This document shows positions 1 through 64,000 of a stretch of DNA of 64,000 bases, piece after piece. Source of the DNA: Marinobacterium marinum. Its GTDB lineage: Bacteria > Pseudomonadota > Gammaproteobacteria > Pseudomonadales > Balneatricaceae. The DNA is taken from positions 1-64,000 of the forward strand of contig NZ_JACEMT010000032.1 of assembly GCF_013868415.1 (NCBI RefSeq), given 5' to 3'. Under the pieces are notes generated by a model, which saw nothing but the letters and a program-made list of their open reading frames with translations, searched no databases and was not told where the DNA came from. Position numbers and translations under genes: made by a program. Positions within the stretch are counted from its first letter, which is position 1. Every line of letters starts with the position of its first letter.

Positions 1-114
1 TCGCGAACGCTGTTGTCTCAATCGAGGAGGCGTATTCTACTGATCCCTGAACCGGTGTCAACGCCCTGAGGTAAAAAAGTTTCAAAATGATGAAAACAGC
101 GTGAAAACGAACAC

Positions 115-133
115 AGGCGCCCAAGGGGCGCCT
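115..133 (-). terminator. Possible terminator hairpin after the Yip1-family gene
   Basis: AGGCGCC and GGCGCCT form a 7-bp stem about 10 bases after the stop codon of the Yip1-family gene. There is no T-run on the minus strand, so this may be a weak or Rho-assisted end. The first 114 bases of the window hold no gene that I can support. Confidence 0.4.
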
Positions 134-143
134 CTCTATCTAT

Positions 144-746
144 CTAATGCGTATAACTCAATGGTACAAAGCTTCCCCACAGAATAGCTGTCGCCGCCAG
201 CAACCCGACCAGTACACAGAGCCCTACCGTTAATATTGAACTGGAAAAGAAGAAGGCCCTGTCTTCAGGGATTTGCATGATCTCAGGTACCCCCGTATAG
301 AGCAGGTAAATGGTATACGTCAGCGCAACCAGACCTACTATCACATTGAACCACAGCATCGGATACAGACCGGCCAGGCCGGAAAGAAACAGGGGCGTTG
401 CCGTAAAGGTCGTCAACACCAGGCACTCCTCATAGGACACCTTGCCCCCGTAGGTTTTCTCCATCCAATGAATCGACCAGGCAATGAACCCCACGGCCAA
501 CCACATGGCGACATAAAAGGCGACCGCCGCCGGCAAGGCACTGCTTACACTGAGTTTGACAAAATCAGCCCCGCCAATACTCCAGCCGACCTGTGTCGTA
601 CCAATAAACAGGGCAACCGCCGGAATGGCCGCCAGGATACTGATTTGAGCCAGAAACACATGAACGGCCGAGTAGTGCTCGTTGCGGATTGAGCGCCACT
701 CCTGTTTGGGATGGTAGAACACCCCCATCATATGCTGCAGGAACAT
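144..746 (-). CDS. Yip1-family inner membrane protein
   Basis: About 200 residues with roughly five hydrophobic helices and a short cytoplasmic N-terminus (MFLQHMMGVFYHPKQEW), a layout typical of bacterial Yip1/DUF1282 proteins. The reading frame stays open further upstream, but the ATG at 746 has an AGGAGG eight bases ahead of it and fits the family N-terminus, so I take that start. It lies about 100 bases downstream of the haem O synthase gene on the same strand and could be co-transcribed with the oxidase genes. Bacterial family members have no settled function; a membrane role is all that can be inferred. In P. aeruginosa a SCO/SenC copper chaperone gene sits next to ctaB at this place. 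Confidence 0.8.
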   Translation of the reverse strand: MFLQHMMGVFYHPKQEWRSIRNEHYSAVHVFLAQISILAAIPAVALFIGTTQVGWSIGGADFVKLSVSSALPAAVAFYVAMWLAVGFIAWSIHWMEKTYGGKVSYEECLVLTTFTATPLFLSGLAGLYPMLWFNVIVGLVALTYTIYLLYTGVPEIMQIPEDRAFFFSSSILTVGLCVLVGLLAATAILWGSFVPLSYTH

Positions 747-844
747 AGGTCTATCCTCCTCGCCGCCCGTACGGATAGCCGGACAGCCTTTTTTATTGTT
801 GATAGTGCCCGATTCCTTTCGTGTATCGTTTGATTTCCCGAGGT

Positions 845-1750
845 TTACATGAAGAGAGACCAGTAATGGTCTATCAAAAGTATGGCAAACAGCCACATGA
901 TGTACACGATGCTGTAACGAAACATTTTCATCGGCACAGCCACTGCACGTGAATCATTTAACTTCACCGCCCAGTACAGCAAACGCGCATTAATCACGAT
1001 CACCCCAAACAGATACGGCCAGCCACTCATGCCGATGACAAAGGGCAGTAACGTCGCCACCAGCGTCAACAGCGTGTAGAGAAGAATCTGTATCCGCGTG
1101 TATGGCACGCCATGCGTGTTCGGCAGCATGGGAACACCGGCACGTGCGTAATCCTCGCGGCGCGCAATACAAAGCGCCCAAAAATGCGGTGGTGTCCAGG
1201 CAAAGATGATCAACATCAGCAGCAGACCCTGAGCGTCGATATTACCGGTCACCGCCGTCCAGCCCAGTAAGGGAGGGGCGGCCCCCGCCACGCCGCCGAT
1301 CACTATATTCTGTGGCGTGGCCCGTTTAAGAACAGCTGTATATACCACGGCATAGCCGATCAATGATGCCAGCGTCAGCCAGGCTGTCAGGCTGTTGACA
1401 GTAATCGCCAGCAGGCCAATTCCCGCCACCCCCAGTAGCATGGCAAACAGCAAGGCATTGCGCGGACTGATACGCCCCTGCGGCAAGGGGCGCCGGACTG
1501 TCCGCGCCATACGGCAGTCAATATTGAAGTCCAGCACATGATTGATGGCTGCCGCTGACGCAGCCGCCAAGCCAACACCAAGAGAAGTCAGCAGCAGCAG
1601 AAGCAGATCCGGCGCCCGACTGGATGCCAAACAAAAACCGACCACCAGTGTCAGTAGCATTACGGCGATCACACGAAGTTTGCACAAGGCCACATAGTCA
1701 CGCCAGGAAGGCTGAACTTCACGCTGCTCAGCGAGTAACAAGATAGCCAT
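845..1750 (-). CDS. ctaB: Protohaem IX farnesyltransferase (haem O synthase)
   Basis: A UbiA-family prenyltransferase that attaches a farnesyl group to haem B, giving haem O for the cytochrome oxidase. About 301 residues with some nine membrane helices. The Asp-rich motif of the family is present (NHVLDFNIDCRMART, near residues 70-84), as is the second polar loop. The start at 1750 has GGGAGGT just upstream and overlaps the end of ctaA by 23 bases; a longer frame up to 1786 is less likely. The enzyme acts immediately before CtaA, whose gene precedes it in the same operon. Confidence 0.95.
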   Translation of the reverse strand: MAILLLAEQREVQPSWRDYVALCKLRVIAVMLLTLVVGFCLASSRAPDLLLLLLTSLGVGLAAASAAAINHVLDFNIDCRMARTVRRPLPQGRISPRNALLFAMLLGVAGIGLLAITVNSLTAWLTLASLIGYAVVYTAVLKRATPQNIVIGGVAGAAPPLLGWTAVTGNIDAQGLLLMLIIFAWTPPHFWALCIARREDYARAGVPMLPNTHGVPYTRIQILLYTLLTLVATLLPFVIGMSGWPYLFGVIVINARLLYWAVKLNDSRAVAVPMKMFRYSIVYIMWLFAILLIDHYWSLFM

Positions 1751-2729
1751 GATGGACCTCCCGAATGGCAATACGGGCCCCGGCATTCAAATGCAGAAAC
1801 ATCAGCAGTAATGCCACGGCACCGATGTGATGTGCGACCGCCAACCCCAGTGGCAGCAGCCAGATGACATTGGCGATACCCAAGCCTGCCTGAATCAACA
1901 GCAGGCACCAGCATCCGACCAATGCCCTGCGCAGACGGCGAACCGGCCACAACACAAATGTCGCGCCCATAGAGACCCAAAACAGCATAATCGCACCCAA
2001 GCGGTGTGTGACCTGAATCGCCGCCCGCGCCTCTGCCGGCAACAGCCCTCCTTCATAGTTGGGGCCGATACGCAGCACCGGGGTAAACCCGGCAGCAAAA
2101 TCATATGCCACCGCCTGATCCCGCTGGCAGTAAAGCCAGTCACTACAGGCCCAACCGGCATAATGGGTGCTGGTCCAGCCACCCAGCGCCAGCTGCAGGA
2201 ACAAGGCTGCCAACATACCTTTCACCCAGGGGTGAGGCCGTGTTTCAACCGATTCCGTCGTCAGGCGCACCAGCCGTTGACGCAAGAGCACCAGCAGCAT
2301 CAGCGTTGCCAGCCCGCCCAGCAAATGTACAGTCACCACCAACGGCAACAGCTGCAACGTCACTGTCCACATACCGAATATGCCCTGCACCATTACCAAC
2401 AACAGCAACCCAAATGACAGGACCCGCGGATACCCGGGGCGCTTGCGATGCCGATAACCGATTGCCGCAAGCCCCAAAATCAGCAAACCCAAGGTACCCG
2501 CCGCATAACGGTGAATCATCTCTATCCATCCTTTACGCAGATCAATCGTCGCCTCAGGGTGCTCCATGGCCAGTTCGGCATGATCACCCGGCAGGACCCA
2601 GGTGCCATAGCACCCTGGCCAGTCAGGACAGCCCAGCCCGGCATCATTGAGCCGGGTCCAGCCACCGAGCACCACAACTACCAGTGCCAGCCCGACAGCC
2701 AGCGTGACCAAACGCAGCGGCAGAACCAT
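1728..2729 (-). CDS. ctaA: Haem A synthase (CtaA/COX15)
   Basis: An integral membrane mono-oxygenase that oxidises a methyl group of haem O to the formyl group of haem A. About 333 residues, with eight predicted helices in two halves. The N-terminal half carries the family signature LGGWTRLNDAGLGCPDWPGC near residues 20-40, and histidines in later helices are the likely haem ligands. The ATG at 2729 overlaps the stop of the preceding gene as TGATG, suggesting coupled translation. The frame is open to 2792, but that would place a non-family extension before the first helix. Confidence 0.95.
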   Translation of the reverse strand: MVLPLRLVTLAVGLALVVVVLGGWTRLNDAGLGCPDWPGCYGTWVLPGDHAELAMEHPEATIDLRKGWIEMIHRYAAGTLGLLILGLAAIGYRHRKRPGYPRVLSFGLLLLVMVQGIFGMWTVTLQLLPLVVTVHLLGGLATLMLLVLLRQRLVRLTTESVETRPHPWVKGMLAALFLQLALGGWTSTHYAGWACSDWLYCQRDQAVAYDFAAGFTPVLRIGPNYEGGLLPAEARAAIQVTHRLGAIMLFWVSMGATFVLWPVRRLRRALVGCWCLLLIQAGLGIANVIWLLPLGLAVAHHIGAVALLLMFLHLNAGARIAIREVHHGYLVTR

Positions 2730-3175
2730 CACCCCAGCCTCGATGCTTTCAACAAGCGCCGCATATCCCCCAGCAACGCCCTGCTTTCCCAACCCGGTGG
2801 ATACTTCATAACCAGGTTGCCCAACGGATCAACCACCCAAACGCCGGGGGCCAAAGCATCCGTCAACACCGCATCCACACGCACCCGATTCGATTCGCGT
2901 CCAAGCGCATCATGTACCCGCTTCAGCTGCTCCAACCGGGTAAGGCATTGGCCTAAGCAACGGTCCTCATGCACCAACAACAGGGACCAGTGCCCGGTAT
3001 ATTTCTCCGGCTCTCCTCCCCACGCCTGCAAGGTGCGCACCGGCGTCACCAATTCGCCCTGATTGACGCCTTGTGCAGGCACGCCAATACCACTGGACCA
3101 GGCCAGCACGGCCAGCAACACAGGCACCAGCCCCATACCCCAGATCAGCCAGAACATCCTCTGGTTGCCACTCAT
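2729..3175 (-). CDS. Membrane-anchored oxidase-associated protein, SCO-like CX3C
   Basis: 148 residues: one N-terminal membrane helix (about 8-28), then a soluble domain that should face the periplasm. It corresponds by position to a small conserved gene between SURF1 and ctaA in Pseudomonas. Cys73 and Cys77 form a CX3C pair, and a later stretch reads VVDPLGNLVMKYPPG, reminiscent of the thioredoxin-like SCO copper chaperones (CX3C, then a DPxG loop). That similarity is my inference; the usual SCO prolines around the cysteines are missing. It overlaps SURF1 by ATGA and ctaA by TGATG, so it is embedded in the oxidase operon and is probably an assembly factor. Confidence 0.75.
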   Translation of the reverse strand: MSGNQRMFWLIWGMGLVPVLLAVLAWSSGIGVPAQGVNQGELVTPVRTLQAWGGEPEKYTGHWSLLLVHEDRCLGQCLTRLEQLKRVHDALGRESNRVRVDAVLTDALAPGVWVVDPLGNLVMKYPPGWESRALLGDMRRLLKASRLG

Positions 3176-3903
3176 CGGCTTGCCTCCTGTCGTTCCTTCC
3201 GTTCAACCCACATCAGCCAGAGCGCCAATGCCAACGCCAGCCCGAACCATTGCACGGCATAACCGAGGTGACGCTCAGGTTCAATGCCGGTATAGATTCT
3301 TTCTCTTGGCAGAATGACCTCGCTGACGGCCGTCTTCAGGTGCAGCACCAGGTGCTCTACCGGCACCGCCAAGGCGGCATGGATCTGCTTCATATCCAGC
3401 GACTGAATACGTCGGGGCCAGCCCGGTTCTACCTGACTGGCTGCCAGCGTCACCGATTCCAGCGGCCGCGATAACACCCCTTCAACTCGCACCCGGCGGC
3501 GTGACAACTCGACCACCGGAAGCTGATCCCGGCGTGGGGGTGCGGCAACCCAGCCAAGGCTGCCCAGCCACCAGCGGCCCTCGTCCACTCGGATGGGCAC
3601 CACCACCTCATATCCGGCACGCCCTTGCCACGTCCGATTATCGAGCAGGAATATCTTCAGCGGCATCAGCTCAATCTCCAGCTGCACCGGCACCCAGTCA
3701 TGGCGCTCAAGCCGCTGCAACGCGCCAGCCACTGTTGTCGCCGGTGCGCTATTCAATTGCTGCAACCAGACTCGCTTCTGTTCGGCTCGCTGCCATTGCC
3801 ACCCGCCCAAAAACAACAACAAGGGAACGCCCAACAACCATAGCCCCAACCGGACACGTTTGAACCGACGCCTGAGATCCGCTTTACTGGAAGTATTCAC
3901 CAA
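3172..3903 (-). CDS. SURF1-family cytochrome oxidase assembly protein
   Basis: 243 residues with the SURF1 layout: an N-terminal membrane helix (about residues 19-36), a periplasmic loop domain and a C-terminal helix near residues 210-230. The loop holds the family stretches GWQWQRAEQK and LLDNRTWQGRAGYEVVVP. SURF1 proteins help place haem A in subunit I. The gene follows coxC, after the divergent 67-residue gene, and overlaps the next gene by ATGA. It is the first gene after a break of about 220 bases on the minus strand, so it may have its own promoter. Confidence 0.9.
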   Translation of the reverse strand: MVNTSSKADLRRRFKRVRLGLWLLGVPLLLFLGGWQWQRAEQKRVWLQQLNSAPATTVAGALQRLERHDWVPVQLEIELMPLKIFLLDNRTWQGRAGYEVVVPIRVDEGRWWLGSLGWVAAPPRRDQLPVVELSRRRVRVEGVLSRPLESVTLAASQVEPGWPRRIQSLDMKQIHAALAVPVEHLVLHLKTAVSEVILPRERIYTGIEPERHLGYAVQWFGLALALALWLMWVERKERQEASR

Positions 3904-3915
3904 GGAGGTTCTCCC

Positions 3916-4119
3916 ATGTTTCGTCTGCTGATCCTGATCCTGTTTATTGCTGTTCTGGTCGCTCTGTTCAGCAGCCTCTGGTCACTGCTCAAGCACCCAT
4001 CGGGAGATGGCACGACCGCCAACCGACTGGTATGGCGGGTTGTTCTCAGCGCCCTGCTGATTCTGGCACTGATCTACGGTTTCAATACCGGTTTGCTGCA
4101 CTCCCATGCGCCCTGGTAG
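3916..4119 (+). CDS. Twin transmembrane protein, DUF2909 type
   Basis: 67 residues with two hydrophobic helices (about 3-22 and 42-60) joined by a short polar loop (KHPSGDGTTANRLVWR). It matches the small DUF2909 proteins that accompany cytochrome oxidase genes in Pseudomonas relatives. GGAGG lies just before the ATG. It is encoded on the opposite strand to the oxidase operon, starts 12 bases from the SURF1 start, and ends 3 bases before the coxC stop codon. No molecular function is established for the family; a role in oxidase assembly is a guess from position. Confidence 0.8.
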   Translation: MFRLLILILFIAVLVALFSSLWSLLKHPSGDGTTANRLVWRVVLSALLILALIYGFNTGLLHSHAPW

Positions 4120-4122
4120 GAA

Positions 4123-5007
4123 TCAGAGGACATACACAAACAGAAACAACCCGATCCAGACCACATCCACAAAGTGCCAGTACCAAGCCACGGCCTCGAA
4201 ACCGAAGTGCTGTCGCGAATCGAAATGCCCCACAACAACCCGGCCGAGGATAATCATCAGCATCAGAGTGCCCAGAGTGACGTGCAATCCGTGAAAGCCC
4301 GTCAGAATAAAGAAGGTCGCGCCGTAAACGCCGGCATGCAGCGTCAAGCCAAGCTCGTGATAAGCCTCGACATACTCGTAGACCTGGAAACCGAGAAACA
4401 CCACCCCCAGAACAATGGTCAGGAACATCCAGCGCCGCACCTGCATGCGCTCATCCTTCAGCAGCGCCTTGTGCGCCAGCGTCAGGGTGAAACTTGAGGT
4501 CACCAGCAGGCAGGTGTTGAGCAGCGGAATCTGCCAGGGACTGATCACCGCCTCAGGACCGGGAAAACGCTCGGCATCAGGAGGATTAAGCAGTGGCCAC
4601 TGGGCCGTGAAGTCGGGCCAGAGCATCTGACTGACGCCTTTCTCCCCCTCCCCGCCCAGCCAGGGCACGGCCAACACCCGCACATAGAAGAGCGCGCCGA
4701 AAAAGGCGGCGAAGAACATCACCTCCGAGAAGATGAACCAGCTCATGCCCCAGCGAAAGGAGCGATCCATCTGCGCCGAGTACAGACCGCCCCGGCTTTC
4801 GTGGATCACATTACCGAACCAGCCCACCAGGATCAGGCCCATCATCAGTGCCCCTGCCAGCAGTAACACCAGCCCCAGACCACCACCCCGATCGACTTTC
4901 AGTGCGTTCAAAAGAGTCCCGGCACCGAAGGCCAGCAGAAAAAGCGCGGTCGAAGCCAGGATCGGCCAGCGACTCTGCTCGGGTACATAGTAGGTTGAGC
5001 TGCTCAT
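4123..5007 (-). CDS. coxC: Cytochrome c oxidase subunit III
   Basis: 294 residues, seven membrane helices, with subunit III hallmarks: ESRGGLYSAQMDRSFRWGMSWF and FSEVMFFAAFFGALF near residues 70-110, and FHGLHVTLGTLML and WYWHFVDVVWIGLF near the C-terminus. Subunit III stabilises the haem-copper core and the entry to the proton channel. The ATG overlaps the ctaG stop as ATGA, so translation is probably coupled. This is the last gene of the contiguous coxB-coxA-ctaG-coxC block. Confidence 0.97.
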   Translation of the reverse strand: MSSSTYYVPEQSRWPILASTALFLLAFGAGTLLNALKVDRGGGLGLVLLLAGALMMGLILVGWFGNVIHESRGGLYSAQMDRSFRWGMSWFIFSEVMFFAAFFGALFYVRVLAVPWLGGEGEKGVSQMLWPDFTAQWPLLNPPDAERFPGPEAVISPWQIPLLNTCLLVTSSFTLTLAHKALLKDERMQVRRWMFLTIVLGVVFLGFQVYEYVEAYHELGLTLHAGVYGATFFILTGFHGLHVTLGTLMLMIILGRVVVGHFDSRQHFGFEAVAWYWHFVDVVWIGLFLFVYVL

Positions 5008-5567
5008 AGCGATTGCTCCTTCTCGGACGACTCCGCCACTGACACCTCGGGCGAGATATCAAACAGGGTGTAGGACAGCGTCAGCGAGCGGATATGCTCG
5101 GGAAGTTTCTTGTCGATAACGAACAGCAGCGGCATCTGCACCGATTCGCCGGCGAGCAATGTCTGCTGCTCAAAGCAGAAGCAGTTGACCTTGTGCAGAT
5201 ATTCCGCCGCCTCGGCCGGTGCAACGGACGGGATGGCCTGAGCGACCATGCGCCGCCCGGTAGGATTGGTCGCGTGGAAAGCGGTCTGCTTCATTTCACC
5301 CGGATGGGTTTCGATCAAACCGTCGACCGGACCGAACTCCCAGGGCATGCCTTCATTGTGGACCGCCAGCAGTCGCACCCTGACCTGCCGTGACAGGTCC
5401 GGCCCCTCCACCGCCACCGGCCCGGTATTGGTAATCTTGCCGTTGAGACCGGTCACCTCACAAAAGACATCGTAGAGCGGCACCAGCGCGAAGCCGAAAC
5501 CGAACATCAGCACACAACTGAACACCAGCCGCCGGACCAGACGACGATTGTCGGCCTGGACGTTCAT
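5004..5567 (-). CDS. ctaG: Cox11/CtaG copper-delivery assembly protein
   Basis: About 187 residues: one N-terminal membrane helix, then a periplasmic immunoglobulin-like domain. The copper-binding CFCF motif is visible in [12 protein letters not shown] near residue 128. Cox11 proteins deliver copper to the CuB site of subunit I. The ATG at 5567 overlaps the coxA stop codon (ATGA); an upstream extension to 5711 lies wholly inside coxA and is not needed. The gene order coxA-ctaG-coxC is standard. Confidence 0.93.
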
Positions 5568-7165
5568 CGCTGTGACTCCGGCAATTTGGGTGGCGTGGCA
5601 AAGGTGTGATAGGGCGCCGGTGAAGGCACCTCCCACTCCAGCCCTTCGGCCCCCTCCCAGGAACGGGCCGCCGCCTTTTCTCCACCGCGTACACAGGCGA
5701 TCACATTCCACAGGAAGACCAGCTGCGACAGCCCGAAGATGAAGGCGCCGATCGAGGCCACCATGTTGAAATCGGCGAACTGCAAGGCATAGTCCGGTAT
5801 CCGGCGCGGCATACCGGCAAGACCGATGAAATGCATCGGGAAGAAGGTAATGTTCACACCGATGAAGCTGAGCCAGAAATGCAGCTTGCCCATGCGTTCA
5901 TCAAGCATGTGCCCGGTCCACTTGGGCAGCCAGTAGTAAGCCCCGGCCATAATGGCGAACACCGCCCCCGGCACCAGCACATAATGGAAGTGCGCCACCA
6001 CGAAATAGGTATCGTGGTACTGAAAGTCCACCGGCGCGATCGCCAGCATCAACCCCGAAAAGCCGCCGATGGTAAACAGCACCACGAAGGCCAGCGCGAA
6101 CAGCATCGGCGTCTCGAAAGTCATCGAACCGCGAAACATGGTCGCTACCCAGTTGAACACCTTCACCCCGGTCGGTACCGCAATCAACATGGTAGCGAAC
6201 ATGAAGAACAGCTCGCCGGCCAGCGGAATGCCGACGGTGAACATGTGGTGCGCCCAGACCAGAAACGACAGGATCGCGATCGACGCGGTGGCATACACCA
6301 TCGATGCATAGCCGAACAGACGCTTGCGCGCGAACGTGGGAATGATCTGACTGATGATGCCGAACGCCGGCAGAATCATGATGTAGACCTCAGGATGGCC
6401 GAAAAACCAGAACACATGCTGGAACAGCACCGGGTCACCACCCCCGGCAGCATTGAAGAAGCTGGTACCGAAGTGAATATCCATCAGCATCATGGTAACC
6501 ACCCCCGCCAGTACCGGCATCACCGCGATCAGCAGAAAGGCGGTAATCAGCCAGGTCCAGCAGAACAGCGGCAGCTTCATCATCGTCATGCCCGGTACAC
6601 GCAGGTTCAGAATGGTGGCAATGATATTGATCGCCCCCATGATCGAGCTGATGCCCATCATGTGGATGGCAAAGATGAAATAGGTCACGCTGGGCGGCGC
6701 ATAGGTGGTGGAAAGCGGCGCATAAAAGGTCCAGCCGAAATTGGGCGCTCCGCCATCCATGAACAGGGTGGAGATCATCATGGCGAAGGCAAACGGCAGG
6801 ATCCAGAAGCTCCAGTTGTTCATCCTCGGCAACGCCATATCAGGCGCTCCGATCATCATCGGTACCATCCAATTGGCCAGCCCGACGAAGGCAGGCATCA
6901 CCGCACCGAACACCATGATCAGGCCATGCATGGTGGTCATCTGGTTGAAGAAACCCGGCTCAACCAGCTGCAGCCCAGGCTGGAACAGCTCGGCACGAAT
7001 CATCAACGCCATGCAGCCGCCGGTGAAGAACATCAACAGACTGAACCAGAGGTACAGCGTACCTATATCCTTGTGGTTGGTCGTAAACAGCCAGCGTCCT
7101 ATCCCTTTTGCCGGGCCATGATGTCCATGCTCTCCAGCATGCAGGGTCGTATCCAGCGTGTTCAT
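5564..7165 (-). CDS. coxA: Cytochrome c oxidase subunit I (aa3 type)
   Basis: 533 residues and twelve predicted helices. It is the catalytic haem-copper subunit: it takes electrons from subunit II and reduces oxygen to water while pumping protons. Signatures visible: [11 protein letters not shown], holding the CuB histidine, the cross-linked tyrosine and the D-channel glutamate of A1-type oxidases; WAHHMFTVG with the other CuB histidines; and [11 protein letters not shown] with the haem ligands. The start overlaps the coxB stop by ATGA. Length and motifs are normal. Confidence 0.98.
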
Positions 7166-8310
7166 TGCTCTGCCTCCCCTGTTGTCGGCTCCAGCAAGCG
7201 ACTGATCTGAGCCGGCGATACCGCCTCGCCCAGACTGTTGCCCCAGGCATTGCGCTCATAGGTGATCACGGCGGCCAATTCGCTGGCACTGAGTTGGTCG
7301 CGGAACGCCTGCATCGCGGTACCGCTCTTGCCGTTCAGAACGATGTCGATATGAGCGGCCACCTCGCCGGTGGCAATCGCGCTGCCCTTAAGTGCCGGAA
7401 AGGCACCGGGAACCCCTTCACCCGTGGGCAGATGACAGGCCGCGCAGGCACGCAGATAGACCTGTTCGCCCTGCTGCATCAACTCATCCAGCGTCCAGGT
7501 GCGCTCAGCAGCCGCAGTTACACGCTGCTTATCGGCCCGAGCGTCCGCCAGCCACTGCTGAAAATCGTCCCGACTGACCGCCTCAATCACGATCGGCATG
7601 AAGCCATGATCCTGACCACAGAGCTCGGCACACTGGCCACGGTAGATGCCAGGCTCATCAATGACCGTCCAGGCCTCATTGATGAACCCGGGGATGGCAT
7701 CCTTCTTCACCGCCAGCGCCGGCACCCACCAGCTGTGGATAACGTCATTGGACGTCAGCAGGAAACGGATCTTGGTATCCACCGGCAGCACCAGATGGCG
7801 GTCCACCTCAAGCAGGTAATGCTCCTGCTTGTCGGCTTCGTTGCTGATCTGCTCACGGGGGGTCGACAGGTTGCTGAAGAAATCCAGATTATGATCGAGG
7901 TAGTCGTAGCGCCACTTCCATTGAAAACCGGTAATCTGAACGTCCAGCTCGGCTTCGGAAGAGTCGTACATTTTCACCAGGGTAGCGGTGGCAGGCACCG
8001 CCATGCCAACCAGAATAAGCAGCGGAATGATCGTCCAGATCACTTCAACCACCGTATTCTCGTGGAAGTTGTGGGCTTCGGCACCGCGTGATTTGCGGTG
8101 GTGGAAGATCGACCAGAACATGACACCAAACACCACCAGAGCGATGGCCACACAGATCCAGAAGATCGTCATGTGCAGATCAAATACCGAACGGCTGACA
8201 TCCGTGACACCAGGTGTCAGATTGACGGTCCACTCCGCCTGTGCCGAAGCGGCGAACAGCGCCAATCCAAGTCCCGAGCCGATGGTTATTGTTGTTATCC
8301 TTACCATCAT
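7162..8310 (-). CDS. coxB: Cytochrome c oxidase subunit II with fused cytochrome c domain
   Basis: 382 residues. An N-terminal signal-like helix (to about residue 25) is followed by two membrane helices, then a cupredoxin domain with the CuA motif [12 protein letters not shown] near residues 225-236. After that comes an extra C-terminal cytochrome c domain of about 95 residues with one haem-binding site, CAACH near residues 290-294, and a likely axial methionine further on. The fusion makes this a caa3-like oxidase in which electrons can enter through a tethered cytochrome. It is the first gene of the operon. Start ATG at 8310; a second ATG follows directly. Confidence 0.96.
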
Positions 8311-8374
8311 CCGGCCTCCCCGTCTTGACCTGCGGGGCGTTCACATCTGCCTGCAGGTGTTCCGGTTAACTCCG

Positions 8375-8401
8375 AGTATAGCAGGCTCCCTGAAAGTGCA
8401 A
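8375..8401 (-). promoter_or_regulatory. Candidate promoter of the coxB operon
   Basis: On the minus strand TTGCAC (8396-8401) and TATACT (8375-8380) are separated by 15 bases, about 65 bases ahead of the coxB start. The -10 box is good; the spacing is short. Confidence 0.4.
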
Positions 8402-8416
8402 GCTCAGGTGCCTGGC

Positions 8417-8620
8417 TCAGGCCCCTGCCAGACTCAGCGCCCAGCGCACCAGTAGAATGACGGCGATAACAAACAGGGCCGCCATCAGCAACCCGGTCAG
8501 AATGTAATGCACGGGATGTCCGCCGTGAAAATCACGTTCGCGATTGCGCTCGGACTGCACCCCGAAAAAACTGGACAGCACGCTGAGCAGCGTTTGCCAC
8601 AACGTCGGTTTATCAGACAT
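8417..8620 (-). CDS. DUF2970 small membrane protein
   Basis: 67 residues beginning MSDKPTLWQTLLSVLSSFFGVQSERNRERDF, then a single C-terminal membrane helix. This is the pattern of DUF2970 proteins: an amphipathic N-terminal helix, a conserved polar FGVQSxxNRxRDF stretch and one membrane anchor. The ATG at 8620 is chosen because the family starts there; the frame is open to 8713. Family function is unknown. It lies between pssA and coxB on the same strand as both. Confidence 0.8.
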   Translation of the reverse strand: MSDKPTLWQTLLSVLSSFFGVQSERNRERDFHGGHPVHYILTGLLMAALFVIAVILLVRWALSLAGA

Positions 8621-8713
8621 GGCGATCACCTCTATTTGAGGTATAGGCGATATAAGAACGAAAGCGCCAGTCTTCGCCTGGTAGAGATACTGCCATGCCC
8701 TCACGACAGACAT

Positions 8714-8739
8714 AAAAAAAGCAGGCCAGGCCTGCTTTT
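8714..8739 (-). terminator. Intrinsic terminator of pssA
   Basis: GCAGGCCAGGCCTGC is flanked by a run of seven A on the left and four T on the right. On the minus strand it gives a stem followed by seven T, 17 bases after the pssA stop. Confidence 0.85.
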
Positions 8740-8755
8740 CACTATCAACTTCCGG

Positions 8756-9538
8756 TTATCCGCGCTGGCGAGAGCGTCGCCATACCCACAGCAAAGGGCC
8801 TGACAGACTGTAGCAGAGGAACAGGATCCACAGGGACACCGACGTACTGATCGAAATGATGCCCAAACAAAGCACAATCACGGCCAGAATCCAGAACGGA
8901 ACCTTCCCCTTGAAGTCCACATCCTTGAAACTGTAGTAGAGCGTATTGCTGACCATCAAAACACCCGCCAGCGCCACAAACAGGGCCACCGGATATTCCC
9001 AGCCACTGACATCCAGTTCAAATTCGGTACACAGCCACACCAGGCCGGCCACCGTTGCCGCCGCTGCCGGGCTCGGCAGACCAATAAAATAGCGTTTGTC
9101 GACCGAACCGATCTGCGTATTGAAACGGGCCAGGCGCAGCGCACCACCGGCTGCATAAATGAACGCGGCAAAAAAACCCAGCTTGCCGATATCGCCAAGT
9201 GCCCAATTGTATGCCACCAGAGCCGGTGCAACCCCGAAAGACACCATGTCCGACAGAGAATCATACTCGGCGCCAAACGCACTCTGGGTATTGGTCATGC
9301 GTGCAACACGGCCATCCAGTCCATCCAGCAGCATGGCAACAAAGATCGCAATCGCCGCTGCTTCGAACTGGCTGTTCATCCCCGCCACGATGGCATAAAA
9401 ACCTGAAAAGAGTGCCCCGGTCGTGAACAGGTTAGGTAAAAGATAAACCCCACGGCGCCGCTTTGGACTGGTACTTGAGGCTGACGGCTCCGTTCCGTTA
9501 TTGGACTCTGTCACCGGCTTCTGCGGCTGATCATTCAT
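8756..9538 (-). CDS. pssA: CDP-diacylglycerol-serine O-phosphatidyltransferase
   Basis: About 260 residues. The enzyme makes phosphatidylserine from CDP-diacylglycerol and serine in the inner membrane, the first step towards phosphatidylethanolamine. The CDP-alcohol phosphotransferase motif DGLDGRVARMTNTQSAFG...DSLSD (DGx2ARx8Gx3Dx3D) lies near residues 73-96, and about eight hydrophobic helices follow the polar N-terminus. The start at 9538 (MNDQPQ) has an RBS-like AGAGGTTACATC upstream. In P. aeruginosa this gene directly follows ilvIH-ilvC; here three globin genes lie between ilvC and pssA. Confidence 0.94.
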   Translation of the reverse strand: MNDQPQKPVTESNNGTEPSASSTSPKRRRGVYLLPNLFTTGALFSGFYAIVAGMNSQFEAAAIAIFVAMLLDGLDGRVARMTNTQSAFGAEYDSLSDMVSFGVAPALVAYNWALGDIGKLGFFAAFIYAAGGALRLARFNTQIGSVDKRYFIGLPSPAAAATVAGLVWLCTEFELDVSGWEYPVALFVALAGVLMVSNTLYYSFKDVDFKGKVPFWILAVIVLCLGIISISTSVSLWILFLCYSLSGPLLWVWRRSRQRG

Positions 9539-9604
9539 GATGTAACCTCTGTGAAAACGCTGAACCTGCATTCTACTCGACAGAGGCCCTCAAACCCAAT
9601 GTCA

Positions 9605-10183
9605 TCAGGCCGCGGTGTCATTATCCTTGTAGGCGGATGCCAGGTTGTTGAATAAAGCCCGGCTGATTCCGGTAATCGCCATGAACTTGTCCAGTTCCTG
9701 TGCCAGCAGGGAGCTCTGGTAAGACTCCTGCATGATAATCAGACAGAAACCGGTTACGGCGTTGACGGCCTTCATCATTTTACCCATCAACTCGACATCA
9801 CCGGCATACACCTGGGCCAGGATGGGAATCAGATGCTTTTTGATCAACAGAATGCCGCTGGACATGAATTCGACCGGCAGTTTGACTTGCACGTGTACCT
9901 CACCCACCTTGTGCATGCGGGCAGCAAATACTTCATCGTAGGGACCGGTAAACACGGTTTCCAGCCAGGCCAGGTGGGTTGCCTTCAATGCTTCCAGGCG
10001 ACCTTCCAGAAAGGGCGCCGCTGCAGGGATCTGCTGCAGCTCCTGGTAGAAATGCTCAGTCACATTTACCAGATGCGGCTTCAACTGATCGCCTTCTGCA
10101 ATCAACAGTTGTTCGTCTTCTGCATCAAACCCTGAGCATGACTTGCCATGCTCACAGAGAGCCGCGAAGTTGATCTGACTCAT
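9605..10183 (-). CDS. Single-domain protoglobin, copy 1
   Basis: 192 residues forming one globin domain of the protoglobin/globin-coupled-sensor family and nothing else. The proximal haem ligand is His97 in MHKVGEVHVQVKLPVEFM, which matches the sensor-globin pattern IGxxHVxIgLPxxWYM. A pre-A/Z-helix region (CSGFDAEDEQLL) precedes it. Such globins bind O2, NO or CO. With no signalling domain attached, a scavenging, storage or partner-protein role is possible. AAGGAAC lies ahead of the ATG. It is the most downstream of three tandem paralogues and has about two extra residues near the C-terminus (SSLLAQELDKFM). Confidence 0.88.
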   Translation of the reverse strand: MSQINFAALCEHGKSCSGFDAEDEQLLIAEGDQLKPHLVNVTEHFYQELQQIPAAAPFLEGRLEALKATHLAWLETVFTGPYDEVFAARMHKVGEVHVQVKLPVEFMSSGILLIKKHLIPILAQVYAGDVELMGKMMKAVNAVTGFCLIIMQESYQSSLLAQELDKFMAITGISRALFNNLASAYKDNDTAA

Positions 10184-10248
10184 ACGAGTACGTTCCTTGA
10201 AATGAAAAATGAAATGAAACCGTAACGCGCAGCGGTTACAAAGCCCGC

Positions 10249-10277
10249 CATTCTCTCATGGTTATTCCAAATTTCAA
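10249..10277 (-). promoter_or_regulatory. Candidate promoter of protoglobin copy 1
   Basis: TTGAAA (10272-10277) and AGAATG (10249-10254) are 17 bases apart on the minus strand, about 70 bases before the start codon. The spacer contains ATAACCATG (10257-10265), a half-site that also occurs as both arms of the inverted repeat at 11925-11949. Confidence 0.3.
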
Positions 10278-10347
10278 GGAAACTAGACCATAGTCTGCTG
10301 ACATCAGCGACCAATCAGAACCCACAGGCAGCGCCCGACTGCACCGG

Positions 10348-10920
10348 TCAATCGGCCGAAACGCCGGTCTTTTCCCGATAGGCGGCAGCCAGGTTGGCAT
10401 ACAACGCCTCACTGATGCCGGTTACATCCATGAAGCGGTCCAGTTCGTGCTCGCGATAGGACACCTGCATGATGATCAGACAGTAGGTGGTTACCGCATT
10501 CACCGCCTTCATTAACCGGCCCAACTGCTCCAGATCACCCGCACAGGCGCAGGACAGCACAGGTATCAAATGCTTGCCGATCAAGCCAATACCACTGGCC
10601 ATGAAACGTTCAGGCAGACGTACCTGTACATGCACCACCCCTACCTGATGCATGTATGCGGCAAATTCCTCATCATAGGGACCGGTGAAAATGCGCTCCA
10701 GCCAACGCCGATGCGTGGCTTTCAAAGCCTCCAAACGTCCTTCCAGAAAGGGCCGCGCCTCTTCGATACCCACCAGTTCCGCATAGAACGCATCCGTGAC
10801 CGGGTCCAACTCACTCACCAGCAGGGCGTGCGCCTGCGCCAGCACCCGCTCATCCTCGGCATCAAAGCCGGAAAACTGCTTCGCCTGCCGATTCAACTGA
10901 GAAAAATCGATTTGTCGCAT
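10348..10920 (-). CDS. Single-domain protoglobin, copy 2
   Basis: 190 residues, collinear with copies 1 and 3 with no gaps over the first 160 residues. The proximal histidine is again His97 (MHQVGVVHVQVRLPERFM), and the GRLEALKATHRRWL and GPYDEEFAAYM blocks are shared. No second domain. AAGGACG precedes the ATG. A well-formed TATAAT on the minus strand at 11013-11018, about 93 bases upstream, may be its -10 element, so this copy may be transcribed on its own. Ligand and partner cannot be read from the sequence. Confidence 0.88.
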   Translation of the reverse strand: MRQIDFSQLNRQAKQFSGFDAEDERVLAQAHALLVSELDPVTDAFYAELVGIEEARPFLEGRLEALKATHRRWLERIFTGPYDEEFAAYMHQVGVVHVQVRLPERFMASGIGLIGKHLIPVLSCACAGDLEQLGRLMKAVNAVTTYCLIIMQVSYREHELDRFMDVTGISEALYANLAAAYREKTGVSAD

Positions 10921-11111
10921 TAATATTATCGTCCTTAAACACTATTTTCCTGGATACAGGGGGCATGATTCCTTCACGCACCAGCCGCCACCTGATCGCT
11001 GCATTTGACGGCATTATAATACACTTTAATTAGCCGTACGCCCCCTTGCGATGACGCAAGAGGGGCAGGTGAGGATGTGCAGGCGGGAGATGTTCGGGTA
11101 ACACACGCGGA

Positions 11112-11681
11112 TCAGGCGACACGCCTTTGCGCACTTCGGTAGGCTGCAGCCAAGTTGTTGTACAGTGCCCGACTGATACCGGTCACTTCCATGAAACGCT
11201 CCAGTTCATGGCCACGATAGGACTCCAGCATAATCAGCAGACAGAAGCTGGTTGCCGCATTCAAGGCCTTCAGCAACGGGCCTATTTTCTCCGGCTGATC
11301 ATGATAGAGCCGGGGCAACAGAGGAATCAGGTGCTTGTTGATCAACCCGATGCCGCTGGTCATAAACTTCTCCGGCAGTTTCACCTGCACATGCACCACG
11401 CCAACACGGTGCATGTATGCAGCGAATTCGGCGTCATAGGGGCCCTCCAGCAGCTTTTGCAACCAAGCGGTATGGGTCTTTTTCAAGGTTTCCACACGCC
11501 CTTCCAAAAACGGGGCCGCTTCGGGAATGGCCTGTAGCTCGGTATAGAACGCATCCGTAATAGTATCCAGGCAGGCACCGAGCCGGACCGCTTCCTGTGC
11601 CAGAATGGCGGCATCTTCAGGCTCGAATCCGGAGTAGGCTTTTGCCTGTTCACACAAGGCTGAAAAATCTGTTGTCGTCAT
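11112..11681 (-). CDS. Single-domain protoglobin, copy 3
   Basis: About 189 residues when started at 11681, which aligns the N-terminus (MTTTDFSALC) exactly with the other two copies and again puts the proximal histidine at residue 97 (MHRVGVVHVQVKLPEKFM). AAGGA lies upstream. The frame is open to 11741, but the extension has no counterpart in copies 1 and 2. This is the first of the three in transcription order. A hairpin (CTTGCG-ATGA-CGCAAG, about 11046-11061) lies after its stop but lacks a T-run. Confidence 0.88.
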   Translation of the reverse strand: MTTTDFSALCEQAKAYSGFEPEDAAILAQEAVRLGACLDTITDAFYTELQAIPEAAPFLEGRVETLKKTHTAWLQKLLEGPYDAEFAAYMHRVGVVHVQVKLPEKFMTSGIGLINKHLIPLLPRLYHDQPEKIGPLLKALNAATSFCLLIMLESYRGHELERFMEVTGISRALYNNLAAAYRSAQRRVA

Positions 11682-11924
11682 CATGAACGCATCCTTGACT
11701 GATGATAGCGGGTGCTGCATCCGGTCACTGCAAAAGTCCATGCTCTCACTATCATCGTATTATTTTTATTAGTCCGTTCATTGATAGCACGGAGGCGCTG
11801 GAGCGCAAGCAGCCCGAATCCAGTTCACGACCTGGATCAAATAAAGATGATCTCGGCATCATACTTTCGGGTGACACCCTCGGCGGGTGAACCCCTGTAA
11901 TCAACAGGCTCCGGCACAAGGCCT

Positions 11925-11949
11925 ATAACCATGCAGGGATCATGGTTAT
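11925..11949. repeat. Perfect inverted repeat, possible operator
   Basis: ATAACCATG, a 7-base spacer and CATGGTTAT: 9-bp perfect arms, 244 bases upstream of the protoglobin copy 3 start. The same 9-mer occurs in the spacer of the candidate promoter of copy 1 (10257-10265). It could be a protein-binding dyad or an RNA hairpin. Confidence 0.5.
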
Positions 11950-12004
11950 GACTGATGACAAAATGATGACCCGACAAGAAACAGCGACAGTACGGCAGAG
12001 ACCC

Positions 12005-12018
12005 TTGATACAGATCAG
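12005..12018. promoter_or_regulatory. FNR/Anr-like box
   Basis: TTGAT-ACAG-ATCAG matches the FNR/Anr consensus TTGAT-N4-ATCAA at nine of ten positions. It lies about 320 bases upstream of protoglobin copy 3 and 120 bases after the ilvC stop. The distance to the globin start is large, so the link is tentative. Confidence 0.3.
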
Positions 12019-12083
12019 GGTGATGGCATGGGCGGTAGCACGGGCGTGCTGTGGCAGGCAGAAAGGCGGCGGTGGCTGACGTC

Positions 12084-12116
12084 AAACGAAAACCGCCGGG
12101 CACAGGGCCCGGCGGT
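12084..12116 (-). terminator. Intrinsic terminator of ilvC
   Basis: ACCGCCGGGC and GCCCGGCGGT form a strong GC stem 24 bases after the ilvC stop, followed on the minus strand by TTTCGTTT. Confidence 0.8.
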
Positions 12117-12139
12117 CATGAACCGAATCACTGGAGCGA

Positions 12140-13168
<1,029 letters not shown>

Positions 13169-13254
13169 TTAACGTAAAAAAGGGTTCGTGTGCGTTTAAC
13201 CGCAACGACTATAACAATGTCCGTTACATTAAGGGATCCCATCCGTTGCGTAAA

Positions 13255-13275
13255 ATGATATATTTGAAACATCAT
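13255..13275. promoter_or_regulatory. Probable IlvY operator
   Basis: ATGAT-N11-ATCAT, a LysR-type interrupted palindrome (T-N11-A style), in the ilvC-ilvY intergenic region and 20 bases before the ilvY start. On the ilvC side a TATAGT box with a poor -35 (about 13207-13240) would fit an activator-dependent promoter. Confidence 0.5.
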
Positions 13276-13295
13276 ATTTCATAAAACGAAACACA

Positions 13296-14168
13296 ATGGA
13301 TACCCGATCCCTGCGTCTGTTTCTGAACCTGGCCGAAACCCTGCACTTTGGCCGCAGCAGCGAAGCCTGCCACGTCAGCCCCTCGACACTGAGTCGTGCC
13401 ATCAAGCAACTGGAGGATTCACTGGGGGTCACCCTTTTTCTGCGTGACAACCGCAGTGTACAGCTCACGCCTGAAGGCACACGCTTCGCTCAATATGCCC
13501 GCGAAACCCTGCAGCAATGGGAGCAGATCCGCAATTCTCTGCTCGAAGGTGCCCGCGAGCTGCGCGGTGAAATCAGTGTGTATTGTTCGGTTACTGCCAG
13601 TTACAGCTTTCTCTACTCGCTGTTGAACCGATTCAGACAGCGCTACCCCCAGGTCGAAATCAAGCTGCACACCGGTGACCCCGAACATGCCGTCGCCCGC
13701 GTCCAAAGCGGACGCGAGGAGATATCCATCGCCGCCCGCCCTGCCCAACTCCCTGCCGGTATCGCCTTCCGTCCACTGGCACGTACGCCACTGCTGTTCA
13801 TCGCCTCGGCCGAGCCGCCAGCCGGTCAGGGTGACTGGCGTCGGCAACCGATGATCCTGCCGGAGAGCGGCACCTCGCGCGAGCGTATCAACCAGTGGTT
13901 CGCCAGTCAGAAGATCCAGCCCGATATCTACGCACAGGTCACCGGTAACGAAGCGATCGTAAGCATGGTAAGCCTGGGATTCGGCATCGGTGTCGTTCCA
14001 CAAATTGTCCTTGAGAACAGTACCCTGTCGGACCGCATCAGGGTGCTGCCGGTCGAGCCCGCGCTGGAGCCCTATGATATCGGTCTATTTGCTCAGGAGC
14101 GCAAGCTGCGCTCTCCGATTGTCCAGGCATTCTGGTCTCTGCTGGACTCACCGCCGGACACGGCCTGA
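13296..14168 (+). CDS. ilvY: LysR-type activator IlvY
   Basis: 290 residues: an N-terminal winged helix-turn-helix (LRLFLNLAETLHFGRSSEAC, then HVSPSTLSRAIKQLE) followed by a LysR effector domain with two lobes. Divergent transcription from ilvC, the classical arrangement, supports IlvY, which activates ilvC in response to acetolactate or acetohydroxybutyrate and represses itself. Length is normal. A poly-A/poly-T hairpin (GGGCAAAAAA...TTTTTTGCCC, about 14260-14286) follows within 120 bases and may end the transcript. Confidence 0.92.
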   Translation: MDTRSLRLFLNLAETLHFGRSSEACHVSPSTLSRAIKQLEDSLGVTLFLRDNRSVQLTPEGTRFAQYARETLQQWEQIRNSLLEGARELRGEISVYCSVTASYSFLYSLLNRFRQRYPQVEIKLHTGDPEHAVARVQSGREEISIAARPAQLPAGIAFRPLARTPLLFIASAEPPAGQGDWRRQPMILPESGTSRERINQWFASQKIQPDIYAQVTGNEAIVSMVSLGFGIGVVPQIVLENSTLSDRIRVLPVEPALEPYDIGLFAQERKLRSPIVQAFWSLLDSPPDTA

Positions 14169-14398
14169 ACATCATACGCGTTCCAGCCGGATGCCGGCCT
14201 CCGCAGCCTGGCACGCACAACCGCTCTGCCATGTTGCCGAATTATTAAAAATGTCCAACAAGGGCAAAAAAGGCTTTTTTTTGCCCGCTTTTTGCTCCAT
14301 ATTCTCGCCTTGAATTGTGCCCGCTGCGTTCGCAGCCACATCACTCCCGAACCTATCCTTTTCCCTGTCTTTCACAGCGTTGCCGGAGATACGAGGCG

Positions 14399-15499
14399 AT
14401 GAAAAAAATATTCAATGGATTCAAATACCTGCTATCCACTCTGGTCCTGACCAGCAGCACCGCTCAGGCTGCCGAACAACTGCATATCTACAACTGGTCC
14501 GACTATATTGCCGCAGACACCATCAAGCAGTTCGAGCAGAAGACCGGCATTGACGTGGTCTATGATGTCTACGATGCCAATGAGGTGATGGAAGCCAAGC
14601 TGCTGGCCGGACGCAGCGGCTATGACCTGATTTTTCCAACCGCCCGTCCCTTTGCGGAGCGCCACATCAAGGCCGGACTTTACCTGCCGCTGGACAAGCA
14701 GCAGCTGCAGGGGCTGGACAACCTGGACCCCGCCATCATGTCGTCACTGGCCGAAATCGACGCGGACAACGCACACCTGATCCCCTACATGTGGGGTTCC
14801 AGCGGCATCGGTTACAACGTCAAGAAAGTCCGTGAAATTCTCGGCGACGACATGCCGCTGGACAGCTGGCGTCTGCTGTTCGACCCCGAAATTGTTGCGC
14901 GCCTGGCCAGCTGTGGCGTCACCCTGATGGATGACCCCACCGAAGTGCTGGTCGCCGCCAACATCTATCGCGGTGCTGAAACCGATGACTTCAGCAAGGC
15001 CTCCATCAAGGCCGCCAGCGAAGTGGTTACCGGTGTGCGCTCGCACATCCGCTACTTCCACAGCTCTCAATACATCAATGATCTGGCCAACGGCGATATC
15101 TGCGTCGCCCATGGCTACTCCGGAGATGTGCTGCAGGCACGCGATCGCGCGGCTGAAGCCGGCAACGGTGTTGAAATTGCCTATGTCGTCCCGGCTCAGG
15201 GAGCCCTGATGTGGACCGATGTCATGGCGATCCCGGCCGACGCTCCCAACCCGACCGCCGCGCATGCCTTCATCAACTACCTGCTGCAGCCGGAAGTCAT
15301 TGCACCCATCACCGATTATGTTGCCTACGCCAATGCCAACCTGGCGGCAACCGAACAAGTAGCAGCCGATATCCGCGAAAATGCGGGCATCTACCCGCCG
15401 GCCGCGACCCGGGCCAAGCTGAAAATCACGCCGACACCGTCAGAGCGTCAGATTCGCGACCTGAACCGCAGCTGGACCCGCGTCAAGACGGGCCACTGA
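14399..15499 (+). CDS. potF: Polyamine ABC transporter periplasmic binding protein
   Basis: 366 residues from the ATG at 14399, which starts a clear Sec signal peptide (MKKIFNGF..., cleavage after TAQA near residue 24). The mature protein begins EQLHIYNWSDYI, the PotD/PotF family opening. Conserved ligand-pocket blocks include YDLIFPTARP and WGSSGIGYN. It captures putrescine or spermidine in the periplasm and passes it to the PotGHI membrane complex. The order potF-G-H-I matches the putrescine importer. A hairpin terminator separates it from potG. Confidence 0.93.
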   Translation: MKKIFNGFKYLLSTLVLTSSTAQAAEQLHIYNWSDYIAADTIKQFEQKTGIDVVYDVYDANEVMEAKLLAGRSGYDLIFPTARPFAERHIKAGLYLPLDKQQLQGLDNLDPAIMSSLAEIDADNAHLIPYMWGSSGIGYNVKKVREILGDDMPLDSWRLLFDPEIVARLASCGVTLMDDPTEVLVAANIYRGAETDDFSKASIKAASEVVTGVRSHIRYFHSSQYINDLANGDICVAHGYSGDVLQARDRAAEAGNGVEIAYVVPAQGALMWTDVMAIPADAPNPTAAHAFINYLLQPEVIAPITDYVAYANANLAATEQVAADIRENAGIYPPAATRAKLKITPTPSERQIRDLNRSWTRVKTGH

Positions 15500-15528
15500 A
15501 TACCTGTCTGATTTTTTAACCCGCACCG

Positions 15529-15555
15529 CCCCTGCCTTGACAGGGGTCTCTTTTT
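15529..15555 (+). terminator. Attenuating terminator between potF and potG
   Basis: CCCCTG-CCTTGA-CAGGGG followed by TCTCTTTTT, 30 bases after the potF stop and inside the operon. Partial termination here would give more binding protein than membrane components. Confidence 0.6.
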
Positions 15556-15576
15556 AAAGGGAGACATCCAACGACA

Positions 15577-16716
15577 ATGACCAATGTGCGCCAGTTCAAA
15601 CCCGAAGAGCCCTGGCAGGCTCCCGAAGGTGAGCCGATCGTTCGTATCGACAACGTCACCAAACGCTTCGGAGCCTTTTATGCCGTGGACGACATCAGCC
15701 TGAACATTCATCAGGGCGAGTTTTTCTCACTGCTGGGCTCATCCGGCTGTGGCAAGACAACACTGCTGAGGATGCTGGCCGGATTTGAAACCCCCACCAG
15801 CGGCCACATCTATATCGATGGCCAGGACGTGACCAACATTCCGGCCTACGAACGCCCGGTCAATATGATGTTTCAGTCCTATGCCCTGTTCCCGCACATG
15901 AACGTGGCCGACAACATCGCCTTCGGCCTCAAGCAGGAAGGCATGCCGCGCGCCGAACGCGAAGCACGCGTTGCGGAAATGCTGGCGCTGGTACAGATCG
16001 AGCCCCTGGCCAAACGCAAGCCGCATCAGTTGTCCGGTGGCCAGCGCCAGCGTGTCGCCCTGGCCCGCGCTCTGGCCAAACACCCCAAGATTCTGCTGCT
16101 GGACGAACCTCTGGGCGCACTGGACAAAAAGCTGCGCGAGCAGACCCAATTCGAACTGGTCAATATTCAGGAACGTCTGGGCATCACCTTTATCGTCGTC
16201 ACCCACGATCAGGAAGAAGCGATGACCATGTCGTCCCGCATCGCCCTGATGCACGAAGGCCGCATCGAGCAGGTCGACCCACCGCGCCGGCTGTATGAAT
16301 TTCCCTCCACCCGCTATGCGGCAGGCTTCATCGGGTCGGTCAACCTGTTCGACGGCTACGTGATCCAGCAGGATGATGACCAGGTCCTGATTCAGTGCGA
16401 TGAGGCCGATAGCCAACTGCTGGTGCGCCACAGTCAGCCATTGATCCCGGGCATGGAAGTCACGGTCGCTCTGCGCCCGGAAAAAATCCGTGTTCTGAAC
16501 CGGCTGGAAGAGGAGGCCCCCAACCAGTTGCGCGGACAGATCAAGGAGATCGCCTACCTGGGCGACGTATCCATTTACCATGTCGAACTGCCCGGCGGCA
16601 AACGCGTACAGTTCACCCAATCCAATATTCAGGCATTGGCCGAGCAGCCGCTGACCTGGGATGAGGAAATTCTGCTGGGCTGGTCCGCCAACAGCTGCGG
16701 AGTGCTGACCGAATGA
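15577..16716 (+). CDS. potG: Polyamine ABC transporter ATPase
   Basis: 379 residues. The nucleotide-binding domain holds the Walker A GSSGCGKTT near residue 52, the signature LSGGQRQRVA, the Walker B ILLLDEPLGALD and the switch histidine in VVTHDQEEA. A C-terminal TOBE-type regulatory domain (about residues 290-370) follows. It powers polyamine import through PotH and PotI. GGGAGACATCC precedes the ATG, and its stop overlaps potH by ATGA. Confidence 0.96.
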   Translation: MTNVRQFKPEEPWQAPEGEPIVRIDNVTKRFGAFYAVDDISLNIHQGEFFSLLGSSGCGKTTLLRMLAGFETPTSGHIYIDGQDVTNIPAYERPVNMMFQSYALFPHMNVADNIAFGLKQEGMPRAEREARVAEMLALVQIEPLAKRKPHQLSGGQRQRVALARALAKHPKILLLDEPLGALDKKLREQTQFELVNIQERLGITFIVVTHDQEEAMTMSSRIALMHEGRIEQVDPPRRLYEFPSTRYAAGFIGSVNLFDGYVIQQDDDQVLIQCDEADSQLLVRHSQPLIPGMEVTVALRPEKIRVLNRLEEEAPNQLRGQIKEIAYLGDVSIYHVELPGGKRVQFTQSNIQALAEQPLTWDEEILLGWSANSCGVLTE

Positions 16717-17615
16717 AGCTGTCGTCACACCTGCCACCGGCCCGCAACCTGATCATCGCCGTACCCTGGTTCTGGCTGGCGCTGTTTTTCCTGTTGCCGT
16801 TTCTGTTCGTGCTCAAGATCAGCCTGTCCGAACCCGTACTGGCTCAACCGCCCTACATGGACCTGATCCGCGAAATCGAAGACGGTTTTGTCACCATCGT
16901 GGTCAACTTCAGCAACTACCAGATGTTGCTGGAAGACTCGCTCTATCTGAGCGCCCTGCTGGGCTCGCTCAAGATCGCCACGTTGTCGACTCTTTTTTGC
17001 CTGTTGATCGGCTACCCCATGGCCTACGCCATCGCCCGCTCGCCCGCACACTGGCGACTGCCATTACTGATGTTGATCATTCTGCCGTTCTGGACCTCTT
17101 TCCTGATCCGTATCTACGCCTGGATCGGTATTCTCAAGGGCAACGGTCTGCTCAACAACCTGCTGATGGGCCTGGGACTGATCGACAGCCCGCTGGAGAT
17201 CATGCATACCCCCATCGCCGTGTACATCGGCGTGGTCTACAACTATCTGCCGTTTGTAGTGCTGCCGCTGTACGCCACCCTGATCCGGCTTGATTTGACG
17301 CTGCTCGAAGCGGCAGCTGACCTGGGGTGCCGCCCCTGGAAGCAGTTTTTGCTGATCACCCTGCCCCTGTCGATGCCCGGCGTGCTGGCCGGCGCCATGC
17401 TGGTGTTCATTCCCGTCATGGGCGAATTCGTGATCCCGGATCTGCTGGGTGGCCCCAATACCCTGATGCTCGGCAAACTGATGTGGACCGAATTTTTCAG
17501 CAACAAGGACTGGCCGCTGGCCTCATCGCTGGCAGCCCTGTTACTGCTGGCGCTGATCATCCCCTTTGTCCTGCTGCGCCATTTTGAGCGCCGTGCAGAG
17601 GAGGCCGCCACATGA
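16713..17615 (+). CDS. potH: Polyamine ABC transporter permease PotH
   Basis: 300 residues with six membrane helices. The binding-protein-dependent permease loop that docks on the ATPase is visible as EAAADLGCRPWKQFLLITLPLS near residue 205. The start overlaps potG and the end overlaps potI, each by ATGA, so the three membrane-complex genes are translationally coupled. Confidence 0.95.
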   Translation: MKLSSHLPPARNLIIAVPWFWLALFFLLPFLFVLKISLSEPVLAQPPYMDLIREIEDGFVTIVVNFSNYQMLLEDSLYLSALLGSLKIATLSTLFCLLIGYPMAYAIARSPAHWRLPLLMLIILPFWTSFLIRIYAWIGILKGNGLLNNLLMGLGLIDSPLEIMHTPIAVYIGVVYNYLPFVVLPLYATLIRLDLTLLEAAADLGCRPWKQFLLITLPLSMPGVLAGAMLVFIPVMGEFVIPDLLGGPNTLMLGKLMWTEFFSNKDWPLASSLAALLLLALIIPFVLLRHFERRAEEAAT

Positions 17616-18430
17616 ACCGCCGCCTGCCACTGCTGATTACGATCCTGCTGTTCGGATATGCCTTCCTGTATATCCCGATCGTCAGCCTGATCGTCTATTC
17701 GTTCAACGAAAGCCGTCTGGTCACGGTTTGGAGCGGATTCAGTACCAAATGGTATGCCGAGCTGCTGCAAAACGGCCCCTTGCTCAGTGCCGCCTGGCTC
17801 AGTATTCGTATTGCCGCTCTGACCGCGACCCTGTCGGTGGTGCTCGGCACCCTGGCGGCTCTGGCCCTGGTACGCTTCCGCCGTTTTCGAGGCCGTGGTT
17901 CACTGGAAGTCATGGTCACGGCTCCGCTGGTCATGCCCGAAGTGATCATCGGCCTGTCATTGCTGCTACTGTTTGTCGCCATGGAAAACGTCATCGGCTG
18001 GCCCGCCGGCCGAGGCATGACCACTATCGTCATCGCCCACACGACCTTTGCCATGGCCTATGTCGCGGTGGTGGTCCAGAGTCGACTGGCGCACATGGAC
18101 CTGTCGCTGGAAGAAGCTGCACTGGATCTGGGTGCTCGTCCCATCAAGGTTTTTTTCACCATTACCCTGCCACTGATCGCCCCCTCACTGGCCGCCGGCT
18201 GGCTACTGGCCTTTACGCTCTCGCTGGACGACCTGGTCGTAGCCAGTTTCGTCTCTGGCCCGGGTGCCACCACGCTGCCAATGGTGGTCTATTCCAGCGT
18301 ACGCCTGGGTGTCAGCCCGGAAATCAACGCCCTGGCCACCATCATTGTGGGGCTGGTCGCGATGGCCGTGCTGATTGCCGGCTATATCCTCTGGCGACAG
18401 GAAAAGCATGGCCGCTCGGACAACCTCTGA
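17612..18430 (+). CDS. potI: Polyamine ABC transporter permease PotI
   Basis: 272 residues, six membrane helices, with the EAA loop EEAALDLGARPIKVFFTITLPL near residues 167-188. It pairs with PotH to form the channel. It is the last gene of the operon and is followed within 10 bases by a strong terminator shared with the convergent ilvIH operon. Confidence 0.95.
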   Translation: MNRRLPLLITILLFGYAFLYIPIVSLIVYSFNESRLVTVWSGFSTKWYAELLQNGPLLSAAWLSIRIAALTATLSVVLGTLAALALVRFRRFRGRGSLEVMVTAPLVMPEVIIGLSLLLLFVAMENVIGWPAGRGMTTIVIAHTTFAMAYVAVVVQSRLAHMDLSLEEAALDLGARPIKVFFTITLPLIAPSLAAGWLLAFTLSLDDLVVASFVSGPGATTLPMVVYSSVRLGVSPEINALATIIVGLVAMAVLIAGYILWRQEKHGRSDNL

Positions 18431-18439
18431 ACGCGATGC

Positions 18440-18482
18440 AAAAAAAACCGCTGGCCGTTGTTACACGACCAGCGGTTTTTTT
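18440..18482. terminator. Bidirectional terminator between potI and ilvH
   Basis: An A-run, then ACCGCTGG and CCAGCGGT with a 14-base loop, then a T-run. It works on both strands and serves the convergent potFGHI and ilvIH transcripts. Confidence 0.9.
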
Positions 18483-18501
18483 ACGGCTGAGAATGACGGT
18501 C

Positions 18502-18993
18502 TTAGAGACTCAGTACTTTCTCGCCGCGCGCAATGCCACACACACCCGAGCGTACTACTTCCATAATGGACGCACTGCCCAGCGCACTGATGAAGGCATC
18601 CAGCTTATCGGACGCACCCACCAGCTGCACCGTATAAGTGGTCGCTGTCACATCGATGATCTGACCACGGAAGATATCGCAGGTACGCTTGATCTCCGCA
18701 CGCATCTGGCCACTGGCCTTCAGCTTGATCATCATCACTTCACGTTCGACATGCTCGCCTTCGGACAGATCAACCACCTTCACCACATCGATCAGCTTAT
18801 TCAGCTGCTTGGTGATCTGCTCCACCACTCGATCGTTACCGATGGTGGTCACCGTCAGACGAGACAGGGTGGCATCTTCGGTCGGCGCAACCGTCAGCGA
18901 CTCGATGTTGAAGTTACGCTGGGAAAACAGACCCACTACACGCGACAGTGCGCCCGGTTCGTTCTCCATCAGAACTGAGATAATATGGCGCAT
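18502..18993 (-). CDS. ilvH: Acetolactate synthase small (regulatory) subunit
   Basis: 163 residues. The N-terminal ACT domain (MRHIISVLMENEPGALSRVVGLF) binds valine for feedback inhibition; the C-terminal half is the small-subunit domain that activates the catalytic subunit. The start at 18993 lies 2 bases after the ilvI stop; the open extension to 19023 is inside ilvI. It forms the holoenzyme with IlvI. Confidence 0.97.
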   Translation of the reverse strand: MRHIISVLMENEPGALSRVVGLFSQRNFNIESLTVAPTEDATLSRLTVTTIGNDRVVEQITKQLNKLIDVVKVVDLSEGEHVEREVMMIKLKASGQMRAEIKRTCDIFRGQIIDVTATTYTVQLVGASDKLDAFISALGSASIMEVVRSGVCGIARGEKVLSL

Positions 18994-18995
18994 GT

Positions 18996-20717
18996 TCAGG
19001 TCCTCTCTGTCTTGCTCAACCACATGTCACGCATGGCACCACGCGGCACCTGCATCGGATAAACGTGCTCGAACGGATCGACCGCGATATCCATGAAGAC
19101 CAGGCGATCCTTCAAGGCGAAGGCTTCGCGCATGGCTCCTTCCAGATCAGAGTATTTCTCGACCTTCATCCCCACATGGCCATAGGCCTCGACCAGCTTG
19201 ACGAAGTCAGGCAGCGACTTCATGTAGGACTGGGAGTGACGCGACTCGTAGTTCATGTCCTGCCACTGACGAACCATGCCCAGCGACTGGTTGTTCAGAC
19301 AGAGAATCTTCACCGGCAGGTCGTACTGTTTGCAGGTGGAGAGTTCCTGAATGTTCATCTGGATGCTGCCCTCGCCGGTGACACAGGCCACGTCGGCATC
19401 CGGGAAGTTCATCTTCACGCCCATGGCTGCCGGAAAACCGAAGCCCATGGTGCCCAGACCACCGGAGTTGATCCAGCGGTTCGGCTTGTTGAACTTGTAG
19501 TACTGCGCCGCGAACATCTGGTGCTGGCCCACGTCCGAGGTCACAAAGGCATCGCCGTTGGTGACCTTGCTCAGCATCTCGATTACCTGCTGAGGTTTCA
19601 TCAGATCGGAATCGTCGGTGCGGAAACGGCCACCGTGGCGCTGACGCCATTCGTCGATCTGCTGCCACCAGGACTGTATGGCTGCGGTATCCGGCTGTTT
19701 CTTGCTGCCTTTCACCAGCTGAATCATCTCTTCCAATACGACCTTGGCCGGGCCCACGATCGGAATATCCGCCTGGACGGTCTTGGAGATGGAGGCCGGA
19801 TCAATATCGATATGAATGATCTTGGCCGTCGGACAGAACTTGTCGGTGGCGTTGGTCACGCGGTCATCAAAACGCGCACCAACCGCCAGAATCAGGTCGG
19901 CATGATGCATCGCCATGTTGGCTTCGTAGCTACCATGCATGCCCAGCATGCCGATGAACTGACGATCCGTACCCGGGAAGCCGCCCAGCCCCATCAGGGT
20001 GTTGGTCACCGGGAAATTCAGCATGCGCGACAGTTCGGTCAGCTCATCGCTGGCACCACCCAGAATCACGCCACCGCCGGTATAGATCACCGGACGCTTG
20101 GCGGTCAGCAGCAGATCGGTCGCCTTCTTGATCTGACCGCTGTGGCCACGCGTGATCGGCGTATACGAACGCATTTTGACCTGCTTGGGATATTCGTACG
20201 GATAACGCTCGGTCGGCGTCGTCATATCCTTGGGCACGTCAATCACAACCGGACCCGGACGTCCGCTTTCGGCAATATGGAACGCCTTGCGCACGATGGC
20301 CGGGATGTCTTCCGGGCGCTGTACGCTGAAGTTGTGCTTCACCACCGGGCGGGAAATGCCCAGCATGTCGGTTTCCTGGAAGGCATCTTCACCAATCAGG
20401 TGACTCATGACCTGACCGGTAATCACGACCATCGGAATGGAGTCCGTGAATGCGGTGGCAATACCGGTGACCGCATTGGTTGCACCCGGACCGGATGTCA
20501 CCAGCGCGACGCCGGCCTTGCCGGTTGCACGCGCATAAGCATCCGCCATGTGAGTTGCCGCCTGCTCATGGCGCACCAGAACGTGTTGCACATCTTCCTG
20601 CTGGAACAGGGCATCGTATACGTGTAGCAACGAACCGCCCGGATAGCCATAGATGTATTTGACGCCCTCATCTCTGAGCGCGCGCACCACCATTTCTGCG
20701 CCTGAAAGTAATTCCAC
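18996..20717 (-). CDS. ilvI: Acetolactate synthase large (catalytic) subunit
   Basis: 573 residues. A ThDP-dependent enzyme joining pyruvate with pyruvate or 2-oxobutyrate, the first committed step of branched-chain amino acid synthesis. The activating glutamate lies in the N-terminal pyrimidine-binding domain ([15 protein letters not shown]), followed by the FAD-binding central domain and the C-terminal ThDP motif [29 protein letters not shown] (GDG-N type, here GEG). The start codon is GTG with AGAGGG upstream. In P. aeruginosa ilvI-ilvH-ilvC are contiguous. Confidence 0.97.
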
Positions 20718-20728
20718 TGTTGTACCCT

Positions 20729-20806
20729 CTACTCAGCACCGGCACCCTGCCGGTGAACTAACAGTTTCAGCGTTTCTGCAACGATGAACACGGCCGCACG
20801 CAGCAT
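20729..20806 (-). CDS. Possible leader peptide of ilvIH
   Basis: An ATG-initiated 25-codon frame ending 11 bases before the ilvI start, rich in branched-chain residues (three Val, one Ile, four Leu). It has no obvious Shine-Dalgarno sequence. Its 3' part overlaps a perfect hairpin (20737-20755). Leader peptides control ilvB and ilvG operons in other gammaproteobacteria, but this one has no run of consecutive Leu/Val/Ile control codons. It may be chance. Confidence 0.2.
20737..20755 (-). promoter_or_regulatory. Hairpin just upstream of ilvI
   Basis: CACCGGCA-3-TGCCGGTG, a perfect 8-bp stem with a 3-base loop, about 20 bases before the ilvI GTG. No T-run follows, so it is not a plain terminator. 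It would sit next to the ribosome binding site. Confidence 0.4.
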
Positions 20807-21130
20807 GATGTTGTCGTCACTGCGTCTGCCCAACGCGGCAGTTGTTGGATGGCTCGTGTTCGGGTGCTGGTCAGGCGAGGATCTTCTTGCCCAACAGACC
20901 TGTTCTGAGACTTAAGCCGGGTAGCGCTTAAAACCACCCGCGGTCTCGGGATTTCCTACCACCGCAAGCCTATAAATAAAATAGCCAACCATTTTCGCAC
21001 CTTGACAATATTCGATCAACCGCCCACCCCCGAACGAGGGCCGATTTGCCACTAAAGACATAGGCTGGGCCTGACCTGCCATTGGCGGTATAGTAGACAC
21101 AACTTCAGTTTCTTTGCCGGAGAGCACAAG

Positions 21131-21397
21131 ATGAGTATTGCCGAGATTAAAAACAAGGAGCGCGTGATCAACGAGCTTCTGCGCTTTATCCGCAAGGTGC
21201 TGGTGGAACCCGAAATCAGCGACCGGGCACTGGAAATCGCCCGCAAACACTTCGACGAAAAAAATGCCGAACTGATGATCGCCGAGGAACTGTCTTCCAC
21301 CACCAACGTCAAGATTCCTCTGGAACAGAGTGACGCCGACCGCCTGTTCCTGGAACTGCTGATCGACGTCGTACGCGACGAAAAAGCGCTTTACTGA
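21131..21397 (+). CDS. Conserved small acidic protein, function unknown
   Basis: 88 residues, mostly charged and predicted helical (MSIAEIKNKERVINELLRFIRKVLVEPEI...). No signal peptide or membrane helix. I do not recognise a named domain. GGAGAGCACAAG precedes the ATG. It converges on rlmJ, with 2 bases between the stop codons. The even amphipathic pattern and clean RBS argue that it is a real cytoplasmic protein. Confidence 0.7.
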   Translation: MSIAEIKNKERVINELLRFIRKVLVEPEISDRALEIARKHFDEKNAELMIAEELSSTTNVKIPLEQSDADRLFLELLIDVVRDEKALY

Positions 21398-21399
21398 GT

Positions 21400-22239
21400 T
21401 TATTCGGGTACCAGCCACTCCACGCGACCGGTACCGGAACCCGCACTCACCTGCAGCTGCTCCACCAGCCAGGGCGATACCTCCGCCAGCGTCTGGTCCA
21501 GCTGCCAGGGCGGGTTGATAAGCAGCATCCCGCTGCCATACATACCCCGCTCTTCTCCCGCAGGGCTCACTTCCAGCTCGCTGCACAATATATTGCGAAT
21601 GCCGCTCGCTGCCAGTGCCTGCTTCATCTGCAGCCAGTGCCCTGCCGGCAACAACGGATACCAGATCGCAAAACAGCCATTGGACCAGCGCTGGTACGCC
21701 TTTTCGATGAACCGCACCAACTGGCGGTATTCATCCTTGACCTCGAACGAGGGATCGATCAACACCACCCCACGATTGGGTTTGGGCGGCAACAGCGCCA
21801 GCACCCCTTCATAGCCGTCACGATGATGCACCGCCACGCGGGCGTCCTGACGAAACACCGCCTTCAGCGCCTCGGCCTCGGCGGGGTGAAGCTCCATGAC
21901 ATGAATATTGTCGGCCTCGCGCCCCAGTCGCGCTGCCAACAACGGTGAACCGGGGTACACCGACAGGGCATCACCATTGACCGCCGCAACCTGCTCCAGA
22001 TAACCCTGCACCGCCGCGGGCACCGGCTGCTGCCAAAGCCGGGCAATACCGTCACGGAACTCGCCGGTCTTCAGCGCCTGCACGCTGCTCAGCTCATACC
22101 GCGCCCGTCCGCCGTGCGTTTCCAGGTAGCTCCAGGGCTTGGACTTGCGGTTCAAGGACTGCAGCAGCAGCGTCAGAATCAAGTGTTTGTGAACATCGGC
22201 GAAGTTGCCGGCATGAAAGCCGTGCTGATAACTGAGCAT
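21400..22239 (-). CDS. rlmJ: 23S rRNA (adenine(2030)-N6)-methyltransferase
   Basis: About 279 residues starting MLSYQHGFHAGNFADVHKH, the RlmJ family opening, in which the SAM-binding core is combined with a histidine-rich start. The catalytic loop reads LIDPSFE near residues 163-169, a variant of the DPPY/F motif of N6-adenine methyltransferases. It methylates A2030 of 23S rRNA. The ATG at 22239 is chosen over the extension to 22266. Confidence 0.93.
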   Translation of the reverse strand: MLSYQHGFHAGNFADVHKHLILTLLLQSLNRKSKPWSYLETHGGRARYELSSVQALKTGEFRDGIARLWQQPVPAAVQGYLEQVAAVNGDALSVYPGSPLLAARLGREADNIHVMELHPAEAEALKAVFRQDARVAVHHRDGYEGVLALLPPKPNRGVVLIDPSFEVKDEYRQLVRFIEKAYQRWSNGCFAIWYPLLPAGHWLQMKQALAASGIRNILCSELEVSPAGEERGMYGSGMLLINPPWQLDQTLAEVSPWLVEQLQVSAGSGTGRVEWLVPE

Positions 22240-22318
22240 AAATACTTCCAAGACAGATACCCGCACAGGGCATCATGAGTAAAACGAAATAATACCTGCA
22301 GAGATCGAGATTCAGGAC

Positions 22319-23104
22319 TCAACGGACACTGGCGATGTATTTCGACAAATGTGCCAGCTTTTCAGGGTCGTCATCCATAAAGCTCACGCGGACATCCACA
22401 TAGGCCGCATCCAGCTTCTGTTCCGTTGCCTGCACCGCCGTCACAAACCCGTTGATGCGCGCGACACTGTCACCGGACAGCTGTTCGATATCGACCACCA
22501 CCTGTTCCAGTACCTGCGGAAACGCGCCCTCATTCTTGATCACCACCTTGATCTCCCGCAGATTGAGATCCTTGATCGCACACCGGAACATGTGCTGACT
22601 ATTGCGCAACTGTGCCAACCCCTTGGGCCGGGCCGGACTGCGTACCGGATCGGACACCGGCTGCTTCTGCTGATCCGCCGCCAGCATCGCCGCCGCTCGC
22701 TCCTGCTGCTCGGGGCTGAGCTGCTGACGCTTGCTCAGGGCCTTAACCATTTTCTGTACCAGCTGCTCACGGGTAAACGGCTTGCCCAGGTAATCGTTCA
22801 CCCCCGCCTGAATCGCCTTGAGCACATATTCACGCTCGCCCCGGCTGGTCACCATCAGAAATGGCGTCGTTCGATAGCGCTCCTGCGAACGGGTCCACTG
22901 CAGCACCTCCAGCCCGCTCATTTCCGGCATTTCCCAGTCACAGAGAATCAGGTCAAACGTCTGCTTCTGCATCGCCTGACGCGCCTGCAGACCATTTTCC
23001 ACAGACTGCACATTGAAGTCAGGGAAGGCCTCCTGCACCATGGCGGTTACACGTTCGCGGATAAAACGGGCATCATCCACTACCAATATATTCAGTTTGC
23101 TCAT
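22319..23104 (-). CDS. Response regulator with uncharacterised C-terminal domain
   Basis: About 261 residues. A CheY-like receiver domain fills residues 1-125, with the acidic pair Asp10/Asp11, phospho-acceptor Asp56 (LILCDWEMPE), the Thr in MVTSRGE and the Lys in GKPFT. A linker rich in Gln and Pro leads to a C-terminal domain (about 165-261) containing FRCAIKDLNLREIKVVIKNEG and a DVRVSFMDDDPEKLAHLSKYI ending, which may be PilZ-like. There is no DNA-binding HTH and no partner kinase nearby. An alternative start lies at 23122 (MNEQGS). Confidence 0.85.
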   Translation of the reverse strand: MSKLNILVVDDARFIRERVTAMVQEAFPDFNVQSVENGLQARQAMQKQTFDLILCDWEMPEMSGLEVLQWTRSQERYRTTPFLMVTSRGEREYVLKAIQAGVNDYLGKPFTREQLVQKMVKALSKRQQLSPEQQERAAAMLAADQQKQPVSDPVRSPARPKGLAQLRNSQHMFRCAIKDLNLREIKVVIKNEGAFPQVLEQVVVDIEQLSGDSVARINGFVTAVQATEQKLDAAYVDVRVSFMDDDPEKLAHLSKYIASVR

Positions 23105-23210
23105 CGAACCCTGTTCATTCATCACAGCTGCCTGGAAACCACACTGTCCCACAAAGCGCCTTCGGACTAAAGCCCCGAACCTGCTCCGTCGTCATTTAAC
23201 GACTCGACCA

Positions 23211-23366
23211 TCATGATGCAGCACCGGCCTGCGCCAACAAGCGCAGCGCCTTGTACAGATTGGACTTGCCGCTGCCGTTGGGCCCGGTAATCACCGTCAC
23301 CTGCCCCAACGGAATCGTCAACTTCAAAATGGAGCGATAATTTTCAATGGAAAGTGCTTTCAACAT
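23211..23366 (-). pseudogene. 5' stub of an AAA/SMC-like ATPase gene
   Basis: 51 codons, MLKALSIENYRSILKLTIPLG..., then a complete Walker A, GPNGSGKSN, and a stop after AQAGAAS. This is the exact opening of the AAA family ATPases (RecF/SMC-like, AAA_21/OLD type), which normally run to about 350-450 residues with Walker B and signature motifs. None of the rest is present downstream, where the response regulator gene begins within 110 bases. I read it as the remnant of a gene lost by deletion. Confidence 0.75.
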
Positions 23367-23638
23367 AAACGTCCGACCCTGACTCGATAGACCCATTTCC
23401 CTTATGTCACCTTACCACCCCGAATGATCAGCCGGATATTCAACTTCACGGGTTTCGGCTACACTCCAAAGCCAAGGCTTCGGTATCACATCAGGGCGAA
23501 CGGCATGGTGCGCAGGGGCACACGGACCCATACCCGCTTCATCTCCCCTTCATCCACAGTGCTTACAGTGATACCGGCGCTGGTACAGCGTTTTGTCCGT
23601 GCACCACCTAACTTTCTACCGTAACAAGGGAACACACC

Positions 23639-23884
23639 ATGGCTTACGTGACAATTGACGGTAACAAGTACGAAAAAGAACTGCTCGAACTGGCCAAAGC
23701 CCACACCACCGGGCGCGGCGAAGGCAAAATTTCAAAGGATGAAGCCGCCGACCTGCTGAAATCGGCCAACGATGGCCAAGGCGTGACCGGCACCGAACTG
23801 GATACCCTGAAATACATCCGGGCCACGTTCGACTTTACCGATGCTGCCGCCACCTACTTTGATGCCGAGCTGGACAAACTCTAA
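23639..23884 (+). CDS. Small protein of unknown function, EF-hand-like pattern
   Basis: 81 residues with no signal or membrane segment (MAYVTIDGNKYEKELLELAKA...). The middle reads GKISKDEAADLLKSANDGQGVTGTELDTLKYI, two helix-loop-helix units whose loops resemble degenerate EF hands (GKISKDE, DGQGVTGTE). The domain name is my inference. AAGGGAACACACC precedes the ATG. It is the first of three same-strand genes with very similar leaders. Confidence 0.7.
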   Translation: MAYVTIDGNKYEKELLELAKAHTTGRGEGKISKDEAADLLKSANDGQGVTGTELDTLKYIRATFDFTDAAATYFDAELDKL

Positions 23885-23980
23885 CCCACACGCGCCCGGT
23901 CAGAGGCACTGTGCTTCTGGCCGGCTCACTACACCGATACCACCGGAGTGCAATCCACTCACGGGACACGAGGACACACA

Positions 23981-24403
23981 ATGAGCCTGATCAACATGGC
24001 GGCACAACTGTTTATCAGCAAACTGGGCAGCAACGGTAACCAGCTGGATCTGGGCAGTGTTGCCACAGCCCTGCAGAACCTGCTGCCAACTCAGAATGGC
24101 GAACTGGACCTGGGCGCCCTGATTGCGCAATTCACCAACGGCAACGAAGGCCTCGCCAATCTGGCTTCCTCCTGGCTGGGCGGAGGCGACAACGCCGCGC
24201 TCTCACCCTCGGCCCTGCTGGAGATACTCGGCAGCGACCGTATTGCAACCTTTGCCAATAGCCTGGGATTGGGCCAGGACACCGCCACCGGCGGTCTGGC
24301 TCAGATGCTGCCGGAACTGATCGATAACAACAGCGAAGGCGGCGACCTGCTGGGCAACGCTGTTGGCGGCCTGGCCAAGGGCCTGCTCGGCAAACTTTTC
24401 TAA
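23981..24403 (+). CDS. YidB-like (DUF937) protein
   Basis: 140 residues, low complexity and rich in Gly, Leu, Asn and Ala: MSLINMAAQLFISKLGSNG, then repeated GLANLASSWLGGGDN and GLGQDTATGGLAQMLPELID units. This fits the YidB/DUF937 family, whose helical repeats are soluble and of uncertain role. The ATG at 23981 has ACGAGGACACACA upstream, almost the same leader as the HD gene that follows. Start extension to 23948 is not supported. Confidence 0.8.
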   Translation: MSLINMAAQLFISKLGSNGNQLDLGSVATALQNLLPTQNGELDLGALIAQFTNGNEGLANLASSWLGGGDNAALSPSALLEILGSDRIATFANSLGLGQDTATGGLAQMLPELIDNNSEGGDLLGNAVGGLAKGLLGKLF

Positions 24404-24449
24404 CCGGCGGGATTCGAGCAACCGTCAACTCAACGGACGAGGACACACC

Positions 24450-25181
24450 ATGTCAGCCCAGGATGACGAACATTCATTTGAAAACCTAAGCGACCTGCTG
24501 GGGCCGGACGAAAACCTGACCTCGGCACGGCCCGACCTGTTCGAGACCGTTGCACCCACCTCCAGCTACGTCCCCACCAAAAAAGCGGGCCTCGGTTTTG
24601 ACAGCCGCGCGACTCAGCCTTCGGGCTCGCTGGTCCTGCTGGACACGGAACACGAAGGCCCCTGCCTGAGGCAAATCCGTGAATATGCACTGGACGCCCA
24701 CGCAGGGCAGCAACGACGCTACACCACCGAACCCTACTGGAAACACCTGTCCGAAGTGGCCGGGCTGGTCGCCACTTCAAGCTACGGCAGCCCCCGCGCG
24801 CTCGCCCTGGCCTGGCTGCACGACATCGTTGAAGACACCTCAGTCACCCTGCGTGATATCGAACGCCTCTTCGGCGCTCCCATCGCCGACGGCGTACGCT
24901 GCCTGACCGGCTCTGCCAACCCGACCATTGGCAGAGAAGAACGCAAACGGCGCGACCGCCAACGCCTGGCCGCCGGAGATGCCGAAGTGCATACCGTCAA
25001 ACTGGCCGATATCGCCTCCAACCTGGCCTCCATCGGCCGCTTCGATCCCGAATTTGCCCTGGGTGGCTACCTGGAAGAAAAACGCCTGGAAGTCGGCGTC
25101 CTCACTCAGGGTGACGCCAGCCTGAAAAAACTGGTGCGAACCCTGTGGGCAGACGCCCGACGCATGGCGGAAGAATCCTGA
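24450..25181 (+). CDS. HD-domain protein, SpoT/MESH1-like (p)ppGpp hydrolase
   Basis: 243 residues. An N-terminal stretch of about 70 residues of low complexity is followed by an HD fold matching alarmone hydrolases: His99 in YWKHLSEVA, His124-Asp125 with Glu128-Asp129 in WLHDIVEDT, and VKLADIASNL near residue 200. The HD...ED pair is the hydrolase signature of SpoT and small alarmone hydrolases. There is no synthetase or ACT domain. It probably removes the 3' pyrophosphate of (p)ppGpp; another nucleotide is possible. Leader ACGAGGACACACC. It ends 2 bases before the cassette array. Confidence 0.8.
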   Translation: MSAQDDEHSFENLSDLLGPDENLTSARPDLFETVAPTSSYVPTKKAGLGFDSRATQPSGSLVLLDTEHEGPCLRQIREYALDAHAGQQRRYTTEPYWKHLSEVAGLVATSSYGSPRALALAWLHDIVEDTSVTLRDIERLFGAPIADGVRCLTGSANPTIGREERKRRDRQRLAAGDAEVHTVKLADIASNLASIGRFDPEFALGGYLEEKRLEVGVLTQGDASLKKLVRTLWADARRMAEES

Positions 25182-25182
25182 C

Positions 25183-25284
25183 ATCCAACGCCATGAACCG
25201 GTATGACCTGCGGATCATGGTTGTCGGGGATTGAGGTATTAAAAATTTGAAGGTTGGATTTACGAACACAGTTATTTGTTAACT
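25183..25284 (-). other. Weak attC-like site at the left edge of the array
   Basis: On the minus strand it opens with AGTTAAC, overlapping the stop codon of the 185-residue gene, and closes with GTTGGAT, a perfect GTTRRRY core, 2 bases after the HD gene stop. Inside, CAACCATGA pairs with TCATGGCGTTG apart from one bulge. The 102-base length suits attC, but the central pairing is poor. Confidence 0.35.
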
Positions 25285-25836
25285 CCAATCTTCCCAACGC
25301 TTGCCTTCCGCATGCCAAGGCAAAGCAGGCTGGCTTCTGATTTTTTTGCTTCTACCATTTTGAATATGATGTGTTTCTATTGTGTCAAAGACTCTCTTTC
25401 CTTTACGGTTGAACCTCACCAAAAAAAGCACAATGGGCTCGGCGGAATCACCCCATTGGCTTTTAACGGCATTTAAATTATCGTCATAAAAATTGTTATC
25501 AGAATAGGTTACAAAAACTGAAAATTGGCATTTTTCTTTTGCTTCATATAACTGCCTAACTTCATTCACCTTTTCAATCTTTCTAGGTTCATACCACTCC
25601 CATTCTAAATTTGCAACTACGTTTTCAGCATTATCTTTCATAACAGCATCAGTTCTATTTCCATGCTCAAAATACATGAAATAACCAAGTAAATCCGAAG
25701 CAGTTCTAGCACAGAACCCTATATGGGTTGTCCATTCAGCTCTTGAGGCTATTTCTTTGTGCTCCTTTGTTAGGGGAAAGTCTCGATACCAAAGAACATT
25801 GAATAATGTTATGAAGTCCCTAGTTATGCGTTTCAA
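25279..25836 (-). CDS. Cassette protein of unknown function
   Basis: 185 residues, soluble, no signal peptide. I do not recognise the family. The central part reads GNRTDAVMKDNAENVVANLEWEWYEP near residues 59-84; a D...E-x-E/W spacing of this kind occurs in PD-(D/E)XK nucleases, but no clear third residue can be assigned. The start codon is TTG with GGA at a fair distance; expression may be weak. No attC separates it from the DUF4304 gene upstream, so the two may have travelled as one cassette. Confidence 0.7.
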   Translation of the reverse strand: MKRITRDFITLFNVLWYRDFPLTKEHKEIASRAEWTTHIGFCARTASDLLGYFMYFEHGNRTDAVMKDNAENVVANLEWEWYEPRKIEKVNEVRQLYEAKEKCQFSVFVTYSDNNFYDDNLNAVKSQWGDSAEPIVLFLVRFNRKGKRVFDTIETHHIQNGRSKKIRSQPALPWHAEGKRWEDWS

Positions 25837-25941
25837 TTTTTTTAATCCAAAAGAGTGGTCTTATAAAAAAAGCAGACACTTTGATTAAAAAGTAATTTGA
25901 GTGACACTTTTAGTGGTCGGTTACTTCTTATCTAAGTGCTT

Positions 25942-26523
25942 TTACCACGATAGCCCCGAATTTCTTGCCCATGATTTAAACATGGATTTAGCGGCAGGCC
26001 TATCTAATAAAATTTTATCATACCTTGCTTTGGCCTCTGACTCATTACCCGCAAGTAGTGCCGCAGAAATCGACTGTAAGGATGGTTGTTGTTTCAATTT
26101 ATCGGATATATTTTTAATACTCGAATAATTCTGAAGCCAAGGAAAACCATACCTGGACATGTTTTCTGAAATTTCGTTAGCCAGGTTTAATATATCTGTA
26201 TCATCTGATATATCCCACCAATAATCATTTCCATGCACTAATATTCCTAGACGCTCTCTTACAGTGGAATCATATTCTTTCGGTTTTAAGGGTATCTTTA
26301 AGCCAGATTTTTCAGAAATGACGTTACTTATTATGCCTAGATTTACAGAAAATTTTCCATCTACACCTAGATTACCTGAACTCGATTGTACATTTACTAT
26401 ATGCCAGCCATCTTCCACTTTTTTTAAGAAAGTACGGCCACTTTTCTTAAAACCATTTTCTTTCATGATTTTAGAGAGCCCTTCCTTGATTACCTTATCT
26501 ATCTTTTTTCCGATTTCGCTCAT
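25942..26523 (-). CDS. DUF4304-family cassette protein
   Basis: About 193 residues. The N-terminus has the DUF4304 layout: LSKIMKENGFKKSGRTFLKKVEDGWHIVNVQSSSGNLG, then FSVNLGI. The C-terminal part is helical (ISAALLAGNESEAKARYDKILLDRP). Members are small cytoplasmic proteins of unknown function, often found among mobile genes. The ATG at 26523 has GGAG five bases away; one codon upstream is another ATG. It is followed by about 105 AT-rich bases without an attC. Confidence 0.78.
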   Translation of the reverse strand: MSEIGKKIDKVIKEGLSKIMKENGFKKSGRTFLKKVEDGWHIVNVQSSSGNLGVDGKFSVNLGIISNVISEKSGLKIPLKPKEYDSTVRERLGILVHGNDYWWDISDDTDILNLANEISENMSRYGFPWLQNYSSIKNISDKLKQQPSLQSISAALLAGNESEAKARYDKILLDRPAAKSMFKSWARNSGLSW

Positions 26524-26563
26524 CATCTCTCCAAATAAATCAACACCCAAAGCAGGGAATATT

Positions 26564-26624
26564 TTTTAACGCAGCGATGCAAAATTTTCCCGCCGCCTTG
26601 GTTTGTTATAGTCTCTTGTTATAG
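26564..26624 (-). other. Possible short attC site with duplicated box
   Basis: The minus strand reads CTATAACAAGAGACTATAACAAACC: two TATAACAA boxes in tandem, then a GGCGGCG...CGCTGCG region and GTTAAAA (26564-26570) as the closing core. The outer boxes fit attC; the stem is short and imperfect. Confidence 0.5.
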
Positions 26625-26633
26625 CTGTCGCGG

Positions 26634-26921
26634 TTAGAACCGGGAGTCGTTTTCACAAGGGATGCCGTCACGATCACCATCCATCTTTGTATTTGGGCAA
26701 TTTCTTATAAAAAACTCAGCCTCGGCCCTGGATGTCATTTGACTGCAATGCTGGCGTCCGTCACACCTGAAGCTAGTTTGGGAAGTATGAACAGGTGCCT
26801 CCCTACGAGTTTCGGCTATTCCAGAAGAGCGCGGCATAGGGTTAGGCGTAGAATCTACATTTTTTGTGTAATAGTTCCACGCACCAAAGCCGATAAGTGC
26901 TACGAGAATAATTTTTTTCAA
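26634..26921 (-). CDS. Membrane-anchored Excalibur-domain protein
   Basis: About 95 residues. One N-terminal hydrophobic helix (KKIILVALIGFGAWNYY) anchors or exports it. The C-terminus carries the extracellular calcium-binding Excalibur motif: FRCDGRQHCSQMTS...FIRNCPNTKMDGDRDGIPCE with the DGDRDG loop and four cysteines. I take the TTG at 26921 because AGGA is seven bases away and homologous proteins I know begin MKKIIL; a TTG at 26927 is possible. It lies in its own cassette. Confidence 0.75.
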   Translation of the reverse strand: MKKIILVALIGFGAWNYYTKNVDSTPNPMPRSSGIAETRREAPVHTSQTSFRCDGRQHCSQMTSRAEAEFFIRNCPNTKMDGDRDGIPCENDSRF

Positions 26922-26945
26922 ACTCAAGATCCTAAGTTGATAGAG

Positions 26946-27003
26946 CTATAACGCTAAACGAAGCGGCGGCTGAAAGCCGTCCGCCTTCCGTGACTTGTTA
27001 CAT
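26946..27003 (-). other. attC site, about 58 bases
   Basis: Minus strand: ATGTAAC (27003-26997), overlapping the TAA stop of the 202-residue gene, then AAGGCGGACGGC-TTTCA-GCCGCCGCTT arms with a one-base bulge, closing with GTTATAG (26952-26946). Confidence 0.75.
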
Positions 27004-27606
27004 GAGATATCCCTCAATTGCTTCCTGCACCCTCTTTGCGGAAACAACCGAAAACGTCTGGGATAATAGAAATAACCCAAAAACTATTAAAAACAGAGAA
27101 ACTCCAATCACAACAAAAATTCCAGCTATCGATTGTGACTGAACGGCATTTGTCATTGCCAAAAACGGGAAACCTATTAACAACAATAAAACACCAGCTA
27201 TCATATTGTACCAATAGCCAATCCTATCGAAATTCGATATTTTTACCTCTAATTTACCATCATTTATCTCTAAATGGCTTCTAGCTCTTATAAAATGAGA
27301 AATCGAAAGCTCTCTGTTCAGTCTTGCGTACCAATCAATGCATGCATCCCTAATAACCTTCTCCATCTTCACTTTATGGACCAGTCTAAAATATTCATTT
27401 TCTATTTCATCTTCGAAATGAACTTTCAGATTTCCATTTATCGAACCTATGGACACAGCCTCCTTCAATAGCTCAATCCTTCTCTTTTTATAGGTATCTG
27501 TGAAGGACAAGATATTTTTCAGGTTAAACAAAATACCCAAAACAATCGCGATGGAAAACGCGGCGTATTCTCCCTGAGAAATGAACTCAAACGCCTTGTC
27601 AAACAT
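26998..27606 (-). CDS. Cassette-encoded membrane protein of unknown function
   Basis: 202 residues. One hydrophobic segment lies near residues 15-30 (AAFSIAIVLGILFNL), followed by a charged cytoplasmic-looking stretch (about 36-125) and two adjacent C-terminal helices (MIAGVLLLLIGFPFLAM and IAGIFVVIGVSLFLIVFGLFLL). No motif points to a function. AAAAGGAAGC precedes the ATG. The TAA stop forms part of the attC box, as expected for a cassette gene. Confidence 0.78.
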   Translation of the reverse strand: MFDKAFEFISQGEYAAFSIAIVLGILFNLKNILSFTDTYKKRRIELLKEAVSIGSINGNLKVHFEDEIENEYFRLVHKVKMEKVIRDACIDWYARLNRELSISHFIRARSHLEINDGKLEVKISNFDRIGYWYNMIAGVLLLLIGFPFLAMTNAVQSQSIAGIFVVIGVSLFLIVFGLFLLSQTFSVVSAKRVQEAIEGYLM

Positions 27607-27623
27607 TCTTAAGCTTCCTTTTC

Positions 27624-27692
27624 ATGTAATGCCCGTAACACTTGACCGAAAAAGCGTAGCTTTTTTGGGTCAAGTGCTTACGTTTGTTAGCA
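27624..27692 (-). other. attC site with altered core, about 69 bases
   Basis: Minus strand: TGCTAACAAACG, then long arms (GTAAGCACTTGACC...GGTCAAGTG-TTACG) around a TACGC loop, closing with GGGCATTACAT. By comparison with GGGCGTTACAC at 29354-29360, the invariant GTT of the core has become ATT. Confidence 0.75.
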
Positions 27693-27706
27693 GTTTTCTT
27701 TAAACA

Positions 27707-28558
27707 CTACTGTTCAGCCTTTTTCTCTTGCTGTTTCTTCCAGTCTTCATATCGTTGCTGACGAAGACGGCTTTCTTCTTCACGGTCAGCTGAAGAGTAC
27801 GTATTCACCTGGAGCCTATTAGGTGATGAGTTAACTACCTTACCAAACTGCTCTGTTAGCTTATTCAAGTCATCAGCTATTTTATGTAAAGGGTCGCCTC
27901 CACCGACTTCAGAAACTCCCTTATACTCTTTGAAATCCACAACTAATTCATTTGAATACTGCTCACCGTTCACATCTGAAAATGTTATTTCGATTTTAAA
28001 AAAAGGGGAAAAAACATCGTCACCATCTAGCTTTCCTTTTAAATCAAAAAAGCTAAATAGGAAGCTCTCAACTTTTTGGCCTATACCAAGGGAATGTATT
28101 CCTTCTGAAAAAATATGAAGTTTCAAGAATTCATCAACTATAGGATTATCTGTATCAAAAATTTCGGACCCGCTACTATCTGAAAACTTAAATTTCAAAT
28201 TTCGCGCTATTCCTTTACCAAGATTATTAATTTCCACCTCGATTAAATTAAAGGAAACTGGGCTATTTTTTAATCGAAGTGAAACGTTAGGGCGTATATT
28301 CTCTCGTTTGAGCTCGTTTACCTGTTCAATCTGTGCTTCACGCAGATACCAAGTTTCTTTTGCCAATATAAAAGTCAATATGGCAATTGCTACAGTTGCT
28401 AATGCACTAGTCCAAGAAGAAAGTGAATCAGCTGTAAGTAAGTTTGAGAGCTGTATTTGACTTCCTGTAACTAGGCCAAGAATAAATATTATAGGCGCAG
28501 CAACAACGCCGGAAACGATAAGTAAAGGGATCAAACTTCTTTCATTTTCACGTTTCAC
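27707..28558 (-). CDS. Cassette-encoded two-helix membrane protein
   Basis: 283 residues. Two N-terminal membrane helices (about 11-32 and 47-65) are followed by a short helical linker and a large soluble domain with beta-sandwich character (about 85-225: RPNVSLRLKNSPVSFNLIEVEINNLGKGIARNLKFKF, VNGEQYSNELVVDF). A charged C-terminal tail ends in ESRLRQQRYEDWKKQQEKK. This layout resembles uncharacterised membrane proteins with an Ig-like domain found among mobile genes. GTG start with GGAG upstream. Function unknown. Confidence 0.78.
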   Translation of the reverse strand: MKRENERSLIPLLIVSGVVAAPIIFILGLVTGSQIQLSNLLTADSLSSWTSALATVAIAILTFILAKETWYLREAQIEQVNELKRENIRPNVSLRLKNSPVSFNLIEVEINNLGKGIARNLKFKFSDSSGSEIFDTDNPIVDEFLKLHIFSEGIHSLGIGQKVESFLFSFFDLKGKLDGDDVFSPFFKIEITFSDVNGEQYSNELVVDFKEYKGVSEVGGGDPLHKIADDLNKLTEQFGKVVNSSPNRLQVNTYSSADREEESRLRQQRYEDWKKQQEKKAEQ

Positions 28559-28573
28559 TATTTTCTCCTAGCC

Positions 28574-28642
28574 TGCTAACGCCGTGCTCTGGGGCAAACC
28601 GGAGCGAAGCGTAGGTTTGTCCCTAGCAGCACTTTGTTACAC
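28574..28642 (-). other. attC site, about 69 bases
   Basis: Minus strand: GTGTAACAAAGTGCT at the start, overlapping the TAA stop of the upstream gene (28637-28639). Arms GGGACAAACC...GGTTTGCCCC and GTGCTGC...GAGCAC enclose a TACGCTTCGCTCC loop, and the site closes with GGCGTTAGCA. It is the best conserved site of the array. Confidence 0.85.
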
Positions 28643-29338
28643 ATTTTCATCATCGTTACCACCTGGTATATAAACTTTATCTTCTTCAATAGGATTAAGC
28701 GACAAGCAAAGCATGAATAAATTAAAAATAACAAATACAGCCATGCCGGCGTTGATGAACCGGTTAACCCAAAAGCCAAAGTCTTTATCTAGAAGAAGCT
28801 CCGCTTGTTGTGTAATCGTGATTAGGTTTTCGGCACCCAGAACAAGATAATTTAAGGCGAAAAGAGAGACTAGCGCAAAGCCCACATTCAGATTTACATG
28901 CTTGATCTTGATTTCCTCTTCATGCTTCTCAACTATATCTAGAACAACCTTGTCTTTTTTCTTCAACGCTCTATCTTTTATTAGTGACGGATAATGCCAG
29001 CCATCGCTAAGATTATTTTCCTTTGCCGAACTCCAAAACCATTTAAAATACACCCATGCAACACCTAATCTACTAATCTGGCGTAATGCTGGAAAAAATA
29101 GCGCCATTCCAAAGAAGAAAACACCAAGAAAAATAATTGCATTCGCTGCATTCACCTCCGGCTCATTTAGATTCTGAAACGAAGACAATATGTTCTTTCC
29201 AAAGAATATTACTAAACAAGAATCAAGCAGCAATATGAAGGAAGTAAAAAGCATGAAGTGCCGAAACTCCACTGCTTTTTCAACAAAACTGGTACTTGAA
29301 GCTACTATTTTTGAAATTGACGGTCCCGAATCAGACAC
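28637..29338 (-). CDS. Cassette-encoded multi-pass membrane protein
   Basis: 233 residues, four predicted membrane helices: near 26-48, 63-85, 150-170 and 188-210. Between the second and third lies a cytoplasmic stretch of about 60 charged residues (FKWFWSSAKENNLSDGWHYPSLIKDRALKKKDK). No enzyme motif is visible. A strong AAGGAGG precedes the GTG start. Its TAA stop lies within the next attC box, a firm sign of cassette origin. Function unknown. Confidence 0.8.
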   Translation of the reverse strand: MSDSGPSISKIVASSTSFVEKAVEFRHFMLFTSFILLLDSCLVIFFGKNILSSFQNLNEPEVNAANAIIFLGVFFFGMALFFPALRQISRLGVAWVYFKWFWSSAKENNLSDGWHYPSLIKDRALKKKDKVVLDIVEKHEEEIKIKHVNLNVGFALVSLFALNYLVLGAENLITITQQAELLLDKDFGFWVNRFINAGMAVFVIFNLFMLCLSLNPIEEDKVYIPGGNDDENV

Positions 29339-29353
29339 GCTTCCTCCTTAGGT

Positions 29354-29454
29354 GTGTAACGCCCGCCTAACAGGCGTAAAATGCTTGGCTAAAATTAGGA
29401 ACGAAGTGACGCAAGCCAAGCTTTTTACGTCCTTTGTTGAGGCGTTTGTTATAC
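29354..29454 (-). other. attC site, about 101 bases
   Basis: Minus strand: GTATAACAAACGCCTCAAC at the start, GCGTTACAC at the end. The inner arms CGTAAAAAGCTTGGC and GCCAAGC-ATTTTACG pair over 15 bases with one bulge, and the outer arms also pair imperfectly. It begins immediately after the TAG stop of the 264-residue gene. Confidence 0.85.
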
Positions 29455-30249
29455 CTATTTATTTGCTAATTGTCCCTTTTTATAGCCTAAGTATTTTCGC
29501 CCTAGTTCATCAAGGATATATCCTGGAACATCTTTACCGTCATCATCTTCAACCATTGCGTTATACTTAATGAAATTTTGTGATTCTAATTGTTTTAAAG
29601 CAATTGATACTTTATCCAAGTCCAAGTTGAGTGTAGAGGCAATATCTGCTGCTATTTGAACATGCCCATCTTTTAATCCAGTATGTGCATTTAATATTTG
29701 ATATTCAGTGTCGGTTAATTGAATTTTACTAGGATCTGCTTTCGGGTCGGGGGGAGTTAACTCAGAAAGTTTATGATACAACTCAGCGTTTTCTTCAGTG
29801 AGTGTCGTAATTATATCTTTGAGTTGATTTGTTGCATCTTGATTCTCAGATACTATTTTTCTGATTTGTTTGTCTTTGTCTAAAATCTCTTGTCTTAAAA
29901 GCAAAGACTGTTCGACCGAAAGTTGCTGTTTCATAGATAAAGATTGTTTCAAAGCTCTTTGAGCATGTTGTACTTTTTCCCATACCCAAAACGGTATATA
30001 TGCAACAAGAGGATACAATAGCGCAATTAATGAACCTGCAATAACAGGGTAAATGATGTTGGTGTTTAGGTTACTATATTGCTCTGTGAATACTTGAAGT
30101 TTAGTTTCTATTTTTCCATCAGATAAAACCATATAAAGAATTGATTGCCAATTAAAATAAAACCACGAAATTGCAATACTTCCAATCAAGGGACTTGATA
30201 TGCGTTCGTATAAATTTGCTTTAATTGATGTGCTTAATTCCTTAAACAT
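29455..30249 (-). CDS. Membrane protein with coiled coil and winged-helix-like tail
   Basis: 264 residues in three parts. Residues 1-95 contain two membrane helices around ISSPLIGSIAISWFYFNWQSIL and IIYPVIAGSLIALLYPLVAYI. Residues 100-165 form a coiled coil (heptads in EILDKDKQIRKIVSENQDATNQLKDIITTLTEENAEL). Residues 175-260 resemble a winged helix-turn-helix (IQLTDTEYQILNAHTGLKDG...ASTLNLDLDKVSIALKQLESQNFI). A membrane sensor or signal protein with a nucleic-acid-binding-like end is possible but unproven. ATG with GGAG upstream. It would be the first cassette in transcription order. Confidence 0.78.
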   Translation of the reverse strand: MFKELSTSIKANLYERISSPLIGSIAISWFYFNWQSILYMVLSDGKIETKLQVFTEQYSNLNTNIIYPVIAGSLIALLYPLVAYIPFWVWEKVQHAQRALKQSLSMKQQLSVEQSLLLRQEILDKDKQIRKIVSENQDATNQLKDIITTLTEENAELYHKLSELTPPDPKADPSKIQLTDTEYQILNAHTGLKDGHVQIAADIASTLNLDLDKVSIALKQLESQNFIKYNAMVEDDDGKDVPGYILDELGRKYLGYKKGQLANK

Positions 30250-30263
30250 AACTCTCCAAATAG

Positions 30264-30327
30264 GTATAACAGCCTATTTATAAGGTCTACTACCTTATAA
30301 TAATTATTAGCGGGTATACCTTATAAT
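30264..30327. repeat. Palindrome and direct repeat at the right edge of the array
   Basis: TTATAAGGT-N5-ACCTTATAA (30278-30300) is a perfect 9-bp inverted repeat, and ACCTTATAAT recurs 26 bases on (30318-30327). Flanked by GTATAAC (30264-30270) and CGCTAAT on the minus strand, it may be a degenerate attC about 50 bases long, or an operator/promoter region for the first cassette gene. Confidence 0.45.
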
Positions 30328-30550
30328 GACCCAATATAAATTTAACCAATTGATAATTAACAGTTTTATTTCCATGACACCTGTAAAAAGGTAAATCTAC
30401 GTATCGAAAGTGTGCTCAGCGGGTACAACGTACGCCAACCACCTGTGTCATCAATAACCAACACTATAATCAGATCATGCTCGACTGACCAGTCAACCTA
30501 AGTACAAACCCCAATATTCACATCCAGCCCGATACGGCCGAGTTCCAAAC
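30328..30550. other. AT-rich gap between cassette array and clpB terminator
   Basis: No gene, integrase remnant or tRNA-like sequence is visible. Base composition returns gradually from AT-rich to typical from about 30.4 kb. Confidence 0.5.
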
Positions 30551-30584
30551 AAAAAAGCCCACCGATCTCTCGGCAGGCTTTTTC
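30551..30584 (-). terminator. Intrinsic terminator of clpB
   Basis: On the minus strand AAGCCTGCCGA-GAGA-TCGGTGGGCTT followed by TTTT, 30 bases after the clpB stop. Confidence 0.8.
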
Positions 30585-30614
30585 TCTAAGCGAATCACTG
30601 TTCAGGCGGGATGG

Positions 30615-33191
<2,577 letters not shown>

Positions 33192-33267
33192 GAGGTCTCC
33201 TGTGGATCTCTCTGTGCCAAGGTCCGACACACGCAGTCAGACATGTAGGCGTTTCTGTTACTACTAT

Positions 33268-33295
33268 AGATAGGGTCGATCCAGGGCGCTTCAAG
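33268..33295 (-). promoter_or_regulatory. Sigma-32 heat-shock promoter of clpB
   Basis: On the minus strand CTTGAAG (33289-33295), a 13-base spacer and CCCTATCT (33268-33275). This matches the sigma-32 consensus CTTGAAA-N13-15-CCCCATnT closely. It lies about 77 bases before the clpB start codon. Confidence 0.8.
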
Positions 33296-33338
33296 AGTGC
33301 GGGGCAATTAAATTAGTCAAAACTTATACAGAGGTAGA

Positions 33339-33356
33339 CCGTCTTATTTCTGTAAC
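33339..33356 (+). promoter_or_regulatory. Possible Pho box upstream of phoX
   Basis: CCGTCTT-ATTT-CTGTAAC: two 7-mers at 11-base pitch that match CTGTCAT-N4-CTGTCAT at ten of fourteen positions, about 60 bases before the phoX start. PhoB control would suit a phosphatase. Confidence 0.35.
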
Positions 33357-33414
33357 GACACACTGTTAAAAAAGCTTATCGCTTCATATGCTTATAGATA
33401 ACAGGACCGACACA

Positions 33415-35334
33415 ATGAATCAGCACCCGCACATTGACCCTGAAGATCATCCGGAACTGGAACACACCGATTTTGATCGCCTGACCGCCAAGGGCGTCAG
33501 CCGCCGCAGCTTTCTGCTGGGCAGTGCCGGTGCCATGGGCCTGTTCCTGGCCGCCAATCCGCTGACCCAGGCCGTAGCAGCCGTCACACGCCCGATGTCC
33601 AGCCCGCTGCTGGGCTTCAAGGCCGTTCCCGCCAGCACCGCCGACACTTTCGTGGTGCCCGAAGGTTACGTCGCCAAGCCGCTGATTGCCTGGGGCGACC
33701 CGATCCTGAAAGGTGCCCCGGCGTTTGACGAGTCCGGTACCCAGAATGCCAACGCCCAGGCCGGACAGTTTGGCGACAACACCGATGGCATGAGCTTTTT
33801 CCCGCTGACCGAGGACAGAGCACTGCTGGCGGTCAACAATGAATACACCAATTATGAATACCTTTTTGCGCATCAGGGCAAACAGGCTCTGAACGCCGAT
33901 GAGGTACAGAAATCTCAGGCGGCGCATGGTGTTTCCATCTTCGAAATTCGCCGTAACGCTCAGGGCGAATGGCAGGTGGCATCCGCGTCCGACCATAACC
34001 GTCGCATTACCGCCTATACCCCGATGGAACTGACCGGCCCCGCTGCCGGACACTCACTGATGCGTACAGCGCATGACCCGGAAGGCAAGTACCCGCTGGG
34101 CACCTTCAACAACTGCGCCAATGGCCAGACGCCCTGGGGCACCTATCTGACCTGTGAAGAAAACTTCCACAAGTACTTCGCAGCACCGGAAGACGCGCCG
34201 GACGTCGAGCTGCCCGCTCGTGACAAGCGCTACGGCCTCAAGTCAGGCAACCGGGACTTCCAGTGGTATCGCCATGACGAGCGTTTCGATCTGAGCAAGC
34301 ACCCGAATGAACCGCACCGTTTTGGCTGGGTAGTCGAGATCGATCCGATGGACCCCACGTCCACGCCGAAGAAACGCACCGCGCTGGGACGCTTCAAGCA
34401 TGAAAATGCGGCTCTGACCATCGATCCTTCCGGTCACGTAGTGGTGTATCTGGGCGATGACGAGCGTGGCGAGCACCTATACAAGTTTGTTTCCAAAGGC
34501 CTGTACAACGCGGATGACCAGAAGGCCAACCGTGATCTGCTGGAAGACGGCACCCTCTACGTGGCCCGCTTCTCGGCCAAGGACGGTGAGACCAAGGGTC
34601 TGGGCGAGTGGATCGAGCTGACCCACGGCAAGAACGGCCTGACCGCCGAGAACGGCTTTGCCGACCAGGCGGAAGTGCTGATCTTCGCCCGTGAAGCCGC
34701 CACTCGGGTAGAAGCTACCACCATGGACCGCCCGGAATGGGTTGCTGTACACCCGAACAACAAGGCCGTGTTCTGCACCCTGACCAATAACAAGAACCGT
34801 GGTCAGGACGGCCAGCCGGTGGGTGGCCCCAACCCTCGCGCCAAGAACAACTACGGACAGATCGTACGCTGGTGGCCCCATGAGGGCAGCCATGTGGATA
34901 ACCGTTTCAGCTGGGACCTGTTTGCCGTGGCCGGCAACCCGACCACCGCCAAGGGACTCTATGCCGGCAGTGACAACATCAATGCCGAGAACATGTTCAA
35001 CAGCCCCGACGGACTGGGCTTCGATGATGCCGGTCGCCTGTGGATACAAACAGACGGCAAGTATTCCAATGCGGGTGAATATGCGGGCATGGGCAATAAC
35101 CAGATGCTCTGCGCCGACCCGGAGAGTGGCGAGATCCGTCGTTTCGCCACCGGCCCCGTCGCCTGTGAAATCACCGGTCTGGCGTTCTCACCCGATCAGC
35201 GCACGGTGTTCATCGGTGTACAGCACCCCGGCGAAGATCTGGCACCGTCCCACTTCCCGGCCGGCGGCACCAGCAAGCCTCGCTCCACCATCATGATGGT
35301 ACAGCGCAAGGACGGCGGCATTATCGGCAGCTGA
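33415..35334 (+). CDS. phoX: PhoX-family alkaline phosphatase, Tat-exported
   Basis: About 639 residues. A twin-arginine signal lies at residues 37-75 (GVSRRSFLLGSAGAMG...), so the protein is exported folded, as expected for PhoX, whose active site holds iron and calcium. Family blocks follow: FGDNTDGMSFFPL, NNEYTNYEYLF, TPWGTYLTCEENFHKYF, ERGEHLYKFVS and PEWVAVHPNNKAVFCTLTNN. It releases phosphate from organic phosphates in the periplasm. AGGA precedes the ATG at 33415. A strong terminator follows. It sits between clpB and pgeF, where P. aeruginosa has no such gene. Confidence 0.93.
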   Translation: MNQHPHIDPEDHPELEHTDFDRLTAKGVSRRSFLLGSAGAMGLFLAANPLTQAVAAVTRPMSSPLLGFKAVPASTADTFVVPEGYVAKPLIAWGDPILKGAPAFDESGTQNANAQAGQFGDNTDGMSFFPLTEDRALLAVNNEYTNYEYLFAHQGKQALNADEVQKSQAAHGVSIFEIRRNAQGEWQVASASDHNRRITAYTPMELTGPAAGHSLMRTAHDPEGKYPLGTFNNCANGQTPWGTYLTCEENFHKYFAAPEDAPDVELPARDKRYGLKSGNRDFQWYRHDERFDLSKHPNEPHRFGWVVEIDPMDPTSTPKKRTALGRFKHENAALTIDPSGHVVVYLGDDERGEHLYKFVSKGLYNADDQKANRDLLEDGTLYVARFSAKDGETKGLGEWIELTHGKNGLTAENGFADQAEVLIFAREAATRVEATTMDRPEWVAVHPNNKAVFCTLTNNKNRGQDGQPVGGPNPRAKNNYGQIVRWWPHEGSHVDNRFSWDLFAVAGNPTTAKGLYAGSDNINAENMFNSPDGLGFDDAGRLWIQTDGKYSNAGEYAGMGNNQMLCADPESGEIRRFATGPVACEITGLAFSPDQRTVFIGVQHPGEDLAPSHFPAGGTSKPRSTIMMVQRKDGGIIGS

Positions 35335-35354
35335 TTCGTCATCTTCGGAACATC

Positions 35355-35387
35355 AAGGGCTGTACCGCCAGGCGGGCAGCCCTTTTG
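35355..35387 (+). terminator. Intrinsic terminator of phoX
   Basis: GGGCTG...CAGCCC with an inner CCGCC/GGCGG pair, followed by TTTT, 20 bases after the phoX stop. Confidence 0.8.
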
Positions 35388-35539
35388 TGTTTCTGTCCGC
35401 TACACTGAAACCGCTACCGTCGATCAACCGCCCTGTTCGCTCGCCTTCATACCGGGTTCAGTCGGACTGTTGTCTCATACAGGCAGACTATCAGCGGGCA
35501 GATCCACACCTTCTTGCCCAACCGTTGGGGGGAGACACC

Positions 35540-35902
35540 ATGAGAAAACTGATTCAGGCCCTGTCCCTGGCAGCACTGCTGCCAACAGCTGCCATGGCCG
35601 ACGATTTGACACTGGACTCAGCAGTTGGTGGCGCGGTCGGCGGAGCCATCGGCGGCGCATTGGGGGCCGAGCTGGGGGGCCGTGATGGCGCCATCGCCGG
35701 ATCAGGCATCGGCGCGGCCGTCGGTACGGCAATCAACACCCGTGAGCATCGTGACCGCGATCATGATCGTGACGATTACCGAAGAAGGGATGACCGTCGC
35801 TATCGCGAATACCGCGAAGAACACCACCATCATTACCGGGGCGAACGCCGCAACGGTTCCGGTTTCTGTCCTCCCGGACAGGCGAAAAAGGGACGTTGCT
35901 GA
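35540..35902 (+). CDS. Secreted glycine-zipper protein with charged tail
   Basis: 120 residues. Signal peptide MRKLIQALSLAALLPTAAMA, cleaved near residue 20. Then comes a glycine-zipper (GGAVGGAIGGALGAELGG, and GAAVGTAI), a glycine/alanine helix pair that can insert in or associate with membranes. The tail (about 72-115) is packed with Arg, Asp, Tyr and His, and the end is GFCPPGQAKKGRC with two cysteines. Function unknown; an envelope-associated role fits. GGGGAGACACC precedes the ATG at 35540. Confidence 0.8.
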   Translation: MRKLIQALSLAALLPTAAMADDLTLDSAVGGAVGGAIGGALGAELGGRDGAIAGSGIGAAVGTAINTREHRDRDHDRDDYRRRDDRRYREYREEHHHHYRGERRNGSGFCPPGQAKKGRC

Positions 35903-35959
35903 TCCCCAGGCTGCGCACTGTACAGCCAGCCGGTGCCGGTCAACGACCGGCGCCGAACC

Positions 35960-36688
35960 TCAGGCTATCCAGATCAGGCTCGCCATGCGCCCGGTGCGAC
36001 CGTCGCGCCGGTAGGAAAAGAACAGATCCTGCTCGGTATAGGTGCAGTGCTCACCTCCCGTAATCATGCTCACACCCGCCGCCTGCAAGCGCAGGGTTGC
36101 CAGCCTGTACAGGTCCGCCAGCCAGCGGTCGGCATGTGCAGGAGAAGGTCTGAACGCGGCGATGGCCTCCGCATCCCTCGCCATAAAGGCACTGCGAACC
36201 TCAGACCCGACTTCAAACGCCTGCGGCCCGATTGCAGGACCCAGCCAGACGCGAACACGCTCGGGCTCATGGAAAGTGTCCAGAGTTGCTTCCAGCACCC
36301 CGTTCAGCAGTCCACGCCACCCCGCATGCGCCGCCGCAACCTGCTCACCACGTTCATCCGCGAACAGAACCGGCAGACAATCGGCCGTCATCACCGCACA
36401 TACCACACCCGGTGTCCGGGTCCAGCAGCCGTCGGCCTCACGCACCACGCCATCGGCACGCGCTTCCACCACCTGAACACCGTGTACCTGTGTCAGCCAC
36501 TGAGGCTGCGCCAATGCCAGCGAGGTCTGCAGGCGGCACCGATTTTCGGCAACCGCCCCAGGCCGATCACCCACATGGTCACCCAGATTCAGACTGTCCC
36601 AGGGCGCTTCGCTGACCCCGCCTGCGCGGGTGGTACTCAACGCCTGCACACCGGGCGCCAGCATCTGTTCAGGACGGATCAGTTTCAT
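35960..36688 (-). CDS. pgeF: Peptidoglycan editing factor PgeF (YfiH, laccase-like)
   Basis: 242 residues of the YfiH/PgeF family. Conserved blocks: NLGDHVGD, QVHG near residue 69, TADCLPVLFAD near 119-129 and HAGWRGLLNGVLE near 140-152, holding the His and Cys residues that bind zinc or copper in the family. These proteins remove wrongly built muropeptide precursors. The ATG overlaps the rluD stop by ATGA, the usual rluD-pgeF coupling. Confidence 0.93.
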   Translation of the reverse strand: MKLIRPEQMLAPGVQALSTTRAGGVSEAPWDSLNLGDHVGDRPGAVAENRCRLQTSLALAQPQWLTQVHGVQVVEARADGVVREADGCWTRTPGVVCAVMTADCLPVLFADERGEQVAAAHAGWRGLLNGVLEATLDTFHEPERVRVWLGPAIGPQAFEVGSEVRSAFMARDAEAIAAFRPSPAHADRWLADLYRLATLRLQAAGVSMITGGEHCTYTEQDLFFSYRRDGRTGRMASLIWIA

Positions 36689-37653
36689 AGTTCGTAGTCG
36701 TACTCGTCGGCGTCACGTTTCAGAACGGCCAGCAGCTTCTGCATGTCTTCCGGCAGATCCACCTCCCAGGACACCAGCTCGCCGCTACTCGGATGCCAGA
36801 GTTCCAGCTTTTTGGCATGCAGGGCCTGACGCTTGAAGCCGCGCAACATGCTCTGCATCGCCGGACTGCATCCCTTGGGCAGACGGAAACGACCACCGTA
36901 CAAAGGATCGCCCACCAGCGGATAATTGATATGCGCCATATGGACGCGGATCTGGTGGGTACGGCCGGTTTCCAGCTTCAAACGGATATGCGTATGGGCC
37001 CGGAATTTTTCCAGCACCCGATAATGCGTGACCGCTTCCTTGCCCAGCCCCACCACCGCCATTTTCTGACGCTGCTTGGCGTGACGCCCCATGGGTTCAT
37101 CCACACAGCCGCCGCCGGTCATGACGCCATGCACTACCGCTTCATACTCTCGCCCCATGCTGCGATCCTGCAACTGGGCTACGATTTCCGTCTGGGCCGC
37201 AATGGTTTTGGCAACCACCATCAAGCCGGTGGTGTCCTTGTCCAGACGGTGCACGATACCGGCACGCGGCACCTGAGCAATATCGGGACAATGATGCAGC
37301 AACGCATTCATCAGTGTTCCGCTGTCATGCCCTGCCGCCGGGTGCACCACCAGACCGGCCGGTTTGTTCAGCACCAGAATGTCATCGTCTTCGTACACGA
37401 TATCCAGCGGGATGGGTTCGGCTTCGTGATGCTCGATCCGTGCCAGCTCGGTGCGCACTTCAATCAGCTCGCCACCGTTGAGCTTGTCACGCGGTCGCCA
37501 GCTCTCGCCATCAACCTTGAGATTGCCGTCCTTGATCCAGCCCTGAATACGCGAGCGGGAGTAGTCCGGAAAGAGCTGTGCGGCGGCCTGATCCAGGCGC
37601 ACGCCATACATCTCGGCCGGTACTTGTACTTCGAGTTCTAGCTGTTCTGACAT
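36685..37653 (-). CDS. rluD: 23S rRNA pseudouridine synthase RluD
   Basis: 322 residues: an N-terminal S4 RNA-binding domain (about 12-75) and a RluA-type catalytic domain with HRLDKDTTG holding the catalytic Asp near residue 138. It makes pseudouridines in helix 69 of 23S rRNA. The ATG at 37653 (MSEQLELEV) is chosen over a longer frame to 37749. It is divergent from bamD, as in Pseudomonas. Confidence 0.96.
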   Translation of the reverse strand: MSEQLELEVQVPAEMYGVRLDQAAAQLFPDYSRSRIQGWIKDGNLKVDGESWRPRDKLNGGELIEVRTELARIEHHEAEPIPLDIVYEDDDILVLNKPAGLVVHPAAGHDSGTLMNALLHHCPDIAQVPRAGIVHRLDKDTTGLMVVAKTIAAQTEIVAQLQDRSMGREYEAVVHGVMTGGGCVDEPMGRHAKQRQKMAVVGLGKEAVTHYRVLEKFRAHTHIRLKLETGRTHQIRVHMAHINYPLVGDPLYGGRFRLPKGCSPAMQSMLRGFKRQALHAKKLELWHPSSGELVSWEVDLPEDMQKLLAVLKRDADEYDYEL

Positions 37654-37787
37654 CTGTATGATTCTTCGTCGGCGGAGGTTTGGGCATGGGCTCCGGTTAT
37701 GTTTAAATAGACCGGAAATTACCTGGCCAGTATAACTGAATCCGGCCATTCACGCCGAATCCGGCTCCAGTATCAGGAATGATAAAC

Positions 37788-38762
37788 ATGCGACCCTTGA
37801 AAGTATTCGCCACAGTAGCGCTTTTCAGCCTGCTTTCCGCCTGCTCCTGGTTTGGGGGGGAAAAGGAAGTGGCCCCGGATGTGCCCGAACAACAGCTGTA
37901 TGACGAAGCACTGAGTGCACTGGAAGCGGACAACTACACCCTGGCGATTGAAAAGCTGCAGTTGCTGGAAGCACGCTATCCGTTCGGTCGCTTCTCCGAA
38001 CAGGCCCAGCTGGAACTGATTTACGCCTACTTCCACAACTATGAGCCGGAAGCCGCCCGTGCCGCCGCCGACCGTTTCGTGCGCCTGCACCCCAACCACG
38101 AAAACGTGGATTATGCGTACTACCTGAAAGGCCTGACCGCCTTCGAGGAAGACCGCTCCTTTTTTGAAAAATACCTGCCTATCGATGTCAGCCAGCGCGA
38201 CCCCGGCGCAGCGCTGGATTCCTTCGAAAGCTTCTCGACGCTGCTGAGACGCTATCCGGACAGCGAATACGCGCCCGACGCACAAAAGCGCATGCAGTAC
38301 CTGAAAAACCGTCTGGCTACTCATGAGATCCATGTTGCCGCCTACTACATGAAACGCGAAGGCTGGGTCGCTGCTGCCAACCGGGGACGCTATGTGGTGG
38401 AAAACCTGCAGGAAACTCCGGCCGTACCTGATGCACTGGCCATTATGGCCGAAGCCTATACCGAGCTGGGCATGCACGACCTGGCTCAGAACTCGCTGGA
38501 AGTCCTGCGCCTGAACTACCCGGATTATCAGATCCGTCCCTTCAAGAAGGCGCGCGCCACACTGATGCAAACCGCGACCTTTGGTCTGGTCGGTGGGGAA
38601 GAACCCGCCGAACCGGCCCGCCCGGTACCACCGGCCGAGCGCCTGCGCAGCGAAATGCACGAGCAGCAGGATGCAAAAGCGGCAACGGAAGAAGACCGTT
38701 CGCTGTTCAGCCGCATGACCTTCGGCGTATTTGATGACGACGAGGAAGAAGCCGCGCAATAA
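37788..38762 (+). CDS. bamD: Outer membrane assembly lipoprotein BamD
   Basis: 324 residues. The lipobox LLSACS puts the lipidated cysteine near residue 19. Tetratricopeptide repeats cover about residues 35-240 ([45 protein letters not shown]...). A longer acidic C-terminal tail than in E. coli (about 245 residues) ends DDDEEEAAQ. BamD is the essential lipoprotein of the beta-barrel assembly machine. AGGA nine bases before 37788 favours this ATG over the one at 37779. Confidence 0.95.
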
Positions 38763-38788
38763 CGCCTCTTCCTTCCACACCAGACACG

Positions 38789-38816
38789 AAAAGGGCCGGC
38801 ATTTGCCGGCCCTTTT
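38789..38816. terminator. Bidirectional terminator between bamD and nadE
   Basis: AAAAGGGCCGGC-ATTT-GCCGGCCCTTTT, a perfect 12-bp stem serving both convergent genes. Confidence 0.92.
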
Positions 38817-38843
38817 GCGTTTCGAGAGACACGATAAAACCGT

Positions 38844-40472
38844 TCAGAGTCCCGCCTTCCAGCCCGAGGTAATCGGATAGCGGCGGTCACGACCAAAGCC
38901 GCGCTGAGTAACCCGCGGCCCCACCGGAGCCTGACGTCGCTTGTACTCGTTGATATCCACCAGCCGCACCACTCGATTCACATCGGCCGCAGCAAACCCC
39001 TCGTCGATGATCGCCTGCGCTGAGTAGTCCCGCTCCACGTACAGTTCAAGAATGCGATCCAGCACGTCATAGTCCGGCAGACTGTCCTGATCGGTCTGAT
39101 CCGGTGCCAATTCGGCCGAAGGCGGTCGGTCGATTACCCGTTGCGGAATCACCGGCGACAGGGTATTGCGATACCGGGATAACCGGTATACCAGCGTTTT
39201 GGGAATATCCTTGAGCACATCAAAGCCCCCTGCCATATCACCATACAAGGTGGAATAACCCACCGCGATTTCACTCTTGTTGCCGGTCGTCAAAACCAGA
39301 TAGCCTTTTTTGTTGGAAACCGCCATCAACAGTACACCACGACAGCGGGCCTGCAGGTTTTCCTCGGTGGTGTCCGGTGCGTACCCATCCAGCTGGGTGC
39401 GCAACTGCTGCATGAAGCTGTCGTACAACGGCTCGATGGAAATCACGTCGTACGCGATCCCCAGCGCTCGGGCCTCAGCCTCGGCATCCTCCAGGCTCAT
39501 GGAGGATGTCCAGCGGAACGGCATCATGATCGCTTCGACTCGTTCAGGTCCCAGTGCATCAACCGCCACGGCGACACTCAAAGCCGAATCGATCCCCCCC
39601 GACAGTCCCAGCACCACGCCGGGAAAACCGTTCTTGTTGACGTAATCGCGGACCCCAAGCACCAGCGCCTGATAGACGCTGGCTTCAAGCGTCAGCGCCG
39701 GAGCTGAAGCCTGTTCGGGAGTGAGCTGACCGCTGGCAGCATCAAACGTCGCCGTGTACAGTCCCTCGCTGCAATGATCCCCCTGGAACAGCGCCTCGCC
39801 CTGAGCCGAGACCAACAGCGAGCTGCCGTCAAAGACCAGCTCGTCCTGACCACCAACCTGGTTCAGGTAGACCACCGGCGCCTGCACCTGTCGGGCTCGC
39901 TGTGTCAGTATGTCCAGACGCTGATGTTCCTTGCCCATATGGTAGGGCGAGGCATTCAGACTCAATACCAGATCGATATCGGCTTCAGCCAGCTGAGCGG
40001 CGGGCGCACTGTGCCAGATATCCTCACAGATACTCAGACCGATACGCACGTCACGGCATTCGAAAACCCCTGCTCGATCACCCGCCACAAAGTAACGCTG
40101 CTCGTCGAACACCTGGTAGTTGGGCAAACACTGCTTGGCATATTCACAGATCAGCTCACCGTCACGAATCACACCCGCCATATTGTACAAGGCACCTTCG
40201 CGATAGCCGGGATAGCCCAGCACCAGCGTAATCCCGCCGACCTCTTTCTTGATCCGTTCCAGTGCCTGCTGAATGCGGCCTTCCAGGCTTGGGCGTAGCA
40301 GCAGGTCCTCCGGTGGATAGCCGCTCAGCGCCAGTTCGGGAAACAGCACCAGGTCGGCCTGGTACTCATCCCGCGCTTCAAGTGCCGTGGCGATAATACG
40401 ATCGGTATTGCCGGGGATGTCCCCGACCAGCAAGTTCAGCTGGGCCATCAGGACCCGTATCGGTGTGCTCAT
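38844..40472 (-). CDS. nadE: Glutamine-dependent NAD+ synthetase
   Basis: 542 residues in two domains. The N-terminal nitrilase-type amidotransferase (1-245) has the Glu in LVLFPELALSGYPPED, a Lys region and the catalytic Cys in IGLSICEDIW near residue 149. The C-terminal ammonia-dependent synthetase (about 265-542) has the ATP-pyrophosphatase loop LGLSGGIDSALS. It makes NAD+ from deamido-NAD+. GGGAG precedes the ATG. In P. aeruginosa the pilS-pilR pair occupies the place between bamD and thiO. Confidence 0.96.
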   Translation of the reverse strand: MSTPIRVLMAQLNLLVGDIPGNTDRIIATALEARDEYQADLVLFPELALSGYPPEDLLLRPSLEGRIQQALERIKKEVGGITLVLGYPGYREGALYNMAGVIRDGELICEYAKQCLPNYQVFDEQRYFVAGDRAGVFECRDVRIGLSICEDIWHSAPAAQLAEADIDLVLSLNASPYHMGKEHQRLDILTQRARQVQAPVVYLNQVGGQDELVFDGSSLLVSAQGEALFQGDHCSEGLYTATFDAASGQLTPEQASAPALTLEASVYQALVLGVRDYVNKNGFPGVVLGLSGGIDSALSVAVAVDALGPERVEAIMMPFRWTSSMSLEDAEAEARALGIAYDVISIEPLYDSFMQQLRTQLDGYAPDTTEENLQARCRGVLLMAVSNKKGYLVLTTGNKSEIAVGYSTLYGDMAGGFDVLKDIPKTLVYRLSRYRNTLSPVIPQRVIDRPPSAELAPDQTDQDSLPDYDVLDRILELYVERDYSAQAIIDEGFAAADVNRVVRLVDINEYKRRQAPVGPRVTQRGFGRDRRYPITSGWKAGL

Positions 40473-40489
40473 CGATCTCCCGCTATTTG

Positions 40490-41596
40490 TCAGCGTGCAG
40501 TTAAACGTCCAGCCGGAGAGTATGCATCAGGATTGATCACGGGTGAACGCTCCAGCAGCAGATCAGCCAGCAATCGGGTCGATGCCGGTGCCAGCACCAG
40601 CCCGTTGCGGTAATGCCCCGTATTCAGATGCAGTCCGTCCCAGCCCGGTACCGCGCCAATGAAGGGCACCCCTTCCGGCGATCCCGGACGCAGTCCTGCC
40701 CAATGGCGTTCCACTTCGTAATCGGCCAGCTCGGGTACGATGCGTGTGGCCGTATCAAACAGTGACTGACGTGCTTCTTCGGTAGGCGTCTTGTCGAAGC
40801 CGGCATGTTCCAGCGTACTGCCGACCAATACCCGGCCATCGTTGCGCGGAATCACATAGCGACCGTCCAGCATCACCACTCGATCGACCACGCCCGGCGC
40901 CGCCTTGAACACCATCATCTGTCCACGCACCGGCTCTACCGGCAGCGCCAATCCCAACTGAGCCAAAATCTGTCCGCTCCAGGCACCGCCCGCCAGAATT
41001 ACATTATCCGCCTTGTGCTCACCCTGGGCGGTCCTGACACCGGTCACCCGCTGTCCGAAGGTCGTAAAGCCCGTGACCTCGCTGTCTTCGCACAGCGTGA
41101 TATTGGCCTGCAGCTGTGCACTCTTGCGCAGTGATTGACCCAACCGCGGATTGCGAATGCTGGCCACTTCCGGCATCCAGATCGCTGACTCGAACCCCGG
41201 CCCCACGTGCGGCTCGGTCTGGTAGATGAAATCCGACTCGACCCGTGTCATGGGACGATGAAAGCGCTGTGCCCAGGCCAGCGCGGTTTGCTCTTCCTGC
41301 GCTTCTACCTGCAGCATCAACATGCCCTTCTGGCGCAACTCAGGGTCGCAGCCGGTTTCGGCGAGCAGTTCCTGCGACAAATGGACATAACTGGTTTGTG
41401 ACCACAGCGCCAGAGCAGTGATCTCGTCCTGGTAGCGCCAGGGGTACAAGGGCGAAACGATCCCGCCCCCGGCCCAGGAGGCTTCGCGCGCACTCTGGCC
41501 ACGCTCCAGTACCTTGACCCTGGCTCCGGCCTGGGCCAACAGACGTGCCGTCATCAAACCGATGACTCCGGCACCTACAATCAGAAAATCAGACAT
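40490..41596 (-). CDS. thiO: Glycine oxidase ThiO
   Basis: About 368 residues. A FAD-dependent amine oxidase that turns glycine into iminoglycine for the thiazole half of thiamine. The N-terminal FAD motif is FLIVGAGVIGLMTARLLAQAG. Substrate-domain blocks include WAGGGIVSPLYPW and the C-terminal GHYRNGLVLAPAS. The start at 41596 has a GGAG upstream. No thiG or thiE gene is near; in P. aeruginosa it also stands alone beside fimT. It ends 17 bases before nadE starts, so co-transcription is likely. Confidence 0.93.
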   Translation of the reverse strand: MSDFLIVGAGVIGLMTARLLAQAGARVKVLERGQSAREASWAGGGIVSPLYPWRYQDEITALALWSQTSYVHLSQELLAETGCDPELRQKGMLMLQVEAQEEQTALAWAQRFHRPMTRVESDFIYQTEPHVGPGFESAIWMPEVASIRNPRLGQSLRKSAQLQANITLCEDSEVTGFTTFGQRVTGVRTAQGEHKADNVILAGGAWSGQILAQLGLALPVEPVRGQMMVFKAAPGVVDRVVMLDGRYVIPRNDGRVLVGSTLEHAGFDKTPTEEARQSLFDTATRIVPELADYEVERHWAGLRPGSPEGVPFIGAVPGWDGLHLNTGHYRNGLVLAPASTRLLADLLLERSPVINPDAYSPAGRLTAR

Positions 41597-41654
41597 GGAT
41601 CGACGCTCCCTCATTACGTCTTGAGACACAATCGTGGATGATATGGTTGCTGTA

Positions 41655-42200
41655 TCATGGTTCCGGAGTAACCCGTGTCGAGCGCACACGTCCCATCAGG
41701 GACAGGATGACATGATGTTCACGGACACTGTCGGGCACACGCACGCGAAAGGTGCCGTTGGAACCGCCCAGGGCCGTCCCGTCCGGCTGGTACACCAGCC
41801 TGTCGCCCCGGTTCCAGAGTATGGTCGCAGCTGATGGAAAGTTCGCAACGTAAAACACTGTTTCATCATTGTTCACGCTGCCGTTCTGATCCTGATCAAC
41901 AAAGATCAAGCCACCCTGCCACTGAGCCACTCCCTGATGCGCCGTGCCAGCACATTGCAGCCCGTTGTCGGAACGGCACAGGGTCACACGGCGGTTCTGC
42001 GCGATCGCTGTAGAACGCGTCAGGACCAGCAGGCCGATCAGATCGGATTCGACGGCACTGAGCCGGGTATTGGCCAAGAGCGCGGTAAACGAAGGCGGTG
42101 CCAGAGCAGCCAAAATACACAGAATAGTGATGCCGAGCATCAGCTCGACCAGCGTCAGTCCCCGCTGAACAGGGGCCGGCGGTATACGGCGATCATCCAT
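41655..42200 (-). CDS. Type IV pilus/GspH-like pseudopilin (FimT/FimU type)
   Basis: 181 residues. The prepilin peptidase site RG|LTLVELMLGITILCILAALA lies near residue 14, followed by the hydrophobic helix and a GspH/FimT head domain with a likely disulphide pair (LCRSDNGLQCAG). The start at 42200 is preferred to an upstream TTG. It lies next to thiO, as fimT does in P. aeruginosa. There, however, fimU, pilV, pilW, pilX, pilY1 and pilE follow; here fkpB follows directly, so this is a lone minor pilin. Confidence 0.87.
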   Translation of the reverse strand: MDDRRIPPAPVQRGLTLVELMLGITILCILAALAPPSFTALLANTRLSAVESDLIGLLVLTRSTAIAQNRRVTLCRSDNGLQCAGTAHQGVAQWQGGLIFVDQDQNGSVNNDETVFYVANFPSAATILWNRGDRLVYQPDGTALGGSNGTFRVRVPDSVREHHVILSLMGRVRSTRVTPEP

Positions 42201-42281
42201 GATCAACCTCTTTGATTCAATTCCTTGGCGGTTTGTCCCTAAACCGCAGCCATCAAGGATTGATCAAAAAGCGTTCAGCTG

Positions 42282-42710
42282 TCAAGCGATCGCTTTCACG
42301 TCCACTTCAAAGATCAACGTCTTGCCCGCCAGCGGGTGGTTGAAGTCCACCGTCACCTTGGTGTCATTGAAATCGATGATCACGCCCGGCAACTCGCCGC
42401 CCGGCTCCTGAAAGGAAAATACCAGCCCTGGCTCCAGTTCCATATCCTTGAACTGGCTACGCGGCATCACCTGAATATTGCTCGGGTTATGCATGCCAAA
42501 ACCGCGTTCGGGCGCGATGGTCAGCGAAGCCTGCTCGCCCTCTTTCAGCCCCAGCAGCGCCTGCTCAAAGCCTTCCGGGATGTTGCCGTCGCCAAAGGTA
42601 AACTGTGCCGGTGCCTTGTCGAAGTTGCTGTCGATCACCTGGCCATCCTCCAGCTTGATCGCGAAGTGCATAGTAATGGCCTTGCCCGGGCCAATAACCG
42701 CGTCTGTCAT
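42282..42710 (-). CDS. fkpB: FKBP-type peptidyl-prolyl isomerase FkpB (SlpA)
   Basis: 142 residues with the FKBP domain of the SlyD/SlpA group: residues 10-60 hold LEDGQVIDSNFDKAPAQFTFGDGNIPEGFEQALLGLKEGE, and an insert-in-flap domain follows (about 70-125). There is no histidine-rich tail, separating it from SlyD. It helps proline-limited folding. The ATG overlaps the lspA stop by ATGA. ispH normally follows in this cluster but is absent here. Confidence 0.93.
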   Translation of the reverse strand: MTDAVIGPGKAITMHFAIKLEDGQVIDSNFDKAPAQFTFGDGNIPEGFEQALLGLKEGEQASLTIAPERGFGMHNPSNIQVMPRSQFKDMELEPGLVFSFQEPGGELPGVIIDFNDTKVTVDFNHPLAGKTLIFEVDVKAIA

Positions 42711-43231
42711 TCTCGGGTTCCTGTATCAGAGGTTTCATTGCCACCCAGGAAAAACATGTCAACCAGCAGCAGGCATGTTCCCAGCGTGATGGCACAGTCG
42801 GCAATATTGAAGGCCGGGAAGTAATAGCCGTTCCAGTGCAGTGAAATGAAATCCACCACATGCCCGTGCACGGTGCGATCGTAAAGGTTGCCCAGCGCTC
42901 CGCCCAACACCAGTGCCAGTCCGATCCCCAGACATTTTTGGGCCTTCGGTGTACGCCACATCCAGTGCAGCAGGAAGGCACTCATGCCCACGGCGATGGC
43001 CACAAACAGCCAGCGTTGCCAGCCACCGGCCGTTGCCAGGAAGCTGAACGCCGCTCCCGTATTGTAAAGCAGGGTCAGATCAAACACCGGCAGCAGTGGT
43101 ACGGGGTTGGCGTAGATCAGCTGGGTATCGGCCAGGTACTTGCTGACCAGATCCAGCACAACCACTCCCAGGCTCAGCCAGAGCCAGCGCAATGCACTGG
43201 CTCCCCGCGTATCAGTCATGGATGCAGTCAT
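42707..43231 (-). CDS. lspA: Lipoprotein signal peptidase (signal peptidase II)
   Basis: 174 residues with four membrane helices. The catalytic aspartates are in GNLYDRTVHGHVVDF and FNIADCAI. It removes signal peptides from lipidated lipoproteins in the inner membrane. The ATG at 43231 overlaps the ileS stop as TGATG; a second ATG at 43219 (MTDTRG) is also possible. It is translationally linked to both ileS and fkpB. Confidence 0.95.
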   Translation of the reverse strand: MTASMTDTRGASALRWLWLSLGVVVLDLVSKYLADTQLIYANPVPLLPVFDLTLLYNTGAAFSFLATAGGWQRWLFVAIAVGMSAFLLHWMWRTPKAQKCLGIGLALVLGGALGNLYDRTVHGHVVDFISLHWNGYYFPAFNIADCAITLGTCLLLVDMFFLGGNETSDTGTRE

Positions 43232-46047
43232 CAGGCAAATTCGCGCTGTTCGCCCTCGCCTTCCACGTTGCTCACACAGCGACCACACAGCTCGGGATGC
43301 TCGCTGTTGTGGCCGACATCCTCGCGATGGTGCCAGCAGCGGCCACACTTGGCATGTCCGGATGCCGCTACGGCCACTTTCAACCCGTCAACCTCGGTGG
43401 TACGTGCGTCGGCAGCAGCGGTCAGCGGCTGCAGAGCCGCCTTGGAGGTGATCAGGACGAAGCGCAGTTCGTCACCCAGTCGCTCCAGATCTGTCCGCAG
43501 GGCATCATCGACAAACAGAGTCGCTTCCGCCGCCAGCGAGGCCTTGACCAGCTTTTCGTTACGGGCGTCTTCAAGGCACTTGTTGACGGCGCCTTTCACT
43601 GCCATCACACGCTGCCAGAAATCATTGCCGAGCGCCTCGTCTTCGGCCAGTTCGAACAGGCCGTCATACCAGGTGGTCAACAGGATGGAGTCGCGATGCT
43701 CGCCCGGCAGGGCCGCGTAGATCTCTTCAGCGGTGAAGCTGAGGATCGGAGCCACCCAGCGCACCAGCGCCTGCGCGATATGGAACAGCGCAGTCTGGCA
43801 GGAGCGACGGGCCAGAGAATCCGGCTTGGTGGTGTACTGGCGGTCCTTGATGATATCCAGGTAGAAGCCGCCCAGCTCCTGCACACAGAAGTGGTGCACC
43901 TGCTGGTACACATCCAGGAAGCGGTAGCTGTCGTAGGCCGCAATCACCTTTTTCTGCAGCTGTGCCGCCGCATCAACCGCCCAGCGGTCCAGCGCCAGCA
44001 TGTCAGCCGCATCAACCATGTGCTCGGCCGGATCAAAGCCATTCAGGTTGGCCAGCAGGAAGCGCGAGGTGTTGCGGATACGGCGGTAGCTGTCGGCCGT
44101 GCGCTGCAGGATCTGCTTGGACACGGCCATCTCGCCGGAGTAGTCGGTCGAGGCCACCCACAGGCGCAGGATATCGGCACCCAGGCTATCGGTCACTTCC
44201 TGCGGCGCGATCACGTTACCGAGCGACTTGGACATCTTGTAGCCCTTTTCATCGACGGTAAAGCCGTGTGTCAGCACCTGCTTGTAGGGTGCGCAGCCAT
44301 TAATGGCGATGGACGTTTTCAGCGATGACTGGAACCAGCCACGGTGCTGATCGGACCCTTCCAGGTACATGTCGGCCGGGAAACTCAGACCTTCACGCTC
44401 GCGCAGTACGGCATGGTGGGTCACGCCGGAGTCGAACCAGACGTCCAGGGTGTCGGTCACCTTATCGTAATCGGCTACTTCCGCACCCAGCAGTTCGGCA
44501 GCATCCAGTTCAAACCAGGCATCGATGCCTTCCGCTTCGATTTTCTCGGCCACCTGCTCGATCAGAGCGGCGGTATTCGGATGCAATTCGCCGGTCTGCT
44601 TGTGGGTAAACACGGTGATCGGCACACCCCAGGTACGCTGACGAGACACACACCAGTCCGGGCTCTGGTCAACCATGGACTCGATTCGGTTCTGCCCCCA
44701 TTCCGGGAACCACTGTACCCCCTTGATGGCATCCAGCGCCTGGCTTTTCAGACCCTTGGCATCCATGGACACGAACCACTGCGGCGTGGCACGGTAGATC
44801 AACGGGGTTTTGGTACGCCAGCAGTGCGGGTAGCTGTGCTCAAAACGCTTCAGGTGCACCAGCTTGCCTTCCCGCTCCAGCGCTTCACACACGGGGCCAT
44901 CCGCCTTGTAAACATGAACGCCGGCGAATTCACCCGCCGCATCCGTGTACGTACCGTTGCCCTGCACCAGATTGAGCGTACTCAGGCCATAGGACTGACC
45001 CACCATGAAGTCTTCCATACCGTGGTCGGGCGCCGTATGCACCGCACCGGTACCGGCATCGGTGGTGACATGGTCGCCAAGGATCACCGGCACCTGCTTG
45101 TCGTAGATCGGATGCTGCAACTGCAGCAGTTCCAGCGCACTGCCGTTGCAGGTCGCCAGCACGTCGAACTTGTCCACTCCCCAGCGCGCCATGATGTCAT
45201 CCACCATTTCCGCCGCCAGTACCATACGGTCCACACCCTGCTCGGTGTGCGCTTCCACCAGCGCGTAGTCCAGTTCACCATTCAGTGAGACCGCCTGGTT
45301 GGCCGGGATGGTCCAGGGTGTGGTGGTCCAGATCACCACAGAGACCGGTGCTTCGTTGGCCGCCGCGTCAAACAGCGCCAGCACCTTGTCCTGATCCACA
45401 AAGGTGAAGCGCACGTCGATGGATGTCGATGTTTTGTCCTGGTACTCCACTTCGGCCTCGGCCAGTGCGGACTGACCGACCACACTCCAGTAGACCGGCT
45501 TGTAGCCTTTCACCAAATGACCGTTTTCGATGATTTTGCCCAGCGCACGCACGATATTGGCTTCGGTATCGAAGTTCATCGTCAGGTAGGGCTTATCCCA
45601 GTCGCCCAGCACGCCCAGACGGATGAAGTCGGCTTTCTGCCCGGCTACCTGCTCGGCGGCATAGTCACGGCACTTCTGGCGGAATTCACGGTAGGGCACC
45701 TTGTCCCCGGCCTTGCCGATCAGCGTTTCGACCTTATGCTCGATCGGCAGCCCGTGGCAGTCCCAACCCGGCACGTAGGGCGCGTCGAAACCGCTCAGGG
45801 TCTTGGATTTGATGATCATGTCCTTGATCACCTTGTTGACCGCATGACCGATGTGGATGCTGCCGTTGGCGTAGGGAGGGCCATCGTGCAGGATAAACGT
45901 TTTGCGTCCCTTGCCTTCTTCGCGCAGCTGACGATAGAGGTCAATCTTGTCCCAGTGCTCCAGCCAGGCCGGTTCTCGGTTAGGCAGATTGCCGCGCATC
46001 GGGAATGCCGTTTCCGGCAGGTTCAGGGTCGCTTTGTAGTCGGTCAT
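43231..46047 (-). CDS. ileS: Isoleucyl-tRNA synthetase
   Basis: 938 residues, the bacterial class I form. The HIGH signature is in [14 protein letters not shown] near residue 58, KMSKS in [10 protein letters not shown] near residue 602, the editing domain lies between them, and a C-terminal zinc finger has two Cys pairs ([10 protein letters not shown]... and CGRCV). It charges tRNA-Ile and edits valine. The lspA-ileS overlap and the ribF-ileS order are typical of gammaproteobacteria. Confidence 0.98.
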
Positions 46048-46071
46048 AACAGGTCGCTTCCAGGGGTAAGG

Positions 46072-47010
46072 TCAGTCTTGTGCAGTCTGGTCGAACCAGG
46101 CTCGGACATGGTCAATATCGGTTTCGATCTGGGCCTTGAGCGCATCAATCCCGTCGAACGCACGCTCGTTACGAACAAAGTGAAGAAACTCGACCCGCAT
46201 CAGGCGGCCGTACAGTTCTTCACCTTGATAATCCAGCAAATGGACTTCCAGCACCGGCTGGCGGCCATTTACCGTGGGGCGAATGCCCACATTGCAAACA
46301 CCGGGCAGGCACTGGCCATCGATTTCGGCACGTACGGCAAATACGCCACGCAGCGGGCAGGCATAGCGATGCATACGCACGTTGGCCGTGGGCACACCCA
46401 GCTGGCGGCCCAGCTTCTGGCCATGCATCACCCGGCCGGTCACGGCATAACGCCAGCCCAGCAGCGCGGCCGCCAGTTCGAAATCGTTCTGCTGCAGGGC
46501 CGTGCGGATACGGGTACTGCTGACCCGATCACCGGCCAGTTGATAGGTGGTTGTGCCTTCGACACTGAAACCGTGGCGCTTGCCCGCCGCACACAGCATG
46601 TCGAAGTCGCCACGACGATCACAGCCGAAGCGGAAGTCGTCACCCACCACAAAGTGCTGTACCGCCAGGCCTTGCAACAGCAATTCATCGATAAAGGCTT
46701 CCGCCGACATACTGCGCAGGCGGCTGTTGAACGTAAGACACACCACCCGGTCAATGCCTTCGGCCTCGAGCAGACGCACTTTCTCGTCAAACCGGGTCAG
46801 GCGCGGCGGTACCTCCGCACCACCGAAAAACTCGCGCGGTTGCGGTTCAAAAATGATCACCACACCGGGCAGGCCCAGTTCGGCAGCCTTGGCCTTCACC
46901 TGGGCCAGCACCTTGCGGTGGCCCTGATGAACGCCATCAAAATTGCCGATCGTGGCAACACAGCCACGGTGTCGGTCTCTCAGATTGTGTAAGCCTCGTA
47001 TCAATTCCAT
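46072..47010 (-). CDS. ribF: Bifunctional riboflavin kinase/FMN adenylyltransferase
   Basis: 312 residues. The N-terminal nucleotidyltransferase (1-185) has the motif ATIGNFDGVHQGHRKV near residue 20 and SSTRIRTAL near 160. The C-terminal flavokinase (about 186-312) has GRVMHGQKLGRQLGVPTANV. It makes FMN and FAD from riboflavin. It lies 24 bases before ileS and is probably co-transcribed with it. Confidence 0.96.
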   Translation of the reverse strand: MELIRGLHNLRDRHRGCVATIGNFDGVHQGHRKVLAQVKAKAAELGLPGVVIIFEPQPREFFGGAEVPPRLTRFDEKVRLLEAEGIDRVVCLTFNSRLRSMSAEAFIDELLLQGLAVQHFVVGDDFRFGCDRRGDFDMLCAAGKRHGFSVEGTTTYQLAGDRVSSTRIRTALQQNDFELAAALLGWRYAVTGRVMHGQKLGRQLGVPTANVRMHRYACPLRGVFAVRAEIDGQCLPGVCNVGIRPTVNGRQPVLEVHLLDYQGEELYGRLMRVEFLHFVRNERAFDGIDALKAQIETDIDHVRAWFDQTAQD

Positions 47011-47091
47011 GCAGTTGCTGAGCCGGCGCCAGAAATATGGACTGCGCAGTATATCGCACTCTGGCCACTGCGAGTACCGCTCAGAAAGTGT

Positions 47092-48648
47092 TCAACCACG
47101 CAAATGACGCAGACGCAGCCCCGTTGCCAGCAGCGTCAGCAGATAAGCACCACCGCCGGCCAGGACCAACAGCGCCATCCACTGTATCCGCGTCCAGAGG
47201 TCGGCCTGCAGCCAATCGCCCTGCTGCTGCAGGATCATCAACACGGTTAACACCAGCACCGCCGACGCACTGAACAGGCGAAGCAGCATGGCGCTCCAGC
47301 CCGGCTGCCAACGGAACACACCTTCTTTCAGCAGGCCATGCAGCAGCCAGCCGGCATTCATGAACGCCGACAGGGAAGTCGCCAGCGCCAGCCCGGCATG
47401 ATCCAGCGGCCACACCAGGATCAGATTCAGCACCATATTGGCGATCATCGCCTTGACCGCGATTTTCACCGGCGTTTTGGTGTCCTGACGCGCAAAGTAG
47501 CCCGGCGCCAACACCTTGATCAGCATGAATGCCAGCAGCCCGAAGGCATAGGCCCGCAGACTGAAAGCCGACATCAAAACGTCACGATCGGTCATCTCGC
47601 CGTAGTGGAACAGAGTCGCGATCAGCGGTTCGGCCAGCAACGCCAGCGCCAGCGCCGCCGGCACGCCGATCAGCAGAATCATGCGCACCCCCCAATCGAG
47701 CATCTGCGCAAAGCGGTCCGGGTTCTGCGCCGCATGCGTACGCGACAGGCTCGGCAGAATCACCGTGGCAATGGCAATGCCAAAAACGCCCAGCGGCAGC
47801 TCTGAGAGGCGATCGGAGTAATACAGCCAGGACACGCTGCCGGTTTGCAGGAAGGACGCCAGTACCGTATCGAGCAACAGATTGATCTGCGCTACCGAGA
47901 CGCCAAACAGCGCCGGCAGCATCAGCTTGAGGATGCGGCGCACGCCTTCATCCCTGAATCCCGGCTGGGGCAATGGCAACAGCCGCAACCGGGCCAGAAA
48001 AGGCAGCTGAAACAGCAGCTGCACCGCACCGGCCATGAGTACTCCCCAGGCCAGCGCCATCACCGGTGTTGCCAGCAGCGGACTCAGCCAGACCGCCGAC
48101 CCGATCAGGCAGAGGTTCAGCAACACCGGCGTAAATGCAGGTACGGCAAAGCGCTCGTAGCTGTTAAGCACCGCACCACAGAATGCGGTCAGCGAGATCA
48201 GCAGCAGATAAGGGAAGGTGATCCGCAACATGTCTGCGGCCAACGTGAATTTCTCACCCCCGGCCATGTAAAAGCCGGGCGCAAACAGGGCCGCCAGCAG
48301 AGGGGCTCCAATAACGGCCAGCACGGTCACCGCCACCAGCACCGAACCCAACGAGCCAGCCACCCGGTTAACCAGTTGCTGCACCGAAGCCAGGTCTCGT
48401 TGCGTGCGATATTCCGACAGCACGGGCACAAAGGCCTGGGAAAAGGCCCCTTCGGCAAACAGGCGCCGCAAGAAGTTGGGAATTTTGAACGCCACGAAGA
48501 AGGCATCGGCACTGCCGCTGGCACCGAAATAACCGGCGATGACCACGTCACGCACCAGGCCCAACACCCTGGACAGCAGAGTCATGATGCCGACGATTCC
48601 ACTGGAGCGCAGCAGCCCCGCACCTTTTTTCTGTGTTTGCTCCGTCAC
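47092..48648 (-). CDS. murJ: Lipid II flippase MurJ
   Basis: 518 residues and about fourteen membrane helices, of the MATE-like MVF family. The N-terminal SGIVGIMTLLSRVLGLVRDVVIAGYFGAS block contains the conserved Arg residues, and ASADAFFVAFKIPNFLRRLFAEGAFSQAFVPV follows. It moves lipid II across the inner membrane for peptidoglycan synthesis. It has a good promoter and is divergent from rpsT. Confidence 0.95.
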   Translation of the reverse strand: MTEQTQKKGAGLLRSSGIVGIMTLLSRVLGLVRDVVIAGYFGASGSADAFFVAFKIPNFLRRLFAEGAFSQAFVPVLSEYRTQRDLASVQQLVNRVAGSLGSVLVAVTVLAVIGAPLLAALFAPGFYMAGGEKFTLAADMLRITFPYLLLISLTAFCGAVLNSYERFAVPAFTPVLLNLCLIGSAVWLSPLLATPVMALAWGVLMAGAVQLLFQLPFLARLRLLPLPQPGFRDEGVRRILKLMLPALFGVSVAQINLLLDTVLASFLQTGSVSWLYYSDRLSELPLGVFGIAIATVILPSLSRTHAAQNPDRFAQMLDWGVRMILLIGVPAALALALLAEPLIATLFHYGEMTDRDVLMSAFSLRAYAFGLLAFMLIKVLAPGYFARQDTKTPVKIAVKAMIANMVLNLILVWPLDHAGLALATSLSAFMNAGWLLHGLLKEGVFRWQPGWSAMLLRLFSASAVLVLTVLMILQQQGDWLQADLWTRIQWMALLVLAGGGAYLLTLLATGLRLRHLRG

Positions 48649-48682
48649 GCTCGACCCTTACCACTTGCAAAAATGTGCGCCG

Positions 48683-48710
48683 ATCATAGCTCTGATTACA
48701 AAACAGACAA
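48683..48710 (-). promoter_or_regulatory. Promoter of murJ
   Basis: Minus strand TTGTCT (48705-48710), 16-base spacer, TATGAT (48683-48688); 35 bases before the murJ start. Confidence 0.6.
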
Positions 48711-48738
48711 AGTCCGGCATCGAAACAGGGGCATTTGG

Positions 48739-48767
48739 TTGACATCTGACACTGGGGCATGAATAAT
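48739..48767 (+). promoter_or_regulatory. Strong promoter of rpsT
   Basis: TTGACA (48739-48744), 17-base spacer, AATAAT (48762-48767), a near-consensus sigma-70 promoter 69 bases before rpsT. Confidence 0.75.
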
Positions 48768-48835
48768 GTCGCGTCTAATTTTTCGGCATTACAGCGCCGT
48801 AATCTGATCAACTTAATTATTGAAGGAGCCGGATC

Positions 48836-49102
48836 GTGGCTAATTCCGCAGGATCCAAAAAACGCGCTCGTCAGGCGGAGAAGCGTCGTCAGCACAACGC
48901 TAGCCTGCGCTCCATGGCGCGCACGTACATCAAAAAAGTAATCGCTGCCATCAACAGCGGTAACCAGGAAGCTGCTCAGGAAGCGTTCAAGGTCGCTCAG
49001 CCGATCATGGACAGCTCCGTCAACAAGGGCATTTTCCACAAGAACAAGATCGCTCGCACCAAGAGCCGTCTGAACGCTCGCATCAAGGCAATGGCTGCCT
49101 AA
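48836..49102 (+). CDS. rpsT: 30S ribosomal protein S20
   Basis: 88 residues, very basic: [26 protein letters not shown]... ending RIKAMAA. The start codon is GTG with GAAGGAGCC upstream; a non-ATG rpsT start is also known in E. coli, where it is tied to autogenous control. It is transcribed alone from its own strong promoter and ends at a strong terminator. Confidence 0.98.
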
Positions 49103-49125
49103 GCCTGACCCCTGAGCAAGCGAAT

Positions 49126-49153
49126 AAAAAAACCGGCCTTGGCCGGTTTTTTT
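49126..49153. terminator. Bidirectional terminator between rpsT and proB
   Basis: A-run ACCGGCC-TT-GGCCGGT T-run; the stem is perfect and symmetrical and serves both convergent genes. Confidence 0.93.
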
Positions 49154-49176
49154 GTATCCATCCATCGCAGAAGGCG

Positions 49177-50301
49177 TCAGGCCAGCACCAGGTTGTCCCG
49201 GTGCACCAACTCTTCCTCCCCCATGAAACCCAACAATGACTCGATTTCGCCGCTCGAACGACCGATAATCAGACCCGCATCCTCGGCGCCGTAATTGGCC
49301 AGTCCACGCGCCACTACACGCCCGGCCTCGTCCATCATCATCACCATTTCACCACGGGAGAAATCACCACTCACCGAGCGCACACCCGCCGGCAACAGAC
49401 TCTTGCCGCGTTCAACCAATGCTACGACCGCACCCGCATCCAACACCAGCGTGCCACGCGCCTGCAGGTGACCGGCAATCCACTGTTTGCGTGCCGCCAT
49501 CGGCTCCCGCTCCGGCAACAGCAGTGTTCCGACCGGCTCGGCCGCATGCAGTTTCAACAAGATATCCGGCTCGCGCCCACTGGCAATCACGGTCACCGCA
49601 CCCGAGCGCGCCGCCAGCTTGGCCGCACGCACCTTGGTTGCCATGCCGCCACGCCCCAGCTTGCCGCCTCCGCCCGCCATGGCTTCCAGACGACCATCCC
49701 CGGCCATCGCTTCGCCAATCAGCTCCGCATCAGGATTACTGCGCGGGTCGGCGGTATACAGACCCTGCTGGTCAGTCAGCAGAATCAGCGTATCCGCTTC
49801 GACCGCATTGGCCACCAGAGCCCCCAGGGTGTCGTTGTCGCCAAAACGGATCTCACTGGTAACAACGGTGTCGTTTTCATTAACGACCGCTACTACGCCC
49901 AGCTCGATCAGGGTACGCAAAGTGGCGCGGGCATTGAGGTAACGCTTGCGGTTGGACATGTCGTCATGGGTCAGCAGCACCTGTGCCGTATGCATGCCGT
50001 GACGGCGGAAGTTGGTTTCATAGGCCTGCACCAGCCCCATCTGCCCCACGGCAGCTGCAGCCTGCAGGCGATACACCTCGGGCGGTCGCTCCGACCAGCC
50101 CAGGCGCGTCATACCTTCTGCCACCGAGCCGGACGATACCAGCACCACTTCCACACCACGCCGGGTCAGTTCAACCAGCTGATCAACCCAGCCAGCTATC
50201 GCAATCTGATCCAGCCCCTGACCATCATTGGTCAGCAACGCACTGCCTATTTTGACAACCCAACGCCCCGACCGGGCCAAGCTCTTCCGTCCCGCTGTCA
50301 C
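49177..50301 (-). CDS. proB: Glutamate 5-kinase
   Basis: 374 residues: an amino acid kinase domain (1-255; [13 protein letters not shown] at the start, [24 protein letters not shown] near residue 140-160, [17 protein letters not shown]) and a C-terminal PUA domain (about 275-360). It phosphorylates glutamate as the first step to proline and is inhibited by proline. It follows obg by 15 bases, the same order as in P. aeruginosa. Confidence 0.96.
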
Positions 50302-50316
50302 CTTGCCATTACTCCG

Positions 50317-51552
<1,236 letters not shown>

Positions 51553-51613
51553 TCAGCATACACCCTTCGACCGGACCCAGGCAGACAAGTTGCCATCATC
51601 CGGGTTTACAACG

Positions 51614-51642
51614 AAAAAAGCTCCGCCTGGGCGGAGCTTTTT
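51614..51642 (-). terminator. Terminator between rpmA and obg
   Basis: AAAAAGCTCCGCC-TGG-GCGGAGCTTTTT, 22 bases after the rpmA stop; it may partly end rplU-rpmA transcription before obg. Confidence 0.85.
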
Positions 51643-51663
51643 AACGCAATCATCCTTCACTGC

Positions 51664-51921
51664 TTATGCAGGAACGACGCTCACGTATTTACGATTGTTC
51701 GGACCCTTGGTCTCGAACTTCACAACACCGTCAGCAGTCGCGAACAGAGTGTGGTCCTTGCCCAGGCCAACGTTAGTGCCAGCGTGGAATTTGGTGCCGC
51801 GCTGACGAATCAGGATGTTGCCTGCTGCAACAGCCTGGCCGCCGAAGCGCTTAACGCCGAGGCGTTTCGATTCCGAGTCGCGGCCGTTACGCGTTGAACC
51901 ACCAGCCTTCTTATGAGCCAT
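51664..51921 (-). CDS. rpmA: 50S ribosomal protein L27
   Basis: 85 residues: [29 protein letters not shown], the standard L27 opening, then the basic body. The N-terminal tail reaches the peptidyl transferase centre. It follows rplU by 24 bases on the same strand. Confidence 0.99.
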
Positions 51922-51945
51922 TCTTCAATCTCCTAATTCGGTTAC

Positions 51946-52257
51946 TCAGGCACTGATGCCAGTAATTTTGACTTCAGTGAACCACTGACGGTGGCCCTGA
52001 CGCTTCATGTGGTGCTTACGACGACGGAACTTGATGATGTTGACCTTTTCGCCACGGCCATGAGCCACGACTTCGGCAGCCACTTTGGCACCATCTACAA
52101 CCGGCGCACCCACTTTGATGTCATCGCCATTGCCGACCAGCAGAACGCGGTCGAACTCGATGCTGGAACCCGCGTCAGCGGCCAGTTTTTCCAGCTTCAG
52201 TGTCTGTCCTTCCTGCACACGGTACTGCTTACCGCCGCTTACGATTACTGCAAACAT
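51946..52257 (-). CDS. rplU: 50S ribosomal protein L21
   Basis: 103 residues beginning [17 protein letters not shown], the L21 start, ending [11 protein letters not shown]. The frame is open four codons further, but the family starts at 52257; GGAGAAAAG precedes it. First gene of the rplU-rpmA(-obg-proB) transcript, divergent from ispB. Confidence 0.98.
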
Positions 52258-52380
52258 GCTTTTCTCCAAGGTTTAACCTGCCCGGCTACTGGATACGAAA
52301 CCTACTTCTAATGGCCGAAAACCGGAGGCTTTCTGGCACCCTATGGTAGGGAGCGTCGGTGGACAGGTTTAAGGCGCGGG

Positions 52381-52410
52381 ATTTTACTCCATTTCACCCC
52401 AGCTCCGCAA
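52381..52410 (-). promoter_or_regulatory. Promoter of rplU-rpmA
   Basis: Minus strand TTGCGG (52405-52410), 18-base spacer, TAAAAT (52381-52386). It leaves a leader of about 115 bases before rplU, long enough for a ribosomal protein leader structure. Confidence 0.6.
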
Positions 52411-52471
52411 GCAAAACAGCCCGTTTTACCGACATTTGCCGCTAATCCGGGGCTAACTCCCAGCGCCCGAC

Positions 52472-52500
52472 TTGACACTCCTCGGGCCGCCACCTAGCAT
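52472..52500 (+). promoter_or_regulatory. Promoter of ispB
   Basis: TTGACA (perfect -35, 52472-52477), 17-base spacer, TAGCAT (52495-52500), 35 bases before ispB. Confidence 0.75.
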
Positions 52501-52535
52501 GCGGCGGGTGTTCAGTCCATATACAGAACCCCATC

Positions 52536-53504
52536 ATGCAGCCACACCAGCTAAACCCGGCGATCGAGCCGCAGTTTGATGCCGTTACCGATTACATTCT
52601 CAACCACCTGGGCTCCAATGTGCCCCTGGTGGAAAAGATCGGCCACTACATCGTCTCCGGCGGCGGCAAGCGCCTGCGCCCCCTACTGGTCCTGTTAAGC
52701 GCCAATGCCTGTGGCTACCAGGGCGAGCAACACATTCCGCTGGCCGCCGTGATCGAGTTTATCCACACGGCCACACTGCTGCATGACGACGTTGTCGACA
52801 ACTCCGATTTGCGCCGTGGCAACGCCACCGCCAATGCCAAATGGGGCAATGCACCCAGCGTACTGGTCGGCGACTTCCTGCACTCCCGCTCTTTCCAGCT
52901 GATGGTGGACATCGGTCGCCTGGAGATCATGCAAGTCATTTCCAACGCCACCACTATCATCGCCGAAGGCGAGGTGATGCAGCTGCTCAACCAGCGCAAT
53001 CCGGACACCACCGAAGACGCCTACATGCAGGTGATTCTCGGCAAAACTGCCATGCTGTTCGAAGCCGCTACCGAAGTGGGAGCCATTCTGGCCGACGCGC
53101 CTCCTGCCGAACAGGAAGCGCTGCGCCTGTACGGTCGCCACCTGGGCATCGCCTTCCAGATTGTCGACGACCTGATGGACTATCTGTCCGACAGTGAGAC
53201 CATGGGCAAGAATGTGGGCGATGACTTGGCCGAAGGCAAGGCCACCCTGCCGCTGATCCATGCCATGCGCGTAGGCAGCGAAGAAGAACGCAAACTGATT
53301 CGCCACGCGATCCGCGAAGGCGGTCTGGACGATCTACAACCGGTACTGGCCATTGTCCAGAGCACCGGTGCCATCGACTACACCCGCGACAAGGCTCGCG
53401 GCGAGCTGGACAAGGCCATTCAGGCGCTGGACGCTCTGCCTTCCAGTTCCTTCCGTGACACCCTGATCACGTTGGCGGAACGTGCGCTGGAACGCACCAG
53501 CTGA
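52536..53504 (+). CDS. ispB: Octaprenyl diphosphate synthase
   Basis: 322 residues, a trans-prenyltransferase. The first Asp-rich motif is in LLHDDVVDNSDLRRG near residue 85 and the second in QIVDDLMDY near 210. It builds the isoprenoid side chain of ubiquinone by head-to-tail condensation of IPP. Divergent from rplU, as in most gammaproteobacteria. Confidence 0.96.
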   Translation: MQPHQLNPAIEPQFDAVTDYILNHLGSNVPLVEKIGHYIVSGGGKRLRPLLVLLSANACGYQGEQHIPLAAVIEFIHTATLLHDDVVDNSDLRRGNATANAKWGNAPSVLVGDFLHSRSFQLMVDIGRLEIMQVISNATTIIAEGEVMQLLNQRNPDTTEDAYMQVILGKTAMLFEAATEVGAILADAPPAEQEALRLYGRHLGIAFQIVDDLMDYLSDSETMGKNVGDDLAEGKATLPLIHAMRVGSEEERKLIRHAIREGGLDDLQPVLAIVQSTGAIDYTRDKARGELDKAIQALDALPSSSFRDTLITLAERALERTS

Positions 53505-53525
53505 TCAAAGCGTCACCATAAACGG

Positions 53526-54143
53526 CTACTGGCGCGTGAGGTGATAAACGACCTCGCGCCGCGCCGCGCCCGTATCGGCCTGATCCAGGCGCACCACCGT
53601 AAAGGCCGGCTCAAACAGCTGCCGCACTTCAGCCTCGGTTACCGAAAACGGCGGCCCTTCTCCCCCCGGAAACTCCAGCGCAACCAGCAACATCTCGACT
53701 CCGGATAATAGCTCCTGCCGCAAGTGCGCCGCATAGGCACGCCGCAACTCGGGCGGCAGAGCAATCAGCGCGGCGCGATCATATACCGCCGCTACGTCAC
53801 CCCAATGCTCCCGCCCCAAGGCAAAAAAGTCCGCGCTCCACAGTTTGATACCGTCCCGCTCTCGAGTATGCCCCTCGGGCACCGCAACCGGCGTGATCTG
53901 TACGCCATGCTCGACAAAGAAATCGCGACAGGCCAGATCGCTGAGTTCAACCCCGACCACCCCATGCCCCTGTTCGCGCAGCCAGAGCATATCGCTCGAT
54001 TTGCCACACAGCGGCACCAGCACCGACGTGTCACCGGGCACCCCCAGACGTGACCAGTACTGCTGCAGCCAAGGATTGATGGCGGCCTGATGGAAGCCTA
54101 TCTGCCCGTCCTGCCAACGGGCATGCCAGAATGCATGCTCCAT
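53526..54143 (-). CDS. tpm: Thiopurine S-methyltransferase
   Basis: 205 residues. The SAM-binding core carries VLVPLCGKSSDMLWLREQGHGVVGVELSD near residues 41-70. The opening HAFWHARWQDGQIGFHQAAINPWL is typical of bacterial TPMT. In bacteria this family methylates selenite, tellurite and thiol compounds; the natural substrate cannot be read here. It stands alone between ispB and fabA. Confidence 0.93.
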   Translation of the reverse strand: MEHAFWHARWQDGQIGFHQAAINPWLQQYWSRLGVPGDTSVLVPLCGKSSDMLWLREQGHGVVGVELSDLACRDFFVEHGVQITPVAVPEGHTRERDGIKLWSADFFALGREHWGDVAAVYDRAALIALPPELRRAYAAHLRQELLSGVEMLLVALEFPGGEGPPFSVTEAEVRQLFEPAFTVVRLDQADTGAARREVVYHLTRQ

Positions 54144-54218
54144 ACCTGTTCTCCCGCTTTGACTCAGTTGATGAGCAAATTACCTGACACAGCTCGTGCC
54201 TGAAAGGCCGCAAACCGG

Positions 54219-54224
54219 TATAAT
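54219..54224 (+). promoter_or_regulatory. Candidate -10 box of fabA
   Basis: TATAAT, 42 bases before the fabA start. The sequence at the -35 position (GTGCCT) is poor, which suggests activator help. Confidence 0.4.
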
Positions 54225-54266
54225 CGCCGAAATATTGATGAAATGCCTCTGGATATACGGTTTCTT

Positions 54267-54782
54267 ATGACACGACCTTCCTCATTTGAACGCGACGAGC
54301 TGCTGCAATGCGGCCACGGCGAAATGTTCGGCCCGGGCAACGCCCAACTGCCGGTCGGCAACATGCTGATGCTGGATCGCATCATCAACATCAACACCGA
54401 CGGTGGTCAGTTTGGCAAGGGCGAAATCATTGCTGAACTGGATATCCGTCCCGATCTCTGGTTCTTCGACTGCCACTTCCCCGGTGATCCGGTGATGCCC
54501 GGCTGTCTGGGCCTGGACGCCATGTGGCAGCTGGTCGGCTTCTTCCTGGGCTGGCGCGGCAACGAAGGTCGCGGACGCGCCCTGGGTTCCGGCGAAGTGA
54601 AGTTTACCGGCCAGGTACTGCCCTCTGCCAGCAAGGTGACCTATCACATCGAGCTCAAGCGCGTCATTGAGCGCAAGCTGGTGATGGGCATCGCCGACGG
54701 CTCCCTGGCTGTTGACGGTCGCGTGATTTATACCGCCAAGGATTTGCGCGTTGGCCTGTTCAAGCAGACCGATAATTTTTGA
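54267..54782 (+). CDS. fabA: 3-hydroxydecanoyl-ACP dehydratase/isomerase
   Basis: 171 residues. Catalytic His70 lies in [14 protein letters not shown] and Asp84 in CLGLDAMW, at the same positions as in E. coli FabA. It dehydrates and isomerises the C10 intermediate, the branch point to unsaturated fatty acids. The start at 54267 (MTRPSSFER) is preferred to 54243. It forms the fabA-fabB unit typical of Pseudomonas-like bacteria. Confidence 0.98.
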
Positions 54783-54858
54783 TCCTGAACTTCAGGTTCA
54801 TCGAACTGCCTTATAATAAGACTGTACTTTAGTTGATAGATTTAAAGAGAGGCTACAC

Positions 54859-56076
54859 ATGCGACGCGTCGTAGTGACCGGTATGGGAATCGTATCCTGC
54901 CTGGGTAACGACCTGGAAACAGTTCTGGACTCACTGAAGCAGGGCCGCTCCGGTATCAAGTTTCAACCGGAATACAAAGAACTCGGCTTCCGCAGCCAGG
55001 TGGCCGGCAGCATCGATATCGACCTGGATGCCCAGATCGACCGCAAGCTGCGTCGCTTCATGGGCAATGCGTCCGCCTACGCCTACCTGGCCATGAAACA
55101 GGCGATCGAGGATTCAGGCCTGCCCGAAGATCAGGTTTCCAACGTCCGTACCGGCCTGATTGCCGGTTCCGGCGGTGCCTCTTCCGCCGATATTGTGGAA
55201 ACGGCCGATATTCTGCGCGAAAAGGGCGTGCGCCGTGTGGGCCCCTATCGCGTCACACGCACCATGGGATCAACCGTATCCGCCTGTCTGGCCACGCCGT
55301 TCAAAATCAAGGGCGTAAACTACTCCATCACCTCGGCCTGCGCCACCAGTGCACACTGTATCGGTAACGCCATGGAGCAGATCCAGCTGGGCAAACAGGA
55401 TGTGGTTTTTGCCGGTGGCGGCGAGGAACTGCACTGGTCCCTGAGTGTCATGTTCGACGCCATGGGAGCCCTGTCCAGCAAATACAACGAAACACCGGAG
55501 AAAGCTTCCCGCGCCTACGATGCCAACCGTGACGGCTTCGTCATCGCCGGCGGTGCCGGCATGCTGGTTCTGGAAGAGCTGGAACATGCCAAGGCACGTG
55601 GCGCCAAGATCTACGCCGAACTGGTGGGCTACGGTGCCACATCCGACGGCTACGACATGGTGGCCCCGTCCGGCGAAGGTGCGGTACGCTGCATGCAGCA
55701 GGCGATGTCGACCGTCGATGGTTCCATCGACTACATCAACTCGCACGGCACCTCGACTCCGGCCGGTGACATCCAGGAACTGAAAGCGATGAAGCAGACC
55801 TTTGGCGACGATATGCCGCCAGTCAGCTCGACCAAGTCGCTGACCGGACACTCGCTGGGTGCTACCGGCGTACAGGAAGCGATCTACTCGCTGCTGATGA
55901 TGCACAACAACTTCATCTGTGCATCGGCCAACATCGAAGAACTCGATGCGGAAGCGGAAGGCATGCCGGTCGTCACCGAACGCATGGACAATGTCGAGCT
56001 GAATCGCGTCATGTCCAACAGCTTCGGCTTTGGTGGAACCAACTCCACACTGGTGCTGGAAAAGTACACCGACTGA
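54859..56076 (+). CDS. fabB: 3-oxoacyl-ACP synthase I
   Basis: 405 residues, a thiolase-fold condensing enzyme. The catalytic Cys161 is in SACATSAHC, and the two histidines are in [11 protein letters not shown] and [10 protein letters not shown]. It extends cis-3-decenoyl-ACP made by FabA. A small CCTGAA-C-TTCAGG hairpin and a TATAAT box lie in the 76-base gap after fabA, so some independent transcription is possible. AAAGAGAGG precedes the ATG. Confidence 0.98.
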
Positions 56077-56103
56077 AGCACGGCTCGAGCTGTGATCAAG
56101 CAT

Positions 56104-56132
56104 AAAAAAACCGCTCATTGAGCGGTTTTTTT
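56104..56132. terminator. Bidirectional terminator between fabB and plsC
   Basis: A-run ACCGCTCA-T-TGAGCGGT T-run, serving both convergent genes. Confidence 0.92.
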
Positions 56133-56155
56133 GTATTCGGTTGCCAGCGTAACGA

Positions 56156-56917
56156 TCAGCCCAGACTGCCCTGGTCACGCATAGTCTGCTGCAACCAGGA
56201 CGTTGCCGTCTCATGCACCTCTTCCACTGTTTTGCCACCGGTATCAATAGCCGGCCCTATCGCCACTTCAACAGTACCCGGGTACTTGATGAACGATTTC
56301 CCTGGCCAGTATAGACCCGCATTATGTGCTACTGGGATCATGGGAACTTCACTGCTGACGGCCAGCATCGCTCCACCCTTGTTCCATTTACCCCATTCAC
56401 CGGCCGGAACCCGCGTCCCCTGCGGAAAGATCAGCAGCGGAATGCCATCGGCCAGACGTGCCTTGCCCTGTTCCAGCAGCTGCTTGAGCGCACCACGGCG
56501 CTTGCTGCGATCCAGTGCGATCGGCCTCAACAGCGCCAGCGCCCAGCCAAACAGGGGAATGCGCAACAGCTCGCGCTTGAGCACAACCGCCTGCGGCCGT
56601 ACCAGTATCTGAAAATACAGCGTTTCCCATTCACTCTGGTGATTCGCAATCACCACATAGCTGCCATCCTTTGGCAGATGTTCGCGCCCACTGACCCGGA
56701 CCTTCACCCCACAGCAAATGCGCAACCAGATAATATAAAAATAGTTGATCAGCGTGAGAAACTTGAACCGGGCCCGAAACGGCAACAGAGGACCGACGAT
56801 CAAACACAGCGTTGAAAACACCAGGGTCACGGGATAAAACCCGGCGTAATACATCAGGGAACGCAGAAACAGCAAAGGTGTTGCCTTGTAATTTTTTTTC
56901 ACATCAGGCTCCCGCAA
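56156..56917 (-). CDS. plsC: 1-acyl-sn-glycerol-3-phosphate acyltransferase
   Basis: 253 residues. A hydrophobic N-terminal hairpin anchors it in the membrane. The acyltransferase motifs are NHQSEWETL (an HX4E version of HX4D, seen in this PlsC group) near residue 93 and FPQGTRVPAGEW near 163. It makes phosphatidic acid. The next gene upstream is another acyltransferase, 25 bases away on the same strand. Confidence 0.9.
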   Translation of the reverse strand: MREPDVKKNYKATPLLFLRSLMYYAGFYPVTLVFSTLCLIVGPLLPFRARFKFLTLINYFYIIWLRICCGVKVRVSGREHLPKDGSYVVIANHQSEWETLYFQILVRPQAVVLKRELLRIPLFGWALALLRPIALDRSKRRGALKQLLEQGKARLADGIPLLIFPQGTRVPAGEWGKWNKGGAMLAVSSEVPMIPVAHNAGLYWPGKSFIKYPGTVEVAIGPAIDTGGKTVEEVHETATSWLQQTMRDQGSLG

Positions 56918-56941
56918 CCGGGGCAGAAAATTCCCGTCGAT

Positions 56942-58063
56942 TCATGACAGCTCCTGTTCGGCCTGCTTCTGATTCAGGACCGGATTGGCATACATCTGCT
57001 GCAGAAACGGTCGCGCTTCCACATCCACCTCCGCCAGACGGGCCTCGAACGCCTGCTGTTGCGAGTCACTGACCGCTTCCCCTGCCGCCGCCAAATTAGT
57101 CGGATGCAGACGATAGTTCAGGTGGATCTGACGATCAATTTCGGCTGCCAGCTGCTCCGGCGTTTCGAACTCACCCTCCAGCGGCGTGCCAAAAGCCACA
57201 TGTACCGCCCCCTTGTCTCCGGTAATACCCCGCACGATGCTATTAATGTCCTCGAACTCCGACTTCTCATAGCTGCCGTTCATGGCCACCGCCGCCAGCT
57301 CCTGCGCCTTCAGCGCATCGCAGGGATCCCATTCGTAGGAAATGGATACCGGCACGATATTCAAACGCGCCACCATCTCGTTCAGAGAACGCTGCTTGCG
57401 ATGCGACATGTACAGCATTTTCATCAACGCCGCATCCGTACGGTCATTGCCATCCTTGGCCCGCCCCTCCCGCTGGGCAATCCAGACAGAGTTGCCTTCG
57501 ACGACACTGTGGTCGATATACGCCGATAGCTGGGTCAGCGCCGTCATCATTTCACGTCCCTTGGCGGAACGATTCACGATAAAACTTTTATTCAGGCGCA
57601 TCAGGTCTGAAACGTAGGGCTTGCTCAACAGGTTGTCACCGATCGCAATCCGTACCGTTGACATGCCGCCCTGATAACGCACCCAGTTCACGAATGCGGG
57701 GTCCATGGCGATATCACGATGGTTGGACACAAACAGGTAAGACTCGCCGGCTTCCAGCCGCTCCAGTCCCGAGCAGCTCACACGCGTGGTTGTGCGGGAG
57801 ATCATTTTCTGCATGTAGTTGGCCACCATCATCTGGAAGCCATTAACATTTTCAATATCACCCACCCGTGCCGCCACGGCTATACGCACCATCGGCTTCA
57901 GCAGCCAGCCCAAAGGCCCAAAGGCACGTGGAAATTGGTAGCGAGTCAGTGCCGAAATGCACTCGTCATCCCGAATCAGGCGCTGAAGTACCGCCTCAAC
58001 TTCGGAGTCACGATAGGGGCGAATCGACTGGAATGGATCTGTGGCCTGTTTGTCTGCGTTCAT
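56942..58063 (-). CDS. PlsC-like glycerolipid acyltransferase
   Basis: 373 residues. The acyltransferase core has SNHRDIAMDPAF near residue 115: here the His and the likely catalytic Asp are five residues apart (HX5D) instead of the usual four, unless the nearer Asp serves. Further blocks: NKSFIVNR, IAQREGRAKDGNDRTD and VPVSISYEWDPCDALK, the last two typical of a group annotated as glycerol acyltransferases next to plsC. The C-terminal about 90 residues are helical. Substrate unknown. Probably co-transcribed with plsC. Confidence 0.82.
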   Translation of the reverse strand: MNADKQATDPFQSIRPYRDSEVEAVLQRLIRDDECISALTRYQFPRAFGPLGWLLKPMVRIAVAARVGDIENVNGFQMMVANYMQKMISRTTTRVSCSGLERLEAGESYLFVSNHRDIAMDPAFVNWVRYQGGMSTVRIAIGDNLLSKPYVSDLMRLNKSFIVNRSAKGREMMTALTQLSAYIDHSVVEGNSVWIAQREGRAKDGNDRTDAALMKMLYMSHRKQRSLNEMVARLNIVPVSISYEWDPCDALKAQELAAVAMNGSYEKSEFEDINSIVRGITGDKGAVHVAFGTPLEGEFETPEQLAAEIDRQIHLNYRLHPTNLAAAGEAVSDSQQQAFEARLAEVDVEARPFLQQMYANPVLNQKQAEQELS

Positions 58064-58287
58064 GCGCGCGCTAACGTCTCTGGCTGCTCAAAAGCGCGTA
58101 TTTTACCCTGTTACGGGCTTTTTTTGCAGTCGCTCACGCCTCTCCATCCACATCCGGCAATGGCATTTGGCCACTCAAGATTCAAAAGCCCCCTCGGGCC
58201 CGTTATAGTGCGCCTAGACATGATCCATTGCATCGGGTGGCCTCGTCGGGCCACACCTTCCAATACCGGTTAAGGGGATAGATTAAA

Positions 58288-58671
58288 TTGGACACCTACA
58301 TCATGCTGAAGCACACCCACCTGACCATGGTGGGTCTTAGCATTACGCTGTTTCTGATTCGAGGCCTGTGCATGTATGCCTGGCCCGGAGCACTCAAGGC
58401 TCGCTGGCTCAAGATCACGCCCCATGTGATCGATACGCTGCTGCTGCTCAGCGCCATTGGCCTGATGGTAACCCTGTCCCAGTATCCGCTGACACACCAT
58501 TGGCTCACAGCCAAGGTATTGGGACTGCTGGCCTATATCGGTTTCGGTATCGTTGCGCTCAAGCGGGGACGCAACCTGCGCATCCGTAGTCTGGCCTTTC
58601 TGGCCGCACTGGCCAGTGTCGGCTATGTGCTGGCGGTTGCCATTACGCGCTCCCCTCTGCCGGGATTCTGA
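58288..58671 (+). CDS. SirB2-family membrane protein
   Basis: 127 residues with four membrane helices and the family pattern YIMLKHTHLTMVGLSITLFLIRG...KITPHVIDTLLLLSAIGLM. SirB2 was named as an invasion-gene regulator, but its members are widespread membrane proteins of unclear role. The start is TTG at 58288 with AAGGGG upstream; the first ATG (58303) lacks such a site. It runs opposite to and just past the acyltransferase gene, and converges with the RmlD-like gene. Confidence 0.85.
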   Translation: MDTYIMLKHTHLTMVGLSITLFLIRGLCMYAWPGALKARWLKITPHVIDTLLLLSAIGLMVTLSQYPLTHHWLTAKVLGLLAYIGFGIVALKRGRNLRIRSLAFLAALASVGYVLAVAITRSPLPGF

Positions 58672-58693
58672 GCAGCGCAAGCACGGCGGGTCT

Positions 58694-59605
58694 TCAGGAC
58701 TCGCCGTACAGTTCGCGAATGACCCGCTGCAACTCCACACGCCAGGGCCGCTGACGCACGCCGAATGTCGACAGCAGCTTGCGGCATTTGAGTACCGATG
58801 AAGCCGGTCGCTCGGCCAAAGGATGCAGATCGGCCGTCGATACCGCACGAATGGAAGTCACTTTCAGTTCCTCAAACTGGCGCACGGCCGCCAGTATCGC
58901 CTCACTGAAACCGTACCTGGTGGTTATTTCGGCACCGCAGTAATGGTAGGTTCCCCACACTTCAATCCCACAGGCCAGCTGACGCAGAATGGCCAGCACC
59001 ACACGCGCCACATCATCGGCCGATGTGGGACAACCACGGCGGTCATCCGCTGCTTCCAGCACGCTGTCCTGACGCGCCTGCTCCAGCGTCCGCAACAGGA
59101 AATTATGCCCCCGGCCACTGAATATCCAGCTGACCCGCAAAATCAGATGCTGCGGTTGCAGCTGACGCACCCTTTCCTCACCTTCCCATTTACTGCGGCC
59201 AAAGCGACAAGGCGGTGAAGGCTCGTCATCTTCACTGTAGCCACTGGCATAGTGACCATCAAATACATAATCGGACGAAAGGTGCAGCAGGGGAATACTC
59301 AATTCTGCACAGGCACTCGCCAACAGCCCCGGTCCGTCCCGGTTCACCGCCAGCGCCTGATCGACCTGGCGTTCGGCAGCATCCACACGATTGAAACCGG
59401 CACAGTTGACGACATAATCGGGCAGATGCTTATCCAGCTGTCGGCGAATGTCGTCTTTCGAGGTAATATCCAGCTGACGCCGGTTCAGGGCCACCGGCTC
59501 AATGCCCGGGGTCTTTTCAAGCAATTCGGCAAGAGCATGCCCGACCTGACCGGCGGCCCCGATGATAAGCACTTTGACTGATAGAGTGTACGCGCTGGCG
59601 ATCAT
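58694..59605 (-). CDS. RmlD-like sugar-nucleotide reductase, catalytic Tyr replaced
   Basis: 303 residues of the extended short-chain dehydrogenase family, subgroup dTDP-4-dehydrorhamnose reductase. The N-terminal dinucleotide fold has VLIIGAAGQVGHALAE; HLSSDYVFDG near residue 115 holds the conserved Thr/Ser-Asp-Tyr region. The YxxxK catalytic motif reads FGRSK (CRFGRSKWEGE): the tyrosine is Phe (codon TTT). The enzyme may thus be inactive or altered. No rmlA, B or C genes are near. RBS weak (AAGTCAGT). Confidence 0.85.
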   Translation of the reverse strand: MIASAYTLSVKVLIIGAAGQVGHALAELLEKTPGIEPVALNRRQLDITSKDDIRRQLDKHLPDYVVNCAGFNRVDAAERQVDQALAVNRDGPGLLASACAELSIPLLHLSSDYVFDGHYASGYSEDDEPSPPCRFGRSKWEGEERVRQLQPQHLILRVSWIFSGRGHNFLLRTLEQARQDSVLEAADDRRGCPTSADDVARVVLAILRQLACGIEVWGTYHYCGAEITTRYGFSEAILAAVRQFEELKVTSIRAVSTADLHPLAERPASSVLKCRKLLSTFGVRQRPWRVELQRVIRELYGES

Positions 59606-59811
59606 ACTGACTTGAACTCGAAAGTGGCGCTACAGGCTTTAAACGGATGTAAGGATTGTTTTGAGCATACCCTATTCATGTACGCTACACACCCGCTGCA
59701 GTGCAAAAAAATTGCCTTCGCCCTGTCTGACCAGAACAGACAAGCGACTCTGGAACGGACGCCTCGATGCACTCGCTTCCGCCATCCTGGAAGCCCGAGA
59801 TCAAAAAGCTG
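59606..59811. other. Gap between RmlD-like gene and ssb
   Basis: About 200 bases without a supportable gene; small open frames on both strands have no RBS and no family character. Confidence 0.5.
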
Positions 59812-59832
59812 AAAGCCCCGAAAAACGGGGCT
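59812..59832 (-). terminator. Intrinsic terminator of ssb
   Basis: Minus strand AGCCCCG-TTTTT-CGGGGCT, followed by TTCAGCTTTTT, 46 bases after the ssb stop. Confidence 0.75.
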
Positions 59833-59877
59833 CTCAATAGTCAACGGGAGGCTGTTTTTTGCCGGGGAGCCTGCCCG

Positions 59878-60396
59878 TCAGAAGGGGATGTCATCATCAA
59901 AGTCGTCAAAGCCCGGCGCGGGCTGAGATGCCTGAGGCGCCTGCTGGGGGGCAGACTGCTGAGGCTGCTGCGGCGGCTGACGGCGCGGGGCCTGCTGCTG
60001 CGGCTGTCCATATCCCATGGAATCGCCCTGAGGCGCATAACCACCCGAATCACCACCACCACGACTATCGAGCATCTGCATTTCACTGGCGACGATTTCA
60101 GTCGTGTAACGGTCCTGACCGTCCTGTCCCTGCCATTTGCGAGTACGCAGAGCACCTTCCACATACACCTTGGAACCCTTGCGCAGATATTCACCCGCGA
60201 TTTCGGCCAGACGGTTGAAGAACACGATCCGGTGCCACTCGGTACGTTCCTGCATCTGGCCCGTCTGCTTGTCCTTCCAGCTGTCACTGGTGGCCAGTGT
60301 CACGTTGGTCACCGCATTGCCGTTGGGCATGTAGCGCACCTCGGGATCGCCCCCCAGATTGCCGACAAGAATTACCTTGTTAATACCACGTGCCAT
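59878..60396 (-). CDS. ssb: Single-stranded DNA-binding protein
   Basis: 172 residues: an OB-fold (1-112; [29 protein letters not shown] and [22 protein letters not shown]) then a glycine/glutamine/proline linker rich in QPQQ repeats, ending in the acidic partner-binding tip DFDDDIPF. It coats single-stranded DNA in replication and repair. Divergent from uvrA, as in E. coli. Confidence 0.97.
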
Positions 60397-60551
60397 CTCG
60401 TTCTCCCCCCGTTTTCAATTTGCGTGCCAGCAGCATCCTGCCGCTGTATCCAGACGCTCAGAATAGCATACCGCCGGTTGTGATAGTAAGGCCGTTCGAT
60501 ACACCCGACAGGATCAATGCAGCCGCGGTTCAGCCCCCGAGAGCAAAGCTC

Positions 60552-60557
60552 TATAAT
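60552..60557 (+). promoter_or_regulatory. Candidate -10 box of uvrA
   Basis: TATAAT, 32 bases before uvrA; TTCAGC lies at a 17-base spacing as a weak -35. No LexA box is seen in the ssb-uvrA gap. Confidence 0.45.
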
Positions 60558-60588
60558 GGTCCTTTTGCCAGCGGACAGCGGAGCAACA

Positions 60589-63411
60589 ATGGACAAGATT
60601 CTGGTACGGGGTGCTCGCACCCACAACCTGAAGAATGTAGACCTCGACATCCCTCGCGACCAACTGATCGTGATCACCGGATTGTCCGGCTCGGGCAAGT
60701 CATCCCTTGCCTTTGATACGCTCTATGCCGAGGGACAGCGGCGCTACGTGGAGTCACTCTCCACCTATGCCCGCCAGTTTCTGTCCATGATGGAAAAGCC
60801 TGATGTAGACCATATCGAAGGCCTGTCACCGGCCATCTCCATCGAACAAAAGTCCACTTCACATAACCCGCGCTCGACCGTGGGGACCATTACCGAAATT
60901 TACGACTACCTGCGCCTGCTGTTCGCTCGAGCCGGCGAGCCTCGCTGCCCCGAACACAACCTGCCACTCGCTGCACAGACCGTCAGCCAAATGGTTGACC
61001 AGGTTCTGGCCCTGCCGGAAGGCAGCAAGGTGATGCTGTTGGCACCGGTTGTACAAGGCCGCAAGGGTGAACACTTGCACGTTCTAAATCAGTTGCGTAC
61101 CCAGGGTTTCGTGCGCGCCCGCATTGATGGCCTGGTTGTGGACCTGGATGATGCTCCCGCACTGGACAAGAATCGCAAGCACGACATCGAAGTGGTGATC
61201 GACCGCATCAAGGTCCGTGATGACCTGCAAACACGTCTGGCCGAATCCTTTGAAACCGCTCTGGAACTGGCTGACGGTATTGCCAAGGTCGCCCCCATGG
61301 AAGACGGTCTCGACGAGCTGGTGTTTTCCGCCCGCTTTGCCTGCCCAGCCTGCGGTCACAGTATTCAGGAGCTGGAGCCTCGCCTGTTCTCGTTCAACAA
61401 TCCGCACGGCGCCTGTCCCTCCTGCGACGGCCTCGGCGTACGCCAGTATTTCGATCCGCGCAAGCTGGTCCAGGACCCTTCTCTGCCCCTGGCACAGGGA
61501 GCCATTCGCGGCTGGGACAAGCGCAGTCTCTACTACTACCAGCAATTGCAGGCCGTCGCCGATCATTACGGCTTCAACCTGGATACGCCGTTTGAACAAT
61601 TGTCGGAACAACATCGCCACCTCATTCTTGACGGCACCGGCAACGAAGAGGTCGCGTTTTTTTACCGCAACGATCGCGGCGACCGCGTCCAGAAGCTGCA
61701 CCCTTTTGAGGGGGTCCTCAACAACCTGGAACGCCGCTACCGGGAAACCGAATCCGACAGCGTACGGGAAGATCTGGCCAAGTACCTCAATATGCAGCCC
61801 TGCCCATCCTGCCATGGCAGCCGCCTGCGTCGTGATGCTCGCCATGTCTATATCGACGAACAGACCCTGCCCGAAATCGTCTGCCTGCCCATTGGCCAGG
61901 CGCAGCACTACTTCCAGCATCTGCAGCTCAGCGGCAAGCAGGGTGAAATTGCCGACAAGATTCTCAAGGAAATTCGCGACCGTCTGACCTTTCTCGTCAA
62001 CGTCGGGCTGGACTACCTGTCGCTGGAACGCAGTGCCGAAACCCTGTCCGGCGGCGAAGCCCAGCGCATCCGTCTGGCCAGCCAGATCGGTGCCGGACTG
62101 GTGGGCGTCATGTATGTACTGGACGAGCCCTCTATCGGACTGCATCAGCGCGATAACGAACGCCTGCTGCAAACCCTCAAGCATCTGCGTGATCTGGGCA
62201 ACACCGTTATAGTCGTCGAACATGATGAGGATGCGATCCGCATGGCCGACTACCTGATTGATATCGGCCCCGGCGCCGGCGTACATGGTGGACAGGTCAT
62301 TGCTGCAGGTACGCCCGATACCATCATGACAACTTCCGAGTCCATTACCGGGCAGTACCTGAGTGGCACACGTCGCATCGAAGTGCCTCGTGAACGCAAA
62401 CCGGCCGTGCCCGAGCAGACACTGAAGCTGACAGGTGCCCGTGGCAACAATCTCAAAGGCGTCGACCTGGAAATTCCGGTGGGCCTGCTGACCTGTATTA
62501 CCGGTGTGTCAGGCTCAGGCAAATCGACCCTGATCAACAACACGCTGTACCCGGTTGCAGCCACAGAGCTGAACCATGCCACCACGCTGGATGCGGCACC
62601 CCATGATCGCATCGAAGGACTCGACCTGTTCGATAAGGTGATCGATATTGACCAAAGCCCGATCGGGCGTACACCCCGTTCCAACCCGGCGACCTACACC
62701 GGCATTTTCACGCCGATCCGCGAACTTTTTTCCGGCACCAAGGAAGCCCGCTCACGCGGTTATAAACCGGGACGTTTCAGCTTCAACGTCAAGGGCGGGC
62801 GCTGTGAAGCCTGCCAGGGCGACGGCGTGATCAAGGTGGAAATGCACTTCCTGCCCGATGTCTATGTCCCCTGCGATATCTGCAAGGGCAAACGCTACAA
62901 CCGGGAAACTCTGGAAGTGACCTACAAGGGCAAAAGCATAGATGAAGTACTGGAAATGACCGTGGAAGATGCGCGCGAGTTCTTTGACGTGATTCCGGCC
63001 CTGGCCCGTCGCCTGCAGACGCTGATTGACGTTGGCCTGAGCTATATCCGACTCGGCCAGGCTGCAACCACCCTTTCCGGTGGCGAGGCACAGCGTGTCA
63101 AACTGGCGCGCGAGCTGAGCAAGCGTGATACCGGCAAGACTCTGTATATCCTCGACGAACCCACAACCGGCCTGCATTTCTACGATATTCAGCAACTGCT
63201 CAACGTGCTGGACCGACTGCGCGACCACGGCAATACCATCGTGGTAATCGAGCACAACCTGGACGTGATCAAGACCGCCGACTGGATTGTCGACCTGGGC
63301 CCTGAGGGCGGCAGCGGGGGTGGTCAGATCATCGCAACCGGAACGCCCGAGCAGGTTGCGGCACAGGAAGGTTCACATACGGGACGCTTCCTCAAACCCT
63401 TGCTGAACTGA
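60589..63411 (+). CDS. uvrA: Excinuclease ABC subunit A
   Basis: 940 residues with two ABC ATPase modules. Walker A sites are [10 protein letters not shown] near residue 31 and [10 protein letters not shown] near 640; signatures [14 protein letters not shown] and [14 protein letters not shown]; zinc modules have paired CxxC (CPACGH...CPSCDG and CEACQGDG...CDICKG). It recognises DNA damage together with UvrB in nucleotide excision repair. The start at 60589 has CGGAG upstream; the frame to 60517 is not needed. An inverted repeat (CGGGTGCCC/GGGTACCCG) follows the stop, then a strong terminator. Confidence 0.98.
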
Positions 63412-63471
63412 ACGTCACATTCGGGTGCCCGACCGGGTACCCGAGCGCTTCTCTGAGTTATCCACAGACAC

Positions 63472-63503
63472 AAAAAAACCCGGACCTGACGGACCGGGTT
63501 TTT
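63472..63503. terminator. Bidirectional terminator between uvrA and rplQ
   Basis: A-run ACCCGG...CCGGGT T-run with a ten-base loop, serving convergent uvrA and the ribosomal operon that ends in rplQ. Confidence 0.88.
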
Positions 63504-63522
63504 AAATGCTGTGCGGTAGTGA

Positions 63523-63918
63523 TTAATCTTCAGCAGATTCTTCAACTACAGCCTGGCCAGCCGGGCGATCAACCAGCTCAACGTAAGCCATGGGTGCTTT
63601 GTCGCCTGCGCGGTAGCCGCATTTCATAATGCGAACGTAACCACCCGGACGAGTCGCGTAACGCGGGCCCAGTTCGTTGAACAGTTTACCAACAGCTTCG
63701 TTGCTGCGGGTACGGGAGAACGCAAGACGACGGTTAGCAACCGAGTCGGTCTTGGCCAGAGTGATCAGCGGCTCAGCAAAGCGGCGCAGTTCTTTTGCTT
63801 TAGGCAGAGTGGTCTTGATCAGTTCGTGCTCGAACAGAGACACCGCCATATTCTTGAACATCGCTTTGCGGTGAGCACTTGTACGATTCAAGTGTCGACC
63901 AGATTTACGATGGCGCAT
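63523..63918 (-). CDS. rplQ: 50S ribosomal protein L17
   Basis: 131 residues beginning [25 protein letters not shown], the L17 signature, with an acidic C-terminal tail (VVEESAED). It is the last gene of the alpha ribosomal operon, 38 bases after rpoA. Confidence 0.98.
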
Positions 63919-63956
63919 TTTCTAAATCCTTTGTAACTAGGGTTACGAAGTCAGAC

Positions 63957-64000
63957 TCAAGAGGCAACCTTGTCATCGCCCTTCAGGCTGGCCGGCGGCC
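63957..64000 (-). CDS. rpoA: RNA polymerase alpha subunit, 3' end only
   Basis: The last 14 codons and stop at the window edge: translation gives PPASLKGDDKVAS, preceded by a partial Trp codon. WPPAS is the end of the alpha C-terminal domain. Position directly before rplQ supports this; the rest lies outside the window. Confidence 0.9.
   Translation of the reverse strand, partial: PPASLKGDDKVAS

Follow-up and report, generated by a model that had tools for sequence, protein, structure and literature searches.

The window, that is, the whole 64,000-nucleotide stretch of Marinobacterium marinum DNA that was analysed, contains seven open reading frames of 97-283 aa, all on the minus strand, between an HD-domain gene (24363-25181, plus strand) and clpB (30615-33230, minus strand), a conserved gene by which attI locus B is identified. 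From the clpB side, the first gene (29455-30249, 264 aa) encodes a two-helix membrane part and a C-terminal winged-helix-like part, and matches phrog_4780, of unknown function (E 3e-18), its matches to CasR/CARF being weak (E 5e-5 to 2e-4). It is followed by a second gene without match in family searches (28637-29338, 233 aa), by a third resembling phrog_11802, also of unknown function (27707-28558, 283 aa, E 7e-16), and by a fourth encoding a membrane protein (26998-27606, 202 aa), whose weak HdeD-type match (E 6e-7) lies far under the family cut-off. Genes 5 (26634-26927, 97 aa) and 6 (25942-26550, 202 aa) carry an Excalibur domain (44.9 bits) and DUF4304 (84.3 bits), respectively, and gene 7 (25279-25836, 185 aa) had no match in the Pfam search. 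A search of the window against Rfam, run at gathering thresholds, returned no match. When genomes were searched with the HD gene, the best named match was found in Marinobacterium weihaiense, where this gene has other neighbours; therefore, the array has no conserved boundary on its HD side.

An attC covariance model (R1) was built from 25 sites of genomes G001-G007, none of them from the genome of the window, after exclusion of one of the 26 candidates (L094, the longest). Its 11 base pairs were set by hand, RNAalifold having given 8 pairs on the attC alignment. Two home-made attC scanners discriminated poorly, the second one producing 13-23 matches per shuffled 64-kb strand, and they were used solely to choose candidates for the covariance model. 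On both strands of the window, R1 gave exactly four matches at E<=10, all on the minus strand, located at 29354-29454 (32.7 bits, E 3e-6), 28574-28642 (34.1 bits, E 1.5e-6), 27624-27692 (38.6 bits, E 1e-7) and 26946-27003 (27.2 bits, E 1e-4). The initial annotation had placed attC sites at precisely these four positions and had proposed an attC model run over the region as a check, which all four passed; the GTTA-type cores that it described need amending at 27624-27692, where the crossover core in the R1 alignment reads ATTA. Over 96 bases, the first of these sites shares 93.75% identity with an attC from G031, a genome of another genus. In the window scan, no attC supported by R1 was found after genes 5, 6 and 7, a possible degenerate attC after gene 5 (26541-26608) being without such support. 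The attC-supported array thus comprises four cassettes in a single orientation, to which the seven-gene cassette array originally described is reduced.

Downstream of clpB, the array is headed by an attI site (30267-30328, minus strand), which was aligned with 45 other sites. Its core of 21-23 bases recurs without change next to the intI of this genome, with zero occurrences expected in shuffles of the window, and the crossover is expected between 30270 and 30269, in the core GTTATAC; in the alignment, the window attI has diverged from that of contig C33. An attI model (R2), whose E-values are rough, was trained on 46 aligned sites, leaving out G007_C26, which lacks the crossover motif, and the degenerate G002_C1b; since the window attI belongs to the training set, its score of 82.5 bits is high by construction. 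Within the site lies a hairpin, ATAAGGT..ACCTTAT (30280-30298, minus strand), whose pairs covary over 44 distinct sequences, among which the window holds the sole A-U pair at columns 34/49, with both sides changed. The alignment also conserves a palindromic GGTATACC block (30313-30320), possibly a protein-binding dyad, and conservation of the attI module stops at CTG|TTA, where the cassettes start. Upstream, a candidate promoter, TGGTCA-17-TATAGT (30463-30491, minus strand), is directed toward the cassettes. Promoter-like sites are no more numerous in the window than in its shuffles, and TATAGT with the 17-base spacing was seen by eye in 8/8 related modules.

The genome of the window yielded five attI matches, of which the fifth (C36) is weak, with no attC found there. 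All of its IntI matches lie on contigs other than that of the window, and intI adjoins attI only at C33, where it forms an intact full-length open frame with the conserved motifs of a predicted IntI; the IntI of this genome can be aligned to the solved Vibrio cholerae IntI4 over 318 residues. Accordingly, the absence of an integrase reported earlier is true of the window and not of the genome, and although the array is a CALIN insofar as at least two attC sites occur with no integrase nearby, it is no orphan, the earlier description having omitted the attI at its head, the five attI matches and the IntI.

R2 recovered 147 sites, including the 46 of the training set, in 51 of the 116 genomes of the family, and 33 genomes harbor 2-7 sites each; as many as seven attI at separate loci go with one intI, rarely two. 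Single-contig genomes contain several sites within the family (three in G005, two each in G027 and G031) and in other families (four in G339, three each in G290 and G348, two in G395), and many attI-headed arrays occupy orthologous loci in several species. When only IntI matches at E<=1e-35 within 1 kb were counted, 17/147 attI sites had a clear IntI nearby, all 17 divergent from it and 16 at gaps of 152-187 bp; weaker intI remnants, searched in 15 genomes and upstream of 48 sites, adjoin at least 8 further attI sites. A second, partial attI was found inside or at the far end of the array in locus A of G002 and in G040_C18, and IS elements occupy several attI or attC sites. A 21-mer search had wrongly suggested that the system is absent from G003, in which a single attI match and a remnant of intI persist, and 21-mer matches in G008 and G021 were discarded for want of the hairpin. 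G021 has another, weak R2 match (5.9e-4).

Around 47 attI sites, 92 attC lie downstream on the same strand versus 2 elsewhere, the Marinobacterium counts being biased because as many as 25 of these 92 belong to the R1 training attC, which had been chosen downstream of attI. Counts free of this bias were obtained at 20 attI sites of other genera, which contributed no training attC (48 downstream on the same strand versus 2 elsewhere), and at 12 sites from two additional families (30 versus 0, tallied by eye). Additionally, attC were present at 27 of the 30 attI sites that have no adjacent intI and at least 2 kb downstream, the three without attC being G002_C1b, with a degenerate core, G006_C4 and G086_C15.

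The clpB site was then compared among relatives, as had also been proposed. In G002, G004, G005 and G006, ClpB is about 95% (95-96%) identical and the 3' end of clpB adjoins attI. Across five species the attI is conserved and no cassette gene is common to any of them, mean identity being 0.88 in the attI module and falling to 0.56-0.64 in its flanks and to 0.33 over the first cassette stretch; the different genes that the initial annotation anticipated were thus found. An attC type is common to G005 and G006 at this site (89.7%). Related cassettes were also encountered at different places, in favour of cassette movement: the first one at G005 locus B, an intI-less site, matches a cassette on contig C15 of the window's genome with 97.5% identity over 757 bp, and a 180-aa cassette gene (95.7%) is found in the intI locus of G002 and in an intI-less locus of G007. 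In the comparison between G005 and the window's genome, clpB is 89.3% identical. At an intI-less attI of G040 and G041, both flanks are about 97% identical and the content between them is mostly different, with a 309-bp piece common to both between attI and the far flank. A cassette that G040_C18 and the G041 intI array seemed to share was rejected, as its ORFs resemble an IS3-type transposase (family assigned by eye). The genes of the window array had no match in the other arrays compared; therefore, no direct exchange with the window array was seen, only a common attC type.

These findings suggest, with somewhat better than even confidence, that the window array is a satellite of a chromosomal integron having one integrase and many attI sites, and that it is loaded in trans now or was so recently. 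At the level of sequence, the attC and attI sites, the intact intI elsewhere in the genome, the several attI-headed arrays per genome and the distinct cassettes in each of the five species at the clpB locus are established. Since the scattered arrays each have an attI and nearly all lack intI, one remote integrase may serve them all. The window array has an attI of its own, a hairpin leader, at least four minus-strand cassettes, probably also a promoter, and no intI. Its attI and attC sites would then be recognised in trans by the C33 IntI, which would place cassettes between 30270 and 30269 and also excise them, and transcription started upstream of attI would express the first cassette genes. 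Present action of the C33 IntI on the window attI and use of the candidate promoter are inferred, and the satellites presumably arose through platform copying and intI loss.

A different reading, unlikely and still of appreciable weight, is that the array is by now an inert remainder of an integron once complete at the clpB locus, whose intI has been lost, in line with the degradation origin of CALINs proposed in the available text of PMC9024848. No IntI at E<=1e-35 was detected in 22 of the 51 attI-bearing genomes, so that many arrays may be relics, as arrays may be wherever intI has been lost; in 7 of 15 checked genomes without clear IntI, fragments of a broken intI adjoin one attI, as they also do at G027_3706 and G031_5175, and there are IS insertions in arrays. 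However, the complete replacement of cassettes next to a conserved attI at the clpB site, the cassette at such a site with 97.5% identity to one in another species and the intact IntI of this genome all argue against inertness, and the search upstream of the window attI revealed no intI remnant (best E 4.9). It is quite improbable that the conserved module is a promoter or leader element that precedes cassettes by chance and is no working recombination site: although its covarying hairpin, the palindromic GGTATACC, the recurrent promoter-like sequence upstream and its persistence in genomes without clear IntI would fit such an element, its conservation ceases at CTG|TTA, where the cassettes start, all 17 copies near a clear intI are divergent from it, 16 of them at gaps of 152-187 bp, and attC lie almost exclusively downstream on the same strand.

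Insertion of cassettes at secondary chromosomal sites (attG), without involvement of attI, is reported in the available text of PMC12444791 and would here be very improbable, considering the conserved attI module at the head of the window array and the arrays at orthologous places in several species. Finally, fragmentation of a single integron in a draft genome has hardly any probability: the assembly has 55 contigs and several arrays terminate at repeated IS copies, but the same pattern occurs in the single-contig genomes G005, G027, G031, G339, G290, G348 and G395, and the window array is contiguous with both clpB and the HD gene.

Extended beyond this locus, the satellite interpretation would describe a distributed integron, in which one integrase runs as many as seven arrays, each with an attI head, a promoter and a conserved hairpin leader at a fixed address of its own, gene capture and expression being dispersed along the chromosome, and many marine gammaproteobacterial CALINs would be live satellites rather than debris; this wider reading has about an even chance of being correct.

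According to the available text of PMC9024848, the working definition of a CALIN is at least two attC with the integrase not nearby, a typical integron has one attI close to the integrase, integrase-less arrays are proposed as degraded integrons, and attI detection by IntegronFinder is limited to class 1; attI heads like these would therefore be missed. By its four attC and the lack of a nearby integrase gene, the window array fits this definition; its conserved attI head sets it apart, as do the further attI-headed arrays of its genome, where an intact IntI is also encoded. Compared with a complete integron, it has the attI head, by sequence match to the C33 attI, and the attC cassettes in one orientation, and intI is not adjacent. 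In Xanthomonas, CALINs occur at conserved loci away from intI and a functional IntI can mobilize them in trans (PMC12444791, available text); like the arrays described here, they are found at several constant chromosomal positions separate from intI, whereas an attI heads each array here and none was seen reported in that text. Mobile integrons can carry cassettes of the delta-attI type (PMC12901181, available text), in which attI-derived sequence lies off its normal position, as does the second, partial attI of G002 locus A and of G040_C18, but the present sites are array heads at fixed loci with sequence upstream of the crossover. With the sedentary chromosomal integron of the Vibrio type, this system shares a chromosomal IntI, related to V. 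cholerae IntI4, an attI and attC arrays, and a transcription start upstream of attI has been described in V. cholerae (available text of PMC3948777); unlike the single Vibrio attI beside intI, up to seven attI occupy separate loci here.

No description of dispersed attI sites was found in the literature searched, and the novelty that the initial annotation saw in the array contents lies not in the seven genes but in this system of dispersed attI. Should a single integrase serve many attI sites, then the capture, expression and rearrangement of cassettes would take place at many points of the chromosome, and counts of CALINs would need re-reading; whether IntI chooses among attI sites, and why several are kept, become questions in their own right. 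Moreover, attI recognition outside class 1 is now testable on 147 candidate sites that show natural variation along with a conserved hairpin, and of which 46 have been aligned.

The seven open reading frames proposed in the initial annotation between the HD-domain gene (24363-25181, plus strand) and clpB (30615-33230, minus strand) were present as described, the window being bases 1-64000 of contig C19 in a draft assembly of 3.28 Mb and 55 contigs. When the 64-kb window was searched with a covariance model trained on 25 attC sites, all from seven other Marinobacterium genomes (G001-G007) and none from the window genome, the only matches at E ≤ 10 were the four attC sites previously suggested (29354-29454, 28574-28642, 27624-27692 and 26946-27003), all on the minus strand, and the array is confirmed as observed. 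Its attC-supported extent is four cassettes; no attC supported by the model was found in the window after genes 5-7, the three remaining frames toward the HD gene, two of which hold Excalibur and DUF4304 domains. For the cassette 1 product, matches to CasR/CARF were weak and those to phage families, themselves of unknown function, were good; the cassette 4 product gave a weak HdeD-type match, and a clear function was found for none of the seven genes. Among named genomes, Marinobacterium weihaiense gives the HD gene its best match (66% identity); there (9108-10762 of the extracted stretch L049) the HD gene follows a tRNA/rRNA methyltransferase-like gene, whereas in the window genome a similar methyltransferase gene lies on contig C29 and the HD gene closes the array on C19. 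Therefore, the HD region has been rearranged.

The claim that no integrase is present did not hold for the genome, which encodes a complete IntI (TIGR02249, 424 bits) on contig C33, outside the window, whose alignment with the solved V. cholerae IntI4 covers 318 residues. A second, shortened IntI lies on C29, where a 155-aa frame (L018 1546-2013) joins the IntI N-terminus to the C-terminus with most of the middle deleted, and another transposase gene adjoins it. In addition, a block within the stretch between the C33 intI and its first cassette recurs at the head of the window array as an attI site (30267-30328, minus strand). The array falls within the working definition of a CALIN, yet this label is incomplete, since an attI heads it and an IntI is encoded elsewhere in the genome.

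The 21-base attI core occurs four times in the window genome at ≤1 mismatch, with none in the reversed control, and 28 times across seven of the eight genomes of the genus. When these 28 sites were aligned in cassette direction, the common module ended at CTG|TTA, beyond which the sequences diverge, shared insertion sequences excepted; the module end is degenerate at two sites (G002_C1b and G007_C26). With a covariance model of this 62-bp module, for which 46 sites served as the training set (the window site among them), 147 sites were recovered at E ≤ 0.01; they belong to 51 of the 116 genomes of the family and to 10 of its 16 genera, and 33 genomes hold two or more, up to a maximum of seven. 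At E ≤ 1e-5, 99 sites remained in 37 genomes, 24 of which held two or more. An IntI match (E ≤ 1e-35) was located within 1 kb of only 17 of the 147 sites, all divergent, with gaps of 152-187 bp in 16 and of 312 bp in one, beside a truncated match. Weaker intI remnants adjoin one attI in seven of 15 further genomes (G003, G028, G030, G031, G033, G053 and G103; positions compared by eye), and another lies alongside the site G027_3706. In an order-wide sample, 29 of 390 genomes gave attI matches at E ≤ 1e-5. Among single-contig genomes, G339 (four sites) and G395 (two sites) each hold an intact IntI beside one attI, at gaps of 175 and 174; for G290 (three sites) the search for IntI was negative at E ≤ 1e-28, and in G348 (three sites) the IntI match is only a 92-aa piece elsewhere in the genome. 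In the integrase of G004 (L099, C13), Ser replaces the motif tyrosine (TTEISTHV versus TTEIYTHV in the other five compared), so that this enzyme is probably inactive.

Judged from sequence, one integrase is accompanied by many attI sites, which are array heads. Around 47 attI sites, the window's excluded, 92 attC matches were downstream on the same strand, up to 25 of them being training sequences of the attC model, versus two elsewhere. The proportion was 48 versus two around 20 sites of other genera, which contributed no training sequence, and 30 versus none around 12 sites of two other families (tallied by eye). Both matches found elsewhere in the set of 47 lie upstream of G027_2306, where the two attC share the strand of the attI (L166 4758-5304), as if arrays stood in tandem. 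Where at least 2 kb was available downstream, attC followed 27 of 30 intI-less sites (those without being G002_C1b, G006_C4 and G086_C15) and six of seven intI-adjacent ones, the exception being the C33 array of the window genome, which is interrupted by an insertion sequence. At the fifth attI match of the window genome, a weak one on C36, the attC model found no attC.

Assigned to loci by their upstream genes, the Marinobacterium attI sites include locus A, with intI or its remnant, in six genomes, locus B, the clpB locus of the window, in five, and loci C, D and E in three, four and two; G002_C5 and G007_C22 share a further locus (81% over 3 kb), and the others are single or of unclear grouping. 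At locus B, ClpB is 95-96% identical as protein and 87-89% as DNA, and mean identity is 0.88 in the attI module, 0.56-0.64 in the flanks and 0.33 at the start of the first cassette. The comparison of relatives called for at the clpB site showed that the cassette genes differ among the five genomes, with none common between species (blastp, 1e-8; G002 represented by 1.1 kb only); G005 and G006 have one attC type in common. Similarly, both flanks of an intI-less attI in G040 and G041 are about 97% identical and the genes between them differ save for a 309-bp piece; the IntI match of G040 has three stops and that of G041 none. By these comparisons, the attI addresses are orthologous and their contents change. 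Moreover, the first cassette of G005 at the intI-less locus B and a cassette on C15 of the window genome, the latter preceded by the apparent end of an IS, share 97.5% identity over 757 bp, and a 180-aa cassette gene is common to the intI locus of G002 and the intI-less locus D of G007 (95.7% DNA identity).

The intI-less satellite arrays are probably loaded in trans, which is the preferred interpretation and not an established fact. Such sites may have arisen by copying of the platform (intI plus attI) followed by intI loss, which fits the intI remnants that adjoin attI where the genome has no clear IntI and the two platforms of G038, with intI intact in one and bearing three stops in the other. 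Copying of an already intI-less module is also possible, because a stretch of about 300-350 bp upstream of several intI-less sites is common to them and occupies the position where the intI locus holds intI. In excerpts of a report on Xanthomonas, CALINs are described from seven loci apart from that of intI and are considered open to mobilization in trans (PMC12444791); those excerpts do not mention attI at these loci, whereas the Marinobacterium satellites are attI-headed. Excerpts of the open-licence literature on integrons, CALIN, attG and in-trans action contained no description of dispersed attI sites, which, given the restriction to open-licence papers, is not proof of novelty; the system around the window array looks like a new variant of integron.

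The attI module can form a hairpin, whose eight pairs are satisfied in 95.7% of cells across 44 distinct sequences, versus 28-46% when the same pairing is slid along the alignment. Fifteen cells are changed on both sides, one of them in the window attI, against a shuffle mean of 3.1 and none as high in 500 shuffles. This hairpin may act either at the RNA level or, in DNA, as a dyad. At 30313-30320, GGTATACC is palindromic and its neighbours co-change in G045 (AAGGGGTATACCCCC; by eye), which makes it a candidate binding place of a dimeric protein. Several intI-less sites also share a longer segment upstream of attI, at about -320 to -130 (window about 30450-30640), with a promoter-like TATAGT and possible RNA hairpins.

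IS110-type elements may target attC. One such transposase element (named by eye) was observed at L017 85-1035, L023 7277-8227 and at least 12 other arrays, and contigs C27 and C33 each terminate in an identical copy of it. An IS91-like element (also named by eye) directly adjoins the crossover point of attI at four sites of G004 and one of G006 (L099, L100, L102, L103 and L109) and may target attI or aid the copying of attI modules. Finally, a second, partial attI was seen in two arrays (G002:C1:186398-186439 and G040:C18:211449-211499), either within the array or at its far end, perhaps the product of unusual attI recombination.
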